Of a DNA stretch of 45,512 nucleotides, positions 1 through 45,512 are shown one piece after another. The stretch is taken from positions 1 through 45,512 of the forward strand of contig JAHEKY010000013.1 in assembly GCA_024644465.1 (NCBI GenBank), written 5' to 3'. Under the pieces are notes generated by a model that did no database searches, had not been told where the DNA came from, and saw only the letters and a program-made list of their open reading frames with translations. Numbering within the stretch: the stretch's first letter is position 1; every line of letters starts with the position of its first letter. Origin of the DNA: Ilumatobacteraceae bacterium. GTDB lineage: Bacteria; Actinomycetota; Acidimicrobiia; Acidimicrobiales; Ilumatobacteraceae. Both the position numbers and the translations under genes were made by a program.

Positions 1-1214
1 TAGTTCGTGTCGTTCGCCATCGCGAGGACGTCGTCGCCGTCGCCGTACGTGATCACCGGCGCGACGGGGCCGAACGTCTCCTCGCGGCGGATCAGCATGT
101 CGTCGGTGACATCGGTGACGAGCGTCGGCGCGTAGAAGTGGCCGGCGTCGAAGCCGGCACCCGTGAGCCGCTGACCGCCGACCGGCACGCCGGCGCCCTT
201 CGCCAGCGCGTCGTCGACCTGACGCGCCACCTTGGCGACCGCGGCCTCGTTCACGAGCGGGCCGACCCCGACGCCGTCATCCATCCCGTTGCCGGCCTTC
301 ACCCGACCGACGCGCTCGACGAGCGTGTCGACGAACGCGTCGCGCCCGGACTCGTGGACGTACAGCCGATTCGGACTGATGCACGCCTGGCCGGAGTTGA
401 GGAACTTCAATGCCGCCGCGCCCTTCGCCGCATGGACGGGGTCGGCATCGGGGAAGACGATGAACGGCGCGTGGCCGCCGAGCTCGACCGACACCCGCTT
501 GAGGTTGCCCGCCGCCTGTCCGGCGAGCATCTTGCCGACCGCGGTCGAACCGGTGAAGGTCAGCTTGCGGACCCGCTCGTCGCTGGTGAAGACCTCGCCG
601 ATCGGCTTCGGATCGAGTGCGGTGACGAGGTTGACGACGCCTGCCGGCGCGCCGGCGTCAGCGACGATGCGGAAGATCGCCTGTGCGCACAGCGGTGTCG
701 CCTCGGCGGCCTTCAACACGAGCGTGCAACCGGCGGCCAGCGCCGGGCCCATCTTGCGGGTCAACATCGACATCGGGTAGTTCCACGGCGTGATCGCCGC
801 GACGACGCCGACCGGCTGCTTCAGCACGAGGAACCGCTGATCGGCCCGCCCCGACGGCAGCCACTCGCCCGCCACCCGTTTCGCCTCCTCCGCGTACCAT
901 CGCAGGAAGTCCGCGCCGTACTTCACCTCCGCGGCGCTCGCCTTCAGCGGCTTGCCCTGTTCGCGGGTCATCAGCTCCGCGAGCTCGGCGCTCCGCGCGG
1001 TCATCAACTGCCATGCGCTGTACAGCACGTCGGCGCGCTCGTACGCGGTCGTCGAGGACCACGAACCGAACGCGGCGTCGGCCGCCGCGATCGCCCGCTC
1101 CGCGTCGGCCGCGCCGCCGTCGGGCACGTCGCCGATCACCTCACCCGTCGCCGGATTGGTCACGTCGAAGCGGTTGCCGGACTCCGCCTCGCACCACTCA
1201 CCTTCGATGAACAT
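1..1214 (-). CDS. NAD(P)-dependent aldehyde dehydrogenase, succinate-semialdehyde dehydrogenase-like (3' end outside window)
   Basis: The minus strand reads open from an ATG at 1214 to the window edge, about 404 residues, so the C-terminus is missing. It starts MFIEGEWCEAESG. It contains the ALDH landmarks TPWNYPMSMLTRK (cofactor pocket), FTGSTAVGK (Rossmann loop), ELGGHAPFIVF (with the general-base Glu), NSGQACISPNR (nucleophilic Cys) and EETFGPVAP. The family oxidises an aldehyde to an acid with NAD(P)+ in the cytosol. The GabD-like motif set suggests succinate semialdehyde or a related short aldehyde, but the substrate is inferred. A -10 box TAGCCT lies 7 nt before the ATG, so the mRNA is probably leaderless. 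It is divergent from the CocE-like gene. Confidence 0.9.
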   Translation of the reverse strand, partial: MFIEGEWCEAESGNRFDVTNPATGEVIGDVPDGGAADAERAIAAADAAFGSWSSTTAYERADVLYSAWQLMTARSAELAELMTREQGKPLKASAAEVKYGADFLRWYAEEAKRVAGEWLPSGRADQRFLVLKQPVGVVAAITPWNYPMSMLTRKMGPALAAGCTLVLKAAEATPLCAQAIFRIVADAGAPAGVVNLVTALDPKPIGEVFTSDERVRKLTFTGSTAVGKMLAGQAAGNLKRVSVELGGHAPFIVFPDADPVHAAKGAAALKFLNSGQACISPNRLYVHESGRDAFVDTLVERVGRVKAGNGMDDGVGVGPLVNEAAVAKVARQVDDALAKGAGVPVGGQRLTGAGFDAGHFYAPTLVTDVTDDMLIRREETFGPVAPVITYGDGDDVLAMANDTN

Positions 1215-1221
1215 GGCGACG

Positions 1222-1227
1222 AGGCTA
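1222..1227 (-). promoter_or_regulatory. -10 box of leaderless promoter for the aldehyde dehydrogenase
   Basis: TAGCCT on the minus strand, followed by 7 nt and the ATG at 1214. The same hexamer at a similar distance precedes several other starts in this window. Confidence 0.55.
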
Positions 1228-1303
1228 GGTCGTGGCGCTGCGCGCGGTGGACCGCGACCCGCCCCGAGTGGAGTGTGCGCCGACGGCATGCGAGGATGCC
1301 CCG

Positions 1304-3679
1304 ATGCGTCGCTTGATGGTCGTGCCAGCCGCGTCTTGCCTGCTCATCGTCGCGGCATGCACCGGCCGCGACAGCGGCGCGCCCGACACGGCGACGCCGC
1401 CCGGCGAGACGATCGTGGTCGCGACCGAACCGATCGCCGACACCGCGCCGCCCGCCACCGACGGCCCGCCGGACACGCTGGCGATCATCAATCTGGCCGA
1501 CCTGCCCCCACTGTTGACGGGCGACGTCCGGCCCGGCGTGGAGCAGCTCGCCGTGCTCGGCGCGGACCCCGGCCTCGAGTTCTCGCTGCGCGTCCTACCG
1601 GGGCCACAGGATGGCGGCGGCGATCAACAGTACCCCGCCGTCGTGGCGACCGGCACGACCGACGAGTACGGGTCACTGCTGTTCCGCGACCTCGACCCGG
1701 CCGACCTGTACATCGTGGAATCGGCGCTCTCCCGCGACCTGCCGCTGCAGGTGCTCACTCGCGACGCGCACCCGGAGACCGCGTTCTACGCCGAGCAACG
1801 CCTGCCCGCGCCCGGCTACGGGTACATCACGATGCGCGACGGCACGACGCTCGCCGCCAACGTCGTGTTGCCGGGCCCGGTCGAGGACGGTCCGTATCCG
1901 ACGGTGGTCGAGTACTCGGGCTACACCCCGGCGGATCCGGAGGGCCAGGGCTTCGGCGACCTGTTCACGCCACTGGGGTACGCCTACGTCGGGGTGAACA
2001 TGCGCGGCACCGGCTGCTCCGGCGGTTCGTTCCGCTACTTCGAGTACGCCCAGAGCGTCGACGGCTACGACGTGATCGAGGCGGTCGCTGCGCAGCCCTG
2101 GGTCTTCGAGAACCGTGTCGGCATGGTCGGCGTCTCCTACCCGGGGATCAGCCAGCTGTTCGTCGCACAGACCCAACCGCCGAGCCTCGCCGCGATCACG
2201 CCGTTCTCGGTGATCGACGACAGCTACAACTCGACGCTGTCCCCCGGCGGCATCCTCAACACCGGCTTCGCCGTCGAATGGACAGAGGATCGCGTCGATC
2301 AGGCCCAGCCGGCGATCGACCCCGACGGCGTGATCCTCGACGAGGGCGGGCAGGGGTGGGCGAAGGAGCGCATCGCCGCCGGCGACGAGATGTGCGCCGC
2401 CAACCAGGCGCTGCGGCTGCAGAACCCCGACCTGATCGGCGAGGTGTTCGATTCGCCGTTCTACGAGGCCGACGTCGGAGATGAGATCGCGCCCCGGCTG
2501 TTCGTCGACCGGATCACCGTGCCGACCTTCGTCGCCGGGGCGTGGCAAGACGAGCAGACCGGCGGCCGGTTCGCAACGATGCTCGACCGGTTCACCGGCA
2601 CCGACCGCCTGTACGTGTCGCTGATGAACGGCCTGCACACCGAGTCGATCGGCCCGGCGAACTTCGCCCGGTGGATCGAGTTCCTCGACCTGTACGTCGC
2701 CCGTCGCACGCCGAGCCTGGCGACCGCCCGGACGATCGCACCGATTCTCGCTGCTGGGTTGTTCGGCACGGGCGAACTCGAGCTGCCCCCCGATCGCTTC
2801 GCCGGCATGACCCACGGCGAGGCACTCGCCGTGTTCGAGAACGAGCCGGCGGTCCGCGTGCTGTTCGAGGAAGGCGCGGCGGACGGTACGCCGGCGCGCA
2901 CACCACTGCCCCGCTTCGTCGAGGAATTCGATGCGTGGCCGATCCCCGAGGTCGAGCCCACCGAGTGGTTCCTCGGCTCCGACGGCGCGCTGCTCACGGA
3001 GCCGGAGCCCGACAACGGCCGCGCCGGCTACCTCGCACTGCCCGACGGCATCCCGGCGACGTTCTACGACGGCAACAGCAGCGACCTGTGGCGGGTCGAC
3101 GTCGAGTGGGACTGGCAGGAGCCCGCACCCGGAACGGCGGCGACGTTCCTGACGCCGCCGCTCGACGAGACCGTGACGATGATCGGGTCGGCATCGGCGG
3201 ACCTGTGGGCCAGCTCGAACCTCGGCGACACCGACTTCGAGGTCACGCTGTCCGAGGTGCGACCGGACGGCCAGGAGATGTACGTGCAGTCGGGCTGGCT
3301 GCGCGCCAGCCACCGCGCCCTCGACGAGGCGGCATCGACGGAGCTGTGGCCCGTCCACACCCACCTCGCGGCGGACGCCGAACCGCTCGCCGGCGGCGAC
3401 GGCGGGAGTGGGTTCGATCTCGTCCGCGTCGAGATCTTCCCGTTCGCCCACGTGTTCCGGGCCGGCTCGCAGATCCGGTTGTCGGTCGACGCTCCCGGGG
3501 GCAACCGGCCGGTCTGGGTCTTCGACACGATCGCCGGTGGCGAGCAGGTGCAGATCGCCCTCGGTGGCGACTACCCGTCGAAGATCGTGCTCCCCGTGGT
3601 GCCAGGTCTCGACCCGCCCGCCGAGCACCCCGAGTGCGGCGCCCTCCGCGGCCAACCGTGCCGGCGCTTCTCCGGCTGA
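1304..3679 (+). CDS. CocE/NonD family (S15) hydrolase, predicted lipoprotein
   Basis: This 791-residue protein starts MRRLMVVPAASC. A short basic and hydrophobic signal ends in a lipobox (IVAAC, Cys about 19), so it is probably a lipoprotein on the outer face of the membrane. The alpha/beta-hydrolase core carries MRGTGCSGG and the nucleophile elbow GVSYPG, with Ser near residue 278. The likely His is in NGLHTES. The C-terminal 250 residues fit the beta-sandwich of X-Pro dipeptidyl peptidase/CocE enzymes, which cleave acyl esters or N-terminal X-Pro dipeptides. The substrate cannot be read from sequence. An upstream in-frame start at 1232 would bury the signal peptide, so I chose ATG 1304. Confidence 0.9.
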   Translation: MRRLMVVPAASCLLIVAACTGRDSGAPDTATPPGETIVVATEPIADTAPPATDGPPDTLAIINLADLPPLLTGDVRPGVEQLAVLGADPGLEFSLRVLPGPQDGGGDQQYPAVVATGTTDEYGSLLFRDLDPADLYIVESALSRDLPLQVLTRDAHPETAFYAEQRLPAPGYGYITMRDGTTLAANVVLPGPVEDGPYPTVVEYSGYTPADPEGQGFGDLFTPLGYAYVGVNMRGTGCSGGSFRYFEYAQSVDGYDVIEAVAAQPWVFENRVGMVGVSYPGISQLFVAQTQPPSLAAITPFSVIDDSYNSTLSPGGILNTGFAVEWTEDRVDQAQPAIDPDGVILDEGGQGWAKERIAAGDEMCAANQALRLQNPDLIGEVFDSPFYEADVGDEIAPRLFVDRITVPTFVAGAWQDEQTGGRFATMLDRFTGTDRLYVSLMNGLHTESIGPANFARWIEFLDLYVARRTPSLATARTIAPILAAGLFGTGELELPPDRFAGMTHGEALAVFENEPAVRVLFEEGAADGTPARTPLPRFVEEFDAWPIPEVEPTEWFLGSDGALLTEPEPDNGRAGYLALPDGIPATFYDGNSSDLWRVDVEWDWQEPAPGTAATFLTPPLDETVTMIGSASADLWASSNLGDTDFEVTLSEVRPDGQEMYVQSGWLRASHRALDEAASTELWPVHTHLAADAEPLAGGDGGSGFDLVRVEIFPFAHVFRAGSQIRLSVDAPGGNRPVWVFDTIAGGEQVQIALGGDYPSKIVLPVVPGLDPPAEHPECGALRGQPCRRFSG

Positions 3680-3722
3680 CCCGCCGGCGCGCCCGCACAT
3701 CGTGTTCCCGTGTGATCCGACT

Positions 3723-3765
3723 CTGCGGACGCATCATTGCGGAATCCGCATCACAACGTCCGCAG
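3723..3765. promoter_or_regulatory. 43-bp interrupted palindrome, candidate operator upstream of the MmyB-like regulator
   Basis: Outer arms CTGCGGACG (3723-3731) and CGTCCGCAG (3757-3765) share an exact centre of symmetry (3744) with an inner palindrome GCGGAATCCGC (3739-3749). The position, 55 bp before the regulator start and 43 bp after the CocE stop, fits either an operator or a terminator. The two-shell symmetry favours protein binding. Confidence 0.45.
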
Positions 3766-3819
3766 AACCGGGTTCACGCGTGGGAGTGGTGAGACGAGCG
3801 CAATGATTGACTCTGGAGT

Positions 3820-4647
3820 GTGGGGGAAGCCGACCATCGCAAGGAACTCGCCGAGTTCCTCAGGGCGCGGCGCGAAACGACCCAGCCGGAGGCGGTCGGG
3901 CTGCCGCGCGGCCGTGGCCGGCGCACGCCGGGTCTGCGTCGGGAGGAGGTCGCACTGCTCGCAGGCGTGTCGGTCACCTGGTACACGTGGCTCGAGCAGG
4001 GCCGACGGATCAACGCGTCGCACGACGTGCTCAACGCGATCGGGCGGGCGCTGCGCCTCGACGATGCCGGTCTGGAGCACGTGATCGCCCTGACCGAGCC
4101 AGGCACGGCGGAGATCGAGGCGCCCCGCGAGGCGCCGACCGCGCTCGTGCGGTTGCTCGACGCGCTGATGCCCGCACCGGCGTACGTCCTCGGCCCGCAC
4201 TGGGAGTTCGTGGCGTGGAACGCCGCGCAGGCACGGCTGTACCCGCGCATCGCCGAGCTCGAACCGCCCCGCCTCAACCTGCTCTGGGTGCTGTTCGCCG
4301 ATGCGTCGACCCGGGAGCTGATCGTCGACTGGGACATCCACGCCCGTCAGGCGCTCGCCGAGTTCCGATCGGCGACGTCGACGGTCCGCCACGACCATGC
4401 GATGAGCGAGCTCGTCGAACTGCTGATCGCCGAGAGCGACGAGTTCGCCCGCTGGTGGCCGGAGCACGACGTGTCCGGATTCGAGACGCGCCTGCGACGA
4501 TTCTCACATCCGGTCGCCGGCGAACTGACGTTCGAGTACCAGCAGCTCGCCCCGGCGGAGTGGCCGAACCTCCGCGTCGTCGCACAGCTCGCCGTGCCGG
4601 GCGACGACTCCGCCCAGCGACTCGGCGTCCGGCACCATCCGTTCTGA
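3820..4647 (+). CDS. XRE-family transcriptional regulator with MmyB-like ligand-binding domain
   Basis: The protein has 275 residues and starts at GTG 3820. An in-frame stop at 3808 leaves no earlier start, and no clear ribosome binding site is present. Residues about 8-75 form a helix-turn-helix (LRREEVALLAGVSVTWYTWLEQGR) typical of the Streptomyces MmyB group. Residues about 100-260 match the MmyB-type ligand-binding domain (YVLGPHWEFVAWN, and a late LTFEYQQL segment). Members are soluble DNA-binding regulators that often control neighbouring oxidoreductase genes. The ligand and targets are unknown here. The dyad element just upstream may be an autoregulatory site. It is convergent with the small ORF at 4685-4846. 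Confidence 0.88.
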   Translation: MGEADHRKELAEFLRARRETTQPEAVGLPRGRGRRTPGLRREEVALLAGVSVTWYTWLEQGRRINASHDVLNAIGRALRLDDAGLEHVIALTEPGTAEIEAPREAPTALVRLLDALMPAPAYVLGPHWEFVAWNAAQARLYPRIAELEPPRLNLLWVLFADASTRELIVDWDIHARQALAEFRSATSTVRHDHAMSELVELLIAESDEFARWWPEHDVSGFETRLRRFSHPVAGELTFEYQQLAPAEWPNLRVVAQLAVPGDDSAQRLGVRHHPF

Positions 4648-4653
4648 GCCGCG

Positions 4654-4679
4654 GCCGGACGCGTCCGGACGCGTCCGGC
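4654..4679. terminator. Perfect 26-bp palindrome, bidirectional terminator between convergent genes
   Basis: GCCGGACGCGTCC is followed immediately by its reverse complement (centre between 4666 and 4667). It contains two overlapping GGACGCGTCC units. It lies 7 nt after the regulator stop and 6 nt before the stop end of the opposing small ORF. Termination is inferred; no T-tract is present, as is common in high-GC genomes. Confidence 0.55.
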
Positions 4680-4684
4680 TCGTC

Positions 4685-4846
4685 TCAGGCCTCGTCGATC
4701 CGTGCCCGCGGTGCGAGCCGGCCGGGCTGCATGGAGCCCGGCGTCAACCCTGCGGGGTTGAGCAGCCGGCCCCGTGGCGTCGGTGCCGAGGGTCGCGCCG
4801 TCCGGCGATGCTGCCGCGGCGCGAGTCGAGCGGTGCGCTGTTCCAT
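4685..4846 (-). CDS. Small Arg/Pro-rich ORF, 53 residues, unknown function
   Basis: I do not recognise this protein. The minus-strand ATG at 4846 is preceded by a very good ribosome binding site (AGGAGG, 4 nt spacer), unusual in a window where many genes look leaderless. The peptide starts MEQRTARLAPRQ. It is very basic and Pro-rich, and the block RLAPR occurs twice (near residues 7 and 43). The tail ends in acidic DEA. There is no signal peptide or membrane segment and no Cys. It lies downstream of the PfkB kinase on the same strand, with a 7-bp GC hairpin (4869-4887) just upstream of its ribosome binding site. It could be a small regulatory or modified peptide, or a false ORF. Confidence 0.5.
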   Translation of the reverse strand: MEQRTARLAPRQHRRTARPSAPTPRGRLLNPAGLTPGSMQPGRLAPRARIDEA

Positions 4847-4868
4847 CTGACCTCCTGGGGAGCCGTCA

Positions 4869-4887
4869 CCCGCCGCTGATCGGCGGG
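4869..4887 (-). terminator. GC hairpin upstream of the small ORF
   Basis: CCCGCCG and CGGCGGG arms flank a 5-nt loop. It lies between the PfkB stop (4971) and the small-ORF ribosome binding site (about 4851-4856). It could terminate the kinase transcript or act as a leader hairpin. Confidence 0.4.
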
Positions 4888-4970
4888 ACATCGGTCAGGG
4901 AACCAACGTCGTGCTTCGGCCGGATGGCCGCCGTGTGAACGCTTCGTTTCGGGCGGCGTGCGACGAACGG

Positions 4971-5888
4971 TCAGCCCGTCGCCCAGTCCGCCGCCAACTC
5001 GGCGCGGGTCGGCGGGTCGGCGCCCCGGCGCGTCACGACCACGGCGGCGGCGGCGTGCGCAGCCGCGACCGCGTTCGTGAGGTTGTCGAGGCCGATGTCG
5101 GCGCGTTCGAACCCGACCGCGGACCACCACGCGAGCAGCCCGCCGGCGAACGTGTCACCGGCGCCGATCGTGTCGACGACCGGGGCCTCCAGTCGCGGCA
5201 CCCCCACGACCGCGACACCGTCCGCGGTCACGACGGTCGTCGATGCCGAACCGGCCGTGGCGAGTACGGCGCGACATCCCGATTCGAGCAGTGCGTTCGC
5301 CGCGTCGGTGACGCCGAGACCCGGTGACAGGTATGCGAGGTCCTCGTCGCTGACCTTGACGATGTCGGCGCGTGCGATGACACGGTCGAGCCGGTCGCGG
5401 TACGCGGCGGCGTCGGTCGTGATCTTCGGCCGGCAGTTGATGTCGACCATCACGAGCGTGGTCGCGGGGCACCGCTCGACAGCCTCCGCGATCGTGCCGG
5501 CCATCGGCTCGAGCAAGAGGCCGAGCCCGCCGGTGAAGAAGACGTCCGGCGCATCGCCGAGTTCGAGCCGATCGAGGGAGGGTGCGGACGTGCCGTCGAT
5601 GTAGAAGCGATACACCGCCGCGCCGGCCTCGTCCAGTTCGGCGGCCGCGAGCGTCGTCGGTGCGTCGGTCCGCACCGCCGGCTCGACGCCGACGCCGTCG
5701 TCGAGCAGTTGCCTCGTGAGCATGCTGCCGAACCGATCTCGGGACAGCACGCCGCCGAACTCGACCGTCGCGCCGAGCCGGGCTGCCGCGCGGGCGGCGT
5801 TGAACGGTGCGCCTCCGAGCGCGGCCTCGACGGAGCCGTCAGGCTGGATCACGAGGTCGATGAGCGCCTCACCGGCGACGAGAATCAT
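4971..5888 (-). CDS. PfkB-family carbohydrate kinase, fructokinase-like
   Basis: The protein has 305 residues, normal for the family, and is a cytosolic ATP-dependent sugar kinase. It opens with MILVAGEALIDLV and the substrate loop GGAPFNAARAAARLG. A central MVDINCRPK strand follows. The PfkB signature is DTIGAGDTFAGG near residue 240, including the catalytic-base Asp and the GAGD anion hole. The motif set is closest to fructokinases and 2-keto-3-deoxygluconate kinases, and the exact sugar is inferred. It stands alone, divergent from the indolepyruvate oxidoreductase. Only the small ORF follows on the same strand. Confidence 0.9.
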   Translation of the reverse strand: MILVAGEALIDLVIQPDGSVEAALGGAPFNAARAAARLGATVEFGGVLSRDRFGSMLTRQLLDDGVGVEPAVRTDAPTTLAAAELDEAGAAVYRFYIDGTSAPSLDRLELGDAPDVFFTGGLGLLLEPMAGTIAEAVERCPATTLVMVDINCRPKITTDAAAYRDRLDRVIARADIVKVSDEDLAYLSPGLGVTDAANALLESGCRAVLATAGSASTTVVTADGVAVVGVPRLEAPVVDTIGAGDTFAGGLLAWWSAVGFERADIGLDNLTNAVAAAHAAAAVVVTRRGADPPTRAELAADWATG

Positions 5889-6020
5889 GCGTCATGGTCG
5901 CACGTCGCGGTACGCGTCTGTCAACCGTCGCGTTCCGACGGGAGCGTCGAATACACGAAGCGCCGATCGATCACACGGCGGAACCTGGTGGTCCGAGTGC
6001 CCCGAACGAGCGCCGAGGCG

Positions 6021-6051
6021 TTGCGCTCCCGTCGTACGGTTGGGATACAAC
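6021..6051 (+). promoter_or_regulatory. Candidate promoter of the indolepyruvate oxidoreductase gene
   Basis: TTGCGC (6021-6026) and TACAAC (6046-6051) are separated by 19 bp, about 28 bp before the ATG. The ATG is preceded by AAGGAT, so this transcript would be leadered, unlike many neighbours. Confidence 0.35.
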
Positions 6052-6079
6052 TGGGGCGGAGAACGACGAAAGGATCTTC

Positions 6080-9000
6080 ATGGCGACGACGGGCGAGACC
6101 GGCACCCACCGCGACTACGAGCTCTCCGATCGATTCCGGCTCGAGACCGGCACCGTGTTCCTGTCCGGCGTGCAGGCGATCGCACGGCTGCCGATCGACC
6201 AACTGCGCATCGATCGACGCCTCGGGCTGACGACCGCCGCGTTCGCTTCCGGGTACCAGGGTTCGCCGGTCGGGACGTTCACCGAGGAGTTGCGCCGCGC
6301 CCACCGGACCGTGCCCCATCTCCCCGTCGTGATCCGACCGGGCCTCAACGAGGACCTGGCGGCCACGTCGGTGATGGGCAGCCAGCTCGCGATGACCCTC
6401 GACGACGCCACGTACGACGGCGTCGTCGGCATCTGGTACGGCAAGGGCCCCGGCTTCGACCGCAGCAGCGACGCGATCCGCCACGCCGTGTTCGCGGGCA
6501 CGTCGATGCACGGCGGGGTCGTGGCGATCGTCGGCGACGATCCCGCTGCGAAGTCGTCGACGGTCCCGTCGTCGAGCGATGCGACGATGGTCGACCTGCA
6601 CATGCCGATCTTGTTCCCCGGCGACGTGCAGGAAGCGCTCGACGTGTCGCGCCACGCCGTCGCGCTGTCGCGTTCGTGCGGGCTGTGGGCCGGGCTCAAG
6701 CTCGTCACCGCGGTCGCGGACGGCACCGGCACGGTCGACGTCGACCCCGACCGGATCCGCCCGACGGCACCGGTCGTCGAAGTGGACGGCAAGCCGTTCC
6801 AGCCGACACCGAACGGCCACCTGATCACCCCGTACACGCTCGACATGGAGATCGAGTTCCAGCAGGTGCGCTCGGTGCTCGCCCGGCAGTACGGCGTCGA
6901 CAACCACCTGAACCGGGTCAGCGTCCGCAGCGGCGACGACTGGATCGGCTTCGCCGCCTGCGGCAACACGTACCACGAGCTGCGCGAAGCACTCGCCGTG
7001 CTCGGCTTCGCGACCGACGACGAACTGCGCCGCGCCGGCATCCGGCTCTTTCAACTGTTGATGCCGGTGCCGCTCGATCCGGGCCTGGTGCGCGAGTTCG
7101 CCGAGGGGCTCGACGAGGTGGTCGTCGTCGAGGAGAAGAACCCGACGCTGGAGGGCGTGATCAAGGGGGCGCTCTACGACGGCTCGCACCATCCGCGCGT
7201 CGTCGGCCGCCATGACGAGCGCGGTGCCGTGCTGATCAACGGGTTCGGCACGCTCGACGTCGACAAGCTGATCCCCCCACTGCACGACCGGTTGTCGACC
7301 AGACTGGGCGACCGGTTGCGACCGCTCGACGAGATCCTGCCGCCGAAGCGCGAACTGATCCCGCTCGCCGTCAATCGCACGCCGTACTACTGCTCCGGAT
7401 GCCCCCACAACACGAGTACGCGCGCCGAGCCCGGCACCCTCGTCGGCGGTGGCATCGGCTGTCATGCGATGGTCGCCTTCATGGACCCGGCGCGCGTCGG
7501 CGACATCGTCGGTCTCACCCAGATGGGGGGCGAGGGCGCGCAGTGGATCGGCATCTCGCCGTTCATCGAGCGCTCCCACCTCGTCCAGAACATCGGCGAC
7601 GGTACGTTCTTCCACTCGGGTTCGCTCGCCGTCCGCGCGGCGGTCGCCGCGGACATCGACATCACGTACAAGCTGCTGTACAACGGCACCGTCGCGATGA
7701 CTGGCGGCCAGGACCCCGAGGGCCAGATGTCGGTCCCCGACCTCGCCCACCTGCTCCTGCTCGAAGGCGTGAAGCGGGTGATCGTGACGAGTGACGACCC
7801 CGACCGCTACCCCCGCAGCGACTACCCGGCAGGCGTCGACGTGTGGGATCGCGACCGCCTCGCCGAGGCGCAGCGCGTGCTCGCCGACATCAAGGGCGTG
7901 ACGGCGCTGATCCACGACCAGGCGTGCGCCGCCGAGAATCGACGCGGCCGGTCGCGCGGCACCGTCGCCACACCCGGCTTCCGGGTCGTCATCAACGAGC
8001 GGGTGTGTGAGGGCTGTGGCGACTGCGGCGACGTCAGCAACTGCCTGTCGGTGCAGCCGGTCGACACGCCGTACGGCCGCAAGACCAGGATCCACCAGAC
8101 GAGCTGCAACTATGACCTGTCGTGCATGAAGGGCGACTGCCCGTCGTTCGCGACCGTCGAGGTTCCCGCAACGGCAAGTGCACAGCCGCGCCCGCTGCCG
8201 ACACCACCGACCGACATCGCCGCGCCGCACGCCCCGATCGTCGACCCGGAGAATTTCACGGTCCGTCTGACCGGCATCGGTGGCACCGGTGTGATCACCG
8301 TCAGCCAGATCCTCGGCACCGCAGCGATGCTCGCGGACCGCACGGTGCGCGGCCTCGACCAGACGGGCCTGTCACAGAAGGCCGGGCCGGTCGTCAGCGA
8401 CGTCTGCATCACGTCGGGCGACGCCCCGTCGTCCAACCACGCCAACGCGTCGGGCGTCGACAGCATCCTCGCGTTCGACCTGCTCGTCGGCGCGCGGGAC
8501 TCGAACCTCAGCGGTGCCCGCCCCGACCGAACAGTGATGATCGCGTCGACCGATGCGGTGCCCACCGGGTCGATGGTCACGCAGCCGACGTTGCGTCTCG
8601 ACAGCGCCGAGACGCTGATCAGCCGCGTCGCGGCGGTGACACGGGCCGACCGGAACCGATATCTCGATGCCGCCGCGCTCGCGAACGGGCTGCTCGGGTC
8701 GACGACGACGGCCAACATCCTCGTGCTCGGAGCCGCCGTGCAGGCCGGTGCGGTGCCGGTGCCCCCGGAGGACATCGAGCGGGCGATCGGTCTGAACGGC
8801 GTCGCGGTCGAGAAGAACGTCGCGGCGTTCCGCTGGGGCCGCGCGTGGGTCGATGACGCCGACGCCGTCGAACTCGCCGCCGACCTGCCCCGGGCGCCGC
8901 GACCGGAGACGCTCGACGAACTGATCGACCGGCTCGCCGCCGACCTCGTCGAGTACCAGTCCGACTCGTACGCGAGCCGCTTCCGCGACGTCGTCGCTTG

Positions 9001-9529
9001 CGCCCGGGATGCCGAGGAAGGGGTCGCGCCGGACACGACCGATTTCACCGCTGCGGTGGCCCGCAGCCTGCACAAGCTGATGGCGTACAAGGACGAGTAC
9101 GAAGTCGCACGGTTACTGCTGCACGACGAGGCGACCGCCGGGTACGAGGCGGTCGGTGGCGCCGGCGCGCAGGTGACCTATCACCTCCACCCGCCGATGT
9201 TGCGGGCGCTCGGCATGCAGCGCAAGCTGAAGCTGCAACGGACCGCCGTCCCCGCATTGAAGCTGTTGCGCGCGTCGAAGCGGGTCCGGGGCACGCTCGC
9301 CGACCCGTTCCGCTGGGCCGAGGTCCGGCGCGTCGAGCGGGCGATGATCCCGGAGTTCGTCGGCGCCGTCGAGCAACTCAGCCGCACGCTGACCGCCACC
9401 AACCTGCTCGACGCGGTCGAGATCGCGAACCTGCCCGATCAGGTCCGCGGTTACGAGGACATCAAGCTGCGGCGCGCCGTGGCCTACCGCAACGAGTTGG
9501 CGGCGCGGATGAAGCAGCGGCGGCGCTGA
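6080..9529 (+). CDS. Indolepyruvate ferredoxin oxidoreductase family protein, fused alpha-gamma
   Basis: This 1149-residue enzyme starts at ATG 6080 with AAGGA about 7 nt upstream. It belongs to the thiamine-diphosphate 2-ketoacid:ferredoxin oxidoreductases, which convert aryl-pyruvates to acyl-CoA plus reduced ferredoxin. The N-terminal half carries the TPP domains (GYQGSPVGTF, YYCSGCPHNTST, GGIGCHAM). A Cys-rich stretch follows near residues 640-690 (VCEGCGDCGDVSNC, then SCMKGDC) for iron-sulfur binding. The gamma-type domain begins at RLTGIGGTGV near 730. A C-terminal DUF6537-type region contains LMAYKDEYEVARL. The fusion replaces separate IorA/IorB subunits and is common in actinobacteria. 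It suggests aromatic amino acid breakdown. Confidence 0.92.
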   Translation: MATTGETGTHRDYELSDRFRLETGTVFLSGVQAIARLPIDQLRIDRRLGLTTAAFASGYQGSPVGTFTEELRRAHRTVPHLPVVIRPGLNEDLAATSVMGSQLAMTLDDATYDGVVGIWYGKGPGFDRSSDAIRHAVFAGTSMHGGVVAIVGDDPAAKSSTVPSSSDATMVDLHMPILFPGDVQEALDVSRHAVALSRSCGLWAGLKLVTAVADGTGTVDVDPDRIRPTAPVVEVDGKPFQPTPNGHLITPYTLDMEIEFQQVRSVLARQYGVDNHLNRVSVRSGDDWIGFAACGNTYHELREALAVLGFATDDELRRAGIRLFQLLMPVPLDPGLVREFAEGLDEVVVVEEKNPTLEGVIKGALYDGSHHPRVVGRHDERGAVLINGFGTLDVDKLIPPLHDRLSTRLGDRLRPLDEILPPKRELIPLAVNRTPYYCSGCPHNTSTRAEPGTLVGGGIGCHAMVAFMDPARVGDIVGLTQMGGEGAQWIGISPFIERSHLVQNIGDGTFFHSGSLAVRAAVAADIDITYKLLYNGTVAMTGGQDPEGQMSVPDLAHLLLLEGVKRVIVTSDDPDRYPRSDYPAGVDVWDRDRLAEAQRVLADIKGVTALIHDQACAAENRRGRSRGTVATPGFRVVINERVCEGCGDCGDVSNCLSVQPVDTPYGRKTRIHQTSCNYDLSCMKGDCPSFATVEVPATASAQPRPLPTPPTDIAAPHAPIVDPENFTVRLTGIGGTGVITVSQILGTAAMLADRTVRGLDQTGLSQKAGPVVSDVCITSGDAPSSNHANASGVDSILAFDLLVGARDSNLSGARPDRTVMIASTDAVPTGSMVTQPTLRLDSAETLISRVAAVTRADRNRYLDAAALANGLLGSTTTANILVLGAAVQAGAVPVPPEDIERAIGLNGVAVEKNVAAFRWGRAWVDDADAVELAADLPRAPRPETLDELIDRLAADLVEYQSDSYASRFRDVVACARDAEEGVAPDTTDFTAAVARSLHKLMAYKDEYEVARLLLHDEATAGYEAVGGAGAQVTYHLHPPMLRALGMQRKLKLQRTAVPALKLLRASKRVRGTLADPFRWAEVRRVERAMIPEFVGAVEQLSRTLTATNLLDAVEIANLPDQVRGYEDIKLRRAVAYRNELAARMKQRRR

Positions 9530-9537
9530 GCGAACCG

Positions 9538-10428
9538 ATGAGCGAGGAGTCCGGCCGGGCGCAGTCGCGCCGGTCGGCGACGTGGGACGTCACCCGGTCG
9601 ATGTGGCGTGAGCTGCACGCCGACAGTCTGTTCGACGCGGCCGCAGGCGTCGCGTTCTGGCTCCTGCTGAGCATCCCGGCCGCGGTGCTCGCCGTCCTGT
9701 CGTCGGTCTCGCTGCTCGGCGACGGGCTGACCGCGGACCTGCAGGTGTCGATCGACGAGTTCGTCGAGCGAACGTTCTCGAGCGAGTCGGCGACGATCCG
9801 TGATGCGGTCGACGAGGTCTTCAGCCAGCAGCGGCCGGGCGTGCTCAGCGTGTCGGTGCTCGTGGCGGTGTTCACGCTGTCGCGTGGGTTCGCGGGGCTG
9901 ATCCGCGCGCTCGACGTCGCCTATGACGTCGAGGAGGGTCGACGCTTCCTCCGCCTGCGCCTGACCTCGATCGGCCTCGCCGTCGGCACGTTGCTGACCG
10001 TGGCGCTGTCGACATCGCTGTGGGTCACGACACGGTCGCTCGGCGTGCCGACGGTCCTGCGGCTGGCGATCGCGCTCGTGATTCTGATCACCTGGGCTGC
10101 GACGCTGTACCACGTCGGGCCGTTCCATCGCACACCGTGGCGGTACGACCTGCCGGGGGCGGCGTTCACCGCGATCGCATGGTTGATCGTGTCGATCGGC
10201 TTCGGGTTCTACGTGCAGGTCGCCGCGACCGGCAACGAGATCGTCGGCGCAGCGGGCGCGGCGCTGCTCGCGCTGACGTGGTTGTGGCTGGCCTGTCTCG
10301 TGTTCCTGATCGGCGCCGAGCTGAACGAGATCCTCGCGTCGCGCGCCGGAGTGGTCGAGGCGCCGCGGGCCATCGCGGTCGGACTTCCCGACCGGATCAC
10401 CGGCCGGTTCCGCCGCAGGGAGCCCTGA
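9538..10428 (+). CDS. YihY/BrkB family inner-membrane protein
   Basis: The protein has 296 residues, starting at an ATG 8 nt after the previous stop, so it is probably co-transcribed with the oxidoreductase. It shows the family hallmarks: an N-terminal amphipathic segment (MWRELHADSLFDAAAGVAFWLLL), about six membrane helices, and the conserved C-terminal region (FGFYVQVAATGNEIVGAAGAAL, then WLACLVFLIGAELNEI). The old annotation as ribonuclease BN is wrong for this family. The molecular role is unknown; envelope transport or integrity is assumed. No functional link to its neighbour is evident. Confidence 0.9.
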   Translation: MSEESGRAQSRRSATWDVTRSMWRELHADSLFDAAAGVAFWLLLSIPAAVLAVLSSVSLLGDGLTADLQVSIDEFVERTFSSESATIRDAVDEVFSQQRPGVLSVSVLVAVFTLSRGFAGLIRALDVAYDVEEGRRFLRLRLTSIGLAVGTLLTVALSTSLWVTTRSLGVPTVLRLAIALVILITWAATLYHVGPFHRTPWRYDLPGAAFTAIAWLIVSIGFGFYVQVAATGNEIVGAAGAALLALTWLWLACLVFLIGAELNEILASRAGVVEAPRAIAVGLPDRITGRFRRREP

Positions 10429-10449
10429 CCGAACCGGCCCCCCTCGCCC

Positions 10450-10455
10450 TAGCCT
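10450..10455 (+). promoter_or_regulatory. -10 box for the calcium/sodium antiporter
   Basis: TAGCCT followed by 10 nt and the ATG at 10466. Confidence 0.5.
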
Positions 10456-10465
10456 CGTCGTCGTC

Positions 10466-11578
10466 ATGACCGTCCTCACGTTCGTCCTGCTGATCGCCGG
10501 CATCGTGGGTCTCGTCATCGGGGCGGAGGGCCTCGTCCGCGGCGCAGCGCGGATCGCCGCGCGGACCGGGCTGTCGAGCGTCGTGATCGGGTTGACCGTC
10601 GTGGCGTTCGGCACGAGCGCGCCGGAACTCGCCGTGAGCGTCGGCGACGTGATCCGCGGCGGCGACGAAGCGGGTGCGATCGCCCTGGGCAACGTCGTCG
10701 GCTCGAACATCGCAAACGTGCTGCTCGCGCTCGGCCTGGCTGCCGCGCTCGGCGGTGCACTCGTCGTCGCCCCGCGCATCACCCGGATCGACGTCCCGAT
10801 CATGATCGGCGTGTCGGTGCTCGTGCTCTTCATGGCCCTCGACGAGCGCATCGGCCGTACCGAGGGCGCGGTCCTCGCGAGCGCGCTCATCGTGTACATC
10901 GTGTGGACCGTCATCGCGGCGCGTCGCGGGGAGCTTCCCGCGGTCGCGGACGAGCTCGGCGACGTGCTCGCGCCCGAGACACTCGCGCGCATGTCGGTGT
11001 GGTCCGACATCGGCTTCGTCATCGGCGGCCTGCTGCTGCTCGTCGCCGGATCGCAGGCGCTCGTCGAGGCGGCGAGCGACATCGCGACCGACCTCGGTGT
11101 CAGCGACCTGGTGATCGGTCTGACCGTCGTCGCCATCGGAACGTCGCTGCCCGAAGTCGCGACGTCGGTGCTCGCAGCAGTGCGCGGCGAGCGCGACCTC
11201 GCGGTCGGCAACGCGATCGGCTCGAACCTGTTCAACCTGCTCGCGGTGCTCGGCATCACCTCGCTCGTCGCGCCCAACTCGATCCCGGTGCCGCAGAGCG
11301 CGATCCAGGTCGACCTCCCCGTGATGATCGTGGTCGCGGTGGCGTGTCTGCCGATCTTCACCAACGGTCACGTGCTGCAACGGTGGGAGGGCGCATCGTT
11401 CTTCGTGTTCTACGCCGCCTACATCACCTGGCTGATCCTGGACGCCTCGGAACACAGCGTCCGCGACGACTACGGCGCCGTGATGCTGTTCTTCGTGGTG
11501 CCGCTGACCGCGATCACGCTCGCCGTCATCGGGTACCGCTCGCGCCCGGGCGCTCGGGCCCGTACGACCGAGAGCTGA
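10466..11578 (+). CDS. Calcium/sodium antiporter, CaCA family (YrbG-like)
   Basis: This integral membrane protein of 370 residues has about ten helices in two inverted halves. Each half carries the alpha-repeat ion site: GTSAPELAVSV with GNVVGSNIANVLLALG in the first, and GTSLPEVATSV with GNAIGSNLFNLLAVLG in the second. The Glu in each PE pair binds cations in this family. It exchanges Na+ or H+ for Ca2+ across the membrane. The length is normal for bacterial K+-independent exchangers. Its stop lies 4 nt from the stop end of the opposing polyphosphate glucokinase, leaving no room for a terminator. Confidence 0.93.
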   Translation: MTVLTFVLLIAGIVGLVIGAEGLVRGAARIAARTGLSSVVIGLTVVAFGTSAPELAVSVGDVIRGGDEAGAIALGNVVGSNIANVLLALGLAAALGGALVVAPRITRIDVPIMIGVSVLVLFMALDERIGRTEGAVLASALIVYIVWTVIAARRGELPAVADELGDVLAPETLARMSVWSDIGFVIGGLLLLVAGSQALVEAASDIATDLGVSDLVIGLTVVAIGTSLPEVATSVLAAVRGERDLAVGNAIGSNLFNLLAVLGITSLVAPNSIPVPQSAIQVDLPVMIVVAVACLPIFTNGHVLQRWEGASFFVFYAAYITWLILDASEHSVRDDYGAVMLFFVVPLTAITLAVIGYRSRPGARARTTES

Positions 11579-11582
11579 CGCC

Positions 11583-12341
11583 TCAGGGCGCAGGCGGCAC
11601 CGTCGGGCGGGCGGCCAGTGCCGCCCCGACGATCCCGCTGTTGTTGGCCATGTGCGCGGCGACGATCTCGGTCTCGATGTCGATCTTCGGGAGCCACTTG
11701 TCGGGCTTCTTGCTCGCCCCTCCACCGACGATGAACAGGTCGGGCGAGAACAGTGCCTCGACGTGGCGGAGGTAGCGCTCGACCCGTCCCGCCCACTCCT
11801 GCCAGCTGAGCGATTCGCGTTCGCGGGCCTTCGCGGAGGCTCGCTGCTCGGCGTCGAACCCGTCGAGTTCGAGATGGCCGAGTTCGGTGTTCGGGACGAG
11901 GACACCATCGATGAACAAACCCGAGCCGATGCCCGTGCCGAACGTGAGCATCATCACGACCCCACGCCGGCCCCGACCAGCCCCGAATGTCATCTCCGCG
12001 ATTCCGGCGGCGTCGGCGTCGTTGAGCATGTGCACGTCACACCCGGTCGTCGTCGTGAACAGCGCGTCCGCATCGACGTCGATCCACGACGCGTCGATGT
12101 TCGCCGCGGAGCCCACGACGCCGTGGCGGACGACAGCCGGGAAGGCGACGCCGAGCGGGCCGGTCCACTCGTGGACGCCGATCAGCTCGCGGACGACGAG
12201 CGCCATCGCGTCGGGCGTCGCCGGTTGCGGGGTGTCGATGCGGTGCCGCTTCGACATCAGCTTGCCGGTCGTCAGGTCGACGGTCGCCGCCTTCATCCCG
12301 CTGCCACCGATGTCGATGCCGAACCCGAGGTCGTCAGTCAC
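11583..12341 (-). CDS. ppgK: Polyphosphate glucokinase (ROK family)
   Basis: This 252-residue enzyme starts at a GTG (12341). It phosphorylates glucose using inorganic polyphosphate (and usually ATP), feeding glycolysis in the cytosol. The phosphate loop [15 protein letters not shown] is at the N-terminus. The [13 protein letters not shown] segment carries the catalytic Asp, and a second loop [13 protein letters not shown] follows. The ELGHLELDG segment replaces the zinc-binding His-Cys motif of other ROK kinases, as expected for the PPGK branch. PPGK is characteristic of Actinomycetota. A TACGGT -10 box 8 nt before the GTG suggests a leaderless transcript. Confidence 0.92.
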
Positions 12342-12349
12342 GCCACCGG

Positions 12350-12355
12350 ACCGTA
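12350..12355 (-). promoter_or_regulatory. -10 box for ppgK
   Basis: TACGGT on the minus strand, 8 nt before the GTG at 12341. Confidence 0.5.
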
Positions 12356-12406
12356 GCGAGATCGGCGACGCCCGCCACGATTCCCATCACCGCTGCGAAC
12401 CCGACG

Positions 12407-14275
12407 TCAGCAGCGCACCCCGCAGCGTTGCGCGGGCTGCAGCCGCGACGTCGGGCCACCGATCGACCCGGACGCGACAGTGCGCCACGCCGCGAACTCC
12501 GACGTGTTCCCGGCGCCGTCCGTCGTGGTGGCGGTGACCCGTTGACCGGTGACCACGACCAACGGGTCGCTGGCCGATGTGCGCAGGTGGACCGTGGCAC
12601 TGCCGCCCGCGGTCGCTGTCGCCTCTGCGAGGAACGTCCGACCCGGGAGGTGCGTGCCCGAGCCACCCTGATCCGTCACGAACAGCTCGATGCGGCACCC
12701 GGCGCACGTCGAGACCGAGACGCGATCGACGGTTGCTGTGGTGATCGCCGGCGCAGCGACACCGCCCTGGAGGTCCGGGTCGAGTTCACCGGGCGTGTCG
12801 TTGATCGCGCCGATCGGCGCGATGTCGATGCCGAAGCCGTCCACGTCGAAGATCGAGTTGCGGCGCAACGTGTTGCCGAACGTCGGGATGTCCGGGTTCG
12901 AGGACAGGTTGGTGTAGTCGTTGTCCGGTCGCACCTGGATGCCGTCGCCACCTCCGGCGATCGTGTTCTGCTCCACCAGGTTGTCGAACGCGCCCGCCTC
13001 GATCAGCACGGCCCAGAGCGTGTTCGCCGTCGACGGCGCGGTCGTGCCGTTCGGCAGCAGCCCGATGCGGTTCCCGCGCACGACGTTGTCGTGCGCGGCC
13101 TTCCAGATCATCACCCCTGCCGCCGAGCCGACGATCGTGTTCGCCTCGACGATGTTCCCGCTGACGTCTGGCTGACACGACGACACGGTCGGGCACGTCG
13201 CCCTGCCCTCGATGTTCACCCCGAATTCGCGATTGCGGTACGTCGACGCACCGCTCTGGCCGGTCAGATCCGTCCCGATGAGGTTGCCGACGACGACGTT
13301 GCCGGTGGTCGTCCCGCCGGTGCGGTCGTGTGAGATCTCGACGGCTGACAGTTCGTTGCCCGACAGCACGTTGCGGTTGGCGCTCGTCGAGCCGCCGATG
13401 ACGTTGTGCGACGCGTTGTAGTTGATGTCGATCCCGTGGCCCCAGTTCCGCAGGCGGGAGCCGTGCGGGGACAGCCCGATCACGTTGTTGCGGATCGTGT
13501 TGGCATCCGTGCCCGGGTCGAAGATGCCGATGCCGCGGTCGCCGTTGCCGGAGATCACGTTGCGGTTGGCCGGGCCCGACCTGCCGATGCGGTTGTTCGA
13601 CGCGCCGCGCTCGAGGTGGACGCCGGTGCTGTTGATCGTGCGCGTCGACTGACCGAACGTCCCGGCCGCATCGGTCCCGATGAAGTTGCCGACGATCTCG
13701 TTGCCACTCGCGCCGGCGCCCCACAGCCGCACGGTGCGTTGGAAGTCGAACAACGCGAGCCCGCGCACCACGTTGTTGGCCGACTGCATGTACAGCCCGT
13801 CGATGCCGGACGGGCCGGTGCCCTGCAGCTCGATCATGATCACCGCGTTCGAACCGTGCGCTGCGGTGTTGACGACGGATCCCGGTTCGGTGTAGCCGTC
13901 GATCGTCAGGCCCGCCGGGTCGACGATGATCGGGTAATCGGACGCGGGCCGCAACCGGTGTGGCCCGGCGCCGGGGATCGAGAACTCGATGCGGTCGTGA
14001 CCGGGGGACGCGTTCGCCTGGGCGAGCGCGGCGCGCAGCGTGCATTTCGACGACCCCGCGACGCGGCAGACCCCGTCGCCGGCCGACGCGTCCGGCTGGT
14101 CACCGGTCGAGTCGACGACGAACGTCCCCGCCGCGACGGCAGGGCGGGGGCCGCCGGGGCCGGGTGCGACGAGCGCGGCGACGGCGAACGAGGCCGCGAG
14201 CCATGCGGTGCGGCGCACGCCGACCGGGCACCGCCGAGAGGACGCAGCCCCTCCGTGCCGTCCGCCAACGAGCAT
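12407..14275 (-). CDS. Secreted right-handed beta-helix protein with CSLREA-like N-terminus
   Basis: The protein has 622 residues. A signal peptide ([17 protein letters not shown], cleaved near AVAA) is followed by a CSLREA-like module ([12 protein letters not shown] near residue 80). About ten turns of parallel beta-helix then follow, with recurring N-x-V-x-G-N and N-x-I-x-x-N motifs such as [12 protein letters not shown] and HNVIGGST. This is the architecture of NosD/pectate-lyase-fold repeats. A C-terminal domain with two close Cys ([11 protein letters not shown]) is Ig-like. Such proteins are extracellular and may bind or cut polysaccharides, but no catalytic residues can be assigned. A TAGCCT -10 box lies 7 nt before the ATG. 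Confidence 0.85.
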
Positions 14276-14282
14276 TCACCCG

Positions 14283-14288
14283 AGGCTA
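14283..14288 (-). promoter_or_regulatory. -10 box for the beta-helix protein
   Basis: TAGCCT on the minus strand, 7 nt before the ATG at 14275. Confidence 0.5.
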
Positions 14289-14346
14289 CTCGCAGCGCTT
14301 CCGCGCGGCGCCTCGGACCACCCGCCGCATGCCGCTGCCGCTCCGA

Positions 14347-15582
14347 TCAGCCGCGTTGGCGACGCGCCTCGGACCAGGTGAGCCCCTGCTCCAGGTTGGG
14401 CTCGCGGGGCAGTCCGAGCACGTGTTCCGCCACGATGTTGCGCTGCACTGCGAACGTGCCGCCGCCCAGCGTGAGCGCGGGGTGGAACAGGTAGCCGTAG
14501 TGCCAGACCGGGTCGACGTCGGGGAACTGATGGTCGTCGCGGTGCGCGAAGTTGTTCTCCGTCGGACCGGCGCGCATCGCCGCCGGGACCTCTCCGCGCG
14601 GGCCCGACCCGTCGAGCATCCCGTCCGTGCCGGCGAGCGCCTTGGCCAGCGAGAGCACGTGCTGGCCGTGGTCGTCGGCCATGATCTTCTGGATCGAGGC
14701 TTCGGGACCCGGCGTTCTGCCGTTCAGCGTCGCCGACAAGCTCCGCATCCGGTTGAGCCGCAGCAGCTCCGCCTCGATGTGGACCCGCGCCGCCCGGTCG
14801 CGCAGCACGGGGTCGGCGACACCACCGGTGCCGCGGATCTGGTCGAGCAACTGCTCCGCGGACGGGCCGACACCCCACATCGAGCCGGCCGACGACAGCG
14901 AGACGCGCTCGTTCGACAGCGTGACCTTCGCCAGCCGCCATCCGTCGCCCTCCTCGCCGACGCGCAGCGACGCCGGGATCCGGACGTTGTCGAAGAACAC
15001 CTGGTTGAACGAATGGGCCGTCGTCATGTCGACGATCGGGCTCATCGACAGCCCCGGTGAATCCATCGGGCAGATGAAGTACGAGATGCCCTTGTGCTTC
15101 GGCTGGTCCGGGTCGGTCCGTGCGATCAGGATGCCGAACTGCGCGTGGTGGGCACCGCTCGACCAGATCTTCGAGCCGTTCACGACGTACTCGTCGCCAT
15201 CGCGCACCGCGGTCGTGGCGAGGTTCGCCAGGTCGCTGCCCGCCTCGGTCTCGGAGAACAGCTGGCACCAGAACTCCTCGCCGCTGAAGATCTTCGGCAG
15301 GTACCGTTCGTGCTGTTCCGGTGTTCCTGCCATGAGGATCGTCGGTGCGGCCCAGCCGATGCCGATCTGGTTGCTCGGACGCCGGATGCCGGCGTCGGCG
15401 AGCTCGTCGTCGATCACCAGTTGCTCGATCGGGTCCGCATCGAGACCCCACGGTGCCGGCCAGTGCGGGACGACGTAGCCGGCCTCCGCCAGCTCCTTGC
15501 CGGTCGGGTCGGGATGCTCGGCGATCCACTCGCGCACCGCCTTGCGGCTCGGGTGGTCGGCGGCGGGGAGGTCGAAATCCAT
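14347..15582 (-). CDS. Acyl-CoA dehydrogenase family protein
   Basis: The protein has 411 residues, the usual length. This FAD flavoenzyme desaturates acyl-CoA thioesters and passes electrons to ETF. It shows the N-terminal helical domain, the FAD and substrate loops (FSETEAGSDLANLAT, VNGSKIWSSGAHHA), and the conserved end (GGTFAVQRNIVAEHVLGLPREP). The substrate is unknown. These single-gene members often act on branched, aromatic or steroid side-chain CoA esters in actinobacteria. An inverted repeat CCATCGG/CCGATGG (15579-15603) overlaps the start codon and may be an operator. Confidence 0.92.
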   Translation of the reverse strand: MDFDLPAADHPSRKAVREWIAEHPDPTGKELAEAGYVVPHWPAPWGLDADPIEQLVIDDELADAGIRRPSNQIGIGWAAPTILMAGTPEQHERYLPKIFSGEEFWCQLFSETEAGSDLANLATTAVRDGDEYVVNGSKIWSSGAHHAQFGILIARTDPDQPKHKGISYFICPMDSPGLSMSPIVDMTTAHSFNQVFFDNVRIPASLRVGEEGDGWRLAKVTLSNERVSLSSAGSMWGVGPSAEQLLDQIRGTGGVADPVLRDRAARVHIEAELLRLNRMRSLSATLNGRTPGPEASIQKIMADDHGQHVLSLAKALAGTDGMLDGSGPRGEVPAAMRAGPTENNFAHRDDHQFPDVDPVWHYGYLFHPALTLGGGTFAVQRNIVAEHVLGLPREPNLEQGLTWSEARRQRG

Positions 15583-15603
15583 CGGACCGATTCTTGCCGA
15601 TGG
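15579..15603. promoter_or_regulatory. Inverted repeat over the acyl-CoA dehydrogenase start
   Basis: CCATCGG (15579-15585) and CCGATGG (15597-15603) are 11 bp apart and cover the ATG at 15582. A repressor bound here would block initiation; this is inference from position only. Confidence 0.3.
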
Positions 15604-15635
15604 TCCGGCCGCGCGCAGACTCGGGCGATGCGCGG

Positions 15636-15950
15636 TCAGTCGCCCTCGGCGGCGAACATCCGGTACGAACCGACGAGCTCGGCCGGCTGTGCATTCGGTG
15701 TCTCCCCGGGCACGCAGCGCTCCGCGATGCCGGCCTGGAACTCGCCGAATGCGGCGGTCGCAGCGAGCGGGTTGTCCTCACCTTCGACATCGGCGATGTG
15801 GACGAACGTGCCGTCCGCGAGCCGGAACGTGGCGTACCGGAGACCGCCGGGATCGGTGGCGGCGAGTTCGGCGAACACCGCCTCGACGAGTCGCTGGTTC
15901 TCGTCGGCGGCCTCGGGCTGCGGGCGGTAGCGGACGACGATCGGGCTCAT
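15636..15950 (-). CDS. Small antibiotic biosynthesis monooxygenase (ABM)-fold protein
   Basis: The protein has 104 residues with a clear ribosome binding site (GGAGGAG, 4 nt spacer). The sequence MSPIVVRYRPQPEAADENQRLVEAVFAE, then LRYATFRLADGTFVHI, fits the dimeric alpha+beta barrel of ABM/YciI-like proteins. Function is unknown: members range from monooxygenases to heme or ligand carriers, and no catalytic residue is diagnostic. It stands between the acyl-CoA dehydrogenase and the rhodanese protein on the same strand. Confidence 0.75.
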   Translation of the reverse strand: MSPIVVRYRPQPEAADENQRLVEAVFAELAATDPGGLRYATFRLADGTFVHIADVEGEDNPLAATAAFGEFQAGIAERCVPGETPNAQPAELVGSYRMFAAEGD

Positions 15951-16026
15951 GGGCTCCTCCCGGCGTCAGACACGAGTCGGACACCTGTGCGTGGTGGGGC
16001 GACGGTAGCACCGCCCGGGTCGGGGT

Positions 16027-17376
16027 TCAGCCGGTCGGGAGGCCGGCGGAGGCGACGTGGTCGTAGTCGTCGTCGATCAGCACGACGTCGCGGCCCGCTC
16101 GATCGAGCAGCGATGCGGCGACACTCGCCCGGTATCCGCTTGCGCAGTGGACGTGAACCTCACCGCCCGGGATGTCGCCGAGGCGGTCGGTCAGCTCGTG
16201 CAGCGGCACGTTGGACGCGCCCGCGATGTGACCGTCAGAATGCTCGCCGGCGAGCCGGACGTCCAGGATCGGGGGGAGGTCATCGGGGTCGAGGTCGGCG
16301 AATTGCACGATCGGATAGCTGCGCCGCTCGGCGTCGGGCAGCCAGGTGTCCGGCGTGCCGGTCGCGGCGCCGGCGACCCGGTCGATTCCGACGCGCACGA
16401 GCTGACGTTGGGCGGCGGCGATCGACTCGGGTTCGTCGGCGAGCAGCGTCACCGGCATCCCCCACGGCACGAGCCACGCCAGGTAGGTCGAGAAGCCGTC
16501 GGCGAGTTCGATGCCGATCGTGCCGGCGACGTGGCCCGACGCGAAGTCGCGTCGCGGCCGCAGGTCGACCACCCACTCACCCCGATGGATGCGGCGGGCC
16601 AGCTCGACCGGGTCGACGGCGGCGGGCGGCGAGAGATCGACCGCGACACCCCCCGCCCGGTTCAGCGGGCCCATGTGGGCGTAGTAGCGCGGGTAGTCGT
16701 CGAGCCCGGCCAGCAGTTGCTCGACGAAATCGTCCTCGGTCGGCGCCGTGAGTGCGACGTTCACCTTCCGTTCGGTCGCGAGCGTCCCGTCGCTGTCGTC
16801 GTCGCTGGATGCCGACGAGCAGAAGCTGCCGAAGCCGTGCGTCGGATGGATGATCGCGGCGTCGGGCAGCCGGTCGGCCAACGCGTGGGCCGACCGGTAC
16901 TGGGCGCGGGTCAACTCCTCGGTGCGTTCCGGGGACACGAGGTCCGTCCGGCCGACCGAGCCGAGCAGCAGCGACCCACCCGTGAACACCGCGGGCGTCG
17001 CGCCGTCGGCGGTGACGATGAACGCGAGGTGGTGGGCCGTGTGGCCCGGTGTGTGCACGACGTCGAGCCGGAGCGCGCCGATCTGGACGGTCTCACCGTC
17101 GCCCACCGGCCGATGGTCGAACGCCAACGACTCGGCACCGGCGTGCAGGTACGTCGCGCCGGTCACCCGCGCGAGTGTCAGGCCGCCGGAGACGTAGTCG
17201 TTGTGGAGGTGGGTCTCGGCGACGTGGGTGATCTTCACGCCGTGCTCGTCGGCACATGCGATCACCCGATCGATGTCACGCTGGGGGTCGACGACGACCG
17301 CCACGTCGCCATCGTGCACGAGGTAGGTGCGGTCGCCGAGCGACGCCGTCTCGATCGTCTCGACATGGATGCCCAT
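16027..17376 (-). CDS. Metallo-beta-lactamase fold protein with two rhodanese domains
   Basis: The protein has 449 residues and starts at MGIHVETIET. I chose ATG 17376 because homology begins there, although the frame stays open further upstream. Residues about 1-230 form an ETHE1-like hydrolase domain with THLHNDYVSGG in place of HxHxDH, HTPGHTAHH, and a late IHPTHGFG. Residues about 260-350 form a rhodanese domain without a catalytic Cys. Residues about 370-449 form a second rhodanese whose active loop HCASGYRA has Cys. Related proteins are glutathione/CoA persulfide dioxygenases and sulfurtransferases in sulfide detoxification. The last His of the metal motif is Tyr, a known variant of this branch. 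The thiol substrate is unknown. Confidence 0.87.
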   Translation of the reverse strand: MGIHVETIETASLGDRTYLVHDGDVAVVVDPQRDIDRVIACADEHGVKITHVAETHLHNDYVSGGLTLARVTGATYLHAGAESLAFDHRPVGDGETVQIGALRLDVVHTPGHTAHHLAFIVTADGATPAVFTGGSLLLGSVGRTDLVSPERTEELTRAQYRSAHALADRLPDAAIIHPTHGFGSFCSSASSDDDSDGTLATERKVNVALTAPTEDDFVEQLLAGLDDYPRYYAHMGPLNRAGGVAVDLSPPAAVDPVELARRIHRGEWVVDLRPRRDFASGHVAGTIGIELADGFSTYLAWLVPWGMPVTLLADEPESIAAAQRQLVRVGIDRVAGAATGTPDTWLPDAERRSYPIVQFADLDPDDLPPILDVRLAGEHSDGHIAGASNVPLHELTDRLGDIPGGEVHVHCASGYRASVAASLLDRAGRDVVLIDDDYDHVASAGLPTG

Positions 17377-17441
17377 GGCGCTCGTGTACCCGCCCGCCGG
17401 GCCCGCGAAACCCCAGGTGGCGAGATCCGCAGACGGGTCGT

Positions 17442-18665
17442 CTACCGGGCGACCCGGATCGATCTGCGCCAGGCGCTGAAGCTGGTGATCGGGCCGTCCG
17501 ACGGCTTCGCCAGCCATGGCCAAGGGTGGACCTCGGCGGGCACGATCGCTTCGGCCCGGGTGCGGAAGCCGGGTACCGGTGCGAACGTGACCGCCACGTT
17601 GCGCACCGTCAGTTCGCGGACGGGATCGCCCAGGACGATCGCGAGATCGCGCGTCTCGCCGAGCTCGGCGAGCGTCTCGGTGAGGAACACGAGGCGCTTC
17701 GAGCTGAGCCGGAGCCGATCGAGCAGCGGTTCGTCGAACACGAAGACGACCGGCAGTTCGGGATGCGCGACGAGCGCCGGATCGGCGTGGCCGAGCGATT
17801 CGGCAGTGAGCCACACGAGGTCGGGGACCCGGTTCGTCAGGACATGGCTCGGACCGACCGTCCACCGACCGTGGGGATCGGTACGCAGCTCGACCGGTTC
17901 GTCGACCGGCGACAGGGGCGGATTGTCCGGCCAGTCCTCGATCGGGCACCAGCGTTCGAGGTCGCACATCGCGCACAGTGCGCCGGCGCGCCGTTCCACC
18001 TGGTAGCGGCTGAACCCGTAGTGCTTGTCGGACCCGACGCCGGTGGTCCACTGCCATCCGAGACGGTTGGCCGCTCGCGACCCGTCGAGCAGATGCCGGA
18101 AGAACTCGTCCTCGCCGTCGCGCCACCGCCGGCCCTCGCGCACGGCCCACTGGCTGGCGAGCCACATCCTGGCCTGGTTGACCACCCAGCCGTCGCGGTG
18201 GAGTTCACCGACATTGGCCGTGACGCACGCCATCTCGGTGTTCCAGCCGGCGTCCGACGTCGCGGTCGGCGGGAGTTCGTTGTGGACACCGTCGCGCGTC
18301 TTCGTGCCGAGGCGGGCGTACCAGTGGCGAGCGAACTCCTGCCACAGCAGTTCCTCGCGGAACCGCTTGACGTCGGGCTCGGGACCCGCGGCGACGTGAC
18401 GCCACACGGCGCGCAGTGGCAACAGCCCATGGCGGATGTACGGCGACAGCCCCGAGGCGCCGCGCCGCGAGCGCGGGAGGACGTCGCTGCGATGACGGGC
18501 GTAGCCGTCGACGTCGAACCCGGTCAGCGCGGCGTCGGCGGCACGCTGTCCGCCGCGGAATTCCGGTGAACCCGCGACCTCGTCACACACGAGGTGGCCG
18601 AGGTGCGCCGTGACGAACGCCTCGGCGGCGTCGCGCCCCATCGACGGGACCGGGAGGACTTCCAT
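17442..18665 (-). CDS. Photolyase/cryptochrome-like protein with permuted domain order
   Basis: The protein has 407 residues. The FAD-binding helical domain comes first (about 40-230): GASGLSPYIRHG, ELLWQEFARHWY, GWVVNQARMWLAS and WQWTTGVGSDKHYGFSRYQ, all hallmarks of the photolyase C-terminal domain. A Cys cluster follows (CAMCDLERWC, Cys231, 234, 240). The Rossmann antenna domain that normally leads the protein comes last (about 280-405): PDLVWLTAESLGHADPAL, then LPVVFVF and RLVFLTETLAEL. The family repairs pyrimidine dimers with blue light or senses light. The order is swapped relative to normal photolyases of about 450-500 residues. A TACGGT box lies 10 nt before the ATG, inside a CCGACC/GGTCGG inverted repeat (18673-18687). 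Confidence 0.85.
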   Translation of the reverse strand: MEVLPVPSMGRDAAEAFVTAHLGHLVCDEVAGSPEFRGGQRAADAALTGFDVDGYARHRSDVLPRSRRGASGLSPYIRHGLLPLRAVWRHVAAGPEPDVKRFREELLWQEFARHWYARLGTKTRDGVHNELPPTATSDAGWNTEMACVTANVGELHRDGWVVNQARMWLASQWAVREGRRWRDGEDEFFRHLLDGSRAANRLGWQWTTGVGSDKHYGFSRYQVERRAGALCAMCDLERWCPIEDWPDNPPLSPVDEPVELRTDPHGRWTVGPSHVLTNRVPDLVWLTAESLGHADPALVAHPELPVVFVFDEPLLDRLRLSSKRLVFLTETLAELGETRDLAIVLGDPVRELTVRNVAVTFAPVPGFRTRAEAIVPAEVHPWPWLAKPSDGPITSFSAWRRSIRVAR

Positions 18666-18675
18666 GCCGGGACCG

Positions 18676-18681
18676 ACCGTA
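18676..18681 (-). promoter_or_regulatory. -10 box for the photolyase-like gene
   Basis: TACGGT on the minus strand, 10 nt before the ATG. It lies inside a 6-bp-arm inverted repeat (18673-18687) that could also end the formate dehydrogenase transcript. Confidence 0.4.
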
Positions 18682-18711
18682 GGTCGGCCGCCGGGGTGGC
18701 CGCCAGCCGGC

Positions 18712-19551
18712 TCACACGTACTGCCAGCCGAAGCGGCCCTTGACGCACAGGTGGCCGTGGGTGACCTCGTGGTCGGCCGGCGACGTGACCTTGACGATCC
18801 GGTTGTCCTGCACGTGGAGCTCCAGGTTGCAGCCGACGCCGCAGTACGAGCACACCGTCCGCGTGACCGTCTGCTCGTCCTGGCGCCACTCCCCCGCCGC
18901 GCGCAGGTCGAACTCGGTCTTGAACTGCAACGCGTTCGTCGGGCAGACGCCGATGCAGTTGCCGCAGTAGACGCACGCCGAGTCCGGCAGCGTCACGTCG
19001 AACTCGGTCGAGATCCGGTTGCCCATGCCGCGACCGGACATCGCGATCGCGAACGTGAACTGCGCCTCCTCGCCGCACGCGTCGACGCACTTGTAGCAGA
19101 GGACGCACTTGTCGTAGTCACGGATGTACAGGTCGTCCTGCACCTTCACCGGCTCGCTGATCGTCTCGCCGCCCTCGACGTATCGCGTCGCGTCGGCGCC
19201 GTACTCGTCGGACCATGCGTTGATCTCCGGCGCCTGGCTGAGGTCGGTGGTCGACCCCAGGAACTCGAGCACCATCCGCCGACTGTGCCGGACCCGCTCG
19301 GAGTCGGTGCTGATCACCATCCCGTCCTCGGCCGGACGGGAACACGACGGCACCAACGTGCGGTTGCCGTCGACCTCGACGACGCACACGCGACACGCGT
19401 TGACCGGCGTGAGGTTCTCGGCGTAGCAGATCGTCGGCGTGTCGACGCCGTGGGCGGAGCACGCGTCGAGGACGGTCGCGCCGGCGGCGACGACGACCTC
19501 GTCACCGTCGATTCGCACGCTGACCTGCGTGACGGTCTCCGGGTTGCTCAT
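18712..19551 (-). CDS. Formate dehydrogenase iron-sulfur subunit: detached N-terminal part of the alpha subunit
   Basis: This 279-residue protein starts at an ATG that overlaps the stop of the upstream NuoEF gene (ATGA). Domains in order: a 2Fe-2S ferredoxin fold (Cys42, 53, 56, 70); two 4Fe-4S motifs (Cys149/152/155/159 and Cys193/196/199/203); then the molybdopterin-oxidoreductase Fe4S4 domain (CSYCGVGC, Cys234/237/241, and Cys269 in GHLCVKGRFG). It stops at GRFGWQYV, exactly where an intact NAD-dependent FdhA/FdsA would continue into the molybdenum domain. That domain is encoded separately at 21315-23285. The NuoG-type His-Cys3 cluster motif is not present. It must relay electrons from molybdenum to the flavin subunit. 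Confidence 0.9.
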   Translation of the reverse strand: MSNPETVTQVSVRIDGDEVVVAAGATVLDACSAHGVDTPTICYAENLTPVNACRVCVVEVDGNRTLVPSCSRPAEDGMVISTDSERVRHSRRMVLEFLGSTTDLSQAPEINAWSDEYGADATRYVEGGETISEPVKVQDDLYIRDYDKCVLCYKCVDACGEEAQFTFAIAMSGRGMGNRISTEFDVTLPDSACVYCGNCIGVCPTNALQFKTEFDLRAAGEWRQDEQTVTRTVCSYCGVGCNLELHVQDNRIVKVTSPADHEVTHGHLCVKGRFGWQYV

Positions 19552-21311
19552 GAGCGGGCTCCGATCAGTCCGAGCTGGATCGCCGACCGGACGGCACCGG
19601 CGGCGGTGTGGCCGAGGCCGCAGATCGACGCGTCCGCCATCGCGCTCGCCATGTCGTCGATCAGGAGGTTCCGCTCGTCGGACAGCGAGCCCCGCGCGCG
19701 CATCTCGACGAGCACCTCGTGCTGGCGGGTGGTCCCGACGCGGCACGGCACACACTGCCCGCACGACTCGTTGCGGAAGAACTCGGCGATGCGGATCACG
19801 AGCGCGGTGAAGTCGACCGTGTCGTCGAAGAGCGTGACGACGCCGGAACCGAGTGTCGTCCCCGCGGCGGCCGTGTCCTCGGCGGTGAGGCGGAGGTCGA
19901 GTTGATCCGGGCCGACGAATCCACCGGCTGCGCCACCCATCAGGATCGCCTTCGTCGTGCCCGTCGCGCCGCCGGCTGTCTCGATCAGCTCGCCCAGCGT
20001 CGTCCCCATCGGCACCTCGTACACCCCGGGCTGCGCGACGTGACCCGACAGGCAGAACAGGCGGGTGCCCGGCGACTTCTCGGTGCCGGCGAACCGGTAT
20101 GCGTCAGCGCCCGAGAGCACGATGAACGACGCGTTGAGCAGCGTCTCCGGGTTGTTGATCACCGTCGGGTCGCCGAACAGCCCGTGCGTCGACGGGAACG
20201 GCGGCTTGTTGCGTGGCTCGCCGCGGTATCCCTCGATCGACTCCATCAGGGCGGTCTCTTCGCCGCAGATGTACGCGCCGGCGCCGCGGCGGATCTCGAT
20301 GTCGAAGCGCTTGCCGGAGCCCATCACGTCGTCGCCGAGCAAGCCGGCGGTGCGGGCCTGCTCGACCGCGCCCGCGAGCCGTGCGGTCGCGAGCGGGTAC
20401 TCGCCACGGATGTAGATCCATCCCTGCTCCGCGCCGACGGTCAGGCCGGCGAGCGTGAGCCCCTCGACGACCGCGAACGGGTCCTGCTCCATGACGACCC
20501 GGTCCTTGAACGTGCCGGGCTCGGATTCGTCGCAGTTCGCGATCACGTGCTTGCGTGAAGCGTGCTCGTCGGCGACGCCGCGCCACTTGATCGCCGTCGG
20601 GAACGCGGCGCCGCCGCGCCCGGTCAGCCCGGCGGCGCGGATCTCCGCGATCACCGCGTCCGGCCCGATCGCGAGCGCCTTCTCGGTCGCCGCGTACCCG
20701 CCGTGCTCGCGATACGACGCGAGCGACGTCGGGTCGACGACGCCGACGCGTTGCAGCAGGCGGAGGTCGGCCGAGCCGTGCTGCGGGACCCGATACGAAC
20801 CCGGCGCGTCGATCGTCGACGCGTCGGCCGGCACGTGATCCGGCTCGCCGCGACCCTGCACGAACTGTGCCGGCGCTCGCTCGCACTGGCCGAGGCACGG
20901 GCCACGGTGGACCCGTTTCCCGTCCGCTTCGAGCGACTGGGCGAACGCCTCGGCGCCGGCGATGTGGCACGACGTGTCCATGCACACGTGGACGACCGAC
21001 TCGTCGTGGCCGGGGTCGTCGGTGCGGAACAGCTCGTAGAACGTCGCCACGCCGTACGCTTCCGCCGGCGGCACCTGGAGTACGCCGCAGACGTGGTTGA
21101 GGCCGCCGGGGCTGATCCAGCCGGTCTCGGCCTGGAGTGCGTGCAGCGCCGGCAGCAGCAGGTTGCGCCGCGCCTTGCGGCGCGCCATGCCGCCGCGCAC
21201 GAGCCGATCGGTCTCGTGGACGACGACGGTCGCATCGTCGTCGAGAACCGCCGCCACCGCAGCCCGTTCCGCTTCGGTCGAGTCGTCGACGGTGAGGTGC
21301 AGGTCCGCCAT
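19548..21311 (-). CDS. Formate dehydrogenase diaphorase subunit, NuoE-NuoF fusion
   Basis: This 587-residue protein starts 3 nt after the stop of the catalytic gene. Residues about 40-155 are NuoE/FdsG-like with a 2Fe-2S site (Cys110, Cys115, then Cys139 and Cys143 in GPCLGQC). Residues about 190-570 are NuoF/FdsB-like: GLTGRGGAAFPTAIKW and the ICGEETALMESIEGYRGEPR region bind FMN and NADH, and ESCGQCVPCRVGT near 525 ligates a 4Fe-4S cluster with a later CGLG Cys. It passes electrons from formate to NAD+. FdsG and FdsB are separate in Cupriavidus-type enzymes but fused here. The complex is predicted soluble and cytosolic. Confidence 0.93.
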   Translation of the reverse strand: MADLHLTVDDSTEAERAAVAAVLDDDATVVVHETDRLVRGGMARRKARRNLLLPALHALQAETGWISPGGLNHVCGVLQVPPAEAYGVATFYELFRTDDPGHDESVVHVCMDTSCHIAGAEAFAQSLEADGKRVHRGPCLGQCERAPAQFVQGRGEPDHVPADASTIDAPGSYRVPQHGSADLRLLQRVGVVDPTSLASYREHGGYAATEKALAIGPDAVIAEIRAAGLTGRGGAAFPTAIKWRGVADEHASRKHVIANCDESEPGTFKDRVVMEQDPFAVVEGLTLAGLTVGAEQGWIYIRGEYPLATARLAGAVEQARTAGLLGDDVMGSGKRFDIEIRRGAGAYICGEETALMESIEGYRGEPRNKPPFPSTHGLFGDPTVINNPETLLNASFIVLSGADAYRFAGTEKSPGTRLFCLSGHVAQPGVYEVPMGTTLGELIETAGGATGTTKAILMGGAAGGFVGPDQLDLRLTAEDTAAAGTTLGSGVVTLFDDTVDFTALVIRIAEFFRNESCGQCVPCRVGTTRQHEVLVEMRARGSLSDERNLLIDDMASAMADASICGLGHTAAGAVRSAIQLGLIGARS

Positions 21312-21314
21312 GGC

Positions 21315-23285
21315 TCAGTTCGCCGCCGCGCCGAGCTTGTCGATGCGGATCGACGCGGCCTTGAACTCCGACGTGCCCGATTTCCTGTCCCACGCGTCGT
21401 TCGTCAGCAGGTTGATGTCGACGAGGTCCGGGAAGTGGAATGTGGTGAACGTGAGCCCGACCGGGATGTCCGGCTGGAGACGCACCGCCATCTCGACCGT
21501 GCCGCGCGGTGACGACACCCTGACGCGTTCGCCGTCGACGATGCCGAGCGCACTGGCATCCGCGGGGTTGATGTCGAGCGCCTCGCCGTAGCGGATCGGC
21601 GACGTGTACCCGTTCGACTGGACGCCGGTGTTGTAGGAGTCGAGTGACCGGCCAGTGGTCAGCCGCAACGGAAACTGCTCGGTCAGCGCTTCGGCCGGCC
21701 CGATGTGCTCGACGACCGAGAACGGCGCCGGGCCGTGGCCGCCCAGGTCGTCCTCCCAGAGCCACCCGTGGAGGAACGGGCTCCCAGGGTGGTCGAGATC
21801 CGGGCACGGCCACTGCAGTCCGCCCTCGGACTCCAGGCGCGCGTACGACATCCCGGCGTGCAGCGGCGACAGCGACCGCAACTCGTCCCACAGTTTCTCC
21901 GGGACCGGCACGCCGCCTTCGTCGCCGCAGTCGCCGACGATGTCGACGCCCATCCGGCGCGCGAGTTCGGCGAGGATGTCGACGTCGTGCCGTGCCTCGC
22001 CCGGCGGCGCCACGGCGGGGCGCGTGAGCTGGACTCGCCGTTCACTGCTCGTGACGGTGCCGTCGGACTCGGCCCATGCGACCGATGCCGGGAACACGAC
22101 GTCCGCGAGTTCGGCGGTGCGGGTCATGAAGATGTCTTGCACGATCAGGGTGTCCAGGCCGGCGAGCAGTTTCCGGGCGTGCTGGATGTCCGCCTCGGAG
22201 TCGGCCGGGTTCTCGCCCAGCACGTAGGCCGCGGTCAGCTCGCCGCGCCCCATCGCCTCGAACATCAGCGTGAGGTGCAACCCCGGCGTCGGGTTCAGCG
22301 CGGTCCCGTACACCGCTTCGAACTTGCCCCGATCCTCGTCGTCGTCGATGTCCTGGAAGCCGGGCAGCTTGTTGGGCAACGCGCCCATGTCGCCGCCGCC
22401 CTGCACGTTGTTCTGCCCGCGCAGCGGCACGAGCCCGGAGCCCCAGTGTCCGACGTGGCCGGTGAGCAGTGCGAGGTTGCACAGCGCGAGCACGTTGTCG
22501 ACCGCGTGGTGGTGCTCGGTGATGCCGAGCGTCCACAGGATCTGCGCCTTGTCGGCGGCTGCGTACACATGCGCCATCTCGCGGATCGCGTCGGCGGGCA
22601 CCCCGGTGATCTCGGCGGTCCGTTCGAGCGTGTAGGGCTCGACCGACGCCTTGAACTCGTCGTAGCCCGTCGTCGAGTGGTCGATGAAGGCTTGGTTGAC
22701 GAGGCCGGCGTGGATGATCTCGCGGGCGACGCCGTTGGCGAGCGCGACATCGGTGCCGACGTCGATGCCCAGCCAGACGTCGGCGAACTTGGACGACGAC
22801 GTCCGCCGCGGGTCGACGCAGTACATCGTCGCGCCGTTGTCGAGGCCCTTCATCAGGTGATGGAAGAAGATCGGGTGCGCCTCGCGGGCGTTCGAACCCC
22901 ACAGCAGGACGACGTCGACCTCCTCGATCTCGCGGTAGGAGACCGTGCCGCCCCCTGCTCCGAACACTGTCGCCAGACCGACGACCGAGGGAGCGTGTCA
23001 AGTTCGGTTGCAGGAGTCGATGTTGTTCGAGCCGATCACCGCACGCGCGAACTTCTGCGCGAAGTAGTTCACCTCGTTCGTCGCCTTCGAGCAGGAGAAC
23101 ATCCCGAATGCGTTCGGCTGGTCACCCGACGCGATCGCATCGCGGGCGGCGCGCAGCCCGTCGGCTGCCCGGTCGAGCGCGGCGTCCCACGTTGCGGGCT
23201 GCAGTTCGCCGTCGATCCGGACATATGGCGTCGTCAGCCGCTCCAGCGCACCGGGCGGGCGGTTCTTCTTCGTTCGTCGCTGCAT
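21315..23285 (-). CDS. Formate dehydrogenase catalytic subunit, selenocysteine-containing (in-frame TGA at 22998-23000)
   Basis: A conventional reading splits this gene at a TGA (22998-23000). The frame continues without shift on both sides, and the junction reads SNNIDSCNRT-U-HAPSVVGL, the active site of Sec formate dehydrogenases (E. coli FdhF has VUHGPSVAGL). Sec is residue 96 of 656 and the following His is the conserved active-site His. Later motifs: LLWGSNAREAHPIFFH, ITEHHHAVDN, RGQNNVQGGGDMG, and a C-terminal Molydop_binding domain (SLDSYNTGVQS). The Fe4S4 domain normally at the N-terminus is absent and encoded at 18712-19551. ATG 23285 is preceded by GAGGG; GTG 23288 is an alternative. 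It oxidises formate to CO2 at Mo/W-bis-pterin. Confidence 0.92.
22957..22997 (-). promoter_or_regulatory. SECIS-like hairpin immediately 3' of the UGA codon
   Basis: Counting from the base after UGA, nt 13-18 GUCGUC pair with nt 24-29 GGCGAC (four Watson-Crick pairs plus U-G and C-G) around the loop GGUCU. A lower stem pairs nt 4-8 GCUCC with 37-41 GGAGC. The GGUCU apical loop at this distance matches the E. coli fdhF SECIS that SelB binds. It also encodes the conserved Gly-Leu, so part of the match is protein constraint. Confidence 0.7.
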
Positions 23286-23329
23286 CACACCCTCGTCCGT
23301 GTCGTTCTGCTGTCGGTGTTTCGGCCCTG

Positions 23330-23335
23330 ATGTTA
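23330..23335 (-). promoter_or_regulatory. Candidate -10 box of the formate dehydrogenase operon
   Basis: TAACAT on the minus strand, about 45 bp before the ATG at 23285. This would give a short leader that includes GAGGG. No convincing -35 is seen, which would fit activator dependence. Confidence 0.35.
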
Positions 23336-23378
23336 GGTCGTCGCCGGCGCGCGGATGACCCGCTGTCTCGTCGACCGC

Positions 23379-23415
23379 TGTTCTACATCATGGAACAGTT
23401 CCACATGTCGGAACA
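23379..23415. promoter_or_regulatory. Tandem inverted-repeat operator between the formate dehydrogenase operon and the L,D-transpeptidase
   Basis: Four regularly placed half-sites: GTTC (23380), GAAC (23393), GTTC (23398), GAAC (23411). They form TGTTC-n9-GAACA centred at 23388, the perfect palindrome GGAACAGTTCC (23392-23402), and GTTCC-n7-GGAAC centred at 23406. The outer dyads are 18 bp apart. The element lies about 45-80 bp upstream of the candidate fdh -10 box, the typical place for an activator. Confidence 0.5.
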
Positions 23416-23516
23416 AACGATGCGCACGGATCGGGGGCTCACCGGCGACCCGTGCCGACGGCCTGGTGCACCGCGAAACAACCCGGGAACCGTTCCGATC
23501 GCCGGCGCGCGCTCGG

Positions 23517-23522
23517 TAGCCT
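23517..23522 (+). promoter_or_regulatory. -10 box for the L,D-transpeptidase
   Basis: TAGCCT, 8 nt before the in-frame GTG at 23531. This fixes the start well downstream of the longest open frame. Confidence 0.55.
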
Positions 23523-23530
23523 CGTTGGCC

Positions 23531-24628
23531 GTGGAGGACGCCCGTGGAGCCCAGCAGCCGCACCGCGCGGCGGCCCGGTCGCACTCCCCCGAGTCCACCG
23601 GCGGGTCATTCCGGCCGGAACCCGCGTGGCGGTCGAAGCCCGTCGCCCAGCGCCGCCACGAGTTCGCACTCGGCCTCGCCGTCGTCGGCGTCCTCGCCGC
23701 CGCGACGATCGGGGTCGTGCTGACCGCCGACGGTCCTGGTTCGGACACCGTCGTCGATGCCGCTCCGGCCCCGACGACGCTGCCACCGTTCGACGTCGAG
23801 TTCGAGCTCACCGGCCTGCCGGATCTCGCTGTGGCGGATCCCGCCCAGAACGCCGCCGAACCGTCGACCCCGATCGAGCAGGAACGCACCGACGGGGGCT
23901 GCACGATCGGCGCGTTGTCGCTCCACCTCGGGGCCTCGGGTGAGGGCGTCGAATGCCTGCAGATCGCGCTCGCCGACGAGGGGCACTACGAGGGTGCAGT
24001 CGACGGCGACTTCGCCGACTCCACGCTGCGCGCCGTGATGGACTACCAGATCGCCGAGGGGTTGTTCGTCGATGGCGTCGTCGGCCGTGAGAGCGCCATT
24101 GCGCTCGACATCTGGCCGGACGAGGCGTCGCTCGTCGTGCGGACACCGCCGCCTTCACCCGGTGCGAAAGATCTCTGGGGTGTCGAGCTGTCGCCGGTGG
24201 CGTCCGCCGGCGACGACGCCCCGCCGCTGCCGCCCGACTCCGGCACCGGCCGACGCGTCGTGTACGACCGTGCCGGCCAGCGGGTGTGGGCCGTGCGCGA
24301 AGACGGCTTGATCCTGCGCTCGTGGCTCGTGTCGGGTTCGACGTACAGCAACGAGCAGCCGGGCACGCACGAGGTGTACAGCCGGTCGGACATGTCGACG
24401 GCGTGGAACGGCAAGGCGTACCTGCCGCAGATGATCCGCTGGCTGAAGACCGACATCGGCGCGATCGGGTTCCACGCGATCCCGCTGCACGTGGAAGACG
24501 AGTCGCCGTATCAGACGACCGACGAGCTCGGCACCCGCCTGTCCGGCGGCTGCCAGCGCCAGCACAACCTCGACGCCGCGTTCCTGTGGGCGTTCGCCAC
24601 GATCGGCACGCCCGTCGTCGTCACCTGA
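23531..24628 (+). CDS. L,D-transpeptidase (YkuD) with peptidoglycan-binding domain
   Basis: I chose GTG 23531 (365 residues) because a TAGCCT box sits 8 nt upstream and earlier starts run through the operator. Residues about 44-66 form a membrane anchor (ALGLAVVGVLAAATIGVVL). Residues about 122-200 form a PG_binding_1 domain (LHLGASGEGVECLQIALAD, VDGDFADSTLRAVMDYQ). Residues about 240-365 form the YkuD catalytic domain, with FHAIPLH (His315) and the SGGCQRQHN loop carrying nucleophile Cys341. Such enzymes make 3-3 cross-links in peptidoglycan outside the membrane. The motif normally reads SHGC; here the residue before Gly-Cys is Gly instead of His. Confidence 0.88.
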   Translation: MEDARGAQQPHRAAARSHSPESTGGSFRPEPAWRSKPVAQRRHEFALGLAVVGVLAAATIGVVLTADGPGSDTVVDAAPAPTTLPPFDVEFELTGLPDLAVADPAQNAAEPSTPIEQERTDGGCTIGALSLHLGASGEGVECLQIALADEGHYEGAVDGDFADSTLRAVMDYQIAEGLFVDGVVGRESAIALDIWPDEASLVVRTPPPSPGAKDLWGVELSPVASAGDDAPPLPPDSGTGRRVVYDRAGQRVWAVREDGLILRSWLVSGSTYSNEQPGTHEVYSRSDMSTAWNGKAYLPQMIRWLKTDIGAIGFHAIPLHVEDESPYQTTDELGTRLSGGCQRQHNLDAAFLWAFATIGTPVVVT

Positions 24629-24630
24629 GT

Positions 24631-24661
24631 GTCACATCTGGTGCCTGGCACCAGATGTGAC
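24631..24661. repeat. 31-bp perfect palindrome, copy A of a dispersed repeat family
   Basis: GTCACATCTGGTGCC, one T, then the exact reverse complement. It begins 2 nt after the transpeptidase stop and ends 17 nt before the stop end of the convergent DUF2231 gene, so it can act as a bidirectional terminator. Copy B at 36077-36107 differs by one compensated base pair. Confidence 0.75.
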
Positions 24662-24678
24662 GAACGACGGACTCCGGC

Positions 24679-25185
24679 TCAGCCGCCGAAGATCTGGTCG
24701 GAGGTGTCACCCCACACCACGTCGGTGCCTTCGTGGCCGGTCCTGATCAACCAGATCGTCGCGAGCACCGCGAGCAGCGCGGCGAGTGCCGCCAGGCCAT
24801 ACCTGACCGCCGGGATCGGTTCGCCGGCGTTGGCCGCGGCACCTGCGCTCGTCGGCGTGTTCCGCCGCTGGAAGAACTCGTAACCGACGAGCGCGGTGTA
24901 CGCGACGAACCACAGCAGCGTCAGGACGAAGGTCGTGTTTGCGAGATCCTCGTGGCGATCGACGCGCCCGGACTGCAGCGCCGCCTCGAACGCCTCGCCC
25001 GAGTTCTTCGCGAGGAACAGCATCGCGACGACCGCGAACAGCACGCCGACCATCCACCAGTTGGTGCGGGTACGCCACGCGGGACGCACGGCCAGCACCA
25101 CGGTTGCGAGCGCGGCGATCGGCAGCAGCACGATCGGCGCGTGGACGATCAGCGAATGGGCGGGCAGCCCGAAGAGTGTCTCCAT
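24679..25185 (-). CDS. DUF2231-type integral membrane protein
   Basis: The protein has 168 residues. The start ATG 25185 is preceded by AAGGGG, so this is a leadered message. The opening GLPAHSLIVHAPIVLLPIAA matches the DUF2231 signature (G-x-P-x-H-x-L-x-V-H-x-P). Four membrane helices are visible (about 10-33, 42-60, 80-102, 128-148). The two His in the first helix could bind metal or heme, but no function has been established for the family. The large neighbouring intergenic palindrome may end its transcript. Confidence 0.82.
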   Translation of the reverse strand: METLFGLPAHSLIVHAPIVLLPIAALATVVLAVRPAWRTRTNWWMVGVLFAVVAMLFLAKNSGEAFEAALQSGRVDRHEDLANTTFVLTLLWFVAYTALVGYEFFQRRNTPTSAGAAANAGEPIPAVRYGLAALAALLAVLATIWLIRTGHEGTDVVWGDTSDQIFGG

Positions 25186-25262
25186 CAGATCCCCTTGACT
25201 CGGTCGGCGAGATGCCGATGGTCGCGACAGTACCGCTCGGCCCCGCCTCTCGACCGCCGCGG

Positions 25263-26039
25263 TCAGGCCTCGAGCCGGGCCCCCAGCTCGCGCAGCGCCG
25301 CGAGGTCGACGTCCGCGGGCACCGTGACGAGGCGGCGATCGACCGTGCCGAGGTCGCCGGCGGCACCTCCGCTCGGGTGCTCGACGTCGAAGTGGTCGTC
25401 GAGGACGCTGACCTCGAAGTCGGCGGCGACGTCGGCCGCAGCGATCGCCGCCAATTGCTCTCCGAGCGCCCGGGTCCTGCGGATGTTGACGCCGTCGGCG
25501 AGGTCGATCGCGATCTCGATCGTCGGCCAGGCGGACGCGCCGACGATCAGGTGCGGCGCCGGGGCCGCGTCGATGACGCCGCTGATGCCGGTGTCGTTCG
25601 CATCACCGGACCAGATCGCCCGCAAGTCGCGGATGTAGCGGCGCAGCAGCGTTCGCCGCCCGCGCGCGTCGGCGAGCTCGGTGCCGATCATCTCGTGTTC
25701 CACCGCGAAGCGCGACCCGGGAGCGGCGCCGGAACCGACGCCGACGCGGACGCGGTCGGGCGCCAGGGACTGGACCGAATTGACCGCTGACGCCAGCTGC
25801 GCGGGGTGCCGGTTCATCATGTTCGCCACGAGCAGACCGAGCTCGACGCGTTCGGTCACCGACGCGAGCGCACCCATCAGGACGAACGGGTCCCGCGACC
25901 AGGGCGCCCCGAGGACGGCGCCACTGAAGTGGTCGTTCACCCACAGCGCACCGAACCCCGCCTCGTCGGCGACGCGGGCGATGTCGAGCAGCCGTTGGAC
26001 GTCGGCGCCGAACGCGTTGAAGACCAGGTCGGTACGCAC
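25263..26039 (-). CDS. LLM-class (luciferase-like) flavin-dependent oxidoreductase
   Basis: The protein has 258 residues and starts at GTG 26039, with TACGGT 6 nt upstream. The TIM-barrel pattern is visible: LLDIARVADEAGFGALWVNDHF near the start, then ERVELGLLVANMMNRHPAQLASAVNSVQSLAPDRV in the middle (given here as two segments, ERVELGLLV and MNRHPAQLA), and RVRVGVGSGA. Relatives use FMN or F420 to oxidise varied substrates. It is shorter than typical members (about 300-340), mostly at the C-terminal end. The substrate and cofactor cannot be assigned. It is divergent from the N-acetyltransferase, and the two promoters lie back to back. Confidence 0.82.
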   Translation of the reverse strand: MRTDLVFNAFGADVQRLLDIARVADEAGFGALWVNDHFSGAVLGAPWSRDPFVLMGALASVTERVELGLLVANMMNRHPAQLASAVNSVQSLAPDRVRVGVGSGAAPGSRFAVEHEMIGTELADARGRRTLLRRYIRDLRAIWSGDANDTGISGVIDAAPAPHLIVGASAWPTIEIAIDLADGVNIRRTRALGEQLAAIAAADVAADFEVSVLDDHFDVEHPSGGAAGDLGTVDRRLVTVPADVDLAALRELGARLEA

Positions 26040-26045
26040 CCCGCC

Positions 26046-26051
26046 ACCGTA
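26046..26051 (-). promoter_or_regulatory. -10 box for the LLM oxidoreductase
   Basis: TACGGT on the minus strand, 6 nt before the GTG at 26039. Confidence 0.45.
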
Positions 26052-26067
26052 CGGCGCGACGCCTTCC

Positions 26068-26073
26068 TACACT
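26068..26073 (+). promoter_or_regulatory. -10 box for the arylamine N-acetyltransferase
   Basis: TACACT, 8 nt before the ATG at 26082. Confidence 0.5.
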
Positions 26074-26081
26074 CGCCGGTG

Positions 26082-26852
26082 ATGAGTTCCGCCGCACCGG
26101 TCGACGTCGAGCGCTACCTCGAGTGGATCGGCTTCGGCGGTACGCCCCGGTGCGACCTGGCGACACTCGCCGAACTGCAACGGCTCCACATGACGGCCGT
26201 CCCGTTCGAGAACCTGGCGATCACGCAGGGAATCCACGTGCCGACCGACGTGGAGCACGCGCTCGACAAGATCGTCGAGCGCGGCCGCGGTGGGTGGTGC
26301 TTCGAGCTGAACGGCGCCTTCGGCGCACTGCTCGACGCGCTCGGTTTCCCCGTCATGATGCTCGGCGCTGCGGTCCTGCTCGACGGCCCGAGCACGGTGC
26401 TCGAACACCTCACGCTCGAAGTCGCCGTCGAGCAGCCGTATCTCGTCGATGTCGGCTTCGGTGACAGCTTCATCATGCCGTTGGCGCTCAACCGAGCGGG
26501 CCCGCAGGACGGCGGGAACGGAACGTACGAGTTGATCGGCAGCCCGCAGGGCACGACGCTGACGAAGCACGTCGACGGCGTGCCGGCGCCCGAGTATCGG
26601 TTCAAGCGCGTCGCCCACCGGCTCGACGAGTTCACCGAGATCTCCGACTCGATGCAGACCGATCCCGACAGGCACTGGCGTCGCAAGCCGTTCGCGACAC
26701 GACTGCTCGACGGCGGGCCGGACCGCGTCACACTGACGCACGACACGCTGAAGGTGATCCGGGACGGCGTGACCGAGTCGCGCCCGATCGGGCCGGACGA
26801 GTGGGACGACGAACTCCAGCGCTGGTTCGGATTCGACTACTCGGCGCGCTGA
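26082..26852 (+). CDS. nat: Arylamine N-acetyltransferase
   Basis: This 256-residue cytosolic enzyme transfers acetyl (or propionyl) groups from CoA to arylamines and hydrazines by a ping-pong mechanism. The catalytic triad can be read directly: Cys73 in GRGGWCFELNG, His109 in EHLTLEV, and Asp123 in VDVGFGD, with spacing almost identical to characterised NATs (Cys69, His107, Asp122). The N-terminal segment LHMTAVPFENLAI is also conserved. ATG 26082 was chosen over earlier in-frame starts because homology begins there and a TACACT box precedes it. No linked catabolic gene is evident; the mycobacterial homologue sits in a steroid gene cluster. Confidence 0.93.
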   Translation: MSSAAPVDVERYLEWIGFGGTPRCDLATLAELQRLHMTAVPFENLAITQGIHVPTDVEHALDKIVERGRGGWCFELNGAFGALLDALGFPVMMLGAAVLLDGPSTVLEHLTLEVAVEQPYLVDVGFGDSFIMPLALNRAGPQDGGNGTYELIGSPQGTTLTKHVDGVPAPEYRFKRVAHRLDEFTEISDSMQTDPDRHWRRKPFATRLLDGGPDRVTLTHDTLKVIRDGVTESRPIGPDEWDDELQRWFGFDYSAR

Positions 26853-26907
26853 CCGTTCGCCCTTCTCGGCTCATGGTCGGGGGCAGAGTTGCCGATGACA
26901 CGGTGTG

Positions 26908-27876
26908 ATGACGGAACCGACGCCCATCTCCGAATCCGCGCGGCTCGGCCACCTCTATGCGCTCGATCTCCTCGATGGCCCCGCGGACGAGCGGTTCGAC
27001 AGGATCACTCGAGTTGCCAGTCGAGCGCTGCGAATCCCGATCGCCCTCGTCTCGCTCGTCGACGCCGACCGGCAGTGGTTCTGCTCTGCGCAGGGGCTCA
27101 GCGCCACCGAGACACCCCGCGGCGACGCGTTCTGTTCGCACGCGATCGCGGACGACGCGCCGACGATGATCGTCGAGAACGCGCTCGAAGATCCGCGTTT
27201 CGCGGAGAACCCGCTCGTTCTGAACGATCCGAACATCCGCTTCTACGCCGGCGCACCGATCGCGTCGCCGGGCGGCCCGCTCGTCGGCACGCTGTGCATC
27301 ATCGACACGGCGCCACGCAAGCTGCTGCTCGCCGACATCGAGGTGCTCCGCGACCTCGCCGACCTCGTCGAACGCGAGTTGCTGTACACGGGCCTCGCAC
27401 TGACCGACTCGCTGACCGGTTTGGCGAACCGACGGGCGTTCACCGCGGCGACGAACCGTCTCGTGCCACTGGCGGCACGCCGCTACGAATCCGTGTCGGT
27501 GCTGTGCCTCGACCTCGACGGCTTGAAGCTCGTCAACGACGAACACGGCCACGCGGTCGGCGACGAGCTGTTGCGCAGGACCGGGCGGATCATCAGCGAG
27601 TCCATCCGCTCGTCGGACCTCGTCGCTCGAGTCGGTGGCGACGAGTTCTTCGCGGTGCTCTACGGCGCGGACGAGAACGTCGCGAGCCGTGTCGTCGCCG
27701 ACATCTTCGACGCCGTGGCGATCGACAACGCCCGACGTCCAGGAGACCCCGCGCTGTCGATCAGCATCGGCGTCGCGTGTGCCGCCGCCGGCGAGTCGTC
27801 CGAGAGCGTCGTGCGTCGAGCGGACGCGGCGATGTACCGGATGAAGCGCGACGACACGCGTCGACGAACCGCCTGA
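26908..27876 (+). CDS. GAF-GGDEF diguanylate cyclase
   Basis: The protein has 322 residues starting at ATG 26908; a GTG one codon earlier is possible. Residues about 25-155 form a GAF sensor domain (VDADRQWFCSAQGL, GDAFCSHAI, YAGAPIASPGGPLVGTLCI) of the type that often precedes cyclases. Residues about 165-315 form the GGDEF domain with DSLTGLANRRAF, the intact active site GGDEF (243-247), and an RSSD inhibitory site five residues before it. It should make cyclic di-GMP and be product-inhibited. It has no membrane segment, so the signal is cytosolic. The linker between the domains is short. Confidence 0.93.
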   Translation: MTEPTPISESARLGHLYALDLLDGPADERFDRITRVASRALRIPIALVSLVDADRQWFCSAQGLSATETPRGDAFCSHAIADDAPTMIVENALEDPRFAENPLVLNDPNIRFYAGAPIASPGGPLVGTLCIIDTAPRKLLLADIEVLRDLADLVERELLYTGLALTDSLTGLANRRAFTAATNRLVPLAARRYESVSVLCLDLDGLKLVNDEHGHAVGDELLRRTGRIISESIRSSDLVARVGGDEFFAVLYGADENVASRVVADIFDAVAIDNARRPGDPALSISIGVACAAAGESSESVVRRADAAMYRMKRDDTRRRTA

Positions 27877-27926
27877 TCCCGGCTCCGGCGCTGTCGCATC
27901 GGCCGCGGACCGACCAGACTGCACGG

Positions 27927-29234
27927 ATGACGACCGGTCCGCCTCCCGACGAGACGTACGGATTCCGTACTCGTGCGGTCCATGCCGGCGGCCGACCCGA
28001 CCCGACGACCGGCGCACGGGCGGTGCCGATCTACCAGACGTCGTCCTACGTGTTCGCGGACACCGACGAAGCCGCCAATCTGTTCGCCCTGCAGACGTAC
28101 GGCAACATCTACAGCCGCATCTCCAACCCGACCGTGGCCTCGTTCGAGGAGCGGATGGCCTCACTCGAGGGCGGTATCGGCGCGATCGGGACGTCGAGCG
28201 GCCAGTCGGCGGAGTTCCTGACGCTCGCCGCGCTCGCCGGTGCCGGCGACCATCTCGTCGCGAGCGCGCAGCTGTACGGCGGGACGCGGACGCTGCTGGA
28301 GGTGACGCTGGCGCGGTTCGGCGTCGAGACGACGTTCCTCGCCGAACCCGAGCCGGACGTGGTGGCGGCGGCGATCACCGCGCGGACGAAGGCGGTCTAC
28401 GTCGAGGTCATCGCGAACCCGAGCGGCATGATCCCCGACCTCGCGGGGCTCGCCGATGTCGCTCGCGCGGCGGGCATCCCGCTCGTCGTCGACTCGACGA
28501 TGGCCACGCCGTACCTCTGTCGGCCGATCGAGCACGGCGCCGACATCGTCGTCCACTCCGTCACGAAGTTCATCGGCGGCCACGGCACCTCGATCGGCGG
28601 CGCGATCGTCGAAGCCGGCACGTTCCCGTGGGACAACGGCCACTTCCCGCTGATGACCGAGCCGATCCCGAGCTACGGCGGGCTCAGCTGGTGGGGGAAC
28701 TTCGCGGAGTACGGCTTCCTCACGCGGGTACGGCTCGAACAGCTGCGCGACGTCGGAGCGACGATGACACCGTTCAACGCGTTCCTGTTCCTGATGGGAC
28801 TCGAGACGCTGCCGTTGCGGATGCGCCAACACGTGGAGAGCGCGCGGCTCGTCGCGCAGTTCCTGAGCGACCATCCGCTCGTCGACTGGGTCCGGTACAG
28901 CGGGCTGCCGGACTCGCCGTGGTACGAACGGTCGCGCCGCTACCTGCCGGAGGGCCCGGGGGCGGTGTTCGCGTTCGGCGTGCGCGGCGGACGCGAGGCC
29001 GGCGCGACGTTCATCGAGAGCTGCCGCCTCGCCAGCCATCTCGCGAACATCGGCGACAGCCGCACGCTGATCATCCATCCCGCATCGACGACGCACGCCC
29101 AGCTCTCCGACGACGCGCTCGATGCCGGTGGGATCACCGCCGATCTCGTGCGCATCTCGGTCGGTCTGGAGGACGCCGCCGACATCTGCGCCGACCTCGA
29201 CCAGGCGCTCCACGCAGCGCAGGCGGCCGGCTGA
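27927..29234 (+). CDS. metY: O-acetylhomoserine aminocarboxypropyltransferase (sulfhydrylase)
   Basis: This PLP enzyme of 435 residues belongs to the Cys/Met metabolism family and makes homocysteine from O-acetylhomoserine and sulfide. Landmarks are FRTRAVHAGGRPDPTTGARA at the N-terminus, YSRISNPTV, SSGQSAEF, VVDSTMATPYLCRP, and the PLP Lys (about 214) in HSVTKFIGGHG. The insertion FPWDNGHFPLMTEP and the size above 420 residues separate MetY from the shorter cystathionine gamma-synthases and lyases. The stop overlaps the ATG of the CoA-binding protein (ATGA), a pairing seen often in bacteria, so the two are translationally coupled. Confidence 0.92.
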   Translation: MTTGPPPDETYGFRTRAVHAGGRPDPTTGARAVPIYQTSSYVFADTDEAANLFALQTYGNIYSRISNPTVASFEERMASLEGGIGAIGTSSGQSAEFLTLAALAGAGDHLVASAQLYGGTRTLLEVTLARFGVETTFLAEPEPDVVAAAITARTKAVYVEVIANPSGMIPDLAGLADVARAAGIPLVVDSTMATPYLCRPIEHGADIVVHSVTKFIGGHGTSIGGAIVEAGTFPWDNGHFPLMTEPIPSYGGLSWWGNFAEYGFLTRVRLEQLRDVGATMTPFNAFLFLMGLETLPLRMRQHVESARLVAQFLSDHPLVDWVRYSGLPDSPWYERSRRYLPEGPGAVFAFGVRGGREAGATFIESCRLASHLANIGDSRTLIIHPASTTHAQLSDDALDAGGITADLVRISVGLEDAADICADLDQALHAAQAAG

Positions 29235-29713
29235 TGGCGGCGGTGCTCGCGCGGGCGCAGGACCGGCTGCGGTTGTTGCAGCGGGCGGACACGGTCGCGA
29301 TCGTGGGGATGTCGGCGAACCCGAGCCGGGCGAGCCACTTCGTCGCGACGTACCTGCTGGGTTCGACCGACTTCGACGTGTCGTTCGTCAACCCGCGCGA
29401 GACCGAGATCCTCGGCCGGCGGGTCTACGCGTCGCTCGCCGACCTGCCGACACCGCCGGATGTCGTCGACGTGTTCCGCCGGACCGAAGATCTGGCGGCG
29501 GTGACCGACGATGCGATCGCCGCCGGGGCGGGCGCCGTGTGGTTCCAGCTCGGCCTGACCGACGATGATGCGGCGGCGACCGCAGTGGCAGCGGGGCTCG
29601 ACGTCGTCCAGAACCGCTGCCTCAAGATCGAGCACGCCCGCTTCCGTGGCGGCCTCCACCTCGCCGGCTTCGACACCGGTGTCATCGACAGCCGCCGCAC
29701 CCGCCTCGTGTGA
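29234..29713 (+). CDS. CoA-binding domain protein (YccU-like)
   Basis: The protein has 159 residues. The start codon overlaps the metY stop. The single Rossmann-like CoA_binding_2 domain shows VAIVGMSANPSRASHFVATYL at the N-terminus, VSFVNPRETEILGRRVY, DVVDVFRR, and VVQNRCLKIEHAR near the end. The conserved Cys in NRC is typical. The molecular role is not established. The coupling to metY suggests a part in sulfur amino acid metabolism, perhaps binding CoA or an acyl-CoA as a sensor. Confidence 0.88.
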   Translation: MAAVLARAQDRLRLLQRADTVAIVGMSANPSRASHFVATYLLGSTDFDVSFVNPRETEILGRRVYASLADLPTPPDVVDVFRRTEDLAAVTDDAIAAGAGAVWFQLGLTDDDAAATAVAAGLDVVQNRCLKIEHARFRGGLHLAGFDTGVIDSRRTRLV

Positions 29714-29737
29714 GTCGAGTTCCGGCCAGGTTCGCCC

Positions 29738-29743
29738 TATCGT
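29738..29743 (+). promoter_or_regulatory. -10 box for the DUF427 gene
   Basis: TATCGT, 6 nt before the ATG at 29750. Confidence 0.45.
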
Positions 29744-29749
29744 CGGAGC

Positions 29750-30298
29750 ATGGATCAGATCCCGGCGTGGGTGCGTGCGGCTCGTGACAAGTGGGTCAAC
29801 ATCGGCGCCCGCCGTCCGGCGTTCGCCGTCGAGCCGGGCCCGGGACAGGAGTCGGTGTGGGACTACCCGCGGCCACCCGCCGTCGTCCCCGACGGTCGTC
29901 TCGTCGAGGTCGTCGCGGACGACGGTGTGATCGCGACGACGACCGGTTCGATCCGCGTGCTCGAGACATCACATCCACCGTCGTTCTATGTCCCGGCCGC
30001 GGACGTCATTCCCGGACGGCTCGTCGACGTCCCCGGTTCCTCGTCGCGGTGCGAGTGGAAGGGCCTCGCCGAGTACGTCGCAGTGGCGGGAACGTCAGAG
30101 CCGATCGGATGGCGATATCCGGACCCATTCCCGGAGTTCGCGCAACATGCCGGGTGGGTGTCGTTCTACCCCGACCGGGTCAAGTGCATCGTCGACGGCG
30201 AGATTGTCCGCGCTCAGGCCGGCGGCTTCTACGGCGGTTGGATCACCGACGAGATCGTCGGCCCGTTCAAGGGCGAGCCCGGCACCGCCGGTTGGTGA
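29750..30298 (+). CDS. DUF427 domain-containing protein
   Basis: The protein has 182 residues. The DUF427 beta-barrel signature is complete: VWDYPRPPAVVPDGRLVEVV, GVIATTTGSIRVLETSHPP, FYVPAADV, SRCEWKGLAEYVAV and WRYPDPFPEFAQHAGWVSFYP. The conserved Cys-x-Trp-Lys-Gly core is present. The family is common in actinobacteria and has no proven biochemical function. It stands alone; its stop codon forms one end of the terminator palindrome shared with the DUF222 gene. Confidence 0.88.
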   Translation: MDQIPAWVRAARDKWVNIGARRPAFAVEPGPGQESVWDYPRPPAVVPDGRLVEVVADDGVIATTTGSIRVLETSHPPSFYVPAADVIPGRLVDVPGSSSRCEWKGLAEYVAVAGTSEPIGWRYPDPFPEFAQHAGWVSFYPDRVKCIVDGEIVRAQAGGFYGGWITDEIVGPFKGEPGTAGW

Positions 30299-30319
30299 CC
30301 CCGAGCACGCTCGGGGTCA
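30296..30319. terminator. 24-bp bidirectional terminator palindrome whose ends are both stop codons
   Basis: TGACCCCGAGC, AC, GCTCGGGGTCA. The first TGA is the stop of DUF427 (+) and the last TCA is the stop of DUF222 (-) read from the other strand. The 11-bp arms would form a strong hairpin in both transcripts. Confidence 0.65.
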
Positions 30320-31750
30320 GGCGGCCTGAAGGTCGTAGATCGTCACGGTCGAGTCGGGGTGTGGTGCCGTGCCGCGGGCTCGGCGGCCGCGTGTCCAGTC
30401 GACCCAGGTGATCGTGCGTGGTGGTGGCGGTGCCGGCGACTGGGCGGGCGGTGGGTCGGGGTCGGCCCAGACGGGGTCGCGGGCGTTGAGCGGCTTGATC
30501 ACGGTGCCGTCGGGTTTGATCAGGTGGATGCGGCCGTTGCGGTCGCGTCGGCCGCGGAGACCCTGTTGGTGTTTCCATCGATCGTGGGTGTTGCACGCCG
30601 GGCCGCCGTTGCCCTGGTCGGTGCGCCCACCGTGGGCGACCCATTCGTCGATGTGGTCGACGTCGCAGAACTCGGCGGGCACGTCGCAGCCCCGGTGGGC
30701 GCAGCGGGTGACGAGGAGTTGCGCGGCGCGGCGGGCGTTGCCGGTGAACAACCGTTGTGTGCGACCGAAGTTGATGACCACGTCGTTCGCGTCGACGATC
30801 ACCCGGCGGACAGACCCGCGCAACATCGCCTTCACCGCCACATCAGGGTGCACGGCAGTGCCGGTCGAGGTGTGGCACCGGAGCTTCGTCGGATCCACCG
30901 GCTGATCGGCCTCAGCGTTGTCGTCGATGTCGATCAGGCCGTGGCGGGCGAGCGCTTCCATCGCCGTTGTCGGGTCGATCACGATGTTCACCACCGGCTC
31001 GGGCCGCTTTCCATCGGCAGGCGCGGTCATGGACGCCACGAAGATCTGGTGCAACGCGTCGAACGTGCGCTGCGCCGCGGTGCGCGGCAACGGGTGCGCG
31101 AGGTGATCATCACCGTGGAGCCGGCGGCGGGTGTCGCAGTCCCGGTGAAACTCCGTCTCGACGGCCCGCTCGAAGATCGCCTTCATCTCTGTCGCGGCGA
31201 TCGGGTCACCACCGTGCGCGAGCACGCTCACCGCCCCGTTCGTCACGGTGACCGACGCCGAGCGGTGCTCTTCATGGAACTGCTGGTCGTCGAAGGAACC
31301 GTCCGGATCCGCGTGGACGACGAAGTGATCGATCGCGATCTTCAGATCGGCGTACTCGAGCGCCTCAGCCTGCGACGTCAGTAACGAAGCGAACTCGCCG
31401 AACCGGGCACCGGCAACCCGATGCAGGAACGCGTCCGCCAACAGGTCTGCTTGGGCGGCACCGACCCGGCTCTCACCGAGCAGGTCACCGATCTCGGGGT
31501 GCTGGTCGAGCAGCCGGGACCGCCGCTTGATCCTGCGGGCCTCGGCCGCGGGGCAGTTCAACTGCTGCTTCAGATACCCATTCACGCTGCGGTGGCCGTG
31601 ATCCTGGAACAGCTGACGCTGTTCGACGACGGCAGTGATCGCGGCGATCTCCATGTCGGCTCCGTCCCGCCGGCGCTTCGCCGACGCGAGACGCCCGTCG
31701 AGTGCAGCCGGCGAGAGGCCGGTCAACTCGTCGATCAGGGCTGCGAACAT
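30317..31750 (-). CDS. DUF222/HNH endonuclease domain protein (13E12 repeat family)
   Basis: The protein has 477 residues. The N-terminal two thirds are DUF222 (GHRSVNGYLKQQLNCPAAEARRIKR near 55, and SRVGAAQADLLADAF). The C-terminal HNH nuclease module reads RCAHRGCDVPAEFCDVDHIDEWVAHG (cited in parts: CAHRGCDVPAEFCDVDH and GNGGPACNTHDRWKH), with zinc Cys pairs and the catalytic His of DHI. This family is the REP13E12 repeat of mycobacteria, present in many copies in actinobacterial genomes and used by some phages as attachment sites. Function is unproven. A strong TACAAT box 5 nt before the ATG implies a leaderless mRNA. Confidence 0.9.
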   Translation of the reverse strand: MFAALIDELTGLSPAALDGRLASAKRRRDGADMEIAAITAVVEQRQLFQDHGHRSVNGYLKQQLNCPAAEARRIKRRSRLLDQHPEIGDLLGESRVGAAQADLLADAFLHRVAGARFGEFASLLTSQAEALEYADLKIAIDHFVVHADPDGSFDDQQFHEEHRSASVTVTNGAVSVLAHGGDPIAATEMKAIFERAVETEFHRDCDTRRRLHGDDHLAHPLPRTAAQRTFDALHQIFVASMTAPADGKRPEPVVNIVIDPTTAMEALARHGLIDIDDNAEADQPVDPTKLRCHTSTGTAVHPDVAVKAMLRGSVRRVIVDANDVVINFGRTQRLFTGNARRAAQLLVTRCAHRGCDVPAEFCDVDHIDEWVAHGGRTDQGNGGPACNTHDRWKHQQGLRGRRDRNGRIHLIKPDGTVIKPLNARDPVWADPDPPPAQSPAPPPPRTITWVDWTRGRRARGTAPHPDSTVTIYDLQAA

Positions 31751-31755
31751 GTGTT

Positions 31756-31761
31756 TGATTG
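31756..31761 (-). promoter_or_regulatory. -10 box for the DUF222-HNH gene
   Basis: TACAAT on the minus strand, the closest match to the TATAAT consensus in the window, 5 nt before the ATG at 31750. Confidence 0.55.
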
Positions 31762-32032
31762 TAGCAGTATCGACGACCGGGATCTACCCCTTGAACAGGG
31801 ATGATGCGCGTGCGGCCGAAGGGCGCGTCGTGCTGGCTCCAGAGCCATGTGCGCTCTCGAGTCAGCCGCGAATGCGAGGGCGTCGCGGCCCATCGCCGCC
31901 TTCGGCGCTGCGCTTCTCCAGCGCGCGGCGAGCACCTTCTCCGGCCGCCACGGAGCCCTAGAAGAATCGAGAATTCTTTCGCCTCGTACCCGCAGCGCCT
32001 TCAGTCGGACCGGAAGCTGAGACACTGGCCCG
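31762..32032. other. 271-bp intergenic region, no supported gene
   Basis: This lies between the DUF222 promoter and the methyltransferase. I see no convincing ORF on either strand. It holds a small GGCTC/GAGCC hairpin near 31840 and an AT-rich inverted repeat AAGAAT-n5-ATTCTT (31962-31978), unusual in this GC-rich context. A GACACT box lies 6 nt before the methyltransferase ATG. Confidence 0.5.
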
Positions 32033-32752
32033 ATGCCAGACGACGGTGCCGCCAGCGATGCCGACCGACATCCCCACAACCACAACCACCACCACCACGG
32101 TCACGACCATCACGGCCATGCGAACGACCGGGGGATCAAGGGCGCGCTGCGCTATCTCCGGTGGCTCCCGCAGATGTGGCGGTCGCCGATCAACGATGCC
32201 GTCGTCGATCTCGTCGACCCGCGGGCAGGCGAGCGGGTCGTCGACATCGGCGCCGGGCTCGGCGCTGGTGCGATGCGCGCGGCCGCGACCGGCGCCCACG
32301 TCATCGCCGTCGAGCCCACCCCGTTCATCCGCCGGGCGCTGCGGATGCGACGCGCCGTCAGCCGGCGTCGCGCCGACGTCGAGGTGGTCGACGGTGGGGC
32401 CGAACGGATTCCCGTCGACGATCGGACGATCGACGCGATCTGGGCGGTGAACACGATGCACCACTGGGTCGACGTCGATCGCGGCGTGGCCGAGATCGCG
32501 CGCGTCCTTTGCCCGGACGGACGTGTGCTGCTCGTCGACGAGGTGTTCACCGATCCGTCCCACCCCGAGTACGAGCGGTTCGGGGCCGAGCACGGCCCGG
32601 AACATCACGGCTTCACGCTCGTCGACGCCGACCAGATGGGTGCGCTGCTTCGAGCGGCCGGCCTCGCCGATGTCGACGCATCGAACTCCGACATCGCCGG
32701 CCGCCCGGTGATCCGGGTGACGGCGCGCGGCGCAGCGGCGACCGAGGTGTGA
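32033..32752 (+). CDS. Class I SAM-dependent methyltransferase with His-rich N-terminus
   Basis: The protein has 239 residues. A hydrophilic leader contains 11 His within residues 13-29 (HPHNHNHHHHGHDHHGH), which looks like a metal-binding tail. The rest is a class I methyltransferase: VVDIGAGLGAGAMRAAATG binds SAM, IAVEPTP is motif II, AIWAVNTMHHWVD is motif IV, and GRVLLVDEVF follows. The closest general type is the UbiE/COQ5-like Methyltransf_11 group. The substrate is unknown. The His tail could bind Ni, Zn, Cu or Co and store or sense metal, by analogy with other His-rich proteins; this is inference. Confidence 0.88.
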   Translation: MPDDGAASDADRHPHNHNHHHHGHDHHGHANDRGIKGALRYLRWLPQMWRSPINDAVVDLVDPRAGERVVDIGAGLGAGAMRAAATGAHVIAVEPTPFIRRALRMRRAVSRRRADVEVVDGGAERIPVDDRTIDAIWAVNTMHHWVDVDRGVAEIARVLCPDGRVLLVDEVFTDPSHPEYERFGAEHGPEHHGFTLVDADQMGALLRAAGLADVDASNSDIAGRPVIRVTARGAAATEV

Positions 32753-32771
32753 GCCCGGACAGCGATCTGGT

Positions 32772-33140
32772 TCAGGTTTGCGTCGTACTGGTCCCGACCT
32801 GATGGATTTCGATGGCGTTGCCGTCCGGGTCGTCGACGAAGGTCTGACGATCGGGCCCGACGACCACCGGGTCGGCGACGTCGACGCCCTTCGATCGCAA
32901 CTCCTCGACCGCCGCGTCGAGATCGTCGACGAGGATCGCGAAGTGCTGGCCCATGTTGGGTGGCACCGCAGACTCGATGAGGTGGACCTGCGTGCCACCG
33001 AGGTCGATCCACGCGCCGCCGATGGCGAAGTCGGGGCGGTCACTGCGGATGCGGCCACCGAGGACGTCGGTGTAGAACGGGACGCTCGCGTCGGAATCGG
33101 AGACGTTGACCGACACGTGGTGAATGGCAATCGGTTCCAT
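32772..33140 (-). CDS. VOC-family (glyoxalase/dioxygenase fold) protein
   Basis: The protein has 122 residues, a single vicinal-oxygen-chelate unit. It starts IAIHHVSVNVSDSDASVPFYTDVLG, with metal ligand candidates His in IHHVSV, His in VHLIE (near 53), and Glu in GNAIEIHQ near the end; HFAILVDDLDAAV is the usual second-half opening. Members include glyoxalase I, methylmalonyl-CoA epimerase and extradiol dioxygenases. The reaction cannot be assigned. A TACTGT box lies 6 nt before the ATG. It is convergent with the methyltransferase (19 nt between stops). Confidence 0.85.
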   Translation of the reverse strand: MEPIAIHHVSVNVSDSDASVPFYTDVLGGRIRSDRPDFAIGGAWIDLGGTQVHLIESAVPPNMGQHFAILVDDLDAAVEELRSKGVDVADPVVVGPDRQTFVDDPDGNAIEIHQVGTSTTQT

Positions 33141-33146
33141 GCGCGG

Positions 33147-33152
33147 ACAGTA
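33147..33152 (-). promoter_or_regulatory. -10 box for the VOC protein
   Basis: TACTGT on the minus strand, 6 nt before the ATG at 33140. Confidence 0.45.
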
Positions 33153-33210
33153 CTGCGCCGGCCGACCCGCCGGGAACGGCGGTATCAGCGGATTCGGCCG
33201 ACTCCCGGCG

Positions 33211-36054
33211 TCAGTCCGCCGGCAGGCGGTAGGCGTCGATCGTCGGCTTCAGCGGACGGGCGAACCAGAGCGGGCGGCGCAGGCCGGAGTCGTTGGTGCC
33301 CGCCGGGCGGGTCTTCGACAGCCAGTCGAGGTACGCCTCGCGTGACTTGGCGGTGTCGACGACGACGTCGCCGTACTGGTCGCCGGCTTCGGCGGGGGTG
33401 ACCCGCACTCGCTGGTGCCAACACTGCATGCCCGAGATCGGGTCGGGCTGTACGCAGAACGTCGCGTTCTGGTGCACCCCGGTGTCGTGCCACCAGATTC
33501 TCCCGGTGTCCGGGTCGGTCGAGTCGTACGACTTGTTGCCGGACTCGCGGGTCAGCTTCCAGGTCGTGCCGTCCTGCTCGATGTTCGCCTTCCCGGCGGC
33601 CCAGGACCGGCCCTGCTCCTCGTCGAGACGCCAGCGGCCCATGTGATGCGACGCCGCGACGACGCCGGGGCGGATGCCCTCGGTGCGCCACGCCTGAATC
33701 ACGAAGTGACCGATCCGCGTGCTGATGCGGACGAGGCCGCTCTCCTCGATGTGCAGTTTCTCGGCGTCTTCGGGATGGATCCACAGCGGGTGGCGGTGGC
33801 TGATCTCGTTGAGCCACTTCGAGTTCGCGGACCTGGTGTGGATCAGCGTCGGGATGCGGAACGTCGGCAGGAGGATGCGCTCGTCGCCCTCGAGGTCGAG
33901 ATCCTCCCAGTGCACGTGGCTCGGGATCCACGTCGGCGTCGAGTACTCCGGCCAGCCCCATTCCTTGAGCGTCGTCGAGAACAACTCGAGCTTCTTCGAC
34001 GGCGTCGGGAAGCCCTCCTTGAGCTCACCGTCGATCTCGACCGCCGGCGAGCCGTCGCCGAGCTTCGCGAGTTCGGTCGTGGCGAAACTCTCCTCGGTCC
34101 CGTCGAACGTGCCGATCGTGCCCGGTTTGCGGAAGACACCAGATTCGTCCTGCGTGCAGTCCGCCACCGCCGCCGCGTCGACCGGCCGCTCGTACGGCGT
34201 GTACGGGTCGCCCGGCACCGCGTATGCCCCGCGGTCGCGCATGAACTCGAGCGGCGTCTGCCCGGCGGCTGCGGCATCGTCGGCGAGACCCGGCACCTCC
34301 TCCGCGAAGATGTGTCCGTAGTACTCGTCGACGGAGATCGGCTCGCCAGGACGCTCGTCGGACTCGAACCACTTTCGGATGCCCAGCGAACCGTCGGGGT
34401 CGATCCGCCACGACAGGTCGATCCAGAACTCGTTCTCCTCCCACACCTCGCCCGGGTTGTACTCGTGGCTGCGGTGGTCGGGTCCGACCGGCTCGCCATT
34501 TCCCTGGGCCGCTCTGATCTCGGCGTAGCGGCGGAACACCGACTGCCGGAAGCCGATCCAGCGGCCGGCGTGCGTCTCGAACGACGCGAGATCGTGGCGC
34601 TCGGCGCCGACGCCCATCGGCAGCACGTAGTCGGCGAACCATGACGTCTCCGACCAGGTCGGCGTCAGCGCGACGTGGCAGTTGACCTTGTCGCGGTCCT
34701 TGAGCGCTTCCAGCCAGCTGAACCCGTCGGGGTTCGTCCAGATCGGGTTGTACACGCGGCTGAAGTATGTGTCGAGCTTGCCGCGGCCCTCGTGGAGGAA
34801 GTGCGGAAGCAGGATCGACATCTCGTGGTACGAGAGCGGGTACTCCTTCGGCCAGCTCAGCTCGTTCCACTTCGTCAGCGGTGGCGCACCCTTCGTCTGA
34901 TGGGGAACGAACTTGTTCCACCCGTTGCCCGACGTGCCACCCTTGGTCGCGACCGAGCCGGTCAGCACGTTGAGGAAGAACAGGCTGCGCGCGACCTGCC
35001 AGCCGCCCAGGTTGCCCGCGCCGGCGGCGCGCCAGTTGTGCGACGCGAACTTCGTCGGATGCTCGCCGATGACCTGCGCGATCTCCCGGATCTGATCGGC
35101 GGGGACACCGGTGATGTGCTCGGCACGTTCGGGGGTGTACTCCGCGTAGTGGTCCCGCAGCGCCTCCTCGACCGACTCGAACTCCTGCGGGAGGTGCGGA
35201 TAGAGCTCCGCGAGGAACGTCTTCCAGTTCACCCAGCGCCGCACGAAATCGCGCTGCCACGTGCCGTTCTCCAGCAGCAGGTGCGCGATCGACAAGCACA
35301 GGAAGGCCTCGGTGCCCGGCCACGTCGGCAGCCAATGGTCGGCTTTCGAGCCGGTGTTCGACAGGCGGGGGTCGACGCAGATCACCGTCGCGCCGCTCTG
35401 CTGCGCCTCGATGATCCGTTGGGCGTGCGGGTTGAAGTAGTGACCGGCTTCGAGGTGCGACGAGATGAGGAAGATCACCTCGGCGTTGGCGAAGTCGCTC
35501 GACGGGCGGTCGTGGCCCATCCAGTTCTGGTAGCCGATGCGAGCGTTCGACGAGCAGATGTTCGTGTGGCTGTTGTGGCCGTCGGTGCCCCACGCCTTGA
35601 GGACGCGGTCGGCGTAGCCGTCCTCACCGGGCCGTCCGACGTGGTACATCACCTCGTTGTGGCGGTCCTCCTGGAATGCAGCGCGGATCCGCGCGCCGAT
35701 CTCGTCGAGCGCCTGGTCCCAGCTGATCCGTTCCCACTGTCCGCTGCCGCGTTCTCCCGTCTGCTTGAGCGGATACAGGACGCGCTCGTTGTCGTAGATC
35801 TGGTTGAGCGTCGCCGGGCCCTTCGCGCAGTTGCGGCCTCGGCTGGCCGGATGCTCCGGGTTGCCCTCGATCTTGGCGATCTGACCGGTCTCGTTGTCGA
35901 AGTAGGCGACGAGCCCGCACGCCGCTTCACAGTTGAAGCACGTCGTCGGCACGAGCGTGTAGTTGCGCTCGACCTTGTCCGGCCACGCTTTCGCGTCGAG
36001 TTCGGTCCAGTCGTGCCACTGCTCGTGTGGCGGATACTTGCGGAGATCGGTCAT
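33211..36054 (-). CDS. Molybdopterin oxidoreductase catalytic subunit (DMSO reductase superfamily), substrate unknown
   Basis: The protein has 947 residues. ATG 36054 was chosen because the Fe4S4 domain follows at once: Cys39, Cys42, Cys46 and Cys76 (CFNCEAACG and GRNCAKGP). The likely molybdenum ligand is Cys167 in HTNICSSNARIG. Other pterin-binding stretches are LISSHLEAGHYFNPHAQRI and CVDPRLSNTGSKADHWLP. There is no twin-arginine signal, so the active site should face the cytoplasm unless a partner carries the signal. The downstream position after a ferredoxin-NrfD fusion indicates a quinone-coupled enzyme of the Psr/Phs/Ttr or formate dehydrogenase type. I cannot name the substrate from sequence. 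Confidence 0.9.
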   Translation of the reverse strand: MTDLRKYPPHEQWHDWTELDAKAWPDKVERNYTLVPTTCFNCEAACGLVAYFDNETGQIAKIEGNPEHPASRGRNCAKGPATLNQIYDNERVLYPLKQTGERGSGQWERISWDQALDEIGARIRAAFQEDRHNEVMYHVGRPGEDGYADRVLKAWGTDGHNSHTNICSSNARIGYQNWMGHDRPSSDFANAEVIFLISSHLEAGHYFNPHAQRIIEAQQSGATVICVDPRLSNTGSKADHWLPTWPGTEAFLCLSIAHLLLENGTWQRDFVRRWVNWKTFLAELYPHLPQEFESVEEALRDHYAEYTPERAEHITGVPADQIREIAQVIGEHPTKFASHNWRAAGAGNLGGWQVARSLFFLNVLTGSVATKGGTSGNGWNKFVPHQTKGAPPLTKWNELSWPKEYPLSYHEMSILLPHFLHEGRGKLDTYFSRVYNPIWTNPDGFSWLEALKDRDKVNCHVALTPTWSETSWFADYVLPMGVGAERHDLASFETHAGRWIGFRQSVFRRYAEIRAAQGNGEPVGPDHRSHEYNPGEVWEENEFWIDLSWRIDPDGSLGIRKWFESDERPGEPISVDEYYGHIFAEEVPGLADDAAAAGQTPLEFMRDRGAYAVPGDPYTPYERPVDAAAVADCTQDESGVFRKPGTIGTFDGTEESFATTELAKLGDGSPAVEIDGELKEGFPTPSKKLELFSTTLKEWGWPEYSTPTWIPSHVHWEDLDLEGDERILLPTFRIPTLIHTRSANSKWLNEISHRHPLWIHPEDAEKLHIEESGLVRISTRIGHFVIQAWRTEGIRPGVVAASHHMGRWRLDEEQGRSWAAGKANIEQDGTTWKLTRESGNKSYDSTDPDTGRIWWHDTGVHQNATFCVQPDPISGMQCWHQRVRVTPAEAGDQYGDVVVDTAKSREAYLDWLSKTRPAGTNDSGLRRPLWFARPLKPTIDAYRLPAD

Positions 36055-36076
36055 GTGATGCTCTCTCGTTGCGAGG

Positions 36077-36107
36077 GTCACGTCTGGTGCCTGGCACCAG
36101 ACGTGAC
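36077..36107. repeat. 31-bp perfect palindrome, copy B of the dispersed repeat family
   Basis: GTCACGTCTGGTGCC, one T, then the exact reverse complement. It differs from copy A (24631-24661) by A to G at position 6 and the matching change in the other arm, so the stem is preserved. It fills the gap between two genes of one operon, where it could reduce read-through into the catalytic gene. Confidence 0.75.
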
Positions 36108-36109
36108 GG

Positions 36110-37642
36110 TCAGGACAGGGGGACGGATTGGCCGGCGCGGACGAAGGCGGTCTCGGCGAGCCACATGCCGACGAGCGCTGACGCGCCGGCGGCGGCCACG
36201 AGGTACGGGCTGGAGATGTCGGCGGCGAGCGCGACGATGACGGCGACGGCCGGCAGGACGACACCGAGCACGGTTCCGGCCTGGAACCACGTCTTGTGCT
36301 CCCCCTTGGTCATCGCGTGCATCGCCAGCTCGACGTGGCGGCTGCCGTGCGAGGCGACTTCGACCGCGGTGAGGAAGCCGACGGCGGCGACCCCGCCGAG
36401 CAGCGCCCACTGCACGGCATCCGGCGAGGGGATGTCCATGAACACGTCGAGGATCGCGTATGCGGCTGCGCCCGCGACGACGGCCCGGGCGAGCAGCAGC
36501 GGCAGCAGCAGCGGCGTCTGCCACAGGTCTCGTCCCTCGCACTGCGCGAACAGGTACGCCGTGTACCCGGCGGTCGCCGCGCCGAGCAGCGCCGCGGGCA
36601 ACGCCAGCACCTCGATCATCGACGACGAGTCGATCACGCCGCCGAACCACCACAGGTAGCACACCGCCGCGAACGCGCCGAGCACGTACGCGCCCTTCAC
36701 GAGCCACGACGACCAGTTCGACCGGGTGATGAGATAGAAGAAACGGCCCGGCTGCTTGAGATCGCCGATCAGGAGCGCGCCCGTCACGGCGAGGAACACG
36801 CCGGCGACCATCGGCGGGACGACGCCGACCGCCGCCTGCTCGTCGGCATGGCCGAGCAGCACCATCAGGGCGGCCATCAACATCACGCCGCCGGCGATCG
36901 CCTTCGTGACGAGGTAGCCCGACACCATCTTGTTCCACGTCGTCTTGTGCGCCGTCGTGTAGGCGGTGCGTGCGACGATGCCGGCATCGGGGTGACCGTG
37001 GTGCGTCAGTTCGGGGGTCCGGCGGTGGTACTCGGTCATGTCCGCCCAGATCAGCCCGTCCGGTTTGATCTGGGTGCGAGTCGGGTCGAGCGACGCCTGG
37101 TCCGCACCCCGGTAGTAGACCTTCGGCTTCGTGTTCTGCTCGGGTGACCGGACCGCGACGTCCTCACGGCCGATGATCTTGCCGACCGGATCGTTCGGGT
37201 CGTCGTGGTCGACGACCTTGATCGCCTGGGTCGGGCACACCACGACGCACGATGGTTCGAGATCCATCTCGATGCGGTGGTTGCAGAAGTTGCACTTGTT
37301 CGCCGTGTTCGTCTCGGGGTTGATGAACAGCGCGTCGTACGGGCACGCGTTCATGCACGACTTGCAGCCGATGCAGTTGTCGTCCTGGAAGTCGACGATG
37401 CCGTTGTCCGCTCGGAACAGCGCATTCGTCGGGCAGATCGTCATGCACGGCGCGTCCTCGCACTGGTTGCAGCGCATCACCGAGAAGTGGCGCGACGCAT
37501 TCGGGAAGCTGCCGGTCTCGATGTACTTGACCCACGTCCGGTTCACGCCGAGCGGCACGTCGTGTTCGCTCTTGCAGGCGATCGTGCAGGCGTGGCACCC
37601 GATGCACGCGTCGCTGTCGAGCAGGAAACCGAGGCGGGTCAT
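36110..37642 (-). CDS. Fused four-cluster ferredoxin and NrfD-type membrane anchor
   Basis: The protein has 510 residues. Residues about 1-150 carry four 4Fe-4S motifs (Cys13/16/19/23, 58/61/66/70, 90/93/96/100, 117/120/132/136), as in PsrB/DmsB-type electron-transfer subunits. A linker of about 90 residues follows. Residues about 240-510 hold 8-9 membrane helices of the NrfD/PsrC type, which exchange electrons with menaquinone. The two parts are usually separate genes. The frame is open far upstream, but MTRLGFLLDSDACIGCHAC begins the homology, so I use ATG 37642. It forms an operon with the catalytic gene at 33211-36054. Confidence 0.9.
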   Translation of the reverse strand: MTRLGFLLDSDACIGCHACTIACKSEHDVPLGVNRTWVKYIETGSFPNASRHFSVMRCNQCEDAPCMTICPTNALFRADNGIVDFQDDNCIGCKSCMNACPYDALFINPETNTANKCNFCNHRIEMDLEPSCVVVCPTQAIKVVDHDDPNDPVGKIIGREDVAVRSPEQNTKPKVYYRGADQASLDPTRTQIKPDGLIWADMTEYHRRTPELTHHGHPDAGIVARTAYTTAHKTTWNKMVSGYLVTKAIAGGVMLMAALMVLLGHADEQAAVGVVPPMVAGVFLAVTGALLIGDLKQPGRFFYLITRSNWSSWLVKGAYVLGAFAAVCYLWWFGGVIDSSSMIEVLALPAALLGAATAGYTAYLFAQCEGRDLWQTPLLLPLLLARAVVAGAAAYAILDVFMDIPSPDAVQWALLGGVAAVGFLTAVEVASHGSRHVELAMHAMTKGEHKTWFQAGTVLGVVLPAVAVIVALAADISSPYLVAAAGASALVGMWLAETAFVRAGQSVPLS

Positions 37643-37766
37643 CGCTGCATCATCTCCGATTTGGCTCTCGTGCTGGGCATCGTGGTCTCCGAACGTAGCG
37701 CTGGGACCAGTGTGCCCGCGCGACCGGCCCGGCGGTAGGCCGAATCGTCGCGATGGACATAGATCT

Positions 37767-37788
37767 GTTCTATGAGTCCTCATAGAAC
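37767..37788. promoter_or_regulatory. Perfect inverted repeat, probable LysR binding site
   Basis: The arm GTTCTATGAG (37767-37776) and its exact reverse complement (37779-37788) are separated by TC. It contains the LysR-type T-N11-A pattern. It lies between the divergent LysR gene and the molybdoenzyme operon and overlaps the -35 zone of the LysR promoter, fitting autorepression with activation of the operon. Confidence 0.65.
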
Positions 37789-37805
37789 GAATGACTGATC
37801 TCGCG

Positions 37806-37811
37806 TACGAT
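37806..37811 (+). promoter_or_regulatory. -10 box for the LysR gene
   Basis: TACGAT, 6 nt before the ATG at 37818. Confidence 0.5.
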
Positions 37812-37817
37812 CGTGCG

Positions 37818-38723
37818 ATGCCCCTGCCGTCCGGATTCCCGGAACTCGCCGCCCTCGACCTGTTCCGCTCCGTCGTCGAACTCGGCAGCCTCACCCGCGC
37901 CGCAGACGCCCACCGGATCACCCAGCCGTCGGCGAGCAGCCGCATCCGGACACTGGAGGCGCAGCTCGGCCTCACCGTCCTGGAGCGCTCGCCGACCGGA
38001 TCCCGGCCGACGCCCGAGGGGCAGCTCCTCGCGGGATGGATCGCGGACGTGCTGCGCGCCGCCGACGGGCTCGCGGCGGGCGTCGCATCACTGAAGGCGC
38101 AGCAACGCGGCATCCTGCGGATCGCCGCGAGCTACACGGTGGCGGAATACCTGTTGCCCCCGTGGCTCGAGCACTTCCTCGTCGACCGCCCGGCGGACTC
38201 GGTGACGCTCGACGTCACGAACAGCCGTGCCGTGCTCGAGCAGGTCGACTCGGCAACGGTCGATCTCGGCTTCGTCGAGTCGCCGATCGTGCCGCAGACG
38301 ATGCACGAGCAGGTCGTCGGCCGCGACGAGGTGATCGCCGTCGTGTCCAGCCGACACGAGTGGGCCCGGACGGGCGTCGTCGACCTGGAGACGTTCTGCT
38401 CGACACCACTCGTACTCCGCGAGCGCGGGTCGGGCACGCGCGAGTCACTCGAGCAGGCGCTGGCGGCACTCGGCGCCGCCACGCCGCCGTCGGCGCTCGA
38501 CCTCGGCTCGATCTCGGCCGTGCGGATCGCCGTCATCAACGGCTCGTCGCCGACCGTGATCAGCAGGCTCGCCGTCGAGGCCGACCTCGCCGCGGGCACC
38601 TTGGTCGAGATCGACGTGCCGGGCGTGCGCATCGAACGCCGCTTCCGGGCCGTGTGGTCGCGCCGTTCGACGCTGCCCCGCCTCGCCGCCGAGCTGCTCG
38701 ACTACCTGCCCGGCCCCGGCTGA
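37818..38723 (+). CDS. LysR-family transcriptional regulator
   Basis: The protein has 301 residues from ATG 37818; an in-frame ATG at 37791 would add nine residues but lies upstream of the TACGAT box. Residues about 8-68 form the winged helix-turn-helix (LDLFRSVVELGSLTRAADAHRITQPSASSRIRTLE, cited as SLTRAADAHRITQPS and SSRIRTLEAQLG). The effector domain spans about 95-290 (ILRIAASYTVAEYLLP, VDLGFVESP). The C-terminal half resembles CysB/CbbR-like domains that bind small anions or acids. The divergent molybdoenzyme operon and the perfect inverted repeat between them make that operon the likely target. Confidence 0.9.
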   Translation: MPLPSGFPELAALDLFRSVVELGSLTRAADAHRITQPSASSRIRTLEAQLGLTVLERSPTGSRPTPEGQLLAGWIADVLRAADGLAAGVASLKAQQRGILRIAASYTVAEYLLPPWLEHFLVDRPADSVTLDVTNSRAVLEQVDSATVDLGFVESPIVPQTMHEQVVGRDEVIAVVSSRHEWARTGVVDLETFCSTPLVLRERGSGTRESLEQALAALGAATPPSALDLGSISAVRIAVINGSSPTVISRLAVEADLAAGTLVEIDVPGVRIERRFRAVWSRRSTLPRLAAELLDYLPGPG

Positions 38724-38745
38724 CGCGCTCGCCGTCGGCGCGGGG

Positions 38746-40338
38746 TCACGTCGGCCGCGTCACGACGCTCGAGAAGCACATCTCGTCGTTCGTCCCGTCG
38801 GCCCACAGCACGTAGGCGGGCTCCAACTTCGGGTCGCGCGCGGCTCGGTCCCAGCTGCATTCCACCCGGATGGTGTCACCTCGCTCGAGCACGATCTCCT
38901 CGACCGGCTCGTAGATCAACTGCCAGTCGAAGTCCCACTCCGGGATGTCGAGCAGCACGAGTTCGTCGGGCGTGTCCGGGTTGAGCGTCAACCGGAACGA
39001 CTTCCCGATCTCGTGCTCGTGCCCGAACACGGACACGATCGTGCCGGCCGCCTCCACGTCCCAGTCGCAACTCGACGACGCCGTGCCGTCGGTCATCCCC
39101 GCGAAGTCCTCGACGCTGTAGCCGCAGAGGAACAGCAGCGCGTCGGCGAGCACGCCCTCCTGCCCGTACGCCTCCACCGCCTTCGCCAGCGCTGCGTCAC
39201 GATCGCAGAGCGGACCGGACTCGTTCCGGCTGCACGGGATCTCCGCCGGCGCGAGATACGTCGAGAGCTGGACGGGGACGACATCGTCGTCGTCGGCCCA
39301 CTCGATCGCGAAGGTCGACCGATCGGCGGGCGCCTCGACCTCGAAGTGGTAGTGCGTCTGCATCACGATGAAATCGCCAGGGTCGAATCGCAGCCCGGTC
39401 CCCGCCGGGTACTCCGTCGGATCGGCACCGGGTGCCCAGACGAACACGAGCTCAGCCGAGCGGCCGGGGCTGAACCCGAAGCACGACCAGCCGCCCTGGC
39501 CGTCGGCACCGTCACGTGCGTCGAGCGCCGCGCGGTCGGACGCCGACACGAGGAAGCCGACCGCGTGATGGACGACCTCTGTCTGCTGCGGGATGAACTC
39601 CATCTCCGAGGCGTAGGACGTCTCGGTGACCGACGGGTCGTAGATGAAGCAGCGGTACTCGTCCGGTTGCCCGAATTCGCCGTCGTAGCTCCCGCTCGCG
39701 TCGACCTCGACATCGGGCTCGGCGATCCCGACGACGCCGTTGGTCGGGATGATCGTGTCCTCTGCGGCGACGTCGAGCGGGCTGCCGGCCCCGTCCCATT
39801 CGACGATCGCGGCGATCTCCTCGTCGCTGAGGCTCCAGTCCCCCTGGAACGCGACGCTCTCCGCCGATGCCCGCCACGGCGGCATGAAGCCGCTCTCGAC
39901 GACGTCGACGATCGCCCACGACGTGCGCGCCACCGCGCCGGCCGTGTCGAACCGGATGTGCGGGGTGCCGGGGCCGTCACCGGTGTGGCAACTCGCGCAG
40001 GTGTCCGCGATGATCGGCCGGATCGACGACGAGAACGTGACCGGGCCATCGGTCGCCGGGTCGCCTGCGGCGGTGTCGGTCGTCGTGCTCCCGGTCGTCT
40101 CCGGCGGTGACGTCGCGGCGGTGGCCGGCGCCGTTTCAGGTGTCGTCGCCTGCGTCGTCTCCGGCGTGGTCACGGGCGCGAGGGTCGTCCCGGCACCGGA
40201 CCCGCCGACCGACTCGACCTCCGGATCGCCGGCCGACAGGTTGCAGGCCGCCACGACGACTGCGAACAGCAGGCACGCGCCGGGGCCGGCGAAGCGCCAC
40301 CGAAACACGCCGGCAGCCGCGCGATCGTCTCCTGTCAC
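38746..40338 (-). CDS. Lipoprotein with c-type cytochrome and copper type II monooxygenase domains
   Basis: The protein has about 530 residues and starts at GTG 40338. A signal ending in AVVVAAC (Cys about 32) marks a lipoprotein. A Thr/Pro linker (45-98) leads to a small c-type cytochrome (CASCH at about 114-118, likely axial Met in GFMPPW). The C-terminal 330 residues resemble the peptidylglycine/dopamine beta-monooxygenase fold with all copper ligands in place: HH in TEVVHHAVGF, His in QTHYHFE, HEH in VFGHEHEIGK, and Met in NDEMCF. Such enzymes hydroxylate C-H bonds with O2. The fused cytochrome may supply electrons instead of ascorbate. The substrate is unknown. Confidence 0.87.
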   Translation of the reverse strand: MTGDDRAAAGVFRWRFAGPGACLLFAVVVAACNLSAGDPEVESVGGSGAGTTLAPVTTPETTQATTPETAPATAATSPPETTGSTTTDTAAGDPATDGPVTFSSSIRPIIADTCASCHTGDGPGTPHIRFDTAGAVARTSWAIVDVVESGFMPPWRASAESVAFQGDWSLSDEEIAAIVEWDGAGSPLDVAAEDTIIPTNGVVGIAEPDVEVDASGSYDGEFGQPDEYRCFIYDPSVTETSYASEMEFIPQQTEVVHHAVGFLVSASDRAALDARDGADGQGGWSCFGFSPGRSAELVFVWAPGADPTEYPAGTGLRFDPGDFIVMQTHYHFEVEAPADRSTFAIEWADDDDVVPVQLSTYLAPAEIPCSRNESGPLCDRDAALAKAVEAYGQEGVLADALLFLCGYSVEDFAGMTDGTASSSCDWDVEAAGTIVSVFGHEHEIGKSFRLTLNPDTPDELVLLDIPEWDFDWQLIYEPVEEIVLERGDTIRVECSWDRAARDPKLEPAYVLWADGTNDEMCFSSVVTRPT

Positions 40339-40346
40339 GAGATTCG

Positions 40347-40352
40347 ACGCTA
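40347..40352 (-). promoter_or_regulatory. -10 box for the copper monooxygenase gene
   Basis: TAGCGT on the minus strand, 8 nt before the GTG at 40338. Confidence 0.5.
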
Positions 40353-40381
40353 ATCGCGGTACCTCCGGGAACCACGGCAGG

Positions 40382-40387
40382 TACTGT
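40382..40387 (+). promoter_or_regulatory. -10 box for the small lipoprotein gene
   Basis: TACTGT, 15 nt before the ATG at 40403, giving a leader of about 8 nt. It is divergent from the copper monooxygenase promoter 30 bp away. Confidence 0.4.
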
Positions 40388-40402
40388 GAGCGTCAGAGCA
40401 GC

Positions 40403-41011
40403 ATGGGACTTCCGACGCGCCGCCACGTCGGCTTCGCCGGCCTGATGCTGATGCTCGTCGCGTGCGGGCAGACCGCCGAAGCCCCTGCCGCGACCGACCT
40501 GCCGGCCACGACGCCGGCCACCGACGCGACCGCGCCTGCCACGACGCCTACCACGACGTCGCCACCATCGACGAGCCCACCAACACCGCCGGAGTCCACC
40601 GTGAACGACGAATCCGACCCGCCGATCGGGTTGCAGCCAGCTACGACGAAACCGCAGCCCGAGATCACGCCGACCGCCGGAACCGGCGACATTCAACTCG
40701 GCTCGATCGACCCGGCCCTGCTCTCGCTCGCCGCGCTCGCGACGACGGATCTCGCGACGCGGCTCGGTGTCGACGAGTCGAACATCGAGGTCGTCACCGC
40801 CGAAGTGGTCACATGGCCGGACAGCAGCCTGGGATGCCCGCAGCCCGGCATGGCGTACCTCCAGGTGCCGGTCGACGGCTTCCGGATCCTGCTCGAGCGC
40901 GGCGACGCGGTCTACAGCTACCACGCCGGCGGCAGCACGTACGAGCCCTTCCTCTGCGAAGAACCCGACACCCGTGTGATCGGCCTCCCACTCCCCGACG
41001 TCGACGACTGA
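40403..41011 (+). CDS. Small secreted lipoprotein of unknown function
   Basis: The protein has 202 residues. The N-terminus RHVGFAGLMLMLVACG is a lipoprotein signal (LVAC, Cys about 21). Residues 22-75 are a Thr/Pro/Ala-rich linker. The folded part (about 95-195) contains VVTWPDSSLGCPQPGMAYLQVP, cited in parts: TWPDSSLGCPQPGMAY, then GFRILLERGDAVYSYHAGG and FLCEEP. This Cys-paired module recurs in hypothetical proteins of Chloroflexota and Actinomycetota, but its role is unknown. The two Cys could form a disulfide outside the cell. It is divergent from the copper monooxygenase lipoprotein and has a similar linker. Confidence 0.8.
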   Translation: MGLPTRRHVGFAGLMLMLVACGQTAEAPAATDLPATTPATDATAPATTPTTTSPPSTSPPTPPESTVNDESDPPIGLQPATTKPQPEITPTAGTGDIQLGSIDPALLSLAALATTDLATRLGVDESNIEVVTAEVVTWPDSSLGCPQPGMAYLQVPVDGFRILLERGDAVYSYHAGGSTYEPFLCEEPDTRVIGLPLPDVDD

Positions 41012-41017
41012 CCCACC

Positions 41018-41043
41018 TGGTGTCAGACGCGCAGCTGACATCA
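41018..41043. repeat. Imperfect palindrome, degenerate copy C of the repeat family; possible bidirectional terminator
   Basis: TGGTGTCAG (41018-41026) pairs with CTGACATCA (41035-41043), with one G-T mismatch and an 8-nt loop. It lies between the convergent lipoprotein and methyltransferase genes. The TGGTGTCAGAC block resembles the core of copies A, B and D. Confidence 0.45.
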
Positions 41044-41054
41044 CCCCGCGCGGG

Positions 41055-41651
41055 CTACGCCGGGCGCGAGGCGATGATCAGCGTGTCGAGCGCGGTGTGG
41101 ACGCCGTCTTCGTTGGTGACCGTGCGTTCGACGACGCCGGCCTGCTCGATCGTCAAGCCCGCGAGTGCCGCCACTGATTCGGCGACGTCGTAGCACACCG
41201 CCGCGGAGGGCGGGCCACCGTACCCGTCGGTGACGTTCGTCCGATCGTGGGCGATCACGAAGACCGTTCCACCCGGCGCGAGCCACGAAGCGGCGTGTTC
41301 GAGCACCGCCCGCCGACCTTCGGCGTCGAGTTGGAGGTAGGACAGCACCACGAGGTCGACGTCCGAGTCCGGCGCGTACGTCGTGGCGTCGGCGCACACG
41401 AAGTCGACGTGCACGTCGTGTTCGGAAGCCAACCGCCGCGCCTTCTCGAGACCGACGTCGGAGAAGTCGACCGCCGTCACCTCCCACCCGCGCTGCGCGA
41501 GCCAGACGGCGTTGCGTCCCTCGCCGGCGCCGAGGTCGATCGCGCGGCCCGGCGCCACACCGTGCAGATGCTGCTCGACGAACTCGTTGACCGTGACGGA
41601 CCAGACGAACTCGGTCCCCGCATACCGTTCGTTCCACGACTCGTTGTCCAT
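41055..41651 (-). CDS. Class I SAM methyltransferase, TehB-like
   Basis: The protein has 198 residues. It opens with WNERYAGTEFVWSVTVNEFVEQHL, then the SAM loop AIDLGAGEGRNAVWLAQRG, VTAVDFSDVGLEKARRLA (acidic loop), and DLVVLSYLQLD. This sequence pattern is that of the TehB/thiopurine methyltransferase-like group, linked to tellurite or selenite resistance and thiol methylation. The actual substrate is not determined. It follows the catabolic operon by 43 bp on the same strand and could be its last gene, though no pathway link is apparent. Confidence 0.87.
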   Translation of the reverse strand: MDNESWNERYAGTEFVWSVTVNEFVEQHLHGVAPGRAIDLGAGEGRNAVWLAQRGWEVTAVDFSDVGLEKARRLASEHDVHVDFVCADATTYAPDSDVDLVVLSYLQLDAEGRRAVLEHAASWLAPGGTVFVIAHDRTNVTDGYGGPPSAAVCYDVAESVAALAGLTIEQAGVVERTVTNEDGVHTALDTLIIASRPA

Positions 41652-41694
41652 CAGTTCATCCCCGCCGGTGCATCACCGCGAATCGACGCGCTCG

Positions 41695-43122
41695 TCACCA
41701 TGCGGTGGCGATGTACTGAGTCTCGCAGAACTCGTAGATGCCCTCGGTCGAGCCCTCGCGGCCGAGACCGGACTGCTTCATCCCGCCGAACGGCGCCGCC
41801 GGATCGGACACCGCGCCTCGGTTGAGGCCGATCATCCCCGCCTGGATCCGTTCGCTCACCGCGAGGCCCTTGGCGAGGTCGCCGGTGTAGACGTATCCGG
41901 TCAGCCCCATTTCGGTGTCGTTGGCAATCTCGACCATCCGATCGACGTCGTCGAACGTGATGATCGGCGCGACCGGTCCGAAGATCTCGGCGTGCGCGAT
42001 CGGCGAGTCCGCGCCGACGCCGGCGAGCACGGTCGGCTCGTAGAAATTGCCCGGCCCGTCGATGCGCCGGCCGCCCAGCTCGACCGATGCACCGGCCTCG
42101 ACCGCTCCCTGGACGAGCCCGTCGACGTCGTCGACCGCGCCGGGGTTGATCAGCGGGCCGCAGGTGACACCCTCGTCGAAACCGTTGCCGACCTTGACGT
42201 CACGCATCGCCGCCGCGAGCCGCTGCGCGAACTCGTCGGCGACGCCCGCCTGGACGAGAAAGCGGTTCGCCGCGGTACAGGTCTCGGCCGAGTGGCGCAT
42301 CTTCGCGACCATCGCCCCCTCGACCGCGGCGTCGAGGTCGGCGTCGTCGAACACGATGAACGGCGCGTTCCCGCCGAGTTCCATCACCGTCTTCAGGACC
42401 CGATCCGCACAGCGCCGCAGCAGGACGCGACCGACTTCGGTCGAACCGGTGAACGAGACCATCCGCACGTGCGGGTGATCGACGGCGGCGTCGAACCAGG
42501 ACGCCGAGTCCTGGGTCGGCACGACGTTGACGAGGCCGCCGGGGACGCCCGCCTCGGTGACGAGGTCGGCGATGCGCAGCGCAGTGAGCGGCGTCTCCTT
42601 CGGCGGCTTGATCACGACCCCGTTGCCGGCGGCGAGTGCGGGCGCGAGCTTGCGGGTGATCATCGCCGCCGGGAAGTTCCACGGGGTGATCATCACGACG
42701 ACGCCGACCGGCGGGTGGTGCACGACGATCCGGTTCGCGCCGGACGGCGCGTGGGCGAGCGTGCCGCGGATCCGCACCGCCTCTTCGGCGTTCCACCGGA
42801 AGAACTCCGCGGCGTACGCGATCTCGCCGTTCGCGTCGGCCAGCGGCTTGCCGTGCTCGCGCACGATCAGGTGGGCGAGCTCGGTCTGATGGCCCATCAA
42901 CACCTCCCAGCAGCGGCGCAGGATCTCGCTGCGCGCCCGCGGGGCGACGTTCGCCCAGGCGAGCTGCGCGTCGTGCGCGGCGTCGCAGGCGGCGCGGGCG
43001 TCGGCCGGCGTGCCGGCGGCGATCTCCTCGAAGTGCTCGCCCGTCGCCGGGTCGGCGACCTCGATCACGCCACCGTCGGCGCCGTCGCGCCACTCGCCAC
43101 CGATGAACAACTGCGTCTTCAT
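41695..43122 (-). CDS. NAD(P)-dependent succinate-semialdehyde dehydrogenase-like ALDH
   Basis: The protein has 475 residues with a ribosome binding site GGAGGAA 6 nt before ATG 43122. ALDH motifs: MITPWNFPAAMITRKLAPAL, VIKPPKETPL, SFTGSTEVGRVL, MELGGNAPFIVF (general-base Glu), SAETCTAANRF (nucleophilic Cys) and AEIFGPVAPIITF. The start LFIGGEW and the TAANRF segment are typical of GabD-like enzymes. It follows the homoprotocatechuate genes hpaE and hpaH, whose pathway releases succinate semialdehyde, so oxidation to succinate is the likely role. It resembles the truncated ALDH at 1-1214 but is clearly a different gene. Confidence 0.9.
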   Translation of the reverse strand: MKTQLFIGGEWRDGADGGVIEVADPATGEHFEEIAAGTPADARAACDAAHDAQLAWANVAPRARSEILRRCWEVLMGHQTELAHLIVREHGKPLADANGEIAYAAEFFRWNAEEAVRIRGTLAHAPSGANRIVVHHPPVGVVVMITPWNFPAAMITRKLAPALAAGNGVVIKPPKETPLTALRIADLVTEAGVPGGLVNVVPTQDSASWFDAAVDHPHVRMVSFTGSTEVGRVLLRRCADRVLKTVMELGGNAPFIVFDDADLDAAVEGAMVAKMRHSAETCTAANRFLVQAGVADEFAQRLAAAMRDVKVGNGFDEGVTCGPLINPGAVDDVDGLVQGAVEAGASVELGGRRIDGPGNFYEPTVLAGVGADSPIAHAEIFGPVAPIITFDDVDRMVEIANDTEMGLTGYVYTGDLAKGLAVSERIQAGMIGLNRGAVSDPAAPFGGMKQSGLGREGSTEGIYEFCETQYIATAW

Positions 43123-43148
43123 GCTGGTTCCTCCATTCGTACGAGAGG

Positions 43149-43173
43149 CAAAGTCGTGTCTGACACAACTTTG
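43149..43173. repeat. 25-bp near-perfect palindrome, copy D of the repeat family
   Basis: CAAAGT-c-GTGTC, T, GACAC-a-ACTTTG: 12-bp arms with one mismatch, centred on T at 43161. It lies in the 64-bp gap between the hydratase stop and the dehydrogenase start. The GTGTC-T-GACAC core matches the TGCC-T-GGCA style of copies A and B. Confidence 0.6.
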
Positions 43174-43186
43174 ACGTTGGTGGTCG

Positions 43187-44008
43187 CTACGACACGTCGA
43201 GTGTCAGTGTCCCGAGTGTGCCGTAGTCGACATCGAAGTGGTCGCCGGGCCGACAGTCGACGGGGCGGGTGAACGACCCTGCGAGGATCGTCTCACCTGC
43301 GGCCAGCGGGATGCCGATCGAGTTGAGGCGGTTCGCCAGCCACACGACGCCGTGCACCGGGTCGTTCAGGACGCCTGCGCCGAGCCCGGTCTCCTCGACC
43401 GTCCCGTTGCGGGAGAGGATCGCGCCGGCCCACCGGAGCGCGCCGTCAGCTGCCACCGCCGGTGACAGCTGCTCGGTGCCGACGACGATCCCGGCGTCGG
43501 CGGCGTTGTCGGAGATCGTGTCGCGGACCGTGCGGGTGCGGCCGTCGGTCGGATGGACGCGGTGGGAGCGGGCGTCGATCAACTCGAGTGCGGGCACGAT
43601 GTGGCTCGTCGCGGCGTACACGTCCGCGGCGCTCAGGTCGGCCCGGTCGAGCGGTTCGGCGAGCACGAACGCGAACTCGACTTCGATCTTCGGGTCGAGG
43701 TAGTCAGCGGCCACGATCGTCGCCCCGGAATCGAGGAACATGTAGTCGAGCAGCGCACCGAAGTCGGGCTCGTCGATCCGCATCGCCTGCTGCATCGCGC
43801 GGCTCGTCAGCCCCACCTTGTGACCGCGCACGACGGCGCCGTTGCCGACCTGCAGATCGACCCATGCGGCCTGGACCGCGTACGCGTCCTCGAGCGTCAT
43901 GTCGGGGAACGCCCGAGTCGGCGGATCGATCGGCCGCACAGCGGTGCGCGCCTCCTCGTGCGCGGCGGCGAGTTCGGCGACCCGGTCGGCGGTGAGCGTG
44001 ACCGCCAC
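43187..44008 (-). CDS. hpaH: 2-oxo-hepta-ene-1,7-dioate hydratase (HpaH/MhpD family)
   Basis: The protein has 273 residues and starts at GTG 44008, only 2 nt after the stop of hpaE. It belongs to the fumarylacetoacetate hydrolase-like hydratases: VVRGHKVGLTSRAMQ, PKIEVEFAFVLAEPL (metal-binding Glu-x-Glu), HIVPALELIDAR, SDNAADAGIVVG, and LAAGETILAGSFTRPV. HpaH adds water to 2-oxohept-4-ene-1,7-dioate in homoprotocatechuate meta-cleavage. A role as 2-oxopent-4-enoate hydratase (MhpD) is possible from sequence alone; the hpaE neighbour favours HpaH. It is Mg2+ or Mn2+ dependent and cytosolic. Confidence 0.85.
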   Translation of the reverse strand: MAVTLTADRVAELAAAHEEARTAVRPIDPPTRAFPDMTLEDAYAVQAAWVDLQVGNGAVVRGHKVGLTSRAMQQAMRIDEPDFGALLDYMFLDSGATIVAADYLDPKIEVEFAFVLAEPLDRADLSAADVYAATSHIVPALELIDARSHRVHPTDGRTRTVRDTISDNAADAGIVVGTEQLSPAVAADGALRWAGAILSRNGTVEETGLGAGVLNDPVHGVVWLANRLNSIGIPLAAGETILAGSFTRPVDCRPGDHFDVDYGTLGTLTLDVS

Positions 44009-44010
44009 GC

Positions 44011-45512
44011 TCAGGCTCGGCCGAGCTTCGGGATCGGGTGGGTGCCGTACGCGACCGAGATGTTCTTCGTCTCCATGTAGAACTCGAACGAGTACTCCGG
44101 CCCACCGTCGCGGCCGATGCCGCTTGCCTTCGTACCTCCGAACGGCGTCGGCAGGTGCCGCACGTTCTGGCTGTTGACCCAGATCATCCCCGCGTCGAGG
44201 TCGCGGGCGACCCGGTGGGCACGGCCGGTGTCACCGGTCCACAGATAGCCGGCGAGGCCGTAGTCGGTGTCGTTCGCGATGGCGACGGCGGCGTCTTCGT
44301 CGTCGAAGGGGATCACGGTGAGCACCGGCCCGAAGATCTCCTCCTGGGCGATCCGCATGTCGTTCGTCGCGCCGGTGAACAGCATCGGCTTGACGTAGTG
44401 GGAGTCCTCGCCGGCGTCGACCACCTCGCTGACGTTCCCCCCGACGAGCACCTGCGCCCCGTCCTCGGCGGCGATCGACTCGTAGCTGCGGACCTTCGCA
44501 CAGTGCCGCGGATGGATCAGCGGACCGATTTCGGTGTCGGGGTCGAGCGGATGGCCGACGCGCAGGGCGGCGACACGCGCCGCGAGCCGGTCGACGAACT
44601 CGTCGTGGATCGTCGACTGGACGAGCAGCCGGCTCGACGAAGTGCAACGCTCGCCGTTGAGGCTGTAGATCATGAACACCACGGCGTCGAGCGCTCGCTC
44701 GAGGTCGGCGTCCTCGAACACGATCACGGGGTTCTTGCCGCCGAGCTCGAAGTGCACCCGTTTGAGCGTCGGCGCCCCCTGCGCCTGGATCATCGAACCG
44801 GTCGCCGACTCGCCGACGAACGCGATCGCCTTGATCGCCGGATGTTCCGTCAGTGCCTTGCCGGCCGACTCGCCGAAGCCGTGCACGGTGTTGAGGACTC
44901 CCGGTGGCAGCCCGGCCTCGAGTGCGATCTCCGAGAGCATCGCGGCCGAGTACGGGCTCCACTCGGCCGGCTTGTGGACGACGGTGCAGCCGGCAGCGAG
45001 GGCGGGTGCGATCTTCCACGTCGACAGCATGAACGGGGTGTTCCACGGCGTGATCACGCCGACCGGGCCGATCGCCCGGCGGGAGCTGAAGTTGACGTGA
45101 TGCTCGTCGGGCAGCGAACGGCCGTTCAGGGCGTCGGGGGCATGATCGGCGAAGAACCGGAAGTTCTCGGCGCCGCGGATCGCCGCCGCGCTCATGAACC
45201 GGATCGTCTGGCCGGTGTCGACGCATTCGATCGCCGCGATCTCGTCGGCCCGCTCGACGATCAGGTCGGCCACGCGGTGCAGGATCGCCTTGCGCTCCTT
45301 GCCCGTCCGGCCGGCCCAGTCGTCGAACGCGTCAGCGGCGGCGTCAGCAGCAGCGGCGACATCGGCGACGTCCCCCGATGCCACCGCACCCAGCAACATC
45401 GCGTCGACGGGCGAGCGGTTCTCGAACGTCGCCCCGTTCGCGCTCGCGGTCGGACTCCCGCCGATCAAGTGTGGCAGCGGCGCCTCGGCGAAGCGGCGAA
45501 GTTGCTCGGTGG
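44011..45512 (-). CDS. hpaE: 5-carboxymethyl-2-hydroxymuconate semialdehyde dehydrogenase (N-terminus outside window)
   Basis: The frame stays open to the window edge. The residues before 45468 (LRRFAEAPLPHLIGG) look like real coding sequence, so the start lies outside and the TTG at 45468 is not used. ALDH motifs: VITPWNTPFMLSTWKIAPAL, AFVGESATGSMIQ, FELGGKNPVIVF (general-base Glu), NGERCTSSSR (nucleophilic Cys), and EIFGPVLTVIPFDDE. NGERCT and GESATG are typical of the HpaE/betaine-aldehyde branch. The enzyme oxidises the ring-cleavage product of homoprotocatechuate with NAD+. It heads the visible operon with hpaH and a succinate-semialdehyde dehydrogenase. Confidence 0.88.
   Translation of the reverse strand, partial: TEQLRRFAEAPLPHLIGGSPTASANGATFENRSPVDAMLLGAVASGDVADVAAAADAAADAFDDWAGRTGKERKAILHRVADLIVERADEIAAIECVDTGQTIRFMSAAAIRGAENFRFFADHAPDALNGRSLPDEHHVNFSSRRAIGPVGVITPWNTPFMLSTWKIAPALAAGCTVVHKPAEWSPYSAAMLSEIALEAGLPPGVLNTVHGFGESAGKALTEHPAIKAIAFVGESATGSMIQAQGAPTLKRVHFELGGKNPVIVFEDADLERALDAVVFMIYSLNGERCTSSSRLLVQSTIHDEFVDRLAARVAALRVGHPLDPDTEIGPLIHPRHCAKVRSYESIAAEDGAQVLVGGNVSEVVDAGEDSHYVKPMLFTGATNDMRIAQEEIFGPVLTVIPFDDEDAAVAIANDTDYGLAGYLWTGDTGRAHRVARDLDAGMIWVNSQNVRHLPTPFGGTKASGIGRDGGPEYSFEFYMETKNISVAYGTHPIPKLGRA

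Follow-up and report, generated by a model that had tools for sequence, protein, structure and literature searches.

The NewPHLs, reportedly introduced in a 2020 study in NAR, are said to have an inverted domain topology. This topology is stated in the accessible part of PMC13274461, and the accessible part of PMC8948257 gives NewPHLs a mere Trp dyad. Phr7, a NewPHL, is described as lacking Fe-S cysteines in the portion seen of PMC9426592. The same portion describes, for marine Synechococcus and Cyanobium, Phr4/Phr5 and a fused form, Phr6, in which the FAD domain comes first, and gives the Fe-S cysteines of RS9916 Phr4 as C169, C254, C257 and C263. Because of these cysteines Phr4/Phr5/Phr6 were proposed to be (6-4) photolyases; in that text (PMC9426592, seen in part) the (6-4) activity is the authors' prediction, and E. 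coli carrying the Phr4/5 locus of Synechococcus RS9916 was protected against UV-C, with a light effect that was not significant. An earlier note on the DNA analysed here had taken the reversed order to be unreported, a claim that falls, as both NewPHLs and the cyanobacterial Phr4/Phr5/Phr6 already have it.

We analysed a gene for a reversed photolyase-like protein in the window, that is, the whole stretch of 45,512 nucleotides of Ilumatobacteraceae DNA under study. The gene and its domains are laid out as follows.

17442..18665, minus strand: whole ORF of the reversed-domain photolyase-like protein, 407 aa, uninterrupted from an ATG start
17925..18578, minus strand: FAD-binding domain, residues ~30-247, with a PF03441 match at 103-221 and approximate outer limits
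17826..17924, minus strand: inter-domain linker, residues ~248-280, its position estimated from the secondary structure of the model
17445..17825, minus strand: C-terminal antenna-type alpha/beta domain, residues 281-407, from models, hhalign, Foldseek and genome search

We examined the two domains separately. The FAD domain that the earlier note had read from motifs was recovered by profile search: PF03441 (FAD_binding_7) matches residues 103-221 with 44 bits against a cut-off of 27 (E 2.2e-11), and it was the sole family matched in a Pfam scan of the window protein up to E 10, with PF04244 absent. Likewise, a phmmer search of the PDB paired residues 31-257 with residues 170-403 of Thermus photolyase, its C-terminal part, at E 4.4e-14. 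An AlphaFold2 model built from 77 aligned rows (pLDDT 94.9, pTM 0.93) is helical to about residue 240 and has an alpha/beta domain from residue 283, with strands at 283-287, 306-311, 341-346, 357-360 and 378-380. Foldseek with the whole model returned photolyases and cryptochromes only among the 50 matches listed. These alignments spanned 198-271 columns at TM of at most 0.46 of the query, the partial alignment that one would expect of the model if a single domain can be aligned in order. Thus the claim of a FAD domain first and an antenna-type domain last within one ORF is upheld by PF03441, by the model and by the profile-profile comparison given below.

A peptide-pattern search of GTDB genomes found 104 relatives, of which 80 were kept. 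Full-length alignment retained 76 of these loci, which with the window give 77 rows; L058 (early stop), L080 (partial), L032 (open 3' end) and L012 (a near-copy of L011) were left out. Homologues of the same order were thus collected, as the earlier note had proposed, and since 76 relatives and the window align over their full length an assembly error does not account for the reversed order. Record titles place nearly all relatives in Actinobacteria; L051 bears the title of an Acidobacteria MAG, and the Bifidobacterium breve label carried by the MAGs of several relatives is not trusted. No relative was found in the viral contigs scanned with A2. Together the results give good support to the window protein being a conserved photolyase homologue with reversed domains.

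The identity of the C-terminal domain depended on the method. The earlier note had read it as the antenna domain and named a PF00875 search as the check; HMMER gave no match, whereas profile-profile comparison supported the assignment at 95%. In the window protein the C-terminal 152 residues matched no Pfam family, and across the family a weak PF00875 match appeared in 7/77 rows, at best with E 0.029. Among three full-length relatives from Deinococcus (L083-L085, annotated as FAD-binding domain-containing protein) two matched PF00875 at E 0.00072 and 0.001, below the Pfam cut-off, and the third had no PF00875 match; a free-standing C-domain ORF of Deinococcus sp. QL22 reached E 0.00023, again below cut-off. 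With hhalign, the C-domain aligned to a profile of canonical N-terminal domains (27/30 rows used; L101, L105 and L113 left out) at 88% for the actinobacterial rows, 97% for Deinococcus alone and 95% for the combined actinobacterial and Deinococcus profile. Controls stayed at or below 5.2% for 21 decoy profiles made from neighbouring genes and at or below 1.4% for swapped domains.

Structure and genome searches point the same way. Modelled alone, the C-domain gave pLDDT 87.8 and pTM 0.78, and Foldseek with this model placed photolyase or cryptochrome chains at ranks 1-7 and 9 (TM 0.51-0.59). The best E was 1.6e-3, so that none reached 0.001; of the eight photolyase-family matches, seven are the class II photolyase of Methanosarcina mazei and the other is mouse CRY1. 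A search of 396 genomes from the phylum with the C-domain profile brought up five weak matches beyond the strong ones of the family itself; 4/5 are N-terminal domains of full-length canonical photolyases and the fifth belongs to the family, as a gene fragment. A family-gene fragment, L168, was seen in genome G029 on a contig that also carries a full C-domain match. Against the PDB the same profile hit a photolyase-family chain at E 0.86 only, though at the expected position within that chain's N-terminal domain, and the QL22 ORF hit one at 1.3 only, behind an unrelated FluC at 0.13. We support homology of this Rossmann-like domain to the canonical N-terminal antenna domain on the strength of hhalign, the models and the genome search. 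That the protein is instead a stand-alone FAD domain with an unrelated tail would fit the lack of any Pfam match in its last 152 residues, but the profile-profile, model and genome-search evidence contradicts it. We give this reading almost no credence and reject it, given 95% in hhalign against decoys at or below 5.2% and weak genome matches that are canonical N-domains.

For comparison with other photolyases we used a 47-row alignment of the FAD domain. It holds 16 actinobacterial rows of the family (the window, 13 loci and two from ~1-Mb genomes), 14 class I rows, 7 FeS-BCP rows, Deinococcus rows and five plasmid rows that we take to be NewPHLs. In the tree of this domain 4/5 groups have strong support, Deinococcus being the weak one (76/20), and the joins among the reversed rows, NewPHL and class I carry no resolved support. 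AU tests did not reject a single clade of all reversed rows (p 0.431), and gave p of 0.427 for the Fe-S reversed rows as one clade and 0.425 for the Fe-S reversed rows with FeS-BCP as one clade. A Persicobacter plasmid ORF of 447 aa (L153) also has its FAD domain before a C-terminal part, lacks the Fe-S cysteines and has an unsure place in the tree.

The putative Fe-S cysteines and the lesion pocket lie in these stretches.

18225..18227, minus strand: codon of C147, the first putative Fe-S cysteine, in 77/77 rows and Cys in 7/7 aligned FeS-BCP rows
17946..17975, minus strand: C231, C234 and C240 (CxxC-x5-C), the other putative Fe-S cysteines, in 77/77 rows and with Phr4-like spacing
18048..18353, minus strand: lesion-pocket stretch (E105, W108, N163, M167, W206) with the Trp pair W204/W181, from alignment columns and conservation in 77 rows

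C147, C231, C234 and C240 are invariant in 77/77 aligned rows. Their spacing is 84/3/6 in the window protein against 85/3/6 in RS9916 Phr4, and in the 47-row alignment their columns coincide with the cysteine columns of seven FeS-BCP (DPRP) proteins taken from related genomes. Because mutants of the PhrB cysteines were insoluble or unexpressed, according to the part of PMC4619345 available, a structural role is likely for the family's putative Fe-S cysteines and, by this analogy, for those of the window protein.

The pocket agrees with class I photolyases. In the 16 actinobacterial rows E105, W108, N163 and W206 are kept in 16/16 and M167 in 15/16 (L in L078); these columns correspond to E274, W277, N341, M345 and W384 of E. 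coli photolyase, after which the residue roles are assigned. L137 and L138, family proteins from ~1-Mb genomes, have the same cysteines and pocket. N163 is invariant in the 77 aligned rows, and the catalytic His of PhrB (H366) is absent. N and M stand in 14/14 class I rows; the first column of that class is mixed (E 9, Q 4, R 1), so E105 does not discriminate. The FeS-BCP columns (7 rows) read Q, W, H, L and then W in 5/7. In the accessible text of PMC4619345, PhrB H366N and H366N/L370M show no repair. Since class I has N/M and PhrB H366N/L370M is inactive, the family's natural pair is at once that of class I and that of a dead (6-4) mutant.

These data bear on whether the window protein could be a (6-4) photolyase, as proposed for the cyanobacterial Phr4/Phr5/Phr6. 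The four cysteines, aligned with those of 7 FeS-BCP rows, speak for it, as do the authors' prediction and the UV-C phenotype of Phr4/5, so far as the seen part of that paper goes. However, N163 and (in 15/16 rows) M167 stand where 7/7 FeS-BCP rows have H and L, the loss of repair in PhrB H366N (PMC4619345, in part) counts against it, and a DPRP gene of FeS-BCP type is already present in 27/30 surveyed hosts. We hold a (6-4) photolyase to be decidedly improbable. At least in the actinobacterial branch, the N/M pocket as read from the alignment speaks against the step from Fe-S cysteines to (6-4) specificity in the text seen of PMC9426592.

Beside the pocket, the Trp pair W204/W181 is present in 16/16 actinobacterial rows, and the same 16/16 lack the third Trp that 10/14 class I rows have in their chain. 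Two residues set the actinobacterial rows apart: Q109, against R in each of the other 31 rows of the 47-row alignment, and S196, where 23/24 other non-FeS-BCP rows have D and FeS-BCP rows have A.

We determined how widely the family occurs and which photolyases accompany it. By the C-domain profile the family is in 30/396 sampled genomes of the phylum, with completeness of 90% or more in nearly all; one more genome, the 31st to match, has a canonical photolyase only. In the class 47/198 sampled genomes matched, 35/47 of them from one genus code, and the profile matched 18/60 related genomes. Companion photolyases were surveyed in 30 of the 47 matching class genomes, comprising 12 larger and 18 small (~1 Mb) ones. 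A canonical PF00875 protein above cut-off occurs in 12/30 hosts, namely all 12 larger genomes, and DPRP (FeS-BCP type) in 27/30 (9/12 larger, 18/18 small). The 18 small genomes, perhaps marine Actinomarinales, have no PF00875 match above cut-off and three weak ones. TIGR00591 (class II) matched in 17/18 small genomes, always below the curated cut-off and in one only in a 95-aa frame; with these class II-like matches in 17/18 ~1-Mb genomes we rejected the idea that the family is its host's sole CPD-type photolyase. Among the 60 relatives, hand counts gave PF00875 in 16/18 genomes with the protein vs 27/42 without, and DPRP in 11/18 vs 18/42. The window's own genome has the reversed protein, a PF00875 photolyase and DPRP. 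Because most hosts carry other photolyases too, the reversed protein mostly adds to them and does not replace them.

FO synthase is the source of a common antenna chromophore. Its model TIGR03551 matched in 19/20 hosts searched, 18 above cut-off, the one host without a match being the window's own genome (G000, 83% complete).

We compared gene neighbourhoods in the window and at the 80 loci, 81 sources in all, of which 75 include >500 bases upstream. A gene with DUF2256 and DUF3253, assigned by Pfam on one representative, adjoins the photolyase gene on the same strand in 30/81 sources (25 upstream, 5 downstream), within 80 bases in 29/30; one further copy lies 2 kb off on the other strand. No paper that joins DUF2256 or DUF3253 with photolyase came up in the literature searched. 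On a Sphingomonas plasmid (L162, 2878-3018) a DUF2256 gene adjoins a deoxyribodipyrimidine photo-lyase gene, hinting at a link between DUF2256 and photolyases that is wider than this family. The recurrent DUF2256/DUF3253 neighbour gives a way into two protein families whose function is unknown. In 8/81 sources a gene resembling FAD-dependent amine oxidases is found upstream in the same orientation, three other matches being weak, and a relative of it (~30% identity to 7/8) is directly 5' of the NewPHL-like gene in Asticcacaulis. DPRP photolyase genes are in the flanks of 4/81 sources.

The 4-kb flanks of the window gene contain no DUF2256/DUF3253, amine-oxidase-like or DPRP gene. Upstream lies a formate-dehydrogenase-like (FDH-like) operon, and downstream a gene for a rhodanese-domain protein. 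In the operon (18712-22997, minus strand) the FDH-like alpha subunit is apparently split, with its halves in inverted order:

21318-22997, minus strand: FDH-like catalytic domains PF00384 and PF01568
19548-21311, minus strand: NuoE/NuoF-like fusion
18712-19764, minus strand: FDH-like N-terminal Fe-S half (Fer2_4, Fer4, Molybdop_Fe4S4)

Homologues of the FDH N-terminal half are near the photolyase gene in 5/81 sources, the window included.

A conserved neighbour of unknown function, other photolyases alongside in most surveyed hosts, and Q109 and S196 peculiar to the actinobacterial rows would all suit a cryptochrome-like blue-light or redox sensor that has lost DNA repair. The part of PMC8591293 seen reports that Rhodoluna lacicola has an uncharacterised protein of the cryptochrome-photolyase type, CPF2, which may or may not belong to the same family. 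Yet the class I pocket columns are retained and the window protein has no further Pfam domain. Retention in ~1-Mb genomes that also have DPRP and class II-like genes suits repair as well as sensing. A sensor is, in our judgement, unlikely, if still worth weighing.

With a little more belief than doubt, we favour a reversed photolyase of the Phr4/5/6 kind that contains FAD and a [4Fe-4S] cluster, repairs CPDs and has a substrate niche of its own; cofactors, activity and substrate we infer. According to this proposal the N-terminal helical domain would bind FAD, and C147, C231, C234 and C240 would hold the [4Fe-4S] cluster near the C-terminal end of the FAD domain. FAD would be photoreduced via the Trp pair, W204 and then W181. 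A cyclobutane pyrimidine dimer would flip into the pocket of E105, W108, N163, M167 and W206. Blue light would then excite FADH-, directly or by way of a chromophore held by the C-terminal domain, and the dimer would be split by an electron from the excited FADH-. A separate niche is probable because most surveyed hosts carry another photolyase and an FeS-BCP-type gene; it is probably a substrate that the other two photolyases serve poorly, for example CPDs in single-stranded DNA as for NewPHLs. By that analogy CPDs in single-stranded DNA are perhaps the substrate of the window protein. Against repair of CPDs stand the non-discriminating E105, the peculiar Q109 and S196, and the UV-C data and (6-4) prediction for the Phr4/5 locus. 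A broader proposal, tentative and on balance doubtful, is that the family is a third actinobacterial photolyase, kept even by lineages with ~1-Mb genomes, with Fe-S cysteines and a CPD pocket, often with a DUF2256/DUF3253 partner, for lesions beyond the usual two photolyases, e.g. CPDs in single-stranded DNA.

The literature search found no title or abstract opening that names an actinobacterial reversed photolyase, most subscription papers being beyond reach, and no biochemical test of an actinobacterial member. The actinobacterial branch of the swapped-domain photolyases thus looks uncharacterised, and we compared it with each known system in turn.

The NewPHL-like plasmid rows (n=5) resemble the window protein in inverted topology, in the N/M pocket and in a Trp pair without a third Trp, but at least three of the four cysteines are missing in them. 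The C-domains give no support for a closer tie, as hhalign scored the window family's against that of NewPHL at 0.2%, and that of NewPHL against the canonical N-domain at 2.8%. FeS-BCP (6-4) photolyases such as PhrB share the four cysteines in the same columns. In contrast to the window protein they have the canonical order, a DPRP N-domain, H/L in place of N163/M167 and no Trp in the W204/W181 columns; PF04244, the DPRP N-domain, is not among the six Pfam families matched in the 77 rows. Class I CPD photolyases share the N, M and W pocket columns, the FAD domain and an antenna-type domain. Unlike the window protein, they have PF00875 before the FAD domain, no Cys in the four columns, and R and mostly D for Q109 and S196.

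The Deinococcus plasmid proteins L083-L085 have the same order, four cysteines and N/M/W pocket, but show 30-31% identity and keep R and D at the Q109 and S196 columns. The Deinococcus sp. QL22 pair has the four cysteines and the N/M/W pocket and likewise keeps R and D, but as two separate ORFs and with Q in the E105 column. On its plasmid (L087, 3908-5199) the FAD and antenna-type domains sit in two ORFs, an arrangement reminiscent of cyanobacterial phr4/phr5, though here the two ORFs overlap by ATGA.

Phr4/5/6, as described in the text seen, are like the window protein in having the FAD domain first, the photolyase domain last and four Fe-S cysteines at matching spacing. They are cyanobacterial and the window family actinobacterial, the likeness being one of description, in domain order and cysteine spacing. 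The window protein is an actinobacterial member of the kind described in 2020-2022, which suggests that reversed-domain Fe-S photolyases are more than a picocyanobacterial oddity. The strongest new point, taken from the alignment, is the joining of FeS-BCP-like cysteines to a CPD-type N/M pocket. Fe-S cysteines and (6-4) specificity, two traits that have been read together, appear separated here, and the family therefore provides a test of the cluster's purpose.
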